DNA from: Spinacia oleracea
Lineage: Eukaryota; Streptophyta; Magnoliopsida; Caryophyllales; Amaranthaceae
Reading direction: 5' to 3'
DNA: 64,000 bases
NCBI RefSeq assembly: GCF_020520425.1
Contig: NC_079492.1
Span: 58,899,042 to 58,963,041 of the forward strand
Shown here: positions 1 to 64,000 of the stretch, in pieces
Layout of the letters: each line of letters begins with the position of its first letter
Position numbering within the stretch: the stretch's first letter is position 1
The notes under the pieces: generated by a model
What the model was told of the DNA's origin: nothing
Databases searched by the model: none
Seen by the model: only the letters and a program-made list of their open reading frames with translations
Made by a program: the position numbers and the translations under genes

Positions 1-1
1 C

Positions 2-715
2 TATAGCAAGTTTATAGCTTTATCGAGGTTTGCACCTGAGGTGGTAGCTACTGAGGAGCTAAAAGCTCAAAGGTTCGAGCAAGGGCTAACTGATGAAATT
101 CAACTGGGATTAGGTGGAGAAACCTTTACATCCTTGGACATAGTGTATGGGAGAGCTGCTCATATTTATGGTCTGCAGTCTAGAAGGGACAAGAAAACTG
201 TGGTAATTGGGGAAAAGAGAAAAGATTCTGATGCTGGGGGTAACCAAGAAAACTTTAAAAGGAATAGAAACGGAAATGGGAATGGAAATGGGAATTTCCA
301 AGGAGGAAACAATCAGGGGCACCACAACAACTCGAACCAATCTAAGAGAGTGCATCATTGCAAAATGTGCAGTAACAATCACCCTGGTAAGAACTGCAAA
401 GGAGAATTAGTGACCTGCAACTATTGTAAGAAAAGGGGACATAGGGAGTATGAGTGCTTCACTAAGCATAGAAAGGAACAAAATAGTAATGGAGGTGGAA
501 ACCAAGTGAGGTTTAACCAATCTGGAGGTCAAAATTCAAAGCCTGGAGGGGCACAAAACAATCAAGAGAACTATAATAAGCCTGCAAATGATAACAACAA
601 CCCGAATAAGGCTCCAGGAAAGTTGTACATGATGAATCAGAATGAAGATGAACGATCTTCCGATATAGATTCTGGTACTTTTCTATTAACTCCGCGCAAG
701 TTAAGCATTATTTAA
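2..715 (+). CDS. Retrotransposon gag, 3' part (Ty3/gypsy-type), truncated
   Basis: The reading frame is open from base 2, so the gag starts upstream of the window. The N-terminal part resembles the end of the plant retrotransposon gag domain (RFEQGL, YGRAAHIYGLQ). A Gly/Asn-rich linker follows, then two CCHC zinc knuckles at about residues 120-132 (CKMC...H...C, spacing 2-3-4) and 139-152 (CNYCKKRGHREYEC, canonical 2-4-4). Zinc knuckles bind the element RNA during particle assembly. The Asn/Gly-rich tail is followed by SSDIDSGTFLL, where the aspartic protease would normally start. Instead the frame reads a few unrelated residues and stops. No protease, reverse transcriptase or integrase follows before the LTR, so pol has been deleted. 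The element would need proteins from an intact relative. The call is certain at the family level; the exact clade (Tekay/Del-like) is inferred. Confidence 0.88.
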   Translation, partial: YSKFIALSRFAPEVVATEELKAQRFEQGLTDEIQLGLGGETFTSLDIVYGRAAHIYGLQSRRDKKTVVIGEKRKDSDAGGNQENFKRNRNGNGNGNGNFQGGNNQGHHNNSNQSKRVHHCKMCSNNHPGKNCKGELVTCNYCKKRGHREYECFTKHRKEQNSNGGGNQVRFNQSGGQNSKPGGAQNNQENYNKPANDNNNPNKAPGKLYMMNQNEDERSSDIDSGTFLLTPRKLSII

Positions 716-1158
716 TTCGTGGTGACTTGTTCTTTTGTTTCGTCATCTGTTGTGAAAAGTCTAAAGTGAGTAGTTTTAGTGAAATAGGAATTTTGAGGAT
801 AGAATTCGTCGAAAGAGAATTTTGGTTAGCTATTCCCTGAGGTGAGTTACGAGGGCGTAACTCGTTTTCTTTAAGGGAGGTAGAATGCGATAGAAATTCG
901 CGCTTTTTACCTATTTTATGGCATTTTTATGCATTTTATTGCTTATTTTAGCAAATTTTACAAGTTGATGCAAAGTAAATAGATTCTCCGCATAAGAAAA
1001 GATGTTCATGAGTAACACAAACAACTTTGAGTTGGCAAAAGAATGCACATAGGTGGCACAAGTACTTCTCTAGTAAGAATAAGTTAAAAGCTTTTGGGGA
1101 AAATGTGGGAAATTTCGTGTCAAGTTTCGGGACGAAACTTCTTTTAAGAGGGGTAGAT
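716..1158 (+). other. Retrotransposon 3' untranslated region with polypurine tract
   Basis: This stretch between the gag stop and the LTR has no coding sequence. It ends with gacgaaacttcttttaag and then the purine run aagaggggtaga immediately before the LTR TG, which is the expected plus-strand primer. A very similar block lies at about 850-889 (gagggcgtaactcgttttct, then ttaagggaggtagaatgcg). The PPT-like motif is therefore present twice, about 270 bp apart. Confidence 0.75.
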
Positions 1159-4098
1159 TGTAATACCCCGTAAATTTATAAATTTTATTAATATATTTTA
1201 ACGTATATTATTTATATTTAAATAGAATTTATGAATTTTAAGTAATAAATATATAATTAACATATATTTATTTTATTTTAAGTACGTTCTAATATTTAAC
1301 GATTTTTGAACTTTATTATATATTTAATGTATATTTAATTTTATGTAAATACATTTTAAATATTTTAACGATTTATGAAATTAAAAATAATTTCAGAATT
1401 TTATGTTGAAAAGAATTTGAGTTACGAAAACACATTAGAATTTGGAAAATAAGCCTAATCGATTTTGAATTCCAATACTAAGACTAAATCCTAACTCTAG
1501 CCTAATTGATAAAGCCCAAAGTAAAAAAACCCAAACTACCCACTCCCTTCTCTTTCAATATTACGTAAAAACAAAAGAAAAGAAACAATCAGCTACCTCC
1601 TTCAAACTCACGTAAACCCAAACCCTCAAAACCTGCTCCTTTCTTTGCAGCCGTAGCCGCCAACCACCGCCGGACTTCCGTCGCTGCACCACCGTACACC
1701 CGCCGGTAACCTCCTTCTTCTTGGCCGTCCTTCTTCTTCGTTCTCTTCTCCTTCGCCCTTATTCTTCTCTGTTTGTTTATTTGCTCCTCCTCACTCGCTG
1801 CTCGTTCGCAGCCGACACCACCGTCAGCACTGTCGTGCGCCACCGCGCTGCACCGTCCGCCTGCACCGGCGCCGCTTCCCTACTCCTACTCTAATCGGTA
1901 TTATCTCCCCCTTGTTTTCTTATTTCTCATTTATTTTCTCCTCCTAACTCCTTGCGTTTTGCCTACCCTCGAACCAGCCACCACCGCGTCGCACGCCCAG
2001 CCGCCGCGCCACCACTCTGCAACCTCCGTGCTCGCTGCCGCAAAGTCCACCGCCGGCCAGCCTCTCCTCTTTCTCTCCTTTTGGTTATTTCTTAAACCCT
2101 AAGTTATTTAAATGTTTTAATTACGTTTTAATAATTTAATTTATGTTTCTTGAATTAAATTTATGATTTTTATGATTAAGTTATGAAATTTCAGATTATA
2201 TGTTGTTGAAATTAATTTAATTATTTTCAGATTTATTAACTACGTTTAATTTAGGGTCTTAATGAAGTTTTATTAATTTAATTCATGCTCCTTGAATGTA
2301 AATTATAAGTTATCATGATTAAATTATATTTTCAGATTATATATTATGTTTAAATAATAAATTTAATTTTCAGATTATGTAATTGAATTGAAATAAGGAA
2401 TTTAATTATTAAAGCATGGATTTTTAAGGTTTTAATATTCTAAAATCATAATAGAATGATTATATATTATTAAAGCTATTATTTTTATGATTTTAATAAC
2501 GTTGATTATGTTTTGTGGACGTTTGAAATTATTTTATATTGCTGGAAATTTTAAAAGGGATGTTTTATTGGAGTTTAGAACGTTTTGGGATCATTAGGTT
2601 AATAGTTATTATGCTTGGAGGTTATTTAGTTAAGTTTCGATATTGGGGATGGTTCAAAATGTGTTTAGGGTCTATTTAGAGTACTTTAGTATTGCTGTAA
2701 ATTGTTGGATATTGATTGGGAATTTTATTGGTTGTTTTTAGGCGGAGAATTCTTTGTAGGCGACTTTTGAATTCGTTAAAGTGGCCTATCAGTTTGTTTA
2801 CACAAGGTACGTACATACCTGTGTGCTTGAAATGTGTGTGATTTGTTGAAACCATGTTGAAATTGTTGATGAACTTAGTTATGTTGAAAGTGCATGTTTA
2901 ATATTGTTGGATGGACATGTTGATCATATATATTTCGTTATGAGAATTATAACATGTTAGTATGGATTATTGATGCAAGCATGTCAGTTGGGAACTTTAT
3001 TTTATATACATTGATTCAGATCGATTGATCGTTGTTCCCTTTTAGTTTTTCACTACTTTATAAGGGCCGAGGACCTTGTTTAGTAAGTTGAAACCTTATG
3101 CCCATATAGAGGGTTGATCAGTATTAAAGGAAATGTTGAATTATTTGGAATAAGTCTTGATTGACATCTCTGTGATCACTTACTTAATTCCAAGAGAAAA
3201 ACAGTCGTGAATAAATGTTGTTTGTATGCCTTATGTGATTGTTGAGTCACAACATAGTTTAATTTATAAATCATGTAAAGTGAAACTGAGTAGCAATAGC
3301 TTTAGACTGTGCACGTCTAAAGTGACGGACAATCAGGAGTTGGGGTCATGGGTAGCCTATGGCTTTTTCTGGGGCCGGATTGATCACCGGTTCTATTTTA
3401 TTCAAAGGTCCCTCGATATCGCAGGTCATTGGGGTTTACGGAGTCGCGCCCGTACCTCGTCTTCCTTAGTGAAGAAGAAGAAGTTTCTTGTAGCAACTCG
3501 GTCCATTGACTATTTCAATTAAAATAATGTTATTGTTATAAAAGTCTAGTCCAGTCTAGCCTAGTCTAGTCAAGTGTGGTATTCAAATTAATATGTGTTG
3601 TTTGCCCTTACTTATCGTTTATTAGTATCATGTGAAGATTGTTTTTGTTTTAGTATGTAGTACTCAGCTTTGCTGATTACGTGCTTTTGCTTGTGCATGT
3701 TGATCATGACTATGCCTTATTGATCCTGTGATGACCCAATCTTTGGTGAGCAGTCTCTAAGGATCAATAAGCACTGTCCATCTACAGGTTTGAAGATGAT
3801 GCATCATGGGGATCGGGATTAGAGAGCTTGTATTTAGTTTTGTTTTGCTAAGTGACTTGGTTTGTTAATTTGGACTTTAAACTTGTCGTACTATTTATAT
3901 TTCCTTATTTTCGTTGATTGGTTTTTGGGATTAAACCTGTAATCGATTATTTATAAAACTAAAGTTAGTTTTATGTTTTCCGCTGCAAAATTCTGAATAA
4001 GCCGTTACGTTTTCACACGGGCGATAATGCCTTGATAATTCTCTACGTTTTATATTAAAAGATTATTTTAGAAAAGAGAGAATTGTCGGGGTGTTACA
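1159..4098 (+). repeat. 3' LTR (2,940 bp) of the Ty3/gypsy-type element
   Basis: It starts TGTAATACCCCG directly after the polypurine tract and ends CGGGGTGTTACA. These are inverted copies of each other (one mismatch) and carry the TG...CA ends of an LTR. The C/G-rich stretch at about 1600-2090 in an otherwise AT-rich LTR looks like a transcribed leader. The distal part (3660-3830, with tactcagctttgctgattac and caggtttgaagatgatgc) resembles known plant gypsy LTR 3' regions. ORFs inside (for example 1773-2102 and 3226-3522) are low-complexity or frame accidents. The right-side target duplication would be tcctc (4099-4103); the left copy is outside the window. Confidence 0.85.
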
Positions 4099-4196
4099 TC
4101 CTCTCTCGCAAATTTTCTCTCCCATCAGTCCTCACGCATCTCTAATCAAGGTTTCAGCTTAAAATTCAATCCATCAATGGCGTTTGCAGATATTAG
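4099..4196 (+). CDS. Possible leader and first coding exon of a host gene
   Basis: Immediately after the LTR lies a CT-rich leader, then ATG GCG TTT GCA GAT ATT AG at 4177-4196, followed by a consensus plant 5' splice site AG|GTAATTTTC. The exon reads MAFADI plus a split codon. The following sequence is T-rich and intron-like and includes a ccctaa/agggttt-type motif common near plant gene starts. I cannot identify the gene, and no convincing second exon was found before the CACTA element at 8948. If the gene is real, the LTR has replaced its promoter region. It could also be a captured gene start. Confidence 0.4.
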
Positions 4197-4696
4197 GTAA
4201 TTTTCATCTCCCTCCTACATTTTCTCTTCAAAAATCTCAAATTAGGGTTTCGAAATTATCAATTTTTTTCCCCAAATCGTCGATGAGTTTTAGGTTGAAT
4301 AACAAAACAACGATTTACGGTATAAATTTATTTGTATGCTTTCTTTTTCTTTTTTGACTTTTGAATTATTTAATTATATGTTCTCGTTTGTTGTTTTTGC
4401 GGTTATTTTGTGTATAAATCGAATTGTTATTTCCCCTTCTTTTCTAGATTTATGAACTAAGATTTTAGCTTTTTAACTACTGGAATATCTGATATACTTA
4501 ATAAGTAATTTACGTTCTAATTGGTAGTTCTTTTATTTTAATTGCTCTGTTATGAATATTGTTCTTGCTGTTGTTTATGTGTTTTTCTATTTTGCAAGTG
4601 CTGATAATGCTTCTACCACTTGTGTAGTGTCCTTTGCCGTAGATGAATGAATACATGTAGTATAAGATAATGATGTTTCTCTCTGTTGTATTGGTT
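4197..4696. other. Intron-like AT-rich stretch, no gene seen
   Basis: T-rich sequence with no long frame and no transposon ends that I could recognise. It is consistent with the start of a large first intron of the 4177 exon. Confidence 0.4.
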
Positions 4697-5415
4697 GGGA
4701 CATCACTTAAGGTTTTCAGATATAACTCCTCAGACTGCCTGTTGCATCTCCTTGGGACTCTTAGAAGATTTTACCTAGAGTTCGGCATTATGACTGCGTA
4801 TTTGTTGGAATACTCCCTCCGTCGCGGAATACTCAACCCGGTTTGACCGGCACAGAGTTTAAGGGACTTGAATTGACTTATTTAATTTAATAGGTAGTAG
4901 TTGATAGTGGGGTATTATTTTAATGTAGTTAGTGGGAGTTGGGTTAAGAGGTGGAGTTGGGGGAGAGTAGGAGTTGAATTTTTAATTATTTTTTGTATGG
5001 AGTAGGGGGTAGGTGGGTTAATAGGGGTGGAGTGAGAAATAATATAATATTGTTAGAATATTTCCATTTTTAGAAACAGGTCAAGTATTAAGGGACGGCC
5101 CGATAAGGAAAACAGGTCAAGTATTCCGGGACGGAGGGAGTACAACTTAAGGTTTTCAGATATTAGCTACCAAGAGTTCAGACTGCCTGTTGCATTGTTT
5201 GGACTCTTAGAAGATTTTTATCTAGTGTGACGTTTGATTGTGTTTTCGAGCGATATGCATTGGCCAGTTTGGTTGAAATATGACCTGAGGTTTTCAGTTA
5301 TTTAGCACTTGAGATTACCTATTGCTTCTATTGGACTCTTAGAAGATTTACCTTGAGTGTGGTGTTCTGGTCGTGTTTTCGAGCGTTATCCACGGGTCAA
5401 TTTGGTTGGGAAAAG
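4697..5415 (+). repeat. Three tandem copies of a ~130-bp unit, first copy split by a MITE
   Basis: The diagnostic string ggttttcag ... cctgttgcat ... ggactcttagaagattt occurs at about 4710, 5152 and 5290. Copies 2 and 3 share a further part, gtgttttcgagcg...ttggttg. Copy 1 ends in ttgttggaa, then the MITE, and resumes at caacttaagg. Removing the MITE gives three head-to-tail units. The divergence between copies shows the duplications are older than the MITE insertion. Confidence 0.7.
4813..5140. mobile_element. Stowaway-type MITE (Tc1/mariner), 328 bp
   Basis: The element starts CTCCCTCCGTC and ends GACGGAGGGAG. These are perfect terminal inverted repeats of the classic plant Stowaway type, flanked on both sides by the TA target duplication (4811-4812 and 5141-5142). 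It has no coding capacity. It sits inside the first copy of the ~130-bp tandem repeat. Confidence 0.92.
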
Positions 5416-5502
5416 CTGCTTCCATCTACTTAGGTGAATCTGTTTTTACAATAAATATTTTTTGTTGTTAGATGGCTATTAATTGTCACAACACAAAACA
5501 TT

Positions 5503-5585
5503 TTGATTTACTTTTTAGTTATTTTGATTTAGTTTTTGGTTATTATGATTTAGTTTTGAGGTATTTTGATTTACTTTTTACTCCA
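5503..5585 (+). repeat. Short tandem repeat, ~20-25 bp unit (ttttgattta...)
   Basis: Four imperfect copies of attttgatttactttttagtt-like sequence lie head to tail. This is an AT-rich local minisatellite with no coding signal. Confidence 0.6.
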
Positions 5586-6539
5586 TGTTCCCTCGTTAGT
5601 GTTGTATATACAAATAAAAAATAGAATTGTAACATGGGAGCAATGACTTGTGTAATGAAAAAGAGTGTAAGAGTTTATAGATGATACGGTTTTGCGTATG
5701 TTGTGTTTCCAGTTTTTTGGAATGAGTTTTCCGTCTCTGTCTGCTATGCTTTTGTTGATATTGACAAGCTTCTTGATGTAATCCAAGCCGGCGTTGTCGT
5801 CATTGATAGTGTCGTCAATCATCATCGACAATGTCGTCGGACGTCATCGACAGTGTTGGCGGACATCATCAACATTATATCTGCAATCAAAGTCTTGTGT
5901 GCGATGTTATCACGAAAAATAAATTATATAATTGTATTGTTAGTTGTAGCATATAAATAAGATTATGATCAATATTTAAGATCATGAGTAAGAGTAAAGT
6001 ATACTATCTCGTCCCTCTGTGGCAACTTCAAGAAAGTATTTGAGTTGGAGTTAGCCAAAAATAAGATGTCGTATGCCAATATCTGATGTCAAGTATTTGC
6101 AATGCTATGATGGATTGTCCCTGTGTCCTTGACATTCTGGTTGTGTTGTTCTCATGGTCGTCGACGTCTTCGTGTCGTTGTTAGTGAACCACGTTGTCAT
6201 GATCGTCTTTTAAAACTTTCTTTTACAGAGAAGTCACTAGTTGATGTTGATCCAGCACTGCCTCGACATGGAGTTTGCATCAGGAGACGACTTATGGGTG
6301 TCGCAACATTAACCTTCTGACGACATCATTGGTTTGGGATCTGTGATGACAAACAACTACAACATGGTCTTTTGCATATCTCGTTTGCTTAGTCATTTGA
6401 AAAGGTGAACCCATTTTTTGTCTCGTCAAGGATTGATGTCTTCATGAAGATGATCTAGTCGGCCTGCATAGATATGACACCACTTCACGAACTCGTCATG
6501 TCTGGGTTGTTTGACGTCACTCCACACTCTGATGTCGAA
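5586..6539. other. Non-coding stretch with GTCGTC-rich imperfect repeats
   Basis: Between 5790 and 5880, and again from 6150, the sequence is rich in gtcgtc/gacgac and tcatcgaca-like words. It grades into the 29-bp minisatellite downstream. Frames at 5703-5960 and 6123-6320 are products of this composition. No recognisable gene. Confidence 0.4.
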
Positions 6540-6860
6540 CCGTACTTTTGATGACGACACAATCTCGACACATCTCTATTGACGGCGCTCCGACATCGAC
6601 TCGTACTTTGATGACGACATTGTCTCGTCACATCTACCTTCAACGTACACATGCTGCCACCGACTCGTACTTTGGTGACGACACGGTCTCGGCACATCTT
6701 TTGATGACAACACGATCTCGACACATCTTTTGATGACGACATGGTCTCGACACATCTTTTGCTGGCGGCACGGTCTCGGCACATCTTCTGATGACGACAC
6801 GGTCTCGACACATCTGCTTGCCGGCGGCACGGTCTCGGCAAATCTTTTGATGACGAGGTG
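6540..6860 (+). repeat. 29-bp minisatellite (tttgatgacgacacggtctcgacacatc)
   Basis: At 6700-6790 four consecutive units of exactly 29 bp can be read (ttttgatgac, then gacacggtct, then cgacacatc, with a few substitutions). More diverged units lie on both sides, some with inserts. The unit is not a multiple of three, so all three frames on both strands stay open and give Arg/Cys/His-rich frames on the minus strand (6485-7014). Those frames are artefacts of the repeat. Confidence 0.85.
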
Positions 6861-7725
6861 GGTTTGTACTCTTATTGGGGAGTGGTGGCGATGGAGGTTG
6901 CGGATCTGATATGCGATTGTAGAACTTCATTCTCCCTCGGAGAAGGATGATGTGCTTCTCCATGGTTTTCAGACGGCGAGTAACACCATTGGATAAGATT
7001 AGGAATGCGGACATGGTGGAGAAGTGGGTTATTTTTAGTGAATGGATGAGATTATCAAGCTCTTCTTGATTGTCAGGCCCACGGTGGACGCCAAATTGTT
7101 TTGGACAAATTCTATCCAGGGTCGGATTCGTCGGAGGGAGGGGGAGCTAACAATACGAATGAGCAAGATAATATAAATATGATGGGAGCAAAGATGAAAA
7201 ACTCTTAAGGAAATGAGAGAGGGGTACGTACTATATTATCATGAAGTGTAGTAGTGTATGAATTCATGTCTACAATGAGCAATAATCTGCTATTTATACA
7301 TGAGTAATTGAATTGCAATCATAAACACCATCATTAGACCAAGGAAATATTGCATGTAACCCCCCTAACCTTTAATGACTGTAACCTTCCCTTGATTTCA
7401 ACCTTGCATTTAATAATTGTAACCGTCCCTTTACTTTAGCCATTTTCCTTGATCAATGTCCATAACCTTTATTATTGTCTTGATGGCTATCATATGACCA
7501 TCTGAATGGGTCTGCCTTGCCACGTCATGGGGACGTTATTTTTCCTCCCCAACAATAACCACTCCAAAGTTCAAATCGATTGAGATTTTTTTTTTTTTTT
7601 TTGTAAATGTAAGACTAGAAGGATAAAAAAATATAAAAAAATGAAGATGACTATGGAAAAAAGAAGTTAAAGTATATTATTCCTTTTTTTTTGGTAAATG
7701 GGATTTTTATTAACCAAAAGATGAT
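6861..7725. other. Non-coding stretch, unassigned repeat-like sequence
   Basis: Around 7076-7150 lies cccacggtggacgccaaatt followed by a GGAGGGAGGGGG tract. I recognise this as repeat-like but cannot place it. The rest is AT-rich with a poly-T run near 7590. No gene, and no inverted ends were found. Confidence 0.35.
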
Positions 7726-7733
7726 AATGTACA

Positions 7734-8151
7734 CAGTGGCGGATCCAAGGGGAGGCCTACCCGGGCCTTGGCCCACCCCATGGATCTGCTTTGGGTTAAG
7801 TAATAAATGATCCAAGGTTAATGTTGAAGTTGTTATAGCCTAATGGTTTGTTTCTTAGCCATATAGTTTTACTACCCAATAGAAAACTAGGGATCGATTC
7901 CCCATCCCCCCAACCCTTATGCACATAAACATTTTATTTTATTTTGATTAGAATTTTATTTCAATTCCCTTGTACTTCCAAATATACATTGGTCTATCTT
8001 TATGTTTTAAAATTTTGCTATTTCAAACAATTAATAAATTTTCCTATTAAAATAAATTGCATTATTATTTTGATGAAACTTTAAAATTCAAAAACATAAA
8101 TAACATAAACAATTTGGCCCACCCTAAAAAATTATCCTGGATCCCCCGCTG
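7734..8151. mobile_element. hAT-type MITE, 418 bp
   Basis: Terminal inverted repeats CAGTGGCGGATCCA and TGGATCCCCCGCTG are flanked by a perfect 8-bp target duplication AATGTACA (7726-7733 and 8152-8159), the hAT signature. It is non-coding. It contains a tRNA-like box A (TAGCCTAATGG, 7836-7846) and box B (GGATCGATTCC, 7891-7901). A longer relative with the same ends lies at 38463-39202. Confidence 0.93.
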
Positions 8152-8159
8152 AATGTACA

Positions 8160-8680
8160 AAGACGACAAACTTCAAAGAATCTTAAACTTCAAAGTAAAC
8201 GTTTTTAAAAAAAATTAGACGTAGTCCAATCCAGCAAAAAGAAAAGAACAAATTTGTTAGATTTGATAGCAAATATGCGATCTAACCAAAGTAGAACTTT
8301 ACAAAACATACACGTACACTTAACCACTGCATCATCTTGTAGAATACGTCTTTTAATTGCAGATTTAATATGTCTTGTATTATTTAGACTGGATTTTGTA
8401 CAGCACTACAGTTATTATTAAAAAAAATTAAGGATGTCACGTGCTCCTCTTTGCCCTTATCTGAGTCCATCAATGGCGCGCGGGAGGTACACATCCACTC
8501 AATGTTAACCACTAGGCCAAAATCATATTGGTTCCATTGTTTTAGGGATCCATTTTGAGTATGGTACTTTTAATTAATTAGGTAGCACTCCAGAGTTATC
8601 GAATATAGGAAGAGCGTATTAAAATATAATACTCTCCCCGTCCCGTAATAATATATACATATTAGTTTTTACATTTTTTT
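8160..8680. other. Intergenic, nothing recognisable
   Basis: AT-rich sequence with no long frame and no paired repeat ends. Near 8635-8652 there is a ctccccgtcccgtaataata string that resembles a decayed Stowaway end, without a matching partner. Confidence 0.35.
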
Positions 8681-8684
8681 TTCA

Positions 8685-8947
8685 TTTGTTTCAGATTAAG
8701 TTTTACACTTTTGATCACAAAGAGGAGATAGCTGAGTGTCAAAATAAAATAGAGGATGGAGTATCAAATCAATTCCTAACGAAAGAAGGAAACTTGGTGT
8801 ACGTGATATATAAATATATTACTACGATAATATGGTCCTCTTATCGAGATCGATCGATGTTTAGTAACGTTACCACGTTCGATACTTCGATCGATTCTTC
8901 CATGTGATTAAATATTAAGATGGTGCATGTGATTAACGATTGATATA
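8685..8947 (+). repeat. Segment duplicated at 26950-28660
   Basis: The words gatcacaaagaggag, agtgtcaaaataaaa, atcgatgtttagtaacg and taccac occur here in the same order as at 26950-27030 plus 28600-28650. The second copy is interrupted by a 1.5-kb MULE and lies just downstream of the cystine-knot peptide gene. This copy is cut by the CACTA element at 8948. The 73-residue frame 8686-8907 is therefore probably not a gene. Confidence 0.6.
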
Positions 8948-9640
8948 CACTACAAAATAAAGTCATTTTAGCAACACTTCAAATTTGTTGCTATTTTGAA
9001 GAAATCCGTTTCTAAGTCTAGTTAGCAACGGATTGGAAACGAAAAATAATGGTTACTAAAACGCTGGTTGCCAAATGATATTAGCAACTAAATCCCAAAA
9101 TATTTTGTTGCCATTTTGCATCAATGAAATATGGTTTCCATATTGGTTACCATGTGCAGGAGTGCGTTTACTTTGGTTGCTAGAAATAGCAACGAACTAT
9201 TAAAAAACGGTTGCCACAACTAGCAACAACTTATTAACATTGGTTGCTAAAAATAACAACAAATTAATAACATTGGTTTCTAAAAACAGGGCAACGAATA
9301 TTTAATTTAGTTTCTAGTAGGACAAACAAAATTATTTATTTGGTTGCTAATAGTAGCAACAGATAATTTATTTTTGGTTGCCAACAATGGCAACAAATTA
9401 TTTATTTGGTTGCTAACATTAGCTACAAATTATTTATTTATGTTGCAAATAATGGAAACAAATTATTTATTTGGTTGCTAATATTAGCTACAGATTTTTG
9501 GAATTTATGTGGTAAATAATGGCAACGCATCATTTCATTAAGTTGCTAATAATTGTTATTAAACTAGCAACAAAATTTGCACCGGATATTTTTTTGGTTG
9601 CCAAACCTAGCAACAAAATATTTTTTCCATTGCTTTATTT
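8948..9640. repeat. Left subterminal repeat region of the CACTA element
   Basis: There are at least 25 copies of short words such as ttgctaa, tagcaac, ggttgcta and aatggcaac in both orientations. In En/Spm elements the TNPA protein binds such subterminal motifs to bring the ends together. The same words fill the opposite end at 24240-25291. Confidence 0.8.
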
Positions 9641-9969
9641 ACTGTTCTATTTTCAAATTCTGAAATAAATTTAAATCAAATTTATTGATGCAATATTTAC
9701 AACAACGAATAAATAATAAAAACTTTCATTAAAAAATCAATTCAAAGCCTACAAAAGAAGTTTCATCCCAACAAAATTGCATATATATGCAATATATAAC
9801 CTGTAATCCCCTAAATGACATAATTGCATAATTTGCAATATATATTTGTTTACCTGCTTTCACTAGAAAAGAAAAAAAAAACTCTACGCTAAACTAATCG
9901 TCCAAATGTGTTCCAATCAATAAGCCAAAAATAACACAAAGCCATGCAATTTCTTCTGATAATCAGCAT
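9641..9969. other. Non-coding, 3' flank of the TNPA gene
   Basis: AT-rich sequence between the last TNPA exon and the left subterminal repeats. It presumably contains the polyadenylation region of the minus-strand transcript. No discrete motif could be assigned. Confidence 0.35.
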
Positions 9970-10568
9970 TCAAGGTTGGCGTAAAATGACATTTTCAGTT
10001 AGGAAAAGAATCTGAGCTTGCATAGCCTTCATAGCATCTGTTGTTTCTTTAAGTTGTCTTGTTGTTTCATCAAACTTTTTTTCTGTTTCATTGAGCTTTG
10101 TTGTTGTTTCATCTAGGACCACCTTTGTTTCTTCAATCTCCTTCGCTTGTTCCAAATTTTTCGAAGAGAGTAGTTCAACATTACTTGTCAAATTAGTCAC
10201 TAGCTCATTCCGCACTTTCTTGAAACTTGGGTCGTTGTTTGGTTTCACATAAAAGTTGTCAATAGCATTTCCAAGACCATACACTCTCCCATTCTTCCAT
10301 CCACCTAAGGCTTCCAAAAATAACTCGTTCTCTGTTTTAGGATTCTCATCCTCCAAGTTGTTAGATTTTTTGCTTTGAAAATCAGCCTGACAAAAAGGTG
10401 AAAATATGCGATTAAGACTAATGATTTTCTGTTACAAGGGCATATGTATAATAAATTATATAAGTAGGAACTCACCCAAACTTTTCGTGACGTCTCGTCC
10501 ACGAATTCACCATTCTCTTTAGCATGGCCTTTGTAATACACCTCGGATGGAGTAGGCGGACGCATCAA

Positions 10569-13500
10569 CTTTTTCTCCTAGTCATTTCAAGAAAATCATA
10601 TAAATATACAAGTTTTGGCACTGATAGAATACAACTGTGAATTTGATAATTCATCTCAAAATGTAGCCATATATCATATATGCAGTACAGATCAGAAAGA
10701 CAACAGTACATAAAGACAGATTAGAAAGACAGATTAGAAAGACAGATCAAAAAGACAACAGTATAGATCAGAGGGACAGATCAGAAAGACAACAATACAG
10801 ATCAAAAAGACAATAGCACAGATCACAGAGCTGATCAACAGACTTGGTACAAACCTGATCAACAATACAGAGGCAAACAACTTAGAAAAATAACAGATCA
10901 GAAAGCAGCAGCACATCCAGCATGGTCAACTTTGGAACATAACACACAAGTCAACATTTCAGGTTATAAACAGTAGAACATTACTGAACATGTGGGTACG
11001 TTTGTGTCTGCTTGCTCTCTCAACTTAAGCCACTGTATTGCCTTCAAATGAGGTCTTAGCTCTGACTGGGGGACTAGAAATGGCTAAGAACCTAGGAATC
11101 AAAAAGCTGGAAGTTCAGATTGACTAGAGTTTTTGTTAGAATTAAGTTCTGAATTTGATAGTTCTGAATTTGAAAGCTCTAAGTTCTGAATTAAGTTCTA
11201 ACACTGCAGTAGCTGTCAAGTATATCTTCTACCTAAGTCAGACCTTAATTCCATAAACATGATTCAAGTGCTATCAAATGTAATTCTAAGAGTTGTTAAA
11301 TCCTAAAAATTGTATAACTAGATATATTGTATGTTACCGACGACAACCATTCATACCGCCAATAATCAAATGCAATTACATAACAAGTGCTTCAATATTC
11401 TACTCATAGGCTATTACGTCCACAGCTGCTGCAAATGGATGAATGAAGTTCCAAAAACGTCCTACAATCCTAATACTTCTAGGCTGGAAGGACTGTGTAA
11501 TGAACCAAACTGACTTGGCTCGTTTCCAGTGGCTGTAACTAACAAGTAAGGTGAATTACATAGGGCCAGGGTGCCATTGTGTCCCTTGGTTCATTGGCGA
11601 TCAGATAGCAGGCAAGCTCAGTCTTCGTGTACAACAGTTAGATGTACGCTGTGAGACCAAGACCAAGGTCGGTCTCCCTATGTCTTACTAAATTAATGCT
11701 AACAATTTTCTTACTTTTTCTGAAGCTCGATATTTACGTAGTAATGTAGTTATATTGTTATACTTTAGTTTTTTTGGACAATGAGTGTAGAATGATATGT
11801 GCAGGAGAATGTGTTTGTCAATGTTATTGCTTCTATTCAATATCGTGTCCTGGCAGGAGTGGCAGAGAAAGCAAGTGATGCATTTTACAAGCTCAACGAC
11901 ACTCAATCTCAAATTCTACAGCAGAAGAAGTTATTAACAACCTAACCAAAATCACCATATTATTGCTAATCAACCTAACCAAAATCAGCAGAAGAAGTGA
12001 TGCAGACTGCTAAGACACCCTTTCTTTTTAACAACCTAACCAAAATCACCAGATTATTGCTAATCAACGCAAAATAATCTAATTAACAAGAACACTTAAA
12101 ACAGGTTCTTTGAAGGCTTATGCAGGAACAGAGTTCATAAATTTCGTCATATTAAGAAAATTGAAGTTCATAAAAAATCATTACCAGCCAACCACCAGAA
12201 GACATCAACTGACAAAGTGCATATATTTCGTCATATTAAGAAAATTGAAGGTTAAAAAGTCAAATTGATCAGGACTTCCGTAAATCATTGCAAGTAACAG
12301 ACTGGAAAGTGGAAACTGGTTCAATGAAGCTCAAAAGTACATATGCTAAAAATAGTGGATGTCAAATGTCTACACAGGCATATAGCTACACTGAGCAGTG
12401 TCCGTGTTCTGCCAGCAATGCTTTATGAAATGCAGTAATCTACACCAAAAATTAAACCAAAAGAAGCAAAATCAGAAAGATATTACTAGTGCTGAAGTCC
12501 CGCTTCAAACGCTTCACAACAACAACAACCCAATTTCAGGGAATTGAAAGGAATTTACAGACGGACTGTCTGTTTGATAAGTGGTAATGAATATCAGAAA
12601 ATAAAGTTTTATGAAATTTTGTGGCGGAAACCATGGATCAATTCCCATGGTAATGCCAATTACCCCAATGTATCTCATTATAAAAAAGTTAGTTAAGGAA
12701 GATTTTAAGTTTTGCATTAAACTCATCAATGAAACTGTTGTAACTGATTATGAATCAAGATATTTTCAGTTTTGCATTCAACTGATCAATGGAACTGATG
12801 AACTTATCAAGTTTTGCATTCGAAAATTATGATAAACGAGCACTGTAATACTGCACGTTGACGTTGGGTTTGTTGAGTTCTACCCTATCCAATCAGACTA
12901 GTGGCCTTCCTACTTTAAGAAGAAAAGAATCACAGCTAACAAGTAGAACCAGCAAACAACAGATGAACCTATACAATATATATGGGAATTACTCAAGACT
13001 GGAAGCCATGCATGTGAAATCTGTTGGATCAACCAATGCAAATGAATTCAGTAGTCGTTCCTATTGCTAATTTTCTCTGATACAGTTGAATCTTATCCTT
13101 TTACTATAATGTTCTATATCTCTGTTGTTGCTGTGAACGTCATATTTAGACTCCTCACGCCTACAAGTTATAACTGCAATAAATAATCCAAACAAATATA
13201 ATGATGGATGAGAATTTTTGAGTCTTTCACGCGGGATTGATAAATTTTTTGCTGTGCTTGTAGCTTGCTGCGGGTGACTGAAAGGGGAAAATTTAGTAAA
13301 TGGGAAAAGGACAAAGAGCAACCAAACCCTTTGGTTGGTAGATTGGCTGGAAGTGAGTGGGTTGGGAGAATTGAAGTTGAAAGACTCAAGGACATTTCTG
13401 CAAGTGTTAACCTATATTCAGACCGGTATTCCACAAGCAAGATCCTTTTTGCTGGGTCTAAGGACATTTCTAAAATTGCCTGCAATTGCACATACACTAT

Positions 13501-14642
13501 GACTTAGCACATGATAAAGCCAGCCCAAGCTAAAGCAAGCAGAAGTTATATGAGGCTAATCTCAGCTAGGCTCACAACAGCAAGTCAGCAAGCTAGCTGC
13601 CAGTTTGACAAACCTCTCACACAGACAAACTGCAGTGTCATATCCGTACTTATATATATATCCTTCATTTCATTTGTCAATTTCATCGCCTATGGAATTA
13701 TCCACCACTCCTAAATATTCATCACCGTTCACCAGTACTCTCTAAATAGACAGCAGATCATAGTTATTCAAGAAGAAATACTTACTCTTAAATCCTACTT
13801 CCTCAACATTTAACCTAAAAAGACACAGATTCAAAACGCCCAAAAGATTTGATTGTGAACGCCTGAACGGTGACAGAAGGGAAACTGTATTATAAACTCG
13901 TGGGCTAAAGAATTAGGTGCGACTGTCAAAATTCAGAAATACATAAGCTAAAACTTTGAACCAATCAATTCACTAAAATGGAAATACAATACATCAGCAA
14001 ATCAGGTAGACCCAACCAATCAAGTTACTAAAATGGAAATACAGTTCATCAGCAAATCTTCGCAGAACTGATTGTACTGAACCCATAGACTACGCTTAGG
14101 GAATGTTTTCAAATTAAAAAGCCACCAACTATGATTTCAGATTTCAGATTTCAGATTTCAACCAACCCATAGGCTAGCCAATCAGATTTCAGCTAGCGGC
14201 CCTTGTCACGTGGACGTTGCGTTTGTTAAGTTCTACCCTATCCAATCAGCTCATTTAGTGACTTTCCTACTTTCAGAAGAAAAGAATCACAGCTAATAAG
14301 TACAACCAGCAAATAACAGATGAACCTATGCAACATGACATCACAGACAGCCTGCCTAGGACAAACATCACAGAAATTAACAAGTATTCAAAGTATTGCA
14401 GGTGAATGCTAATTAACAAATTCGAAACAGCAACAAACAGAAGTAGATAAGCAAACTGAAGTTCAGAATTAGCAGACCAAGAATATCAGAACAACAGCTA
14501 AAAGATCAACTAATTGTGCCACAAGGCCGGACATTCGGAACAGTAGCAACAGGTATAAACTTAGAATCACAGGCACGAAGCAGATACATCAGGCAGATCA
14601 GTAGATTATGAATTCAAGTTGAATATGTGGTAGAAGACATAC
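10569..14642 (-). other. Large (~4.1 kb) TNPA intron with internal duplications
   Basis: No credible coding exon was found here. It contains a run of agatcagaaagacaacagta-like imperfect repeats (10680-10900). A segment at 10860-10990 recurs at 19855-19980. A pair of ~130-bp segments, 12850-12985 and 14205-14340, share gttctaccctatccaatcag and gaaaagaatcacagctaa. Short frames (for example 11331-11513 and 12611-12832) have no family features. Confidence 0.55.
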
Positions 14643-15309
14643 CAGTTCAATCCTAACTTGCTCAGATGATTTAGATCCTTAGCAATGGATAAGAGTTGCT
14701 TTTCCGGGCTTCTTTCTGTTAATAGAACATTGATCAGATTTCTTTTTGAAGGCTTCAGTTGCTCTCAACGCTGCAAGTCGTTTCCTAATTCTTGGGTGAC
14801 ACCATTTAGCACGGTAGCCTTTTGTTCTAAACATCTTACACACTACACCCGAAAGCCGCCTAGAACACTTTTGTCGCCATCCTTTCTTTACCAGTATAGC
14901 CATCGAAGGATCCCAAGAGAACTTAGTCTTTTATTAAGCATGAAAGCACCAATTGTTAATGAATGATTGATTTATGAGAAGAAAATAAAGACTCAGAAGG
15001 TGTATAAAAAAGAAATCTTTCACCTTAAAGGCCTTCCACCATATTCCTTGTGCTTCTATGGGAACTTTTTTCCAATTGCTCCATGGTCCCTTAAAATAAG
15101 TCTTATATGAAGTTTCAAGGACTTCATTAACAACTTCACGAGAATAGAACCTGTTTCAAAAAAACTTAGAAACCACCCACATATAAAATATATACAATGA
15201 AAATTAAATTCAGTTAGAGGTACTCACCATAGCCCATCAGTTTTGTGCAAAATTTGAGTAGCACCAGGATTACCCGTTTCATCAGGAAATTCAGCTCCAT
15301 TTCCATTAG

Positions 15310-15310
15310 G

Positions 15311-15355
<45 letters not shown>
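15310..15355. repeat. (ATC)n microsatellite encoding poly-Asp in TNPA
   Basis: About 15 uninterrupted ATC units on the plus strand, read as GAT/Asp codons in the minus-strand TNPA exon 1. Length polymorphism would change an acidic tract without changing the frame. Confidence 0.9.
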
Positions 15356-15420
15356 GGTTTCCATCTCACGCCGATGAGTAGGTTGTTCTTCCATGGCAAA
15401 ATCATGTACTTCATCTCGCA

Positions 15421-15540
15421 CTGGGGGAGAAGCATGGCGATTTCGGGGCACTGGGGGAGAAGCATGGCGATTCCGAGGCACAAGGGGAGAAGCATGGAGA
15501 TTCCCGGGCACTGGGGGAGAAGCATGGCGATTCTGGGGCA
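15421..15540. repeat. 30-bp minisatellite in TNPA exon 1, four units
   Basis: Four consecutive 30-bp units (ctgggggagaagcatggcga + ttccgaggca-like). In the minus-strand frame each encodes the ten residues R-N-R-H-A-S-P-P-V-P with small changes. The length is a multiple of three, so copy number can vary without breaking the frame. Confidence 0.88.
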
Positions 15541-16089
15541 CAGTTCGAGGCCTAGTGATAGCACCCCTCAAGCCACGTCTAGTATTAACCATTATCAATC
15601 AACCTGCACGCCATAAAATGAGAAGAGAAAAGGTAACAAAGGCACTATAACAATATAAATATTTTGAATTAAAGAGGCAGAAAGCTATATTTATACGTTT
15701 ACAGGAAAAATAAAACTTAATTAGTCAAACTTGTAAAACAAGAAGCTACAAACACACAACATTTATTTAAATAATTTAAAAATTGTGAAATATTAATCTA
15801 GAAAAATCTTGAAATATGTGATTGTAAATTATAATCTAGAATAATCTTAGGAAATATCTAGAGCTAACCTAGAAAAATCTAGTAACTAAAATGTCTAGAA
15901 TTGTCCAAAGAAAAATCTAGATAGATGAGGGGAATAAAAAATCTAGATACCAGAACACAACAACTATAAATATGTTGTATATGCATAAGTTTAATTTAAA
16001 GGGGAGTCAATCAAGAGAGCTCCTCAAATTTCTATAAAAAATAAAGTCAAAATAAAATTAGGTAACATGTCCTAATCTAAAATAAACTA

Positions 16090-16185
16090 TCTTCCTCTTC
16101 CTCCTCTTACTCTTCCTCTTCCTCTTCCGCCGCCTCCTCCTCCTCCTCCGCCTCCTCCTCCTCCTCCTCCTCCTCCTCCACCTCC
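16090..16185. repeat. CTC/CTT-rich tract encoding the acidic tail of TNP2
   Basis: Trinucleotide-rich cctcctcct sequence is read on the minus strand as a run of Glu with a few Ala. It forms the last ~30 residues of the TNP2 exon 4. Confidence 0.85.
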
Positions 16186-19100
16186 TCATATTCATGAGAG
16201 GAAAGCACTTGAGTTTCTTCATCGCTTTCTACAAATTCTTCGGCCTGAAACTCGGATAGCAATGAAGGGTTTTCATTGGCTAGTAATTGGAAAGCCATAG
16301 GATCAATTGGGGCATCAATAATTCCCCTTGCCTTTACATCAAAAACAAACCACCATTGATTTCTTCCAATGTTGTTAGTTGGAGAAGGAGCATAATAGAC
16401 TTGCTCAACTTGGTAGGCCAGTACAAACGGGTCATACTTTGGATATCTCTTTGAATGATTCACCTCAACAAGATTGTACTTTTCATGTATCCTAGTACCA
16501 CGTCCAACATCAAACCAATCACACTTAAACAACATTGTTGTGTGACGCTTTCTTGCTCCGACATAAGTCAATTCCACCACTTCTTGAAGAATGCCATAAA
16601 AATCATCTCCCTGGACACTTTTTACACAAACACCATAGTTCATAGTTGACTTATTCTTTCCATAAGCAAACGTATGAAAATGATATCCATTAATGTGATA
16701 TCGATTGAATTTTCGAACTCTTGTCAGTGGTCCTGATGCCAATGAGCGAATAATGTCAGTATTAATGCCCTTTTTCAATACCTATAATAATAGATGGAGC
16801 AATATGTCACTATGGTTATTGACTTGAATGATCAAAATACAAGTTAATATAAATATAAATATAATATATATTTGTGTACTTATCACAAAGATTAACTTAC
16901 ATAGTCCCTGAACCAATCAGGATATTTGTCTTCGCATTTAATCCAAACTTCATCTGAATTTTGACACCTTCGCTCGCTTATCATTTGTTCTTCAAATAAA
17001 CTGTTAATTATTTTAGTATTTACACATATTAAGGACTTGTAGGTAATATATATATAATTTAAAATCAAATAATATTACCTTTGATATTGTTGTAATATTT
17101 CACAATTACTTAGAACATATCGATGAGCGACTTTGTAATCCTTTTCATCAAGGTAACAAAATTGGCCTTCCGAAGAACTATGCCCAATAATTGAAGAAAA
17201 CATCTCAGGTAGATCGGGATCAATGTTTGATTCATTATCAACACATGTACCCAATCCTAAATCTTTCACCTTACAGTTAACATCTTCTTCAAAGTAAAGA
17301 GAGCAAAAATTTGTTATCTCCTCTAGTAGGTAAGCATTGCAAATTGAGCCTTCCACTCGAGCTTTATTACCCACCTTCTTTTTTAAATGGTATACAAACC
17401 TAGAGGGTAAAATTATTTGTTATAAATCTTATAACTATATTATTAAAATAATTAAAGTTCTACAAGAATTTAGAATGTTACCTCTCAAAAGGGTACATCC
17501 ACCTATACTGAACCGGGCCACCAACTTTTGCCTCATAAGGCAAATGAATAGGAAGATGTTCCATTGAATTGAAAAATCAGGTGGAAATATTCTCTCTAAC
17601 TTGCAAAGAATTTCAGGAATATTATCCTCTAAGCGCTCCATGTGATCAACTTTCAAGGTGGTTGAGAAAAGATCTCTAAAAAATTGGCTCAATTCAGTGA
17701 TTACATTCCACTCATTTAGGGGCAACAAATCTTTAAAAACGACAGGAAGCAACCGTTGCATAAAAACATGGGAATCATGACTTTTCATACCGAATAGCTT
17801 ACATTCCTTTAAATCGACGCAATAGCCTAAATTTGAAGCATAACCATCAGGAAACTTTAGTTTCTTCACCCATTCACAAACAAGTTTCCTTTTATCTTTG
17901 GGCAACACAAAAGGAGCATTCAGCATTATGGTTACTTCCTTCCCTTTACTGTTAACAACATCTCGAGCCTCCAACTTCCGTCGTTTACAATACACTTTCA
18001 AGTCTCTTCTTGCCTTCACATTGTCTTTAGTTTTCCCCTTGACATCCATTACAGTGTGAAACACATTATCAAACACATTTTTTTCGATGTGCATGAAATC
18101 AAGATTATGACGTATCAAGAGTTTGCTCCAATATGGAAGCTCCCAAAAGACACTCTGCTTTGTAAAATGGTGCAAAACACCAAACCCTTCTGGACGGTCA
18201 ACTTCATCCCTTATACACTCAAGGGTTGTTGGAATCAAAGATACACGATTCCAAACTTCTTCTCCACTCAATCGTGGCGGGGGAGAAGAGTTTTCAACTG
18301 TGTCTTTGCGAAAAGCACTCTTATTTTTTCGAAAAGCGTGATCACGGGGTAAAAACGGTCGATGACAATCAAACCAACTTTGTTTTCCACCATTGGTAAG
18401 AGTGAATGCCTTAGTCTTTTCCATACAATAAGGACAAGATAATCTACCTGCCGTGCTCCATCCCGAAAGCATGCCATATGCCGGAAAATCACTGATTGTC
18501 CAAAGCAATGCAACCTTCATTTGGAAATTTTGTTTCTTAGGGATGTCATAAGTCGGCAATCCTACCTCCCATAGTTGTTTTAATTCTTCAATAAGAGGTT
18601 GCAAGAACACATCCAGATTCCCTTTTGGGCTTTTTGGACCTGGAATTATCAAACTTAGAAACATAAAAGGTTTCTTCATGCACAACGAGGGTGGAAGATT
18701 ATAAGGAGTCAAGATGACGGGCCAACAAGAATATTGCCTCCCGGTCTTCCCGAACGGTGAAAATCCGTCGGCACAAAGACCAAGTCGAACATTTCGAGGC
18801 TCGGCGGCAAACGATTCATACTCCTTATCTAGGTGCTTCCATGCCTCTCCATCACTTGGATGAGACATTAGGCCATGAGCTCGAGGATTATCATTGTGCC
18901 ACCTCATTTTCTCAGCAGTAGATTTTGTTGCATATAGTCTCTGCAATCTCGGGCCGATAGGGAAATAAATCAGAACGCTATGAGGAGAATTGTTGCTATT
19001 TTCCCTTATTGTCTTATAACGACTTTCCTTACAATAAAGACATTCTTTGAGATCTTTGTGTTCCTTCCAAAATAACATGCAACCATTTGGACATACATGT

Positions 19101-19732
19101 ATCCTTTGGTGAGGAAGCTCTAGCCCTGCAAGTAGCTTCTTTGTCTTGGAAAAACTATCAGACATCTTACTTTCATCCGGGCACATGTCTCTCATCAAGG
19201 AAGCAACGTCGTCTACGCCTTTTATAGGAATATTATACTCACACTTGATGTTAGCCAGCCTTGCAGCAGCCGCTAACAAAGACAACTTAGAACCATCATG
19301 TAATGGATCCTGAGCTGCCTTCAACATGTCAAAGAACTTCTTGAAACTAGGATGCGGTTCCTCTTCAATATCTTCTAAATGACCTTCTTGTGCAAAAGCA
19401 TCTTGCACCATGCTTATATAAGGGTTAGAGGCATCCTCAGTGGATGTGGAGCAAGAACTTTGAGAATTTTTCTGGGAGTGTAATTCCCCGTGATAAACCC
19501 ACTGGAAATAGTTAGGCTTAAAACCAAACTTATAGAGATGCTCCTTTACAGTGTCTATATCTTGATATGGAATATTTCGACACTTTGCACATGGACATTT
19601 CATCATACCATCTAACACAACATTATCTTTGGTGGTAGCAAACGCAATAAATTCACCGACCTTGTTAGCAAAGGTTGGGCTAAGAAAATTTCCCTCTAAC
19701 CTATTATACATCCATTCTCGATTATCCCTCAT
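16107..19732 (-). pseudogene. TNP2 transposase of the CACTA element, four exons, one-base frameshift
   Basis: Exons on the minus strand are 19732-17482, 17399-17079, 17000-16901 and 16781-16107, all with GT-AG borders and compatible phases. Exon 1 has a Cys-rich transposase-associated domain (about residues 3-82, KCPCAKCRN) and a CPNGCMLFW Cys cluster near 214. It then has the Transposase_21 core with LCADGFSPFG (Asp322) and ISDFPAYG (Asp415), and LDFMHIEKN (about 544). The DUF4218 region starts near 660. Exon 4 carries a DUF4216 region ([18 protein letters not shown]) and a Glu-rich tail. At about 17571-17576, after Phe720, one T is missing from a T run. The expected motif (SMEHLPIHLPYEAKVGGP) continues in the next frame to the splice site. 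The exon sum is 3,347 nt, one short of a multiple of three. TNP2 catalyses excision and insertion. The start ATG follows a possible acceptor tgcag, so a 5' leader intron is likely. Confidence 0.92.
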
Positions 19733-20360
19733 AATAGAAACTGCATAACATTTAAACATGAATGCGGAGTAATTGTTTAGATAATAATTATGATGATGAT
19801 GAACACTAACAACAATAACAGTAGTAGTCGTCTTGTGAGGCAGGTACGAAAGTACAGAGGCAAACAACTTAGAAAAATAACATATCAAAAAGCAGCAGCA
19901 CATCCAGCATGGTCAACTTTGGCCTTAACACACAAGTCAACATTTCTGGTTATAAACAGTAGAACATTACTGAGCACAACAACAAACAGAACTAGATCAA
20001 CAAACTGAGGTTCAGAACTTAGCAAACCAGGAATATTAGAACTTAGCATACCAGAAATATGCGAACTCAGCAGACCGGGAATATCAGAACTTAGCAGACC
20101 CTGTTTCAAGCAGCTTGACAGAATTGGTAGTCCATCATTAACCTAAATTGCGATTAAACCACCTCTAATTAACTATACTGCTACTTAGTTTACTTTTTAT
20201 TCTTTCTTGACTAAGGATCAAATAAGTCTAATCCATATTCTCTGTTGAGATTGTTTTCAAGCATTTTCACTCTAATGTCAGCTAGTGGTATCCTACTTAT
20301 TTTCTGTTATCAATCCCCCATCTTGCTGGAAAAAGTTCCAATTATCATGCATTTTGTGAT
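19733..20360 (-). other. 5' leader/intron of the CACTA transcript with duplicated segments
   Basis: 19855-19980 repeats 10860-10990 (gaggcaaacaacttagaaaa, agcagcagcacatccagcat, ggttataaacagtagaacat). 19970-20060 is also similar to 14425-14500. At 20020-20100 there is a short tandem repeat of cagaacttagcaIaccag type (gaacttagca + taccagaaat). No coding exon is supported. Confidence 0.5.
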
Positions 20361-20365
20361 CTAAG

Positions 20366-20494
20366 TCAAGCTCAACAGCTGTGGATATTTATGATGCCGT
20401 TGCTGCATCGCTTGCTGAAAGAAAAAAGGGGAACCTGTTAACTGAATTCTTAAGGAACATCAAGGGGAACATTTATGACGACGCATGGGATGAG
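20366..20494 (+). pseudogene. Possible captured host-gene exon (43 codons), gene not identified
   Basis: An open stretch with protein-like composition (AVDIYDAVAASLAERKKG, then NLLTEFLRNIKGN and DDAWDE) is flanked by a possible acceptor (tctaag) and a good donor GAG|GTATTT. It runs on the plus strand, opposite to the transposase genes. I could not place the family. It is best explained as a host exon captured by the CACTA element, but a chance frame is not excluded. Confidence 0.4.
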
Positions 20495-21471
20495 GTATTT
20501 TCTTTGACTAACAATGACTTTGGGGTCAACTACGTGAGCAAGTGAAAGTTCGATGTGTTCATCAGATTATTGTGCTTGTGGTTTTGTTATAACATGGAAC
20601 ATGGTTTTCTTCTAAAAGTTGTATAGATTAGTCACAGATTTAGTCATTTAAAAATCGTTGTCAGAATATGAGTTTTTGCAGAATGTGAATTTGAACACCA
20701 AACAGTAAATCTAAACACACAAATAGATTTGTTGCCTCTCCACCTCCACATCATAAACTTAAGAAGATAGACTGATTCAGATTCCAGCACTCCCAAGAAC
20801 ATGCTCGAAAAAAGGTAACAACTAACCAACCAGCAATCCTAGCTCCAATGAACTTGTTACTTGCCACTCTATGGACTGTCTAATGCAAGTCGAACACACT
20901 AAACTTACAAATCCAGCAAGAATCTAAGCTCCAACATATTGGCAAGGAAAATTCGAATCTACATCAAAATATTATTAAATTCATCAATTTGAAAACCCCA
21001 CCAAGAATTCAAGACTTAAACAGAATCCAAGTGGCAGCCAAAATTCCACAACTCAATTCAGAATCTTTACTAAAAACACACTAAATTCTAAGCACCAAAA
21101 TGAAAGAACATAGCCTTTCAAAGATTCTCACACTTAGAACAGAAAAATAAGGCGAAATTCAACCAAATAAGAAAATCAAATTCAGAATTAAATCCAAAAT
21201 TGAAATCAATTAAAATTGAAAGAGTTTACTAACTGGGCAACAACAAGAAAGGAGAAAAGAAAAAAATGGTTGGGTGGGAACTTTGAAGCATGATGTTTTT
21301 CACAACTATCTCCCTGTTCACAACCTTGGATACCAATTTAATGGCGTTATGGCAGTAACTACATATACTTAGATACTTGCACACTCTCACTGTCATACCT
21401 TCTACAGCTTTTAACAAGCCAAAGGATACTGCGAGCTTCTCACTATGTCCCCTCAATATTTGTAATTTCTC

Positions 21472-21834
21472 TTATTGTCCTACATCATGAAGCACTGAGC
21501 TAGTATCAGGAACATAACCATATTTACTGATCTTCTCCTCTAATACACTCCACATTTCTCGAATCTCTTCTGATTTAGAAAGCATGTGATCACCAACCAC
21601 AAAATTATAAATCTTCCCTCCAACTTCAATCCAACTACAGCCAGCATCTTTCTGAAGACCTTTCTCCCTCATCTTTTCCCTCACACTTCTAACATCGCCC
21701 CACTTACCTGATTGTGCTAGTATATTTGATACTAAAACATAGTTCTCTACCCTATTTGGATCTAGTTGTAGCAGTTTCTCAGCTGCCATTCTTCCTAAAT
21801 ACTTATTGCCATGAGTCCTACAAGAGCTAACCAA
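21472..21834 (-). pseudogene. Pentatricopeptide-repeat (PPR) protein fragment, E/E+ region
   Basis: The ~120-residue frame matches the C-terminal E and E+ motifs of plant PLS-class PPR proteins: SSCRTHGN, then AAEKLLQLDP, NYVLVSNI, GLQKDAGCSWIEVGGKIYNF, and YGVPDT-type YGYVPDTSSVLHDV. It stops after VLHDVGQ, where a DYW domain would start. No repeats of the PPR array precede it. PPR proteins bind organellar RNA; this fragment cannot. It is inside the CACTA element and in the same orientation as its genes, so it is likely a captured fragment that may be transcribed as part of the leader. The first codon shown is TTG; the frame simply begins in mid-protein. Confidence 0.85.
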
Positions 21835-21959
21835 ATGTCTTTCACAAACTCCATTGCTTCATACAGGTATGTCATTGATTTTTCTGGAAATCTGGAGAAA
21901 GTTGTCTCTCTATTCTCTCCTCTTCTAGCCCCCTTAACTAGCAACCTTTTAGTTGACCA

Positions 21960-22110
21960 GAAATACTGTCATGTGCAGGATGTTGTCACACCCCAGCCTC
22001 CTACCAAACCCCAGCCTCCTACCAAACCCCAGCCAGTAAAAAAGCTGCCCCCACAGACCTCTTCAGACAGGCTAAAACTTGGAACTTACTCAGATTAAGG
22101 GTAGTGATAT
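21960..22110 (+). other. Proline-rich short frame, uncertain
   Basis: A direct repeat of cagcctcctaccaaacccc gives QPPTKPQPPTKPQP. It is preceded by a possible acceptor (tcatgtgcag) and ends at a TAA. It could be another captured exon end (ERLKLGTYSD-like tail, read as DRLKLGTYSD) but there is no family match. Confidence 0.25.
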
Positions 22111-22279
22111 CATCAGGTTTCCATTTGGCAGTGTATCAACCCACTCATTAACACTAATTCAATCACACAATTCAGAAAATCAATTGGAAAAAAAACCCAG
22201 AGGAACACTCTAACTGAAGTTAAATAAATAAATAAAGATAAATGACTCAATTTTAATAATTAAGGATAAGAATAAATAC

Positions 22280-22745
22280 CTGGAAACCCACAATTAGCAA
22301 AGCAAGACTGGCCGGAATCCCGTATCGATGCCACCCGACGATGACAAGGAAAAACAGGAAAATTAGTTGTTTAGAATTGAGATAAATTAAACTCGTTTAC
22401 AGGTTTCTATCCAAAATCATTTGAGTTTAATTAATTCAGAAAGAATATCCTTTTTCTAATTAAATTCAATCAAGAATCAATTCGTTCATCAATTGAAACC
22501 AACCATTTAAAATTTAAAAACATATTAAACAGAGTAGATGAGGAAGAAGGAGAAGAGTTACATACCTGAGCGGCGGTTTCGGAAGTGTCCACGGCGTGAC
22601 AGAACGGAATGATGAAGGAGAAGGCGGGGAGGAGCGGGGAGGAGCAGACGGTGAGTTTGTTTTTTTTGGGTGTATTGCGAATTGCAGAACGGTGGTGGGA
22701 AAGGGATTCCTAGGGCTTTGTGCTAGTTAGTTATTTCATCCCTTT
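22280..22745 (-). promoter_or_regulatory. Probable 5' leader exons of the CACTA transcript
   Basis: On the minus strand, a C-rich leader-like stretch (about 22740-22566) ends in a good donor CTCAG|GTATGT. A second short stretch ends TTTCCAG|GTATTT at 22280. GC content and strand fit untranslated leader exons of the transposase transcript, which must start near the right end of the element. No TATA box was pinned down. Confidence 0.45.
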
Positions 22746-24239
22746 TTTTTGGAGTTTATTTTTTTAATAACTTAATGTTTTAGGCGGCAAAGTTTTGGAA
22801 ATTCCGCCAAAATGAAAACTAGCTAAAAAGTTATGTTTTTAAAATTTGTTTATAAATAGATGGTAAAATAATTTATTTTCAATTACAATAATAAAAGGAT
22901 TGTAATAATTATAAGTTATACAAGTAAATTAGTTTTCAACCACTAAAAATCTGTTTTAATAATAAAAAAGAATCTAGTCAAAATCAATAATTTCAAATAA
23001 ATGCAAGTGAGTAATCGTTTGAAAAGATATGTAAGACTAAGTTCTACTAATAATATTTGAATTTCCATGTTTGAGATATTTGAATTTCGTTTGTAAATAT
23101 TGGTCACTATGAAAAACTAAGGACCCTAGCTAGATCAATCAAATGAATCATAATATTTTACATATAATTACTACGGTTTTATAACGATATAGTATTTTGT
23201 TCATCTTACTAGGTAAGTCATATGGAATAATTGCACATCATATATAATTTTATTTGTTTATTGCTAAAATTATAGTTTAATTCGGTTAACGTACACGTGT
23301 ATAAATTTGATGTAAGGATGGTTTGTTTTAGTTATAGTTATAGATGTTTACTTATTTCATGAAAAGTAAGTTGAGATCGATAAGTTATAATAATTTCAGA
23401 TAAGTCTGATTAAGATAATTAATAAGGTGTGTTATATTCAACTTTTAACGTATCTGATTTTAAATGGACCTAATTAACATGCATGCATACCTATTAATCA
23501 TAACTTATTAAGTTGTGATTTAAATTTGTACTTGGTCGAATATTAATCAAGCACGAGAAGAATTTACAATTTAACTACTCGATCAAAGTAGAAACCGGTA
23601 CTATCGCACAGTAATTACAATAAGTAATTATATGTACTCCTTACACTCATAGGTTCAATTCTCTACCGTTGAAAAAATTAATACATTAAATCCAGATTTT
23701 CTACTTTGTTATCGTTTTCCCCCTACAACTATATATGTTCCCTATCCGTATATTTTTCTGTAATGCTGCATAGTATGGAATATAAATTATGGAATATAAA
23801 ATATGTATAATTTATGTTTCCACATGACTATAGACTTTATTTAACCTTTATTCATACAATAAGAATTATTTAACTTTTATGATCACAAAAGAATATTACA
23901 ATCACCAAGATCATTTACACACGTTGACCTTTGAATTCTTGCAGATAAGGGTAGTCAAACTTAATGAAATGAACACCTCCTACTTTTAGGTAATTATCAT
24001 AAAAATATATATAATTACCAATTTTCAATAGTAAAAAAACAAGTTTGATGTCATTCTAACAAAATTGTAAGACCACTTGTTTCCCGTGATAATAAATCAT
24101 ATCTATATATGTACGTTATTTTTTCATGTTGCTAAAACTGTTCGAATAACTTTTTAATTTTATCAACGAATTGACAACCAATATATAAAGTTAAATAAGA
24201 TTTAAGGTCATTAATTAGAGAAGCAAACAATAAAGCATA
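22746..24239. other. AT-rich internal spacer of the CACTA element
   Basis: No gene, no tandem array and no inverted ends were recognised. It lies between the leader-like exons and the right subterminal repeats, where the promoter is expected. Confidence 0.4.
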
Positions 24240-25291
24240 AACTTGTTTCTAATGACAACAAAACAAAAATTACTTGCCATGTTTTTGAAAACGGATTCAA
24301 CGAACTTTTTGACCATAACGAAATCTCCATATAATTTAGCAAAGAATTTTAATATAAATTGTTTCTAATGGAAACAAATTAAAAATCTTATGTCATGTTA
24401 GCACCGGATAATAATACAGCTTATTTTCAATGGCAATAAATCAAATCAAACATTTGTTTTCACATTGTATTGCTAAAACTATTTATTTTTTTGCTCTCAA
24501 AAAAAAACTATTTATTTTTTTATCTTTTTTAAAAAATAAATCTGATTCCATGTTTTAGCAACAATAGTTAAGTGGTTGGTTTCTAATGACAACAAATCAA
24601 GTACCCGTTGCCATGTTTTGTTACTAAATGGAAACAAATAAAAATTATGATGCCATCGCGCAACACATAATAAAAATATTGTGTTTCCATTTGCAACAAA
24701 ACAAATACATGTTTCCATAGTTGGTTGCTAAAATTGATTAAACGACGTCCCACGTTTATCGAAATATATACACATAACGTAGCAACAAATTTTAACATAA
24801 CTTGTTTCTAATGGAAACAAAATAAAAATTTGATGTCATGTTAGCAACAGATAGTAAAACAACTTATTTTCAATGGCAACAAATCAAACATTTGTTTCCA
24901 CATTGTGTTGCTAAAACTATTTTTTTTTTAATCTATTTTTTTAAAAATATAATTCCATATTTTAGCAACAAATAGCAATATGACTTGTTTCTAATGGCAA
25001 CAAATCCAGTACTCGTTGCCACGTTTTGTTACTAAATGGAAACAAATCAAAACTATGATGCTATCTAGCAACAAATGTTAAAAATAATTTGTTTCCATTC
25101 GCAACAAATCAAATATATGATGCCATCTAACAATAAATAGCAAGAAAATTGGTTTCCAATGGCAACAAGTAAAAACACGGTTGCTAACATTTGAACTTGG
25201 CAACCAAAAAAACAAAATGGGTTTCTATTTAGCAACAGTACAAAACTTAGTTGCCAAACTTTGTTTCTAAAAGGCTCTCATTTTTGTAGTG
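24240..25291. repeat. Right subterminal repeat region of the CACTA element
   Basis: Dense copies of atggcaacaaat, tttgttgcta, tagcaacaaat and gtttctaatgg-type words occur in both orientations, in clear higher-order repeats of about 230-240 bp. For example, ttgtttctaatggaaacaaa recurs. These are the presumptive TNPA binding sites at the promoter end. Confidence 0.8.
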
Positions 25292-25410
25292 ATATTTATT
25301 CACAATTAGGTGATGGTTAAAGAAAAAGGAAATTACACTAAATGGAAAATTAGTTGTTACATGCATGTAAAGGATAGATGGTTGAAATGTTCCTCTTCCA
25401 TCAAAAATAT

Positions 25411-25672
25411 AATCTCTCCGTTCTTAAATATTAGTGTTGTTTTGACTTTTCAACTCGTTTCAACTTAATATTTAAACGTAAATATCTCCTAATATATATG
25501 TTAAAAAAATATAAAATTTGATATTGTTAAACTACACATTAAGACGAACAAAATAAGATCTCACATGAATATGTTTTGAAATACGTATTGGAAAGAAATT
25601 AGAAGATTTTCTTCAATTGTGAATAGTGTCAAGATTCCAAATGAGACTAATATTCGAGAACAGAGGGAAAGT
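25411..25672. mobile_element. Decayed Stowaway-like MITE (~260 bp)
   Basis: The left end ctctccgttcttaaatattagt and the right end actaatattcgagaacagag are inverted copies with a few mismatches, next to TA dinucleotides. Exact ends are uncertain by a few bases. An inverted partial copy lies at about 30003-30095 (ttgacactattcacaattga). Confidence 0.7.
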
Positions 25673-25774
25673 ATGAATTATTTTGCAGGTGTTGTATATG
25701 ATTAAATTTAAATGTGAACATTGCCTGATGTATGTATGTTTTATAACGAATTGATTCGTTTGATAGCGAGATAA

Positions 25775-26128
25775 GAGCATGTTCAACCCTGTCTTATCTT
25801 AAGACTTACTTCAGATGCCACATCAGCTTTCTACTAACTTTTAATATTTTTTTATGTGTTAAGACTTGCTAAAATTCAACTAAATTTTTCTCTTCACCCC
25901 TAAGACTCAATTAAGATTTCTCAATACATGTACATGACATCACCCACTTTTAGGATGACATCAACCATGTGAGTGTCCAAGTCTTAAATTGAGTCTTGAA
26001 AAATCAAGACTCCACTTAAAACTTTGTTAAGACAAAAGGAGATAAATGGGTGAAATTATAGAAGTCTTGTCTTAAAATAATTTTGATGATATCATTCCAA
26101 GTCTTAAGACTTAGGGCTGATCTTGCTC
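25775..26128. mobile_element. Tourist/PIF-Harbinger-type MITE, 354 bp
   Basis: Ends GAGCATGTTCAACCCTG and the inverse of GAGCAAGATCAGCCCTAAG are flanked by TAA on both sides (25772-25774 and 26129-26131), the 3-bp target typical of PIF/Harbinger. The interior repeats taagactt/aagtctta words. Non-coding. Confidence 0.8.
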
Positions 26129-26264
26129 TAAGACGTATGACGATGTGCCGCATATTGAGGATAAATTTAACCAATAAATTAATTAACTCACTCGTGTGAG
26201 AGGCCGATAAGGGCAGAAAGTTAAGAAATGGGTAGAAAAATATGCCTAAAATAGAAAAATTTCA

Positions 26265-26785
26265 GAACACCCAGAGTAGTTACCCGAATCCGACCCGAAA
26301 ATACTGGGTCTTGAATAAGATTTTTTGACCCGTAATCCGATTTTGTCCGAATCCGAACAATCCGAAAAGTTATGTGTCAAAACCCGACCAAACCCGTTTT
26401 TGACCCGACCGATTGAAAATCATCGTATTTATAGTAATAAATGAGATTATGAGAAAATTTAAGCATAATAAACGCATTATTTTTACCATTGTTGTGTGTA
26501 ATATGATTTTAATTTGAATTATACGCCATATAAGGTTGAATTTGACTAAATATAAACTTGTGTAGAAAAATTTGTTAATTTGTGCCCATATTTTGTATAT
26601 TTATCACCTAAATTAATGAAAATATAATGCGCGTTTTAAAATCTCTCAACCCGTTGGGTCGACCCGAACCCAAAAGTTATGGGTCTTGAACAAGCATTTG
26701 TAAACCCGAACCCGAAAGTGACTGACCCGAACCCGAAAATAATTTTTCACATCCCGACCGGACCGACCCGTTTGACAGGTCTAAA
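26265..26785. repeat. Dispersed repeat rich in acccgacccgaa motifs
   Basis: Both edges are dominated by cccgaa/gacccg words (gacccgaaaatactgggtct near 26293; gacccgaacccgaaaataat near 26724), with an AT-rich centre. The right edge ends acccgtttgacaggtcta. It looks like a plant repeat with CG-rich ends, but I could not define matching termini or a target duplication, so its class is open. Confidence 0.45.
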
Positions 26786-26944
26786 TGCAAGTATAGTACG
26801 TTGATAAAAACAAATGGATGTGGAAGATGGTGGAGATCGATGTTAAGTAAAAACACAAGGACCTTTATTTAGATGCATAAAATGTAAAAGAAAGATACAT
26901 GAAGGAAATAGAAAAGCAAGCGAGAACTAGAAAATGATATTTTC

Positions 26945-27057
26945 AGTCGAAAAGTAGATTTTGGCACTCTAATCACAAAGAGGAGCAGAGTGCCAAAATA
27001 AAACTGAGGGCAGAGTGTCAAAATGAATACCTGAAGAACAACATATAGGGAGCTTGA
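26945..27057 (+). repeat. First part of the segment duplicated at 8690-8907
   Basis: It carries tcacaaagaggagcagagtg and cagagtgtcaaaatgaata, matching 8715-8765. The segment resumes at 28576-28650 after the MULE insertion. See the entry at 8685. Confidence 0.6.
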
Positions 27058-27066
27058 TTAATTAAT

Positions 27067-28566
27067 CGGAAATTTCATGAAATGCCCTCGAGTTTTGCCA
27101 TAATTCACCAAACGCCCATCAAGTTTCAATAATTCATAAAATACCCCTCACAATTCGTACAAATACCCAACATACCCTTACTAATAACGGGCCGTTAGTC
27201 CGCCGTTAGCCAAGTTTCCAATTCACCCAAATGCCCCTATTCTGAAACTTATTTCACCAAATGCCCCTAGTAGGAAACTTATTTTACCAAATGCCCCAAA
27301 TTTAAATATAGCTATTCTGATGTTCCGACAACTAGTTTTTGTGTTTGAAAAGTGGTTCTTGGTCATGGTTGGCTATAAAAACCCCTTTGCTGAATGGTTC
27401 TTGTATTTTAGATGTTATTTTACTTTACTTTGCTAATTTCATAAGATTTGTGTCATGAGTTTTCTTTCAAAATCATCTTCCACACCCAATGAGTCCACAT
27501 ATATTAGGGTACCTAACAAATTTTGTTATTGTGGTAGGAATGGAGGTTGAAGTGGTGTTCCACAAGCTCTTCTGGATAGCTGTTAATGCTTTTTGGGGTA
27601 GTTTTTTGCACATCTGTTTTGATCTTGCACATATTCATTGAGTAGAAAATAACATTAAATGTAGTTGGTGCAAAGATGTTTTGTAAGTGAAGCTAAAAAC
27701 AGAAATGCTTCCCAGTTTGGTATTTTGTGCAGATTATGCAACATCAATTATTTATGAAATGTGAATTTGTTTCTCATTACTTGTGTTTACTTCATGATTA
27801 CAAACAGTAAAATTACAAACATCAATATCCCCATTTGTATTACAACTTTGCCTACTTTTTGTTGTTGTTTTAGCTTCTTCTTCATTTGCTTCAATTCTTC
27901 TTGCATCTTACTGTTTCGCCTGTTTTCAATACTTTCTCCTTCGCCTAAGCTTCCCCCGCATTGTCCTTCGTGTTGTTGCCCCTTGTTTTTTTGCTCAACT
28001 ACTCCCTTTCACCATCTTAGATTGTTTCAAGGATCACACTTGTAGTACAACCTTTGTGGATTGAGTGTTGTATCAAAACTTCGAATGACAAATTTCCTAC
28101 CACAATGACAAAAATTGGTAGGTACTCTAGTATATGTGGACTCATTGGGTTTGGATGATGATTTTGAAAGAAAACTCATGACAAAAATCTTATGAAATTA
28201 GCAAAGCAAAGCAAAATAACATCTAACTTACAAGAACCATTCAGCAAAGGGGCTTTTATAGTCAACCGTGACCAATAGCTACCTTTCAAACACAAAAACT
28301 AGTCGCTGAAACATCAAAATAGCTATACTTAAGTTTGGGGCATTTGGTGAAATAAGTTTCACAATAGGGGCATTTGGTGAAATAAGTTTCAGAATAGGGG
28401 CATTTGGGTGAATAGAAAACTTGGCTAACGGCAGACTAACGTTCCGTTATTAGTAAGGGTATGTTGGGTATTTGTACGAATTGTGAGGGTATTTTATGAA
28501 TTATTGAAACTTGATGGGCGTTTGGTGAATTATGGAAAAACTCGAGGGCATTTCATGAAATATCCG
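27067..28566 (-). mobile_element. Mutator-like element (MULE) with ~470-bp inverted arms, 1,500 bp
   Basis: Long inverted arms (27067-27540 and 28566-28096) begin CGGAAATTTCATGAAATGCC and are inverse copies over about 470 bp. The element is flanked by the perfect 9-bp target duplication TTAATTAAT (27058-27066 and 28567-28575), the Mutator hallmark. It has no transposase. Its passenger is a GRF zinc-finger gene on the minus strand. The first ~30 codons of that gene lie inside the right arm, so the left arm carries an inverted copy of the same gene start. Confidence 0.9.
27787..28179 (-). pseudogene. GRF-type zinc-finger protein with coiled coil and membrane helix, two in-frame stops
   Basis: From the ATG at 28179 one frame of 130 codons runs to a TAA at 27787, broken only by TGA at codons 51 (28029-28027) and 57 (28011-28009). 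Residues 24-48 show the GRF zinc-finger pattern CHCGR ... NPQRLYYKC, and the two TGA codons stand where Trp or similar residues would be expected (DP-stop-NNLRW-stop-KG). Then come a Gln/Gly linker, a coiled coil at about 91-109 (MQEELKQMKKKLKQQQ), and a hydrophobic C-terminal helix (MGILMFVILLFVIM). This order is common in plant GRF proteins. Its function is nucleic-acid binding by family inference; here it is inactivated. The left arm of the host MULE repeats the first ~28 codons on the plus strand (CYCGR), ending at a stop near 27550. Confidence 0.82.
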
Positions 28567-28659
28567 TTAATTAATTGAAGTACAACTAATGAATACATTA
28601 CTAATTAGGTCCTTTTCTCGAGATGGATCGATGTTTAGTAACGGTACCACTTTGATGAA

Positions 28660-29225
28660 TTAATGGCAAAGTGAAGGTTCGTTAAAGAAGAGTTCACAAT
28701 ACCAATTACAACATTGGAGGTTCATGAAACACTGGCCTCTAGTACCTGGAGCCATACATTGAACTGTCCCCATCTGTCTCGCGATAGTGTAAGCAACCAT
28801 GGCTTCTTTCAACCCATCAACGCTTCTGCTCGAAACGAGTTGGTTGTGATAAGCATTTGCATTATTATTTTTGTTATTATCAATATTACTATTAGGTAGT
28901 ATTTCTTGTTTAAGAGGACCACGTAGTAGCTCTATGTTACTTCCCTCTTCAATTTCTCGTACCATCATAACCTCGTCACTCACTCTGCCTTCTGCTTGGA
29001 TTCTTCCCATTACTGTGGTCTGTGGGACCTATTTTGTACATCAAATTCTCATCATTAGCTACCATAATGTATGAAATCGACGTTAAAAACTTAATTAAAC
29101 AGTACAGTACTACGTAAATAGTAAATAGTAAATAGTAAAAAGTAAATAATAATTATTTATATACCTGCTATAGCCAACATCAAAACTGCAAAGAGTGCCA
29201 TGGATGAAATTGACTGCTTCGCCAT
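28660..29225 (-). CDS. Secreted six-cysteine (cystine-knot type) antimicrobial-like peptide precursor, two exons
   Basis: Exon 1 (29225-29165) encodes a signal peptide MAKQSISSMALFAVLMLAIA. Exon 2 (29012-28660) joins in phase if the acceptor is gaccacag|TAATG, giving 137 residues. The predicted precursor has a signal peptide to about residue 28. An Asn-rich, acidic propeptide follows (to about residue 100). The C-terminal domain has cysteines at 106, 115, 121, 122, 126 and 136 (C-x8-C-x5-CC-x3-C-x9-C). This is the knottin arrangement, similar in order to the six-cysteine antimicrobial peptides known from Caryophyllales (Mirabilis and Phytolacca types), but with different loop lengths and a long propeptide. 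A TATA box sits ~88 bp upstream of the ATG. An upstream AG (29030-29029) would give the wrong frame. Likely secreted; antimicrobial activity is inferred. It is the only intact-looking host gene in the window. Confidence 0.72.
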
Positions 29226-29311
29226 TCTCTAACTTTTTTTTTCCTTTCTTTTTTGCACTTTATTATATATTTTGATTGATGAGGATGAAGAATTGCAACT
29301 CTAAGTGTCAT

Positions 29312-29321
29312 CTATTTATAC
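29312..29321 (-). promoter_or_regulatory. TATA box of the six-cysteine peptide gene
   Basis: The minus-strand GTATAAATAG lies 87-96 bases upstream of the ATG at 29225, a normal plant spacing with a ~60-base leader containing caatcaaaatatataataaa. Confidence 0.7.
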
Positions 29322-29728
29322 TACTCATATACGGAGTATTCTACAATATCCACATTAACCAAATTAATTAATTAGGCTACTCTCTTCAGTTTTTAACAAA
29401 ATATCTATAGTATAGACTCAAATTAGTATCGTTATTTTCTGATTCACGTTGTTGCTTTAAAGTAATGAAATTTTTTGTAAAATGTTTCTTGGAAACTCCT
29501 AAGAGCCACCCGCCTAATACTTGTTTAATTATATCTCGATCTCTTTACTGATTCACGTTATTTCTTTAATCAAATATATTTCCTTAATGCATGGAGTAGC
29601 TTTGACTTCCAAGTTCCAATAATGATACGGTTTATACCAGTATTGCCGACTTAATCACTGACATTTCATAGTCTAGATCGATAAGTATGCACTCTTTCCG
29701 GTTTTTTTATTTGCAAAATCATACTCTA
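29322..29728. other. Upstream region of the peptide gene, no feature seen
   Basis: AT-rich promoter-side sequence without transposon ends. It may hold regulatory sites, but none can be named from sequence alone. Confidence 0.4.
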
Positions 29729-30100
29729 CTGCTCCCTCCGTTCCTAAATAACTGTCACATTTGGGATTCGGCGCGGTAATTAATAAAATTGTAAAGTGTG
29801 TAAGAGTTAATGATTGGGAATGTTTTTTTTGGGAAAGGATAAAGTAGATAATTGTTTAATTCAATATCTCTTTTTTTTAGAAATATTTAACATAAATTAT
29901 ACGGAAAAGCCAGGAATACAAAATGGTGTATAAGTGCATCTTGTATACCACCATTTATATTTTGACACCTCGTTATTCTACTAAGAAAAGAGGAGGAAAT
30001 TAAAAATAACATACTCCATTTTGGAATCTTGACACTATTCACAATTGAAAAGAATCTTCTAATTTATTTTCAATACGTATTTCAAAACATATATGCAGAT
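29729..30100. mobile_element. Cluster of truncated MITE fragments
   Basis: 29731 begins gctccctccgttcctaaata and has the left end of a Stowaway, but no right end. 29918-30010 (gtgcatcttgtataccacca, atattttgacacctcgttat) is a diverged copy of the left end of the large element at 31197. 30003-30095 is an inverted partial copy of the MITE at 25411. All are fragments. Confidence 0.6.
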
Positions 30101-30108
30101 AAGTAGTA

Positions 30109-31142
30109 CTCCCTCCGTCTCTTTTTGTTCTTTACGTTTTTACTTTTTTAGTGTCTCAAAATGTCCTTACATTTCCTTTTATATTATCACATAAATTCTT
30201 TAATATTCTATCAAAATTTGTGTCAAATGATTATTTTAACCAATTAAATTAATTGGGTCATTTAATTTCTTACATTATTCCATTGGGACATTAATTTTTT
30301 GTCATTTCTCAATATCAGACTTTTGATAAAAAGTGAATAAATGTTATTTTTCTTGTTTAAATAAAGTAATAGAGGAATCACAATACACATTAATCTATAC
30401 TATTATTAAAACTCAACGGCATTTCATGCCATTCCGCCACATGTCACCATCATTAGATGGCAAGTGAAATGGCACCAAGTCATAGTCATATTGACATATA
30501 GTATTTTCTTACAAAAACATGAAGAAATGCAAATGTCAATGCTTGAACCCATGACCTCGTGTTCATGAGCTAGAACTTTAACCACTAATCCCATTACACA
30601 ACTTATGACACTTAAGCAATTCAAAACATATAAGTTATGTTTATTAATAACTTGTATTAAAAATTTATTTACTACCATAATTATACATTTTAATTTTTTT
30701 TTTATGAAACTAAACTATACTTACATTTTTTTCATTTATATTTTCATTTAGGTTCATTTACCATTATGTTTTGTTAGAATGCAAATTCATTTACATTTAC
30801 TTAGACCTATAAAAAAGAGTAATTGCAATTTACACGTAGAAAAAGATTACTCTATGTTTAATTTAAATTTAGTTTACTAAGATATTTAAACAAATTCTAT
30901 ATTGAATCACCCTTACATAAATAAAATATAAAGATAAATTATGCACAAATACTTAACTCATAATATATGTAAGTATTTAAATATCAAACTATTGTAATTA
31001 TTTTTATTTAACTCAAATTTTATCAAGATCAATTCTCAAATTACGTACAATCACCGGGGTATCGCCGGATGGCAATAACTAGTTAGTCGTTAAAACGCGT
31101 GCAAAATAACAAACGTAAAGAAAAAAAATAAAGACGAGAGAG
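30109..31142. mobile_element. Stowaway-type MITE interrupted by a Helitron
   Basis: The left end CTCCCTCCGTCTCTTTTTG + TTCTTTACG matches the inverse of the right end aaacgtaaagaaaaaaaata + aagacgagagag at 31111-31142. TA precedes the left end; the right-hand TA appears mutated to TT. Without the 689-bp Helitron the element would be about 345 bp. Confidence 0.75.
30394..31082 (+). mobile_element. Non-autonomous Helitron, 689 bp
   Basis: The 5' end TCTATACTATTATTAAAAC is the usual plant Helitron start, preceded by A. The 3' end is CTAG followed by T, with a hairpin CCGGGG-TAT-CGCCGG (31054-31068; four paired bases, one mismatch, one more pair) about 10 bases inside. Insertion between A and T without a target duplication is diagnostic. 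Non-coding. It contains a tRNA-like stretch on the minus strand (ggattagtggttaaagttct ... catgggttcaagc, about 30536-30600). Confidence 0.85.
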
Positions 31143-31299
31143 TTAAAAATACTGACATTAATCAATGAGATCGGTAGTCTACATAGGATATGGCTAGGAG
31201 TACACAAGGTGTGTAAGAGCATCTTACACACCACCACTTATATTTTGACACCTCATAAATCCCACTAAAAAAAGAGAGGGAAACCAAAAATAAAATGCA

Positions 31300-31545
31300 G
31301 ATTTTGGGCGGTTCTTTTTTTCACCAAAATGCGCCATAACCATCTTCAGAGCGGGATAATTTTGATTGAGCGCCAAAATTATCGCCTCTTTCAAGCTTTC
31401 ATCTTTTTCTCCTTCTTTCAGTTTCATCATGGATTTTGGTTGAGCGCCAAAATTATCCACAAGTAAATGTAAATGGCATCTCACCTCTTTCAAGCTTTCA
31501 TCTTTTTCTCCTTCTTTCAGTTTCTACCATTACAGGTTATTTTTT
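31300..31545. repeat. Direct duplication of ~70 bp with a spacer
   Basis: gagcgccaaaattatc followed by cctctttcaagctttcatct and ttttctccttctttcagttt occurs at about 31370-31430 and again at 31443-31525. The minus-strand 89-residue frame here (LKEGEKDESLKE) is built on this duplication. It could be a captured fragment but is not recognisable. Confidence 0.55.
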
Positions 31546-33239
31546 AAAAAATTATATTTCATCCTCATTTACATACATAAATCGTGGAATAAATTTCGAA
31601 TGGTATTGAGTTTGTGTGTTTAATCGACGTTTGTAACATATAAATTGGATATTAAATGGCGAGCCCAGCCATAGAAATTCTCCTCCATTTTTACTGAGAT
31701 TTTAGTGTTGTTATATTTGTTAAAAACCAGATTTGACAACTACAACGGCGAACACTATTTCCGGCACTCCACATTGCCATTGATGGGTGAGTTTGTATAT
31801 TTTATTATCTCTTATTTCTTGTTTACACTGAAATTGTTGAGTTGATCGATTATATCTGTGATGTTGTGTTAAAAGAAAGCTGAAAATTGTTGTTGCATTG
31901 AAGGTGTTCGACAAAATGCTTAAATGAAAATGTCTTGAATTTTCTTTCAACTATTTATGTATTACTACTGTTTTTGTTTTTGTATCCGATTTGGGTTGTC
32001 AAATTTTCATTGAGATTGAAATTTCAAGTACTAGTCTTATAGCTAAATTCACCAATGGTGACATTTTTCTTCGTATATCTAAGAAGAATGTCAATAGCTG
32101 ATTTTTGTTGTTGATGGAAACGGAATTTTTAACATTGTCATTGAAAATTTGATTGTTACTTAAGCGAATTTGTGAATGAAATTTTGATGCCTTCCATTTC
32201 TGAATCTGAGAACCGAGGAGTGTAAAGTCAAAGCCAAGGAAACTACGTTATCAACCATAATTTCCTATATAATGCTTGTGAAAACCTCCTACATGTTTGA
32301 GGGAAGGAAATTGGTCATTTTGCCAGCTTGCTAATGAAGTATTGGAGTTATAGTTAAGGGATATACAGGGTGCATTAGGTCCCGAGTCTCGATTCTTTGT
32401 AGTGTTCATCGTTTTCACTTTATTTAGCATGTCTCAATGATAATGATATCATTTCCTGCCTAGATCATGGGTGAAGTTCGAGATTGCTTCATCTTTGTTC
32501 TTATTCCCCTTGGGAGATGAGAGGCAAGAGTGGAGTAATATTTTTTTTGTGCACTAGTAGAGTGGCCAACTCTAACCGTGTTGGTGGGTATCATAGTGTC
32601 TAGCCTCTTGACGGATTTGGTGTCTCCGTCATAGATTCAGATGATCCAAATTTCCAGCCAGAAGATATTGTTTCAGGATTTACAGGGTGGGAGGAATTAA
32701 ATGGGTTTATAAAAGGTTTTTGTCTACACACTTTTTATATATTCTATGCTTATGCAAATCTTTACAACCACCACTCCACCAGTAAGTACTCCATATACCT
32801 ATGGGAATGATGGACATAAGTACTTACTTGCAGGGGTTGGAAATTAAAACTTCAAAACAAAGTTTTTAACTTGTTGCTTTTGTGTTTCTACAGGTTGTGT
32901 TGTGGGCGTTTCTGATGTGTTGCCAGCAGTTAGATTAGGTGTAGATGGTGTTGGTTAGGTTGTTGGTTCTGGAGCTTGTGATGCGTTAATAAATTTGATA
33001 TATATACACCGGAGGTTCAATCACTAGAGCTTGAGCAACGGCATTTCTGCTCATATTGTCTTTTGTTGAGATGATGCATGTAAATGTCTATTGCGCTGTT
33101 TGTTGTTTTAATCGGTTTTGGGCTTTACTTTTGGTTCATGGTTGAGAAATGAAACGTTTATCTATGTGTAATTGTCTATGAGAAAGGTTTACAAAAATGC
33201 AATTAATAGAAGATTAGAAGTGTAATTTTTTTTTTTTTT
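31546..33239. other. Interior of the large element, no gene identified
   Basis: Contains scattered exon-like pieces (for example around 32560-32690 with tcagatgatccaaatttcca) but no frame longer than ~75 codons and no recognisable domain. Confidence 0.35.
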
Positions 33240-36200
33240 TTGGCCTCAAGTTCTTGTGTTTTAACTATAAGTCTATAACTATAGTTATATGGGATTATTT
33301 TAATTTTAAAGAAATCAAAAATTGTGTCACATAAGTTATATTTTGATTACGTTTGTTGAGGACACCATATATATTTTGATTCACCTAAATTTATAACGAC
33401 TTCCAAAAATATAAGAAAGAGCATGAAAAATCTAAAATTAAAATAGATGTGTAACTCTTAACATTTGTTGATTTGTATAATAACCTAAATTGTTCACACC
33501 ATTTATAATACAAAACAACTTTTCCACCACCAACACTGGAAAAGTTAGTTGCAACAATTGTATTAACTTTGACTACGATTATACAAGATCATTTCACCTT
33601 TAAAGAAATCATAACATAAAAATCTCAAACTCAACTAAATTAGATTAAAACAATTTCTTTTCCAAAAATTGATGTGCTAATACCCCTTGTCACAATGGTC
33701 ACTGCTACGATTCTTTAACATCTACTATAGGTGTGCACTTTGTGTACGATTCCTAAAAAGAGCCCACAAAATATTCTTTTTAAAGTGTAAACAACCATTT
33801 TTTGGGATCATTTTAATCATAAAAAAAAAATCAAAATATTGGATGTACAATTTTTTTCAACCTCAACATGGATTTTTTGGCAACTCGTTGCTCTTATGGG
33901 AACGATCGGATAATTTATTGTCCTTAATATTATATCAAAAGGGGGTTATTGGAGATATAAGATTGATTTTTTCTTATAATATATATTACATATTTTTATG
34001 GTTACACAAGCTCTTATAATAAAACATTATGATACCAAAAAGTAGCTAAAGATCTCCAAAGAAGATTTTTTCTTACCGTATGTTTGTACCTGTATAATAG
34101 TCATGAAAATATCAAATATTGGATGTTTTTTTTCACTTTAATCTATGATTTTTGGCTACTCGTTTCTTTTATGGGAACTATCAGATAATTAATTGTCGTT
34201 ATTATCAACAAGGAGTTGGTTGTGTTGGAAATATAAATTTGGTTTGGTTTTATGTTTTAATTATGATTAAACAAGGGCTTACAATTAAAATTAACGATAC
34301 CAGAAAATATTTATTTATCTCCAATTTTTTTTTTATTACCATATGTCTAAACATGCTCAATAGTAACGATATCCAAAATCAATAACTCTATACGTTGTAA
34401 ATAAATTATTTAGATCACAACATCGAAAAGATAGATTCAATTACTAATTAAGCTTGGCTGCGTTTACACGAAATCATTTAACTTTTGTACGAATTCAGTT
34501 ATATTTGTTTTCTGAAAAGTTAATCCTCTTCTTTGCGGCTAAGAGTTGAGGATATTCACTCTGAGGAGTAAAATAGAGTAAGTTGCTTGATCCCAAAAGA
34601 AAGGGCAATGGCGGTTTTATAGGGCCTTAGCGATGTTGCTTTTAAGATGGACAAAGGGCATAATGAGATTTCACTACAATTATAGAGGATGATTTCACTT
34701 TTGAAGAAATCATAACATAAAAATCTCAAACTGAACTGAAGTAGATTAAAACAAATTTATTTCCAAGGAGTAATGTGTTGATACCCAGTTGTCACAATAA
34801 TCACTGCTACACTGCTTTAACGTCTACTCTAACTACGTTCACCCGTGTTCGATTCCTAAAAAGAGGCTGAAAATAAAAAAATTAAAGTGTAAAAAACAAT
34901 TTTATGGGATCATATTTTAGTCATAAAAATATCAAAATATTGGATGTACATTTTTTCAACATTAACATGTATTTTTTTGGCAACTCTTTGCTCTTATGGA
35001 GTTATGGGGACTATCGGAATTTTTTTCCCTCAATATAAAAAGAGGTTTATTGGTGATATAAGTTTGGTTTTTTCTTATAATAAATATTACATATTTTTAT
35101 GGTTACACAAGCTCTAATAATCAAACATAACGATACCAGAAAACAACTAACGATCTCCAAATAAGTTTTTTTTCTTACCGTATGTTTGGACCTGTATAAT
35201 ATTTACGATCTCCGAAAATAATGACCCTGTATGTTGTAGATAAATTGTTTAGGTTGTAACTTTGAAAATTTAGGTTACATGTTGATTTTTTTTTTTTGTT
35301 AACCTTGATTAGGATTATCTAGGATCATTTTACATTTAAAGAAATAAAATTTAAATAAAACCAAACTCAACTAAAATAGATGTGTAACTCCTAACATTTT
35401 TAAAATAACATAAATTGTTCATATCCTTTATAATACAAAATAGTTTTGCTACCACCAAGATTGAAAAAGTTAGTTGCAACACATTGTGTTAACTTTGACT
35501 ACCATTATATGAGATTATTTTACCTTTAAAGGAATCATAATTAGAAAATATCTCAAACTCAACAAAATTAGATTAAAACAATTTCATTTCCAGAGATTGA
35601 CGTACTTATACCCCTTATCACAATGATCATTGTTACGCTGTTTTAACTTCTACTTTAATTGTGCACCTGTGTTCGATTCCTAACAAGAGCCCAAATTTTA
35701 TTTTATTTAAGTATTAACACCGTTTTATGGGATCATTTTAATCATGAAAATATCAAATTTGGATGTTTTTTCACCTTTAACTAGGAATTTTTGGCTACTC
35801 GTTGCATTTATGGGGACTATCAGATAATTATTTGTCCTCATTATCAAAAAAATGTTGGTTGTTGGAAATATGAAACTGGATTTTATCGTTTAATTATGTG
35901 TTACATATTTTTATGATTAAACAAGGGGTTACAATAAGTTTAATGATACCAGAAAATGTTTACCGATCTCCAAATTAATTTTTTTTTATTACTGTATGTC
36001 TAAACCTGTACAATAGTAACTGTATCCAAAAAAATCAACTCCGTACATTGTAAATAAATTCTTTTGATCATAACTTTGAAGAGTTAGCTTTTAATTATTA
36101 AGTTTAGCTTTTTTTTTTTTTTTGATAAAAATTACCAAGTTTAGCTACGATTACACATGATCATTTAGCTTTTGAAGAAATTAAATTAAAATAAAACTAA

Positions 36201-37330
36201 ATTTAAGTAAAATAGATGCGTAATTTCTAACATTTACATAAACATCTCAGTTGTTTGCTTCTTGTTATGATACAAAATTATGACCCATCACCAAGATTGG
36301 AAAAAGTAGATAAAAGGAACACAAAGTGTTATAACTTTATCTATGATTAAACGGATCATTTCACCTTTAAAGAAATCATAATCAGAATTTTCAACCTAGG
36401 TAAAATTAGACAAAATTATTTTGTTTGCAATGACTTACGTGCTGATACCCCTTGCTACATTGGTCACTACTATGCTGCTATAACGTACACTCTAACTGCG
36501 TGTACCCGTGTTCGATTTTTGTCAAGAGCAAAAAAAACCAAAATTTTAATTGTGACAAACCATTTTATGAGATCATTTTAGTCATGAAAATATCAAATTG
36601 TTGATGCTTTCCTTCACCTTTAACTATGATTTTTGTAAGGCTTAAGATATACGAAGTATTACATGGGATCATTAGCCATAGACGAATCATATGAGTAAAT
36701 GCATTTTTTTTCAAGACATAATATAAACTTTTTTTTGATGAAGCTACACATGATAATTAAACTCAAAGCCTAAACTTCATTGTTTACAACAAAATATATT
36801 GTTTGAAACAACATTATACTATTCATAATATCTGAAGATGAAACTACATCTAAGAGTTTCAGATATGCAAAAGATTTTTTGTTGCACGCATCTGCCATTA
36901 CAGTCCACATCATATGTTTTTGAAATAGCAAATCATTATTACCATATAACTGGATGAAAAGTTAAAAAAATTTGGATAAAATTTATGAATAAACTCACAA
37001 ATGATCCAATAAAAAGATTTAATACACAAAGAAAGGAAGTATGATTCTGCATTTCTATTGCTAGTGTTGATGTGTTGATACCCCTTGCCATTTCGGGCTC
37101 CACTACAACACTGTTAGAGATTCTAAATGTATGTGCAAAATAATTTTATTTTTAAATTTGAATATGATTTTAAAAGATCATTTAAGTTTTAAGGAAATCG
37201 AAAGTTAAATAAAATCATACTCATTCTAAATAGATTAAAGGAATTTCGGTTGCAAAAGATGATGTGAAGATAACCCTTGCTATAACGGTCATTGCAAAAA
37301 TTCTTGAAATTCTTATCCAGTAAAAAGATC
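33240..37330 (+). repeat. Long-unit tandem array, ~830-bp monomer, about five units
   Basis: The marker aatcataacataaaaatctc / agattaaaacaa recurs at about 33608, 34706, 35532, 36375 and (diverged) 37194, with spacings of ~1098, 826, 843 and 819 bp. A second marker (attgttcatatcctttataa-like) recurs with the same spacing, as do ggcaactcgttgctcttatg and gataccagaaaa. Each unit contains a tRNA-like pair of motifs (tgtcacaatggtcactgct ... gtgttcgattcct). Units are 70-85% similar by eye. There is no coding capacity. Confidence 0.75.
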
Positions 37331-38462
37331 CATTACAATTAAATGGTCACAAAATGGTCCGGTAAAATAATAGATGACCTCATAAATTCATTAATGATCC
37401 CATGAAATAGTGGGCTTTATGATCCCCTAAAATGGCCAGTCACACCCTTTCAAGGCGCTATATTTTAGCGCTGGTATAACAACGAAAGAGCTCCGCTAAT
37501 TTTCCTCCTATTCAAATTGACTATGACGAATATTTTCCATTGAACTGTAACAATCGCGTATGAATACTCTAAAATAAAAATCACAGAAAAGGAAAGTACA
37601 CATAAACAGTAACATAACTCCAAAATAAAAAATAATGGTCATTAATATTTTAGAAAATTACATTATAAACCATTATACAATATACAAGTGTTAAACCACC
37701 AAAATATGTAGTACACTTACATTAGCTCAGGTGGTGAATACTAAATATTGTAGACAAACAAAATCATACAGAGTATCAAAATACAAGTTCCATCTCTAAA
37801 GACTTTGAAAATTCCACGCCTTAGCTACCAGAGTCTGTGATCATCATCCTATATCATATTGAAAAGTGATGGAACAAACACATCCTTCCCAAATGTGCAA
37901 TTAGAATGAGTGCCTTTATCATATGTCCCTGCACCTGTATAATTTGAAATATAGTCAGCAGACTCAACAACATTATAACATTTACAGCTAAATTTAAACC
38001 ACGGATAAAGTTCTCTAGTCGATAAAGAGTTGTTGTGATCTATAGATAACAAGTGTTGTGGAATGGAAACTCTATTGAGATTATATTTTCATATTGAGAT
38101 TCCATAAACTCAATATACTAGTGCACCCAATACGAATATGTAACTAAGGTGATAAACCAATGAATTGAGAATTTTACATTTATGCCATAAACCAATTGAA
38201 CGAAGTACGAAGTATGCACGAGGGTATAATTCAGAATAGTCACTTTTCATCAATATATGTAGAATCAACCATTAGTCTTCAAAATTCTTAACCAATCAAC
38301 TTTACTGAGACAATAACCAGGAAGAGATCTGTCATCTAAAACAAAAAGAAAACTATCTAGTTCCAGCAACGGTGGTGTAAGGGAAGTCAAAATGTATGTA
38401 GATCTTTAGTCCAACTGAAGAAGAAATATTTAACAAATGCACGGGTTATGTATGACTTCAGT
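37331..38462. other. Spacer with a possible gene fragment on the minus strand
   Basis: The minus-strand frame 38052-37849 reads STRELYPWFKFSCKCYNVV and ADYISNYTGAGTYDKG with several Cys. It has a possible donor TATACAG|GTGCAG in the middle. No family recognised. A segment at 38165-38290 (cacttttcatcaatatatgt) is repeated at about 40283-40400. Confidence 0.35.
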
Positions 38463-39202
38463 CAGTGACGGATCTAGGGGGGATACACGGGGTACAGATG
38501 TACCCCATTCCCTAGAATCTACAACAGAAAATAGAAGGAAAAGAAGAAAAATCTGACAATAAGAAAAATAAGAAATATATATTTATAGTTTCAAAATAGA
38601 ACCATGTACTGATCCTTGACTCAGTGGTAGCAGAAGATAAGAACCAGGCTTCTTTGTTGGGGGTAAGGTGGTTCAAGGTTCGATTCTCATTGTAGGTATT
38701 ATTTTTTATATTCGCGTTTTCTCTATTCCTTCTCCAAGGGCTCGCGTTCCCTGTGTATATATATAATATTTTTTATTTTGAGACAAGTTTCACTTTTATG
38801 AAAAAAAATTCCTACTCATGTGTATGGAATATAATTTTCTAGTACGTCGTATATGTTTATTCATAACATATATAGAAAATGTATAATAACTAAATGAAAA
38901 AAGTTGTTTATAAAAGGTATAATTTTTAATTCAAAAAACCTTTAACCTAACCATTTGGGAAAATTATCCAAAAAATTGATCAATAACACAATAAGCGGTT
39001 GTAAATTAACAATTCCTTTTTACAACTCTAAACATCTAGTCATAATATCAATGTTGAAAAGTAAGTACATCAATGACTAAAAAAATGTTGGACAGAATTA
39101 CGATTCGTATATTATTTACCCGAAAAATTTCTTAGGTTTTTTCTTGTTCGGAAAAAATTTATCATTATGTACCCCATTACTAAATTTATGGATCCGCCAC
39201 TG
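38463..39202. mobile_element. hAT-type MITE, 740 bp
   Basis: Ends CAGTGACGGATCTAGG and TGGATCCGCCACTG are flanked by the perfect 8-bp duplication ACTTCAGT (38455-38462 and 39203-39210). It has the same family ends as 7734-8151. It contains a tRNA-like box A (TGACTCAGTGG, 38617-38627) and box B (GGTTCGATTCT, 38677-38687). Non-coding. Confidence 0.93.
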
Positions 39203-39905
39203 ACTTCAGTAAAATACTCTAAAAACCATCAACTGCCTGAAAGAGGATTCTTGCCTCAGATCCAACAAACCACAATCCCTAATATGTAACTAAGTAAAAG
39301 GAGAGTTTCAGTAGGGAAAAGGCCCAGTTAGTTGAATTCAGATACTGAAATCCTCGGCCGCTAATATTGACACCATCAAGAGCATTTTGTGCAAACTTAA
39401 TTAATGCAAAGTATCTTCACACAGTAAAATTTGAGCATGAAATATCGGAATTCTTTGCCAAAAGTTTATAACCATCAAGGTAATGAGGTATTGAGGTTCC
39501 ATTTTAATTTTAAAGAAATCAACAAAACTGTTGCATAACTCTCTTTTGTGGGATATGTAGGCAAGGAGAAGGGACTGGGCTTGGTTTATGTTCTATAATA
39601 GATTTCAAATTCTAATGCCTTTGTGGCTCAATGCAAATGATGGATAATAATAATATGATGTAGCTTTATTTTGTGTGCTGAGTGCTCTATTTGAATCATA
39701 ATAATTCAGGGAAGAAACATTAGAGCTTTTCTCTTCTCCCATGCCATTAGAGATTATAAGGACTTACTGATTTTAATTGTGGTTCACTGTGCAATTTATG
39801 TGTGTATTGCTTTTGCTACTAACTATCAGCTTGATTGTGATGTCTGCTAGGACTGGTTATTGTAATTTCCTGATTGAATACTTCAATTTTGGTTGTTTAC
39901 ATAGT

Positions 39906-40031
39906 CGTGTGGCAAACTGATTTTGACCAAGATGACCAGGCATCTAGTAAGGGTCCTTCCTGGTTCAGGAAGCCTCATAATGGATCAGGAAGGTATTCAT
40001 CTTATACTCAGGGACGTCAAAAGGAAGGAAA
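39906..40031 (+). pseudogene. Captured host-gene exon, gene not identified
   Basis: An open exon-like stretch reads VWQTDFDQDDQASSKGPSWF and RKPHNGSGRYSSYTQGRQKE, with a good acceptor (ttgtttacatag) and donor (GGAAAA|GTAAGGA). The upstream sequence is T-rich and intron-like. The composition (Gly/Ser/Lys/Trp) is protein-like. No neighbouring exon continues it, so it is probably a captured fragment within the large element. I do not recognise the family. Confidence 0.55.
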
Positions 40032-41174
40032 AGTAAGGATAGATTGGATTTTTAGCTTGCAAATATTAGTTGTCTATGTTTAGATGTGCTTTTTCCCAGC
40101 AAAAATTTCTGCAGTCATCATCCTTTTTGGTTGTCCCGTTTCTCTATCATCTTAGTCAAGCATTTAGGCACTTATTCTCTAATTTGCTGCCAAAAAATTG
40201 TTTTATTTGCCTAGCTGTCCAGTGTCCTATTTGCAACTGATTATATTGGGAGAAGAGGTTTCACAAGCTTCAAAGTTAAGACCCAAACCAATGAATTTAG
40301 ATAAAGCAATTGAACTAAGTATGAAGTATGTACGGAGTATAGGTCAGAACACTCACTTTTCATCAAACATATGTAGAATCCACCATTAATCAGAAAAAAT
40401 CACTCTAACTCAGATTAAAATTAAGCCAAAATTGACCGGTGAGAAGTTCAGCTAAGCCGTAGCAAGCACACCGTATATAAGTTTACAGATGATACTCTTA
40501 TTAAGAGATAAATAAAAGCAAAACAAAATGGCAAAACACATTTACCAGTCATAGCTGCCGCTCACCACCGCCACAAGCCCCGTTCATCCGTCGAATCAGC
40601 CGCCCATCCCTTGCGCTCTCAAAGCCCTCCACCGTTTTCCGATGGTATGAGGAACTGAAATCTATCATTTTACATGGAAAACCCTAAAGCCTAAATTAAT
40701 TTATTTCAAGGAAGAAAATATGAAAAATCGGAAGAACCCTAAAGCCCCAAAATTATTTTATTTCAACGAAGATAGAACAAACGAATAAACCAATCTTACA
40801 GCTCCTAATTAATTTATCTCAATGAAAGAACAAATGAAAAACTACCGTAAAATCCCAATTTTTTTTGAAAAAACCTAAATTCCCTTGAAAAAAAAATTGA
40901 AGAACAAGAACAAGAACAAGGAGGAAGAAGAAGAGAAACCAGAAACGTGAAAGGGTTGATTGAAAAAAAAATGTTTTCTCTCTCCTCTTGTTTTTTTTTT
41001 GAATTAATTATTATTTTGTTGGAAAGGTAAAAGAAATTTGAAATTCAAAATTAGAATTTCAAAACAGATTTTAAATTTCAAATTAAAAATTTCATTAGAG
41101 GAGAATCTTTGAAGAATGAATTGGTATTATTTAATTGGTGGTGTGCAAGATGCCCTTGCACACCATGTGTACCT
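40032..41174. other. Right part of the large element, leader-like fragment
   Basis: 40555-40650 is GC-richer (gccgctcaccaccgccacaa, tcaaagccctccaccgtttt) and on the minus strand looks like a gene leader. It is followed by aaaccctaaagc repeats. It fits a second captured fragment. The rest is AT-rich and ends in the inverted terminal sequence at 41137-41175. Confidence 0.4.
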
Positions 41175-41511
41175 CTATCACTATCCGTCTACATAAGCAG
41201 ATTTCGATATAATGACTAAATTCGAGATAATTGGTGAATCAAATTGGATATTTTCATATAGGATCACTCAAATTTCCTTAATTAAATGTTTTACACTAAA
41301 AATAAATGGTTCTTGGAACTCTAAGGGTCACCTAATATTTTTAGATGGTTGGTATTCTTGGAAACAGTGATAAACAATATTTCACCACTTTTTCAGTCTA
41401 ACCATTTTAATTTAGATCAAGATCTCCATCAAAATGATAATAATAATAATAATGTTTAAGGCTCTATTCTATTCACCTTATTTTCACTTATTTCAGGTTT
41501 GATAAGATAAA

Positions 41512-41780
41512 CACTACAAGAAATTGTACTATTAACGCCGGGAAATCCCGTCGCTTAAGGCCAATAATTGTTGATTAACGAAAGGATTTTCCGTCGCAAA
41601 CCCGTTATAAAAGGGGGCTGTCGTTAATGGAAAATCCCGTCATTAACCCGTCGTAAAAGACATTTGCGACGGTTGTTCCCGTCTTTGTTGGGTTGTTATC
41701 CCCGTCACAAAAGCCCTTTTGTGACGAGATTTTTCTCCATCGTTATTAGGTTGTCATAAAAGATACAAATTTTTGTAGTG
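41512..41780. mobile_element. CACTA-type MITE, 269 bp
   Basis: Starts CACTACAAGAAATTG and ends AAATTTTTGTAGTG, flanked by AAA on both sides (41509-41511 and 41781-41783). The interior is rich in cgtcg/cgacg words (cccgtcgc, ccgtcgtaaaa, gcgacgg), the subterminal-type motifs of a CACTA family different from the 16-kb element. Non-coding. Confidence 0.88.
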
Positions 41781-42065
41781 AAAATAAGATAAAATAAGGG
41801 CGAATAAGATAAGATAAAATAAGATAAGTTCAGAGTCAATAAGATAAGATAAGTTCACAATCAATAAGATAAGATAAGTTCAGGGCCAATAAAATAGGAT
41901 AAGATAAGATAAGATAAGATAAGATAAGGTGAGGTAAGTATTACATAAGGTAATACTATAAGTTTCAATAAGATAAGATAAGATAAGATAAGGGTCAATA
42001 AGATAAGATAAGATAAGATAAGATAAGATAAGATAAGATAAGATAATGATCAATAAGATAAGGAG
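41781..42065. repeat. AAGAT/ATAAG microsatellite with higher-order units
   Basis: Pure runs of ataag units (up to about 11 units) alternate with gttcaga/gggtcaataag spacers every ~30-40 bp. The repeat begins before the CACTA MITE (gataagataa at 41501), so the MITE landed in it. The minus-strand LILSYLILSYLI frame here is an artefact. Confidence 0.85.
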
Positions 42066-45000
42066 AAGATGTGAGAAGATGCACCGTGCACCGTACATAT
42101 GGGTGCATGTAATTTGTTCTAAGTGATTACGGAACATGCTCTAGTGCATGCAACTTAAAAGCCCTATCAACCGTCCAAAATGGTACTTACCCTTACTATC
42201 CCCTTCTCACTTGCCCAAATTCATTGTTAAAATTGTTCCAAACTCCCAATTTTCCTTTTAAATACCTGAAACTGTCTGCATTCATATTCCTCACCAAACC
42301 TCGAACATCCTCTTTAAGGAAAGTTAATTGCAGAAAACAGTTAATTCCAAAATAGCCCTTTATCCTTTCCCACCCCTAATCCTAACACATCTAAATGCTT
42401 GAACTTATGTTACTATTCCTGGAACAGTGAGTTCCCTTTATTGCCCTTTGCTTTCCTTCCATTTTACGGAATCTGCCCTCCCTCCAGATGCTGCCACGTC
42501 TTTCAACTTGATCTCACCCCTTGTTGCCACGCTCTTCTTTTCTCTTTCATCGGATTCCTTCACCCTTCTTCCTCATTCAAGCTTCTCTGGTTTTTTCGCC
42601 CTCTTTTCTCAACTCTCTTCCATGGTTGTGCTTGTGTTTCTATGGATCCTTAACCCTTGCCCCTCTCCTCTTATCTCCCATGTGTTTTTGTCAACTTCCG
42701 TTGATCTTTGTGTGTTTGCAAGGTTTTCAATATATCTTTGATGCTTGTAAAGCAAGACCCAATTTCTGGGGGCATTCATTTGCTTATAAACATCAAAGAT
42801 ATTATAGGGAACCTGATTGAAATATGGGGTCCTTTTCTTTGGATTCGCCTGCTTGCAATAAGGGGTCATGTTCTCCGATTGCTTGGTGAGTTTCATGTTT
42901 TCCCGTTAATTTGATATCAGCCCTTATTTTCCTGTTTTGATTTATTATTGCTTGTTTAAATGTTGCCAAAAAACTTTGCCTTGATTCCTGATATCAGTCC
43001 TTATCTCCCGAATTATTCGATTAATTTTCTTGATTGTATTTGTTATTGTGCTCTTCAAATTGACCAATGCTCTTTTGGTGTTTTTTTATTGTGTTTGTAT
43101 TTTGCAAATTGGGCAATCCTCTTTATTTTTAATGTTTTCCCAGTTAGTGTTCTTGACTGTGTTCTTCAGCTTGACAATAGTTATGTTATTTGATTAAATT
43201 AATTGTGCTTAGGCCTAATAAGGTTTTAATGAGATTATGTTTTCTTCCCGTTTTAATATTAATTTTAAGTTTTGCTTTTTTATTTCCTATTCTTTCAGTG
43301 TTATTATTACAGGATTTGTGTGTTTGTGTGGTTAAAAAAAAATGCTCATGTTTTGTTGAGCAGTACAACTCTCTCATCACTGCTCACCACTGCTAAGTGT
43401 AGGACCTGTCCTTTTCCTTGCTGTTTTCCTCGTTCCTGTAGCCAATACAAGATGCCTCTTTATTTTTTTTTATTTTTTTCCCACCATCTATGTTATGAAC
43501 CTTCTGTTTTAAAGGCCCAGGCCCAAATTTGGTTTGCTTCTTTTGCCTTTTTTGTGCCCTAACCTCTGGTGTATATATAGGTAGGTTAGTCACTCTTGTT
43601 TCCTTAGGTTTTCAGTTGTTTCACTTTTCTCTCTGTTCATTATAGAGAGGAAGAAAGAAAGGTAGTTCTTTATTACTTAGGGTTTTTCCTCACTCACTTA
43701 CTATTAATCTGGTTATAACATACCTACTAATCTGAATTCCATGGACATGATTTCCCTTAATGACTGGACAGAACTCCCATACTTTAATTCCCTAACAATA
43801 CTCGCTTACCGATTTTGACATTAACTGGTTCATGTTTCATTTGCTTCGTTTATACGCCTTTTATCTGCTGCTGCTTTACTTAATTTACCCTTACCGGTGC
43901 TTGTTTCGATTTGTTCGTTTTCTTAGTTTACCCTCACTCCCTGAGCAGGGCCTGTTTTTTTATAACATGGATTCTTTTTTTTTTTTGGGGTGGGTGTTTT
44001 AAGGGATCTTGAATGTGGGTGTTAAATGATTACATGGGTATTTTTTGTTCCTTTTTTAAATTTTTTGGTGGGTGTGTTAAGGGACCCTAATTACAATTCT
44101 TATGTTAAATAATTACATGGGCATTTTTTGTTTTTTTTATATGTTTTTCCTGTTATTATATTTGGTGATTGTTTGTGTGTAGCCAACTTTACAGGAGTTG
44201 TGAACACTAATTGCATTGCATCTTATTTTTTGTTGATCAAGTAGAATGGCAAGTTGTTTCCGTATTTTGTGGAGAATCTGTTCAATATTGTTGCCGTTTT
44301 CCGGTCAAGAACATTTTGTTTTCCCTTCCCTGTGATTTCAAGGTTGCTGCCTTGTTTGGTTTAGCCTTGTCTCTAATCACGTCTTTTCTTTTGAATTTGC
44401 AATTGACTCGTGGAGCACATAACTTGTCTGGTGTTTACTCCATGATTCCACGAAACCTGTTTTGACATGAAGCATGGTTTTTGGTCTAATGAGAGTCGTG
44501 CCATATTTCTATGTAATTTACAGTTGAACGTTGAGGTTTAAAGTTTTAACATATATCTTTTTATTTTACAAGTGGCTTATATTGTTCGTTTCCATAATTA
44601 ACTGTTGACTCACTGTGGTTTTAAGTTTTAACATGTTTCTTTTTATTATACTCTTGGCTCATAGGGTTCTTTTCCATGATGGATTGATAACACGGGCCTG
44701 ATTTATTTCCGTGCCTTTGTTTCTCTTGCTTGGATGAATTCTACGCAAACTGTTTTGACTTGCAGATCGGTTGTTGGTCTAATGGTAGTCTATGTGGATT
44801 TTCAATTTCGCAATTTTGTTTTTCATATTTATGTTATTATTTGTTGATTTTCGACCTAATTTTACATATGATTCCATGATTTTTCTTTTTGTTTTCAAAA
44901 TTATTGAATTGTTGATTATCTAATTGCTTATTACGTGATTATTTAGTTGCCTTTTTAAATTTTGATGATTATGTGATTATTGAATTGTCGATTTGCGTTT

Positions 45001-46059
45001 TTAAATTTTGTTGATTACGTGATTATTGAGCTGTGTTTTTAAATTTGTTTTTGATTAGCGAATTTTGATTTCGTTATTGATCTGTTTTGCTTTTGGTTTT
45101 TTGATTTGTTTTTTATTTAGTTTTTTTTTATTTCCTGATTTGTTTTTGATTTAGTTTTTTTTTTATTTTCTATCCTTTCCTCTCCTCTTGGCCTCCGTTA
45201 TGTGGCCTTTGCCTGTTTCCGTAGCCTCATAATTGTTGGTTGCCTTTTACACATTGTCTGATTATTTTTGTTTCTTACTTTGGCAGTGCCCTCTTACATT
45301 GAAAGTTCCCTCGCTTCGTGGCCGTTTGCAGTGGTCTGTTTGATATTCGCCCGTTCTTTTGAGGTAATCTCCATTACTATGTTTAGTAGTTTTTGTTGAC
45401 TCCTGTTTCTTATCGAGTCTGCATGTATGGACGTGCCTTTTTTAATAACGCATATTGCTTTGTTAGCTAAACAGTGAAGTAGCTTTATGGGGGGAGGGGA
45501 AAGTTGAGAGAACCTATAATAAGGCTGATATGTTGCTTTCATAACCACTGTTGTGTTAGTTTCTGCTTGACTACATCGTATTCATGTTCTGTTAGGTGTC
45601 CAAATTAGGCCTCCGATGTTTGCGTGTTCATTGTCATGGGATACTCTTGGTTCCTTACTATTGCTGGTGAAGTTTCACATGCTTTTTGGCAGAGTAGTTT
45701 ACAGGTCCTCCACATGCCGGTTAGGTTTGACTATCTTTTGTTTTGCACCCTTGGCCCTATGAGGCACTCACCAGTCTTCCTAAGGATACTGTGTTTAGTG
45801 TACCTGTGATTCCAACGTGCATTCAGTGTTTTAGTTGTAGTAGCCACGTTTGCCACTATGGGAAAACCAAATCTTTGAGGGTTCCAAGTAAGCCAATGCT
45901 ACGCAGAATAGTGTACATGTTCTTTTTCTTGAGCCTTGGTTAGGGATCTGACAGCGTCTTTCTGATATTATCACTTTCGTAGGCACTACGTATATCTGCC
46001 TGTCTTCTCTTCGAACTTATAAGGTTAACCTTGTGTTATTTTCTTCACCCGTACAGGTC
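42066..46059 (+). other. Leader/intron-like region 5' of the Helitron-related genes
   Basis: T-rich plus-strand sequence with overlapping short frames of no family (42399-43562). A possible TATA motif is gtatatatag near 43571. A leader-like stretch with cttagggtttttcctcactc follows at 43640-43720. No transposon end or conserved exon was identified; a Helitron 5' terminus was looked for and not found. Confidence 0.4.
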
Positions 46060-47071
46060 ATGTCTGCAGCACCTACGCAAATTGTGATTTGCTTCTACTC
46101 TTTGTTGAGGAAGATTACTGACTGCCTCAACTTGCATGAACCGGTCTTCCAGTTTCTAGATATTGATAAGAATAATGCATGTGTGGTTGTCAAGACGGGG
46201 TGTGGGCCCATTAGTTATGTGTATGTTGGCGGGGAAGCTGGGAAACTAGAGGATTCATGTGAGAGGGCGGCACAGAAAGCTGTCCGTGATCTTATCAAGA
46301 AGTACAAGGTGCGTGTTACAGATGTAACATCTGAGAGGAGGAAGCTGTATGAGAGATGTGCTGAGTTATATTTCCTTAAAAAGGCGGCCTTGGAACGTGT
46401 GGAGAAGGGGAACAAGAAGGGTGTTCTGCCTGAGGATAATGACAGTGAGGGTGATTGTGGGTATGTTAAGCATGTGACTGTGGATTTTGTGTCGATTCTC
46501 CGCCTTATTGTCAGGCATACTGGAGTTCTTAGCTCAACTGTTGAGACTGTCGAGCATTCCCCTGACCAGTTCACTTCATGGTTTACAGTATCACTTTCAG
46601 GCCGCACTGGTGTTGGTTTTTAATGCATTTTCAGTGACCGTTGTCCCACCCTTGCTGCTGCTAAGCAATCTCTTGCAAAAAAGGCAGTGTCCTACTTGGT
46701 CGGTGTGTGGAACTTAAAGATTGTTGATGCAAACTATGACCCTTCCACTCTGAAATTTGATGCTCTGTTATGTGATCTTCAAAAGGAAAGCTATTTAACT
46801 GTCAAGGAACGTATGCTTGGGGATCAAGGAAGAACTTCGCCTCTCGCCGCTTCTTGTAGAAGAGGACTGCTTAACTCCTCGGGGATCGATGTTCCAAATC
46901 CCTTCCCTTGATTCACCTCCGTTGCCCTTGAAAAAGCATAAAATGAACCTTCCTCCTGGAGAGGCATCTGTTGTTGTGGCATCTAAATCTGATGTCCCGG
47001 TATTTTTCTCGGTTCCATCCGAACTTGAGCTTGTGTTCAAGCGCCAGAAGTCTGCTTTATCTCTAGAATGA
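46060..47071 (+). pseudogene. Protein with two dsRNA-binding-like domains, one stop and one frameshift
   Basis: ATG at 46060 (MSAAPTQIVICFYSLLRKI) follows a possible acceptor cccgtacag. Residues ~38-85 resemble a double-stranded RNA-binding fold: an Ile/Tyr-rich strand region (GPISYVYVGG), then a helix with EDSCERAAQKAVRDLIKKY. A second copy (TSWFTVSLSG ... IFSDRC ... AAAKQSLAKKAVSYL) is split by a TAA at 46621-46623. The frame simply continues after it. At about 46812-46818 the protein-like frame shifts to give EELRLSPLLVEED ... VFKRQKSALSLE and a stop at 47071. Such two-domain proteins occur with plant transposons in related species, but I cannot name the family. It lies upstream of the RepHel exons on the same strand. 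An LTR fragment starts 50 bp after it. Confidence 0.6.
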
Positions 47072-47120
47072 TCTGTGGTTATAGTATAGGGCTTTACGTG
47101 TTGTGACCAGCATACCCTCC

Positions 47121-48601
47121 TATAGACACCTACTTTTGTCCCCATTCCCGAAAGGGAAGGTTCGATGATGAGAACATAAATCTCCACTTGACAACGCATC
47201 TCCTATAAAATAACGAATCTCAATTCCCCTTTTCATTTCACCCGAAACCTGCTATTTATAGAAACCTGCTGTTTATGGAAACCTGCTAAAAAATAGTAAC
47301 TGCCGTAATGGGTAGTTGTTAAAAGTGGCAAGTCATAAAAGATAGAAACCTGTTAGAATTAGGTGTTGCACTCCAACATAAATCCTAAATGAGATAGAAA
47401 TTGCGAGAGAATCCTGTTCCTAATACGATTCGAAAATAAGAGTTACGTATTAATTAAAATTCTAACGAGCCTAGAGTTCGTAACGGGCCCAGATGCATTC
47501 CATCATAAAATTAATACGCACTAAAAGACTCGATTAAAATCTCATACACTCCGGATTCTAAGAATCCTAATCTGACAAAGAAACGGCCCAGATCCTATTT
47601 TCAACGCCTGGCTCTGGGCGCCGAAGTCTTCGGCGCCCAGCCCAGGGCGCTGAAATTACCTGGGACGTGTTCTTTCCTAATTCCTCGTGGATTAGAGTTC
47701 TACAATTCTATCTTTCCACGAACTCTTTTCTATAAATAGGGCCCTAAGTTCGACGTGAAAAGGACACAACACACAACTATTATTCTGAGTATTGACTCTT
47801 AACCCCTAAGCCTAAGCCTCACGCTGCAAAACTGATCACGCGTTCTGTCGCAATCGATCCAAAAATCGAACAGAACGTATCCCGTCCTATAATTTGAGAT
47901 TCGTTAAATAAAAGGAGAAATAGCAAAGTCAAAGTGGTTAGTTTTCTGAGAACCGTGACGCACCTCTCAAGGGTGCGTCGTAATGTGTCCCTTTTCCATG
48001 GTTTAATTGCTTTCCTCGCCCTTTTATGAACTGTTAAACTAATTAAATCTGATTGTTCTATCACGCCTAATAAAGATAATATGTTGGGAAATTGGATTAT
48101 CATGCTAGGTCCCTTAAAACAATCTAAATCAGATAATCGCGTTCGATCTAGTACTATATGTTGCATATTGTTAAAATCAACTCAGATTAGTTTAATAGTT
48201 AACGCATGTCCCTTCAATTATTTATGCTGAGCTAGTAAGGATATCCTGCCTCTGGAGTTATCGAAGAGCGAGTACTCCTCTCGGTAATTACAGTCCCCCG
48301 AACCCTCAATCTCTACCTTGCGGGTGTATGTTGAGAGATCCCCACACCAGGGATCACAAGGGAACCTACGGCCGTCGTGGTCAAACATAATTGCACTCCC
48401 TTTATGTCACGATAACCGGGTTTTGTCAGTTTTTCTCATTGTCGTTAAAAACTGAATGGCGACTCCTATATTACTAGTCAATTGGGTGTAAACTCACAGG
48501 AAATCCAATTACACTTGAATTGACAAAAAAGAAACGTCACACCCACGAGGGACAAGGTCACGCATTAGCCTCGCGCTTTTTCGACCGCCTCACACCTCCC
48601 T
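47121..48601 (+). repeat. LTR plus leader fragment of a Ty3/gypsy (Tat/Ogre-like) element
   Basis: The block starts near tatagacacctacttttgtc and contains a clear promoter: TATAAATA at 47731-47738, with a transcribed-looking region after it. Near its 3' side is TGGCGACTCC (48457-48466), a primer-binding-site-like sequence used by Tat/Ogre-type elements, followed by leader sequence to about 48600. It has no coding sequence. The boundaries are approximate because TG/CA ends and a target duplication could not be fixed. The 115-residue minus-strand frame 48166-47819 is a shadow. A perfect 13-bp palindrome lies at 47614-47640. Confidence 0.6.
47731..47738 (+). promoter_or_regulatory. TATA box inside the LTR fragment
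   Basis: TATAAATA followed by GGGCCCTAAG, in the middle of the LTR-like block, the expected place for the LTR promoter. Confidence 0.65.
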
Positions 48602-49320
48602 TTTGTAATAGGTTCTTTAAGTTGGTAATTTGCCGCCGTTGTTTAGGCGTTTGAGGGTCTGTTTCCTATTAGAGGGCTCACCAAATCTGTTATGGTGTGT
48701 CCCAGTTTGTAGTCATCAAGCCATTAGGGTAGGTGTGGTTCATCTTGTGCTCTCCAATGTATCATTGTCTTTTAAATTAGTAATGAAAGTAAAGCCCTTT
48801 TGAATTACTTCTATGTTGTTAACTTGTTATTGCCGTTCTTTTTCTCTTCTTCTTTTCCTTTGCTGAATTACACACTGATATGGGAGTGACTGGGGTGTTC
48901 TATTTGCATCTGTCCCTATGGATATGCCGTTCTTGTTATTGCCGTTCTTTTTCTTGATTTCTTTTGTACGCGTGATGCTTTTTTTGGGTGAAACTTTGTA
49001 CGCTTAATGTGACACCTTCATTTAAAATATTTGTATTTACAGTTTTAGTTGCACACTTCAGTTCACATGTTTGCTTTATTTTTTTAAGTACACCTTACAC
49101 ACACAGACCTTTTTCACATTTATTTTCGGATTTTGTGTTAAGTTAGCTTAATGCATAAGACACGTGAATATGCCCTATGCTAACAAGGAGTTGCTTGACA
49201 TGAATTCGTTATGAAGCCTGATCTGTACCAGTTGTGTTGTCTGAGTATGTTCAGTCGCTCCTACGCCGATTGCTATGATTGCTGCCTGCTTGCATCGTTT
49301 GCTCTTGGTTTTTTGTTGTA
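48602..49320. other. Spacer/intron, no gene seen
   Basis: T-rich plus-strand sequence between the LTR fragment and the RPA-like frame. No conserved element was noted. Confidence 0.35.
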
Positions 49321-49321
49321 G

Positions 49322-49470
49322 GTTTGGGTAGATTAGGTGGTCTAAGTCTTGATTTAATGAACCTGGAACTCATTATTGTGAGTGATCACTTTGCACAGGT
49401 TAGCGTAACAAGGACACTATGGGGTGAAGCTGAAACTTCAAGAACCATTAGCTTGTTCCTTCTTGGACAG
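49322..49470 (+). pseudogene. Possible RPA-like OB-fold fragment
   Basis: The frame reads LSLDLMNLELIIVSDHF and then VTRTLWGEAE, bordered by a possible acceptor ttgttgtag and donor GGACAG|GTATTT. The TLWGE motif after a hydrophobic strand is typical of replication protein A OB-folds. RPA-like genes are known passengers of plant Helitrons. Only one fold's worth is visible, so the assignment is weak. Confidence 0.3.
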
Positions 49471-51608
49471 GTATTTCTTGTTTTAGCATGTTTAGTATTC
49501 CCCGACTTCATTTAAGGGACCAATGCAAGTTTTGTTATTTTGTTAGTTGATGTTGTTTAGCTAATCTAGACTTGGTTATGGTAAGCACCCAGGATTTAGA
49601 AAATTGTACTTGAGACTTAAAATAGTTAAACAAAACTTAGTCCAATGCCTTAGGAAATCTCAGGAAATTTAATAAGACTGCTTTTATTAGTTATTCTAAA
49701 ATTAAATACATTGGATTGAAGGTAGCTCTACAAACATATGGAGGGCAAGGCTTACCCAATGGTCTGGTCAAGCATTGGGGTATATAGAGGCTCAATCATG
49801 TATTAGGTTAGGTGCCATGTGTATGCCATGCATATATGCACAGATATCAGAATGGATGCACAGAAATCAGCCTTTTTTTGCTACCAAAAAACAGTGATTC
49901 CAATGTATTAGTTAACTAAAATTCCCAACATAAATGCATTTTGGCTAGGTCTTAATACTCACTGGTTACCCTTATCTGGTGGTCTTTCCTTTACTCCTTA
50001 TTAAGTTACAGGTTTACATATGCATTTACTCATACGGTAATGACTGGAGCTCTTAGATCGAACTTTTATTTTCTTTGTTTTGGTGGTTGATCAGCAAACC
50101 ATTATACTAAGGATAAAACATAACATATTTTCAGTGTCGGTTTTATTCAAGAACGCTCGTTGCCCCTTGCAAAACTCTTAACACATAAATCAATCCTCCT
50201 CTAAAAAAGTTCTATATTGATTAAACGCCGGTTAGACCAGAAACACAATCGGATCAATCTGCTGTCTCTTTGTTTTGTAGGAGTCATGTTAAATAAATCT
50301 GCTGAAATGCCTGAAATGAAATGTGATTCTGGTCATGGAATGCCAGCAGACAGTAACCTGACATGAAACATGTAGGCATTTCAGGACGAATCTTATAGTG
50401 TCCGGGATTGGCCGAGTTATGTCTGCCTCAACATAAAGAGCCTCCATCATCTTAGATTAATTATTAGTAGCTCGTTCACACCATAGATGATAGTTAGATC
50501 AAGAAAAGTGAACTTTTTAGTAGTATCTTTGTGTTATGGGTGATTAATTAGTAGTAGTAGTTTCAATGATGTAAGGTGGAGCTTGTAAGTTGAGAGAACA
50601 GGTGGGCCAAAGGCGGCTAAAGCATCCCTTACAACAAATTTCTACTTATTTTGGGGAAATTTACACCAGTGATGGACAGACAAGTCAAATTATGTTGGCA
50701 AACTCTGAACAAGCTGACACAATTGTACAATACTTGTGACTAACTAACTAACTGAGTATTTAACCCTTTGGTGACGTCATAATCAATTTTATAATTTTTC
50801 ATTGATTTCTTGGTTGAAACGTGAAGCATTACTACTGACTTGATCGTATAGGAAAGACAAAGTTAATTGGTAAGAAGTAGAGAGATAAAGTTCAATCTCT
50901 GTAGTTCTGTTCTTGTAGAGTATGTAGAGTATGTAGATAGAGATAATATCATTTTCCAGATCCACAGTATTTGTCTTATGTTGATAGAGATAATATCTTC
51001 TTTTTTCTGATTAAGTGAGCTCAATCATTCCTGGTCCTGAAATTAAACGTGTTGTTCTTCAATTCTGGACACTATCACATAATCTGCCTGTTATAGTTGT
51101 TGTATTCGCAGTACTTAATCGAAGAGTTGCTGTTTATTTCTGTCACAACCACTAAGGAGTCAGTAGCAATAATACAAAAAACCCAGTTCTTACACGTGCC
51201 CCAAACCAGATAATTTTGGATACAAAGTAACCCCGCTTCAAGAGAGTCATACTTTCCAATCTGTGTGCAATATGAGCACTAGAATTACTCTTTCTTGGGC
51301 TGCATACATATTGTATGTTGTTACATGTTCGTTTATGGTAATGCGTATTTTGCATTGAACTGAATTATTGAGCTGACTGATGTCCAGGTTGTATTAACCA
51401 ATCCATGCTATGCAGGTTTAACTTGCCAGTTTGCATTCCCACGCTTTTGCCGGTGTTTCACCATAGTCACAGGGACTGCTTAGTCCATGGGTATTTCCTT
51501 GTCCTCAGGTTCATTCTTACATGTTTGTTTCTTTATACTGTTGTTCCTAAACGACTGTTCTTATTGGTGCATGCTCTGTGTTCCCTGCTAACCACTTGTG
51601 ACCTCAAG
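49471..51608. other. Long non-coding stretch in the Helitron-related region
   Basis: AT-rich, intron-like sequence. No exon with recognisable motif was found. Frames at 51152-51355 (minus) and the first part of 51405-51686 are not convincing. Confidence 0.35.
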
Positions 51609-54600
51609 ACAAGCTCCTTTACCCACCGTCTCCAATCACACGCCGAGCCACACGGCAACGGACTATTGAAAACACGGGCCACCTGACCTCGCCCAGGTAG
51701 GTTACCTGTTTAGGAGAACCTTACTCATCTGCATATGCTCTAACAAACTAACACTCTTTCTGGAATCAACAGCGAGCCTATTCAATCTACACCTGAGTCA
51801 TCAAATCAATCGAAAATACGTTGTCCCCTGCCACCCTTAGGATGTAAGCCACTTGTATATCATGCCTTGCCTTAATAGCGTTCGCTCTTTAATCCTCCCG
51901 AACTTGACATCTTTTGTGTTTGATCTCAGCTGCTTCGGTTGTGTCACAAGCGTCACTGCTTTCTGCAAATGCTTTTCCATATTACTCATCGACCTCAGGG
52001 GAACGTAGTAGCAAGCGCTTCAGGGCTACCCAAGGGTTGTATATAAGTGGTGTTGTGCCGGCTACACAGCTCCAACCTCTCTCTACCTCACAAAGGTACT
52101 CTTATGTTGCTGCATTGCATGGTAAAGGTCTGCTCAATTGTATTAAATAGTGTGCTTACTCTTCTTTTGTAATGCACAGTGAGGTGGGCGGTTCGGCCTC
52201 TGGCGAGCCTGACCTAGGAGCACCTACCGTGTCAAGGAAAGCGCGTCGGGCTGCACGTAAACAAAGTAATCTCCTTCTACCCCACTATTATTTAGGTTCA
52301 CTGCCCCTTTATGGAACACCCTGTTAATACTTACATTATGTCTAACCAGAGGTGCCCTCGGCTGTTATCGGTCAGCCTTTACCCCATAAACCCTTGGAAC
52401 TCCCTCTCCCTCAATACTGCCCTAAATGTAACGCAAAGAAATTTGCTTATGAGTCCGTTCATTTTTGTTGTGGCGATGGAGAAGTAGATCTTCCTTCCAA
52501 CGAATACCCTGATGAACTTGTGAGGCTCTTTACATCTCAAGATGAAGATGCCTTGCATTTCAGAACTTACGCTCGCCTTTATAGCAACCTTTTCGCATTT
52601 AGTTCCCTAGGAGGGGATGTTGATGCAAAGACTCAAAAAGGAATTTACGTCTTTAAGTTGCATGGCCAGATTTATCACTATATCCCTGATTTGCTTCCCA
52701 ACAATGACAACCCTAAATATCTACAACTTTATTTTTATGATTCCCAACATGAAGCTGCAAATCGACTTGGTTGTTTCCCAGAATTGAGAGAAGATGTGAT
52801 TAATATCCTAATGAATATTACCCAGAAAAATCCGTACGCCAGGTTTTTTCGTTCCTTGAAAGAAATGGAGGTTACTGAAAATACACAGATAGTTATCAAT
52901 AAAAATACAGTACTTGACCAACGCGTATATAACGCTCCTACCTCTGACGAGGTTGCTGTCATTTGGCCTGAAAGCACCTCGTCCAGTGAGTCTAGGGGGC
53001 CACACATCCTTGTGTCTGGCAAATCCAATAAGTCTCACCGCATTATGCACTATTACGGCTGCTATGATCCATTGCAGTACCCGCTCTTGTTCCCAAGCGG
53101 TGATTGTGGTTCGAACCAGGGCCTAAAAAAGATGTCCAATGGTGGCCGTACACAGCTAAACTGCCAACAGGACCCAGTCATGTCATGTGCTGTGCACACT
53201 GCTGAAGATTTGTTGTCAGAGGAGGGACTCCGTATGTTCAGCCTTCTCTTAACTCTCAAATTGCTTAGTTGCACAGTTGCTTACTGTTACAGACGCCTTA
53301 ATCTTCCCTTTAATTCGTTTAAGCTGTACTGGAATATTACGTATCCTTACATTGACTGGTCAATTTATGTATTGTGTGGTTATTTGTATCTTCTCTCCAT
53401 ATTTTTATTAGTTATTTATTATGTGATTGGAATCTTTGGAGAACGTTGTTCTCTTTCGTGGTGCTTACTCCCATTGTTGCAGTATCTTCTGTTCTTGGTC
53501 TTTCATTGATATGCATCTGCATTTCAAAGCCTAAGTTGCATCTCTTATTTGTGTTCACATTTGCATGCCTACATTTTCTAATCAAGCTTCCTTGATGTCT
53601 GGTCAAATTGCAATGCTCCTTATGGATGATTGAAATTTGTTGGCTTCTTTGTGTTCAAATTTGTTTGCTGTGCACCTGCGGTTAAGCCCCTTCCAATTGT
53701 AGTATTACTGTTTTTTTTCTCTTACCCTCTTATAGAGGCAAATTTGCTTTTCTTTAGGCTGCCTATTGTTTTTAATATGGCTCTTAACACTAACAACTTT
53801 GTTGTTGAGGCAGAAGTGGTTCAATCATGTCAAGTTAGGGCTGTTGTTTTAGAAAATGTCCAGCCCCTGCCTCCCTGACCTCGCACTGCACTCATCTATT
53901 TTGGTGTGAATTGTTACTATATGGTAGTGTATGGTTATACATTTACCTTTACATTATGTTGTTCTGAACCTCATTACTTTGACAAAACAATTGCTTATAT
54001 TGGTTTATAATATGAAGATACTTATCATGAATACATGTTGTCCTTGTTTCAGGTGCGAGTGGAGGACACACTAAAGGGGATAAACATATCTCTGCAAGAG
54101 AGTACTATGCGTACAAGCTCCAAAGTCGTCCTAACAACTTACTTCTCAGAGCAGGAAGATGTTTCCAACAATACATTGTAGACATGTATGTCAAGATTGA
54201 AAACACCCGCCTTGACTTCTTCCGAAAAAATCAGGACACAATTAGGGCAGACCTTTACCAGGGAATTCTTGACACTGTTGAACGTGGTGAAAACAGCGCG
54301 GCAAATGTGGGGCGTCGTGTTGTGCTACCACCAACCTTCATTGGAGGTCCTCGGGATCTAAAGAAGCGGTATCTAAACGCAATGTCTCTTGTGCATCGCT
54401 ATGGGAAACCAGACTTGTTTGTCACCATGACTTACAACCCTGCATGGCCTGAAATCAAACAAGAACTTGGTGTCGGGGAAGATGCACAGAACCGACCTGA
54501 TCTGGTGTCACGGATATTCCGGGCAAAATTGTTAGCCTTGAAAAAACAGATCATGCAGAAACATGTGTTCGGCGAGGATGCTGCACTGATCTATGTTGTC

Positions 54601-54686
54601 GAGTTCCAGAAACGGGGTTTGCCTCATGCACATTTCCTGATCATACTCAAACCGGATTTCAAAATCAAAACTCCAGCTGATTATGA
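51609..54686 (+). pseudogene. Helitron RepHel protein, N-terminal half, six exons, truncated by a CACTA insertion
   Basis: Six exons with GT-AG borders and consistent phases: 51609-51696, 51773-51843, 51930-52095, 52180-52265, 52350-53231 and 54053-54686. The first four are low-complexity and Arg/Ser/Pro-rich (SRKARRAARKQ). Exon 5 has CPKCNAKKF with a following CC (zinc-finger-like), then the conserved YNAPTSDEVAVIWPE and YYGCYDPLQYPLLFPSGD. Exon 6 has REYYAYKLQSRPNN, then DMYVKIENTRLDFFR, PPTFIGGPRDLKKRYLNAM, DLFVTMTYNPAWPEI and EFQKRGLPHAHFLIIL (the helitron-like N domain). The HAHFLI segment is the Rep metal-binding HxH motif. The Rep catalytic Tyr residues and the helicase are absent, because the coding frame is cut within a codon by the CACTA end. 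Rep nicks DNA and the helicase unwinds it during rolling-circle transposition. The first exon shown is probably not the first. Confidence 0.88.
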
Positions 54687-54692
54687 CACTAG

Positions 54693-55110
54693 TACAAAAA
54701 AGCTCTTATGCGGGCTCATTTTAAGGGCTTTTGTGCGGGCTTTTACATGTGCATCACTTGCCATGCCCGCACTTGACATTTCTCAAGTGCTGCCAATATT
54801 TGAGCCCGCACAAAACTATCTTTGTGCTGCCAATTTAGAAAATGTGCCCGCACTTGACAACTTTGTGCTGCCAATTTTCGAATACGTGCCCGCACAAAAC
54901 AAACTTTGTGCTGCCAATTTTCGAATACGTGCCCGCACAAAACAAACTTTTTGCTGCCAATTTTTTTAAATGTGCCCGCACTTGACAACTTTTGTGCTGC
55001 CAATTTTTGGAATGAGCCCGCACTTGACAAAAACTTTGTGCTGCCAATTTTGTAAATGTGCCCGCACTTGACAACTTTAGTGCTGCCAATTTTGGGAATG
55101 AGCCCGCACT
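54693..55110. repeat. Subterminal repeats, ~36-bp unit (gtgcccgcacttgacaac...)
   Basis: Eight or more copies of a unit combining gtgcccgcac, ttgacaactt and tgtgctgccaattttc, with variant spacing. Overlapping frames on both strands (AALKLSSAGTF-type) are artefacts of this repeat. The CG-bearing gcccgcac core is the likely protein-binding word. Confidence 0.85.
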
Positions 55111-55344
55111 TGTGATATATATACGAGCCTATAAACGAGACGTATTTGTTATATATCCTATTTTCCTGCCACATATTTTATATAATTGGACCACGCCACT
55201 AATAAACCTCCATACATCATATAAAAAGTACCCAATTACATAGATAATTAAATTGTACAGTAGAAAATTCGAGGCCATTACAATCATAAAAAAAACTAGC
55301 ATCCGTAACCTAAAATTCACTACAAGGAAATATCAAAGACAATA

Positions 55345-55475
55345 CTAAAATTCACTACAACAAAATATCAAAGACAAATCACTAGAAATGAAGTTTGCCA
55401 ACTTTTCTCGAACTTCATTTATCTCTTCAATCGTAAAAGGCTCCTCCATCGGATTTTTGAGTACCTTACGAAGAT
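55345..55475 (-). pseudogene. C-terminal exon of a CACTA-encoded protein (partial)
   Basis: The frame GTC GAT CTT CGT AAG then KVLKNPMEEPFTIEEI and NEVREKLANFISSDL continues to a TAG at 55345. Charged, helical composition fits the C-terminus of a CACTA protease/transposase-like protein. No catalytic motif is visible. The acceptor is uncertain. Confidence 0.45.
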
Positions 55476-55574
55476 CGACAATAAAAAATATATATACACT
55501 TTAGTTAGTTATATTATAAATATTGTATCGTAAAATAAAGTAACACCAATGCTCATACCAATGAAATAAAGAAT

Positions 55575-58500
55575 AAAACTGTCATTTTCGCTCCTAACTC
55601 TTAACTAATGAACCTAAAAAGGTATTTGAAACCATACATATTTAACATACTTGGTTTTATGTTTCTAAGCCTCGTTCTTACCTATTTTGGTTAAGTTATG
55701 CACATTTAAGGGTCGTTTGATCGTTATATGTCATATTTTGACTAATATTGTCGTTTTCGCTCCTAACTCTTAACTAAAGAACCTAAAAAGGTGTTTGAAA
55801 CCATATACATGTTTAACATACTTGATTTTATGTTTCTAAGTCTGATTCTTACCTATTTTGGTCATGTTATGCACATTTAAGGGTCGTTTGATCGTTATAT
55901 GTCATATTTTGACTAAAATTGTCGTTTTCGCTCCTAACTCTTAACTAAAGAACCTAAAAAGGTGTTTGAAACCATATACATGTTTAACATACTTGGTTTT
56001 ACGTTTCTAAGTCTCGTTCTTACCTATTTTGGTCAAGTATGCACATTTAAGGGTCGTTTGATCGTTATGTCGTATTTTGACTAAAATTGTCGTTTTCGCT
56101 TGTAACTCTTAACTAATGAACCTAAAAATGTGCTTGAAACCATATACATGTTTAACATACTTGGTTTTATGTTTCTAAGTCTCGTTCTTACCTATTTTGG
56201 TCAAGTTATGCACATTTAAGGGTCGTTTGATCGTTATATGTCATATTTTGACTAAAATTGTCGTTTTCGCTCCTAACTCTTAACTAAAGAACCTAAAAAG
56301 GTGTTTGAAACCATATACATGTTTAACATACTTGGTTTTATGTTTCTAAGTCTCATTCTTTATTTTGGTCAAGTTATGCACATTTAAGGGTCGTTTGATC
56401 GTTATATGTCATATTTTGACTAAAATTGTCGTTTTCGCTCCTAACTCTTAACTAAAGAACCTAAAAATGTGTTTGAAACAATATACATGTTTAACATACT
56501 TGGTTTTATGTTTCTAAGTCTCATTCTTACCTATTTTGGTCAAGTTATGCACATTTAAGGGTCGTTTGATCGTTATATGTCATATTTCGACTAAAATTGT
56601 CGTTTTCGCTCCTAACTCTTAACTAAAGAATCTAAAAAGGTGTTTGAAACCATATACATGTTTAACATACTTGGTTTTATGTTTCTAAGTCTCATTCTTA
56701 CCTATTTTGGTCAAGTTATGCACATTTAAGGGTCGTTTGATCGTTATATGTCATATTTTGACTAAAATTGTCGTTTTCGTTCCTAACTCTGAACTAAAGA
56801 ACCTAAAAAGGTGTTTTAAATCATATACATGTTTAACATACTTGGTTTTATGTTTCTAAGTCTCATTCTTACCTATTTTGGTCAAGTTATGCACATTTAA
56901 GGGTCGTTTGATCGTTATATGTCATATTTTGACTAAAATTGTCGTTTACACTCCTAACTCTTAACTAAAGAACCTAAAAAGGTGCTTGAAATCATATACA
57001 TGTTTAACATACTTGTTTTTACGTTTCTAAGTCTCGTTCTTACCTATTTTGGTCAAGTTATGCACATTTAAGGGTCGTTTGATCGTTATGTCATATTTTG
57101 ACTAAAATTGTCGTTTTCGCTCCTAACTCTTAACTAATGAACCTAAAAATGTGCTTGAAACCATATACATGTTTAAAATAATTGGTTTTATGTTTCTAAG
57201 TCTCGTTCTTACTTATTTTGGTCAAGTTATACACATTTAAGGGTCGTTTCATCGTTATATATCATATTTTAACTAAAATTGTCGTTTTCGCTCCTAACTC
57301 TTAACTAATAAACCTAAAAAGGTGTTTGAAACCATATACATGTTTAACATACTTGGTTTTATGTTTCTAAGTCTCATTCTTACCTATTTTGGTCAAGTTA
57401 TGCACATTTAAGGGTCGTTTGATCGTTATATGTCCTATTTTGACTAAAATTGCCGTTTTCGCTCCTAACTCTTAACTAAAGAACCTAAAAAGGTGTTTGA
57501 AACCATATACATGTTTAACATACTTGGTTTTATGTTTCTAAGTCTCATTATTACCTATTTAGATCAAGTTATGCACATTTAAGGGTCGTTTGATCGTTAT
57601 ATGTCATATTTTGACTAAAATTGCCGTTTTCGCTCCTCACTCTTAACTAAAGAACCTAAAAAGGTGTTTGAAACCATATAAATTTTAAACATACTTTGTT
57701 TTATGTTTCTAAGTCTCATTCTTACCTATTTTGGTCAAGTTTTGCACATTTAAGGGTCGTTTGATCGTTATATGTCATATTTTGACTAAAATTGTCGTTT
57801 TTGCTCCTAACTCTTAACTAAAGAACCTAAAAAGGTGTTTGAAACCATATACATGTTTAACATACTTGTTTTTATGTTTATAAGTCTCGTTCTTACCTAT
57901 TTTGGTCAAGTTATGCACATTTAAGGGTCGTTTGATCGTTATATGTCATATTTACACTAAAATTGTCGTTTTCGCTCCTAATTCTTAACTAATGAACCTA
58001 AAAATGTGTTTGAAACCATATACATGTTTAACATACTTTGTTTTATGTTTCTAAGTCTCGTTCTTACCTATTTTAGTCAACTTATGCACATTTAAGGGTT
58101 GTTTGATCGTTATATGTCATATTTTGACTAAAATTGTCGTTTTTGCTCCTAACTCTTAACTAATGAACCTAAATAGATATTTTAAACCTTTTACATGTGT
58201 AATATACTTCGTTTTATGTTTCTAAGTCTTATTCTAACCTAGTTTGGTTAAGTTATGCACATTTAAGGGTCGTTTGATCATATCGTTATATGTCATATTT
58301 TGACTAAAATGACCGTTTTCACTCCCAACTCTTAACTAATGAACCTAAATAGGTATCCCAAACCCATTACATGATTAATATACTTATTTTTCTATTTCTA
58401 AGACTCATTCTTACCTAGTTTGATCAAGTTATGCACATTTAAGGGTCGTTTGATCGTTATATGTCATATTTTGACTAAAATGTCTGTTTTCGCTCCCAAC

Positions 58501-58630
58501 TCTTAACTAATGAACCTAAATAGGTATTCCAAAGTCCAAACCTTTTACATGTTTAATATACATATTTTTATGTTTCTAAGACTCGTTCTTACCTAGTTTG
58601 ATCAAATTATACACATTTATAGTATAATAT
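55575..58630. repeat. 171-bp tandem array, ~18 units
   Basis: The marker gtcgttttcgctcctaactc recurs at about 55582, 55751, 55922, 56090, 56261, 56429, 56600, 56771, 56942, 57111, 57282, 57453, 57624, 57795, 57966, 58137, 58313 and 58484. The spacing is 171 bp in most cases, with a few of 168-176. The last three units are clearly more diverged. The unit includes ggtcgtttgatcgttatatg and aaccatatacatgtttaaca. There is no coding capacity. Confidence 0.95.
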
Positions 58631-58640
58631 TGATCCTTAC

Positions 58641-58717
58641 CTTTTTTTTCAATTACAAGATTCCAAGCATCTCCGCTTAGGGCGTAATGATCTACGAACT
58701 TGATAATGTCAAGAGGG
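58641..58717 (-). pseudogene. Exon of a CACTA-encoded protein upstream of the array
   Basis: The minus-strand frame FVDHYALSGDAWNLVIEKK follows a hydrophobic-coding or intron-like cctcttgacattatcaag and ends at the donor AAAAAG|GTAAGG. Together with the 55345 exon it suggests the 171-bp array lies within an intron. Family not certain. Confidence 0.4.
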
Positions 58718-60178
58718 AAATAGAAAAACATAACATATAATCATATTAATCCAGCCCATCCCCATCCAATCCCATTGATAGAAGAAAAATTAATGTTTCA
58801 AAGAATGCTATCAAGGAGGTGACCTACAAACATGAGGAGCAAAATCAATTTATCTAGTCGATCAGTTTATGAAAATTGCGACTTTGCAGCACCCTGCAGT
58901 AAAAAAGTAGAACTCCTATCAAGGAAGTAGCCTCCATGCTACAACCATGAGGAGAGAATGTTCGAGTCTCTTGTTCTAAGAGTTTTAAGCAACAACATTT
59001 TATTCTTTTCTCACCAGATTTTAACTATCAGTGATAGCTTTAGTTGATGTCATGATAGTAATGTCATTATAATAGGAGTTCTAAACGAAATTTTAATCAA
59101 AAGATAGATATTACTGTAAAACAAGTCAAACATATAAATAAGATGCTTGTATAACACCTAGTAGTCTAGTACTCTGTAATGAGTTTAAGGAGGAAAAAGA
59201 AGACACCCCAAACTGAATAAGATTAAGAAATAAAAATTCAAGGGAAAAAAAAATTAAATTGGTAAAAGAGAAAATTTAATGTTTTTCTTACCAATTGCGC
59301 CACCGCGAATGCAGGCATGAGAAGAACTCCTAGTCTCTCCAAAAATGACCATCTCTGAGTACGAGTAATAAAGATGAGGGTCTGACTAATGATGCTAACT
59401 TGTAGATATATTGCAGATGAAATTTTTTGTGTTTCCAGATTGAAAGCTCACACCAAAATTCTCATGTTACAGTTGATTCATATATATCAATATATGCATT
59501 AGGAAAAGCAAGTATCCATAATATCTAATAACTACAGTATTTTATAATCCTTCTCATTACCTGGAAGAAATATGTGTCATTTACGACCCAGTAAAATAAC
59601 AGTCACTAAGGGGAGATATGCCCTGATGACACAGCCAGTAACAAAAATCTCATTCTGTTTCCAACTGTCAGGATTTGGAGATGGTATGAGATGATCTTCA
59701 AAGATTGTCATGATTGTTCCTGTATTGATGTTAAACATACAAGAATTAAAGCTTTACTGAAGACATTTCCCCATAGACAAGAATTAAACATACAAGAATT
59801 AAAGCTTTACTTAAACCTTGCTACATCAACTTGAACTCAATGATCAATGACAAGGTACACATGAACCTGTCATACAAAATTAAGAAAGTTAATTTGAGAT
59901 TACAGGAAAGAATTTATTTCACCTACAACATAATATTAATTAATGTTTTTCAAGGAAATGAAATATGTATAAGGAAAGCATAAATACTAGTTTACGGCAC
60001 AAAGCATAGTACGTAGTATAGGTCCTATTTCTTTCTTGGGTTAGACCGTTACAGACTTGAATAGAATCCACAACTGCTATCGAGCACAATGAATGGCTTA
60101 TACTTCGTGCATTATACTAGGCTACAATCATTGAATTATTATTTTCATGCTCATTATAAATATAAAAAGGAAACAAAC
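58718..60178 (-). other. Non-coding region with one weak exon-like stretch
   Basis: 59719-59561 on the minus strand is open for ~50 codons ([20 protein letters not shown]) with an acceptor catcaatacag and donor TTCCAG|GTAATG, but no family fits. At 58880-58980 and 58800-58850 there are two related blocks (tatcaaggaggtgacctac / tatcaaggaagtagcctcc). A pair of acaagaattaaa + catacaagaattaaagcttt direct repeats lies at 59736-59815. No other feature. Confidence 0.35.
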
Positions 60179-60473
60179 CAATGGATTAATTAATCTTGTT
60201 AGGGTCACTGTTGAGGTTTTTCATGGTATCCCTCATTGCAGCCAAATCAACAACAACTGGCACTCCAGTGAAATCATGTAAAACAAAGGTTGACATATTT
60301 GTATGTCGATTACACAATCTGCTAATATATCAATACAATACTTAGATTTAGTAACAAACCTGTAAAAGGACACGCGTGAGATTAAAGGGGATTTCAACTG
60401 CTTAGGTGATGAGTTTTCCTGTCAATGATTTTCTCGACATTGTTCTTTGTGACTTGGAAGCCATCACAGTTTC
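60179..60473 (-). pseudogene. Aconitate hydratase gene fragment, two exons, multiple lesions
   Basis: Minus-strand exon 60473-60360 reads GNCDGFQVTKNNVEKIID and, after two single-base deletions, VEIPFNLTRVLLQ up to a donor CAG|GTTTGT. Exon 60275-60179 reads [20 protein letters not shown] and LNSDPNKIN, then a 4-base insertion (AATTAATCC for AATCC) creating a stop, then PL at a donor G|GTTTGT. This matches the order and intron positions of plant aconitase (QVTK..VEKIID ... RVLLQ|DFTGVP...NKINPL|). The acceptor before DFTG has changed from ACAG to ACAT. Neither the upstream N-terminal exon nor any downstream exon was found. Aconitase isomerises citrate and isocitrate; this copy cannot. Introns are kept, so it is a DNA-level copy, not a retrocopy. 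Confidence 0.85.
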
Positions 60474-62628
60474 CTTGAAGGGTTTTCATTATCAAGAAAG
60501 GCGAGAACATAATTAAAAAAAAAAACGACCATAAAAGAGTTTTATTAAACGTACAGAGCTTTGCCTTCACATTTTCATCAAGAGGCTTCACAAGAAAAAT
60601 TTATGTTTAAGCTAAACATCACCTGAAAGAAAAGTGTATTTGTACATGAAGACATAGAGAAAGGGATACCATCTTGCTGCGGCAAGCTAAAATATATGTT
60701 GTCACAAGTATTATTGTTTTATTCTTCAAAGCTCCTCTTACACATTCCTGCAATGGATCAACAGAAAAGATCAAAACCATAGTTAAGAGCATGTATCTGT
60801 TAAGTGTTAACGTACCAAACCTCTAATAAAAATTATAGTCCATAAAATAGAATCAGTAACAGTGCGTACGACTCATATTCATCACTTTTTTTTTGAGTGG
60901 ACATTTTCATTACTTTCATGACACCGGATCCAGAGCCTATAGCTACAGGAAGAGAGCTTGAACTAGCAGCTGGTATTAAGGCATATCACCACGCATGCTA
61001 TGCCTAGGTTAAGACCGTCGTATTAAAGAATTTTTAAATTTAGAGCTTATACAAATAAATTAAAAGAGTATCAAGATTTCTCGGATTTGAACAAAACCAG
61101 CATATACGAGGAGATAACAGAGAAAGACAAACATACTCAAACGTTCTCGGAGTCGTATCAATGAGCTTTTCCTTGCTCACATAAGCTTTTCGATAGACCT
61201 TTCTTGGAGTTACTTTATGATTTACGTCTTACTCCTAATTGTTTCAAAATAAAAAAATAAAAGCAGTAGTTAAAATCGATATTGATATTTTGTGGCATTA
61301 AAACTGAATTGGTGGTCTTCTATTATAAGTCCTAAGTCCTTGTACTCCTGTAAATTACTCACTTTCATAATGCTTCTTGGTTGGTTAGTTTGACTATCAG
61401 GACTATTGGACTATATCCATTGCCTTCAAGAAATATAATTACTCACCTTTCTAATGACAACAAAAACATAAAATAAGCCCTCTCCTACCTTCCCAAATCC
61501 ACATAAAGTAATACACCACAAGTCAAACATACACAACTGCATATAGTTGTATGAATAACCCTACAAAACTTCACCATGAATTCAAATATAAATGAAAATA
61601 TTCTAAAACTAAGGAACCACCATATCAGTGTAATTGATCTTGAAACTTGCCTCAATTGGCTTTCACGTGCATTTGTGTGCTAACTAACCCACTACGAATG
61701 GATCCATCAGCATTCCTCCAACCAAACACACCATAAGAGCTAATAACTGTAAAAAAGTAATGCAGAGTAGCAAGGAGGCTAAATTAGTAGTATCCTCAAG
61801 ATTGGCAGATAATAAGTTCAGAGGATAAAGGAATAGTTAAAGTGAAATATTAAAACCATAATAATAGACAAACAAGGGGTCAATGTAAGGGCGCGTTAAG
61901 GTTGTTGAAAGATTAAGGCCACAATTTGGAGACACAAAGGATAACACATTCAAAGAAGAAAGAGGAAAGATGTGGAAGGAGGGGAGAAGTACTCCACCAA
62001 CTAATGGTGTCACACTTTTCAAAACACAACTCCTAAGCCCTAATATCACTAACCTTAAAGACACCCTTTTGTACTCTTTAAACATAAACATTTCAAGGAA
62101 ATGAATCATTTTCAAGTCAAATATCACAAACCTTGAATATTTCTGATCCAGTATGAGCATCAACAACACTGAAAACATCATAAAGTAGATAAATATCACA
62201 ATCCTGATAAAATAAAAATGAAATAACTTAGAATGGTGCATATACGTAATTTCCTATCACCAAGCAGATTCGTATTTTCCTAGCATCACCTCAAAACAGA
62301 ACAAACAATGTTTTTTTCTCAATTGACAAGGAAAACCAAGGAATTTGCCCAAACGGAAAACCGAAAACCCTAATTTGTAATTCATTCAATACTAGGATAA
62401 TTAACCTAAAACTCCTGCTTAATGAACTCATGATACTCAAATAATTAAAGGAAAATCAAATTTAAGAAAGAAAGTAAACAGGAAAACCCTAAATTGAAGA
62501 ACGAATCAAATTTGCAGTGATGGTAATGGCAGAAGCAGAGAAGGGGAAGGAGGAGGAGGAGCGGAAAAATGAAATAAATCACTGGTGGAGAGGAAGAACA
62601 GAGGCGATGTTCAGGGAAGAGGAAGAGA
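60474..62628. other. AT-rich region, possible leader on the minus strand near 62500-62620
   Basis: No recognisable domain. 61200-61120 (minus) reads KVYRKAYVSKEKLIDTTPRT with unknown identity. 62510-62620 is purine-rich on the plus strand (gcagagaaggggaaggagga); on the minus strand it looks like a CT-rich gene leader with tttagggttttcc beside it. It may be the original start of the gene whose remnants lie at 60.2-60.5 kb, but that is only a positional guess. Confidence 0.35.
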
Positions 62629-63044
62629 TACTACAAAAAAAGCAGGTTTGGGCGACGGATTAATATTTCATGGGCAACGAGAAATATCTTTGTAGCCCTA
62701 AATAGAACAAAAGGCGACGGTGTATAATTTCGTTGCCCAAATGTACAATTTTGTGCGACAATAAGATTTTCGGTAGCCCAAAATCTTTTCTGGGCGACAA
62801 TTCATTAATCCATTGCCCAAACTTATGTTTTGGGCCACAAATTTTTTTTTTGTTGCCTAATATCATGTTTGTGCAACGGCCTATTTCTATATTGATGCCC
62901 ATTATAAATGAAAGATCCAGCCCAAAATTGTTTTTTGTTGCCCTTGCCAAAAAAAAGGCGGAAAAGAAAGATCCCGCTTCTTCTTTCCCACTCCTCCACG
63001 AACTTCTGCAACTTCTCCCTCTACCTCTCCCTCTTCTACAACTC

Positions 63045-63118
63045 CCACGAACTTCGGCTCTTTCTTTTCCACGAACTCCGGCTCTTTCTTTTCCACGAAC
63101 TCCGGCTCTTTCTCTTCT
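63045..63118 (+). repeat. 24-bp tandem repeat in the CACTA leader, three units
   Basis: Three copies of cacgaactccggctctttct + tttc, in the CT-rich leader. As 24 is a multiple of three, the plus-strand frame shows HELRLFLF repeats, but no start codon context supports translation. Confidence 0.85.
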
Positions 63119-63159
63119 GGAGGTAATGCTATTGCCAAATTCCTGCGTTTCTTCTTCAA

Positions 63160-64000
63160 GGATTACCAGGTGGGAGAATTATAAATTCAATTTCGGTTAA
63201 TTTACATAGAAATTGAGCGCTCAATCCCATACTTAATTCAATTCATTATTTTTAAAAAAATTTACAGACTGTGAGGTTGAAACCGGCGGCGAGGTCATAT
63301 TCGGCACCGCTCTTCCATAGACCTTAATGACACATATCAAGTAGGTAGTAATTGAACCTTAATAACAAGCTCCTTTGTAGTTTGAGAAGCAATGGAAACA
63401 CTACAGACTTCCTGGAACTCAGACTGCAGAAGCTTTTAAATTATATATTCTTGAAACCGATGAAATAAGTAGAAATCTATACTAGAGTTCATGGAGACGG
63501 TAGAGCTTTGCATTAACTTGAGGAAACTGTTTGTTGATATGCTATTCTGCTACAGCTTTGCATCTGCTTTGCTGAATCTGTTATCTGATGCTTCTGCTTT
63601 GATTTTGCTTTCCTATCGGCTGCTTTGATATGCTATACTATGCTACGCTATTCTGCTTAATTTGCTTCTGTTTTGCTTCAACAAGTTTTATTAGTAAGAA
63701 ACAGAAAAACTGAATTTTCTGTTAATAAGAGATAAAAGTTGGTTGATTAAGGAATTGAGGTTCTTAGATTGTGAAAAAGTTCAGTTCTTGGGTACTGAAA
63801 TATTGCAAATTTTATTTTAATAAACTAAAGAAAAAATACAGAGAAAGTTGGAAAAAAATTAGTGAAGAAACTAGAACAAAAAGCTCTTAAATTCACACGA
63901 TTATAATCATGAATAAGAAAACTTTACCCTTGTTCAGGGTGACTCAGTGGGTGTGGGGTGGCAAGTCTCCGAAACGTTCATAGTAGGGGCCATTGGCCAT
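63160..64000. other. Interior of the third CACTA element, no exon identified
   Basis: Intron-like, with imperfect gctttgctt/tctgctttg repeats at 63540-63680. Nothing further supported. Confidence 0.35.

Follow-up and report, generated by a model that had tools for sequence, protein, structure and literature searches.

Plant knottins that share one arrangement of six cysteines are made from precursors of more than one design. In the class defined in PMC5743680 as 6C-HLP (CXnCXnCCXnCXnC, non-chitin-binding), both two-domain and three-domain precursors are found. Among the 15 bleogens of the cactus Pereskia bleo, a pro-domain occurs in 14 (pB2-pB15), pB1 having a two-domain precursor; Portulaca and Talinum are also reported to have three-domain forms (PMC5743680). 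The same paper associates antimicrobial members of the class with precursors of two domains and with knots that are rich in Lys/Arg and bear a cation-polar-cation clip (PMC5743680). Roseltide rT1 of Hibiscus sabdariffa, an elastase inhibitor, has a precursor of 28 + 35 + 27 residues, and the spacing of the roseltides ranges over CX6-8CX2-7CCX3-4CX4-13C (PMC5171801). Spinach itself has the SOTI knottins, trypsin inhibitors whose inhibitory loop is the one that links Cys V to Cys VI; in SOTI-III this loop has 10 residues, with Arg at P1 (PMC3795654).

Here we describe a spinach gene that resembles these systems in some respects and differs from each of them in others. It lies in a 64,000-nucleotide stretch of Spinacia oleracea DNA (hereafter, the window), at 28660-29225 on the minus strand, with its ATG at 29225 and its stop codon at 28660. 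The model, whose internal consistency can be read directly from the DNA, comprises a signal-peptide exon, a phase-1 intron and a second exon; the predicted splice joins a frame of 137 amino acids. An initial annotation of the locus had proposed a signal exon, a phase-matched second exon and six cysteines in a set order, and the joined frame shows all of these. Exon 1 (29165..29225, 61 nt, minus strand) encodes MAKQSISSMALFAVLMLAIA plus one base, includes the signal-peptide core and ends in phase 1 at GCAG/GTATAT. The intron (29013..29164, 152 nt, minus strand) is of the GT-AG type, in phase 1, with a GC content of 0.263, and its exact acceptor is uncertain. Exon 2 (28660..29012, minus strand) carries the propeptide, the knot and the stop codon. 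The TATA box of the initial annotation is also present: TATAAAT starts at 29320 (29314..29320, minus strand), 95 nt upstream of the ATG, and would presumably act as a promoter element.

The signal core reaches a hydropathy of 3.03 (best 12-residue Kyte-Doolittle mean), a value attained by 6 of the 358 unspliced ATG 35-mers in the window. By this simple hydropathy measure, the protein has a secretory signal peptide. In exon 2, the frame of the gene alone has a positive codon score (0.101, versus -0.14 to -0.51 in the others, which are penalized for stops), and its GC content by codon position is 0.50/0.37/0.35. For shorter pieces the score is less discriminating: another frame slightly outscores the gene frame over the knot alone (0.042 versus 0.023), and two other frames exceed it over a 59-nt stretch of exon 1 (0.143 and 0.188 versus 0.059). 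Open frames of at least 122 codons are expected 0.2 times per 14 kb of local shuffle, and the length of exon 2 is not decisive by itself. Our verdict is that the gene is real and intact-looking, and that it belongs to a known general kind of six-cysteine knottin.

The six cysteines occupy residues 106, 115, 121, 122, 126 and 136, and thus form C-x8-C-x5-CC-x3-C-x9-C. The motif (CMAPGTRGQCFMNLQCCNWYCELFFNEPSLC, 28666..28758, minus strand) was located by a pattern scan and could be aligned with relatives described below. A looser pattern, C-x6-9-C-x4-9-CC-x3-4-C-x6-13-C, occurs once in the six frames of the window, and 60 first-order Markov shuffles gave a mean of 0.017 occurrences per window by chance. 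The adjacent Cys III and Cys IV follow the order of the CXnCXnCCXnCXnC (6C-HLP, non-chitin-binding) knottins. The putative mature peptide (28663..28776, minus strand) would comprise 38 residues, with a predicted N-terminus at Q100. It contains 1 Lys/Arg, an Arg, and 2 Asp/Glu and is not cationic.

As is predicted for the window gene, bleogen precursors combine the CXnCXnCCXnCXnC arrangement with a signal, a pro-domain and a mature peptide, and they too come from the order Caryophyllales. The initial annotation had set the locus apart from Caryophyllales six-cysteine peptides, to which it ascribed little or no propeptide. However, pB2-pB15 and the forms from Portulaca and Talinum contradict this generalization, and the contrast fails because three-domain precursors from Caryophyllales have already been published (PMC5743680). 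Roseltides have three-domain precursors, as is predicted here, and the spacing of the window knot (8, 5, 0, 3, 9) lies inside the roseltide range. When the two are compared by their descriptions, the putative pro-domain here, at about 72-79 residues, is roughly twice as long as the 35 residues of roseltide rT1. Also, rT1 has an Asn directly before Cys I (an asparaginyl endopeptidase site), whereas the window protein has none at this junction; the residues before C106 are ...IARQMGTVQ, and the nearest Asn or Asp upstream of Cys I are N77 and D86. The SOTI trypsin inhibitors, again compared by description, are six-cysteine knottins from the same species. Their P1 Arg has no counterpart here: loop 4 of the window knot, ELFFNEPSL, is hydrophobic and one residue shorter than the 10-residue loop of SOTI-III, and its 9 residues include no Arg or Lys.

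Mj-AMP and PAFP-S also have six cysteines, of which the third and fourth are neighbors, but these are two-domain and cationic, whereas the window precursor probably has a propeptide and its knot is not cationic. Bleogen pB1, described as cationic and heparin-binding, differs from the window knot in charge as well. The cysteine order, which is the same as in Mj-AMP, PAFP-S and bleogen pB1, is what would favor a cationic-type antimicrobial six-cysteine peptide. However, a count of 1 Lys/Arg against 2 Asp/Glu argues otherwise, as do the absence of a cation in loop 4, which leaves no cation-polar-cation clip there, and the likewise acidic or near-neutral character of the relatives. The Lys/Arg-rich composition of antimicrobial 6C-HLP members is also lacking. 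Antimicrobial action, which the initial annotation had put forward, is therefore not favored, and we consider a peptide of this type quite unlikely.

To place the gene among its possible relatives, its own genome (894,210,420 bases) was searched. With the full protein as query, four candidates were scored and three matches were obtained, two of which are the gene's own exons. The third (L003) is 6.7 Mb away, with a genome-scale E-value of 5.7, and consists of a six-cysteine frame on the minus strand, TEACIATGEEGCVLNSECCSHYCNWWHFNPAWGHCE followed by a stop, that is able to start at an AG acceptor. About 1.5 kb upstream of this frame is a candidate signal exon, MKKHSISFIFKLALLIIFLVMIL, with an in-phase donor G/GTATGT; it was chosen as the most hydrophobic, at the top of nine candidate rows. 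The resulting model (L004) has a 1517-nt phase-1 intron and would encode a two-domain precursor with the knot C-x7-C-x5-CC-x3-C-x11-C. Used as a query, the L003 knot recovered two further places, L007 (87%) and L008 (55%). For L008 the one candidate row supplies a signal exon, MEKYSFSFVFKLALLLMFLVLIS, with the donor G/GTATAT that is also used by exon 1 of the window gene; this model (L011) has a 6922-nt phase-1 intron and predicts a two-domain precursor of 63 residues. At L007 (L010, C1:54702600-54712500) the knot is intact, the acceptor position reads ACAA where L006 has ACAG, and a scripted search detected no signal exon. In a fourth place (L009/L012, E-value 1.64) five cysteines of the motif are present, Cys VI being missing in L012. 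Complete gene models are therefore available for two of the four related places (L004 and L011), and the other two (L007/L010 and L009/L012) look decayed. Both complete models consist of a signal exon, a phase-1 intron and a knot, with no propeptide. They resemble the window gene in that a phase-1 intron interrupts them close to where the signal ends, and in the x5 loop 2 and the x3 loop 3, and they differ from its preferred model in having no propeptide and a loop 4 of x11 rather than x9 (L004/L006 and L011/L008).

Similarity to the window gene extends beyond the cysteines. When the window knot was compared with L006, L007 and L008, three comparisons that are not independent of each other, 0, 4 and 0 of 2000 cysteine-fixed shuffles reached the observed scores. 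The signal peptides are weakly similar, with 25 and 156 of 2000 shuffles reaching the scores. In an alignment of the four knots, T, G, G, N, Y and P are invariant in addition to five aligned cysteines. Cys VI of the window knot is misaligned with that of the relatives, because loop 4 has 9 residues in the former and 11 in the latter. In searches of the genome, a query consisting of just the window knot matched nothing but its own locus, the window gene was absent from the matches of the L003 knot, and the E-values linking the window protein with the relatives were not significant (5.7 for L003). Membership in a family with L004, L007 and L008/L011 finds support in similarity beyond the cysteines and in intron phase, but it is weak by genome-wide E-value and the searches are not reciprocal. 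Common descent is likely, although not proven. The initial annotation had asked for homologues with conserved cysteines, and likely ones, with the same cysteine order, are present in the plant's own genome.

With reasonable confidence, we read the locus as a nuclear gene, found once, for a secretory-pathway precursor in which a signal is followed by some 72-79 residues of propeptide and, at the C-terminus, by a CXnCXnCCXnCXnC knot. The gene has probably diverged from the other members of a small family of knottins in this genome. The family may be larger than the set found here. The earlier view of a secreted precursor of the cystine-knot type is supported.

Searches of Pfam, NCBIfam and PHROGs assigned the window protein to no family, and the few matches listed were unrelated and below cut-off. 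Against the PDB, no relative naming the protein was found by sequence, either with the protein itself or with an X-masked, cysteine-only query. Antifungal_pept (PF11410), the family of Mj-AMP and PAFP-S, did not appear among the matches of the window protein or of its knot with E-values up to 10, nor among those of the relatives. For the L004 precursor, the AtDEF-like family PF25052 was matched with an E-value of 0.0081 and 16.9 bits, versus a cut-off of 25; two conotoxin families (E-value 0.04 or worse) and two unrelated Pfam families also matched the relatives below cut-off. The best PDB matches of the relatives are animal cystine-knot peptides, with E-values no better than 0.07, and unrelated proteins rank behind them; this is at most a hint about the fold. 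Among bacterial and viral sequences, none of 56 and none of 6 pattern stretches was confirmed as related. The interpretation given in the initial annotation is supported in part: no Pfam, NCBIfam or PDB match names the protein, and it has likely homologues in its own genome.

The pro segment deserves separate discussion. In the preferred model, as the initial annotation had described, a long, Asn-rich and acidic segment separates the signal from the knot; it spans 72 residues from E28 to R99 (28777..28992, minus strand), or 79 if counted from V21, and the 72 residues include 10 Asn, 11 Asp/Glu and 8 Lys/Arg. Its GC content is 0.402, with values of 0.524/0.333/0.346 by codon position, a bias of the coding type. 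The codon score, observed directly, is 0.131 in the frame of the gene and negative in the other five. In 40-nt steps, GC content rises from 0.10-0.30 in T-rich sequence to 0.40-0.50 at about 29040 and dips to 0.23-0.30 over the Asn-rich part. A run of 83 open codons has a chance probability of 0.0014-0.0025 under two Markov models. Because of the composition shift near 29040, the in-frame codon score and the 83-codon open frame, the propeptide is probably real coding sequence. The full-length protein query of the 894,210,420-base genome found no second copy of the segment. An unusually long spacer before the knot seems to distinguish this gene from its two complete relatives, which appear to have none.

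The extent of the propeptide depends on the choice of acceptor. Donor 29164 was paired with 12 AG acceptors between 29100 and 28980, of which five keep the frame (29013, 28995, 28992, 28989 and 28983) and seven truncate it. Site 29013, which we chose, has T in only 2 of the 20 positions upstream, and its use is uncertain because the truncating sites 29029 and 29020, a short way upstream, have somewhat more T before them (6 of 20 and 4 of 20). Alternative donors, for example 29186, hold the frame but cut the hydrophobic core of the signal. A further AG just before Cys I (28764..28765, minus strand) is frame-compatible and would skip the propeptide; an exon starting at 28763 would yield a 54-residue precursor.

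The segment that we call a propeptide could therefore be intron, with acceptor 28764 joining MAKQSISSMALFAVLMLAIA through VQ to CMAPG... in a two-domain precursor, or both forms could be alternative splices. Such a splice would give a clean signal-plus-knot protein in phase, and in both complete relatives the part of the second exon that precedes Cys I encodes a few residues. However, it would delete a segment with in-frame coding signal, positive in the gene frame only, and treat as chance an open frame that would rarely arise so. Also, the change from T-rich and AT-rich to exon-like sequence falls at about 29040 and not at 28764, and the sequence preceding 28764 (GAGACAGATGGGGACAG) is purine-rich. 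We regard this explanation as unlikely. A more elaborate variant strikes us as decidedly doubtful: acceptor choice would produce two precursors, one of 137 residues whose propeptide leads to the vacuole or to delayed maturation and one of 54 residues for direct secretion, the propeptide being an exonised intron in a family that otherwise runs from signal to knot. We retain the gene with its propeptide as the preferred model.

Just downstream, 84 bp past the stop codon, begins a Mutator-like element (27067..28566), classified by its inverted arms (about 484 bp, 92% alike) and by a 9-bp target duplication, TTAATTAAT, at 27058-27066 and 28567-28575. A piece of this element resembles a GRF zinc finger (PF06839, E-value 0.032, below cut-off) whose start lies inside an inverted arm. 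A scan for six AATAAA-like hexamers over 28659-28200 gave one match, AATAAT at 28505; because this falls within the element, the 3' end of the transcript may derive from it. The nearness of the element, along with the broken appearance of other family copies (AA for the acceptor AG in L007/L010, no Cys VI in L012), could suggest a decaying gene copy or a chance open frame beside a transposon. We judge this very unlikely, as the gene retains an intact frame, signal and TATA box, all six cysteines and a codon signal over the pro segment.

For the wider surroundings, 30 further open frames were scanned against Pfam (29 of the 129 with at least 70 codons, plus one of 56 codons), and the unscanned frames may hold more domains. 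The description of the window as a transposon-only landscape is nearly right, given above-cut-off domains of a CACTA element at 16-20 kb and of a Helitron at 54 kb, but a remnant of a PPR-DYW gene lies at 21.2-21.9 kb. Specifically, the scan identified a CACTA-type transposase (tnp2, DUF4216 and DUF4218; 16110-19912, minus strand), the E motif and DYW domain from the C-terminus of a PPR protein (21232-21858, minus strand; both lie in a single frame, which an in-frame stop interrupts), and a Helitron N-terminal domain (54031-54966, plus strand), whose end is overlapped by about seven copies of a 43-bp tandem repeat (54820-55112). A satellite-like array of a 171-bp unit occupies 55574-58619 (17.8 copies, 92% matches), and a 223-codon open frame at 45952-46620 (plus strand) has no Pfam match.

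If the preferred model is correct, processing, fold and function might be as follows. The signal would direct the chain to the endoplasmic reticulum, where the acidic pro segment may maintain solubility, assist folding or target the chain to the vacuole. A protease would then cleave the pro segment, either after Asn or Asp in its Asn-rich part or after R99, the latter exposing a cyclisable Gln. The knot presumably has disulfides I-IV, II-V and III-VI, and would act through loop 4 as a stable enzyme inhibitor of the defence type rather than as a cationic, membrane-active antimicrobial. By analogy, a defence-type inhibitor knottin is the most likely function, and most likely one whose target enzyme prefers hydrophobic residues, because in SOTI inhibitors it is the Cys V-Cys VI loop that acts, and this loop is here ELFFNEPSL. 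A secreted cysteine-rich signaling peptide with a reproductive or developmental role, in which the knot is incidental, seems to us rather improbable. The peptide is indeed diverged and acidic, with low similarity to defence families, but the propeptide-bearing knottins named in the literature surveyed are inhibitors or defence peptides.

In both other complete models the knot directly follows the signal, which implies that a propeptide was gained in the window gene or lost in the relatives. The passages surveyed yielded no description of a route from a propeptide-less to a propeptide-bearing six-cysteine knottin precursor, or the reverse. Both kinds of precursor seem to occur in one genome, where they agree in intron phase and have related knots, and therefore the gain of a propeptide would be datable and testable here. 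If the window knot does inhibit an enzyme, the known specificities of plant knottins may be extended by one that is not directed at trypsin.
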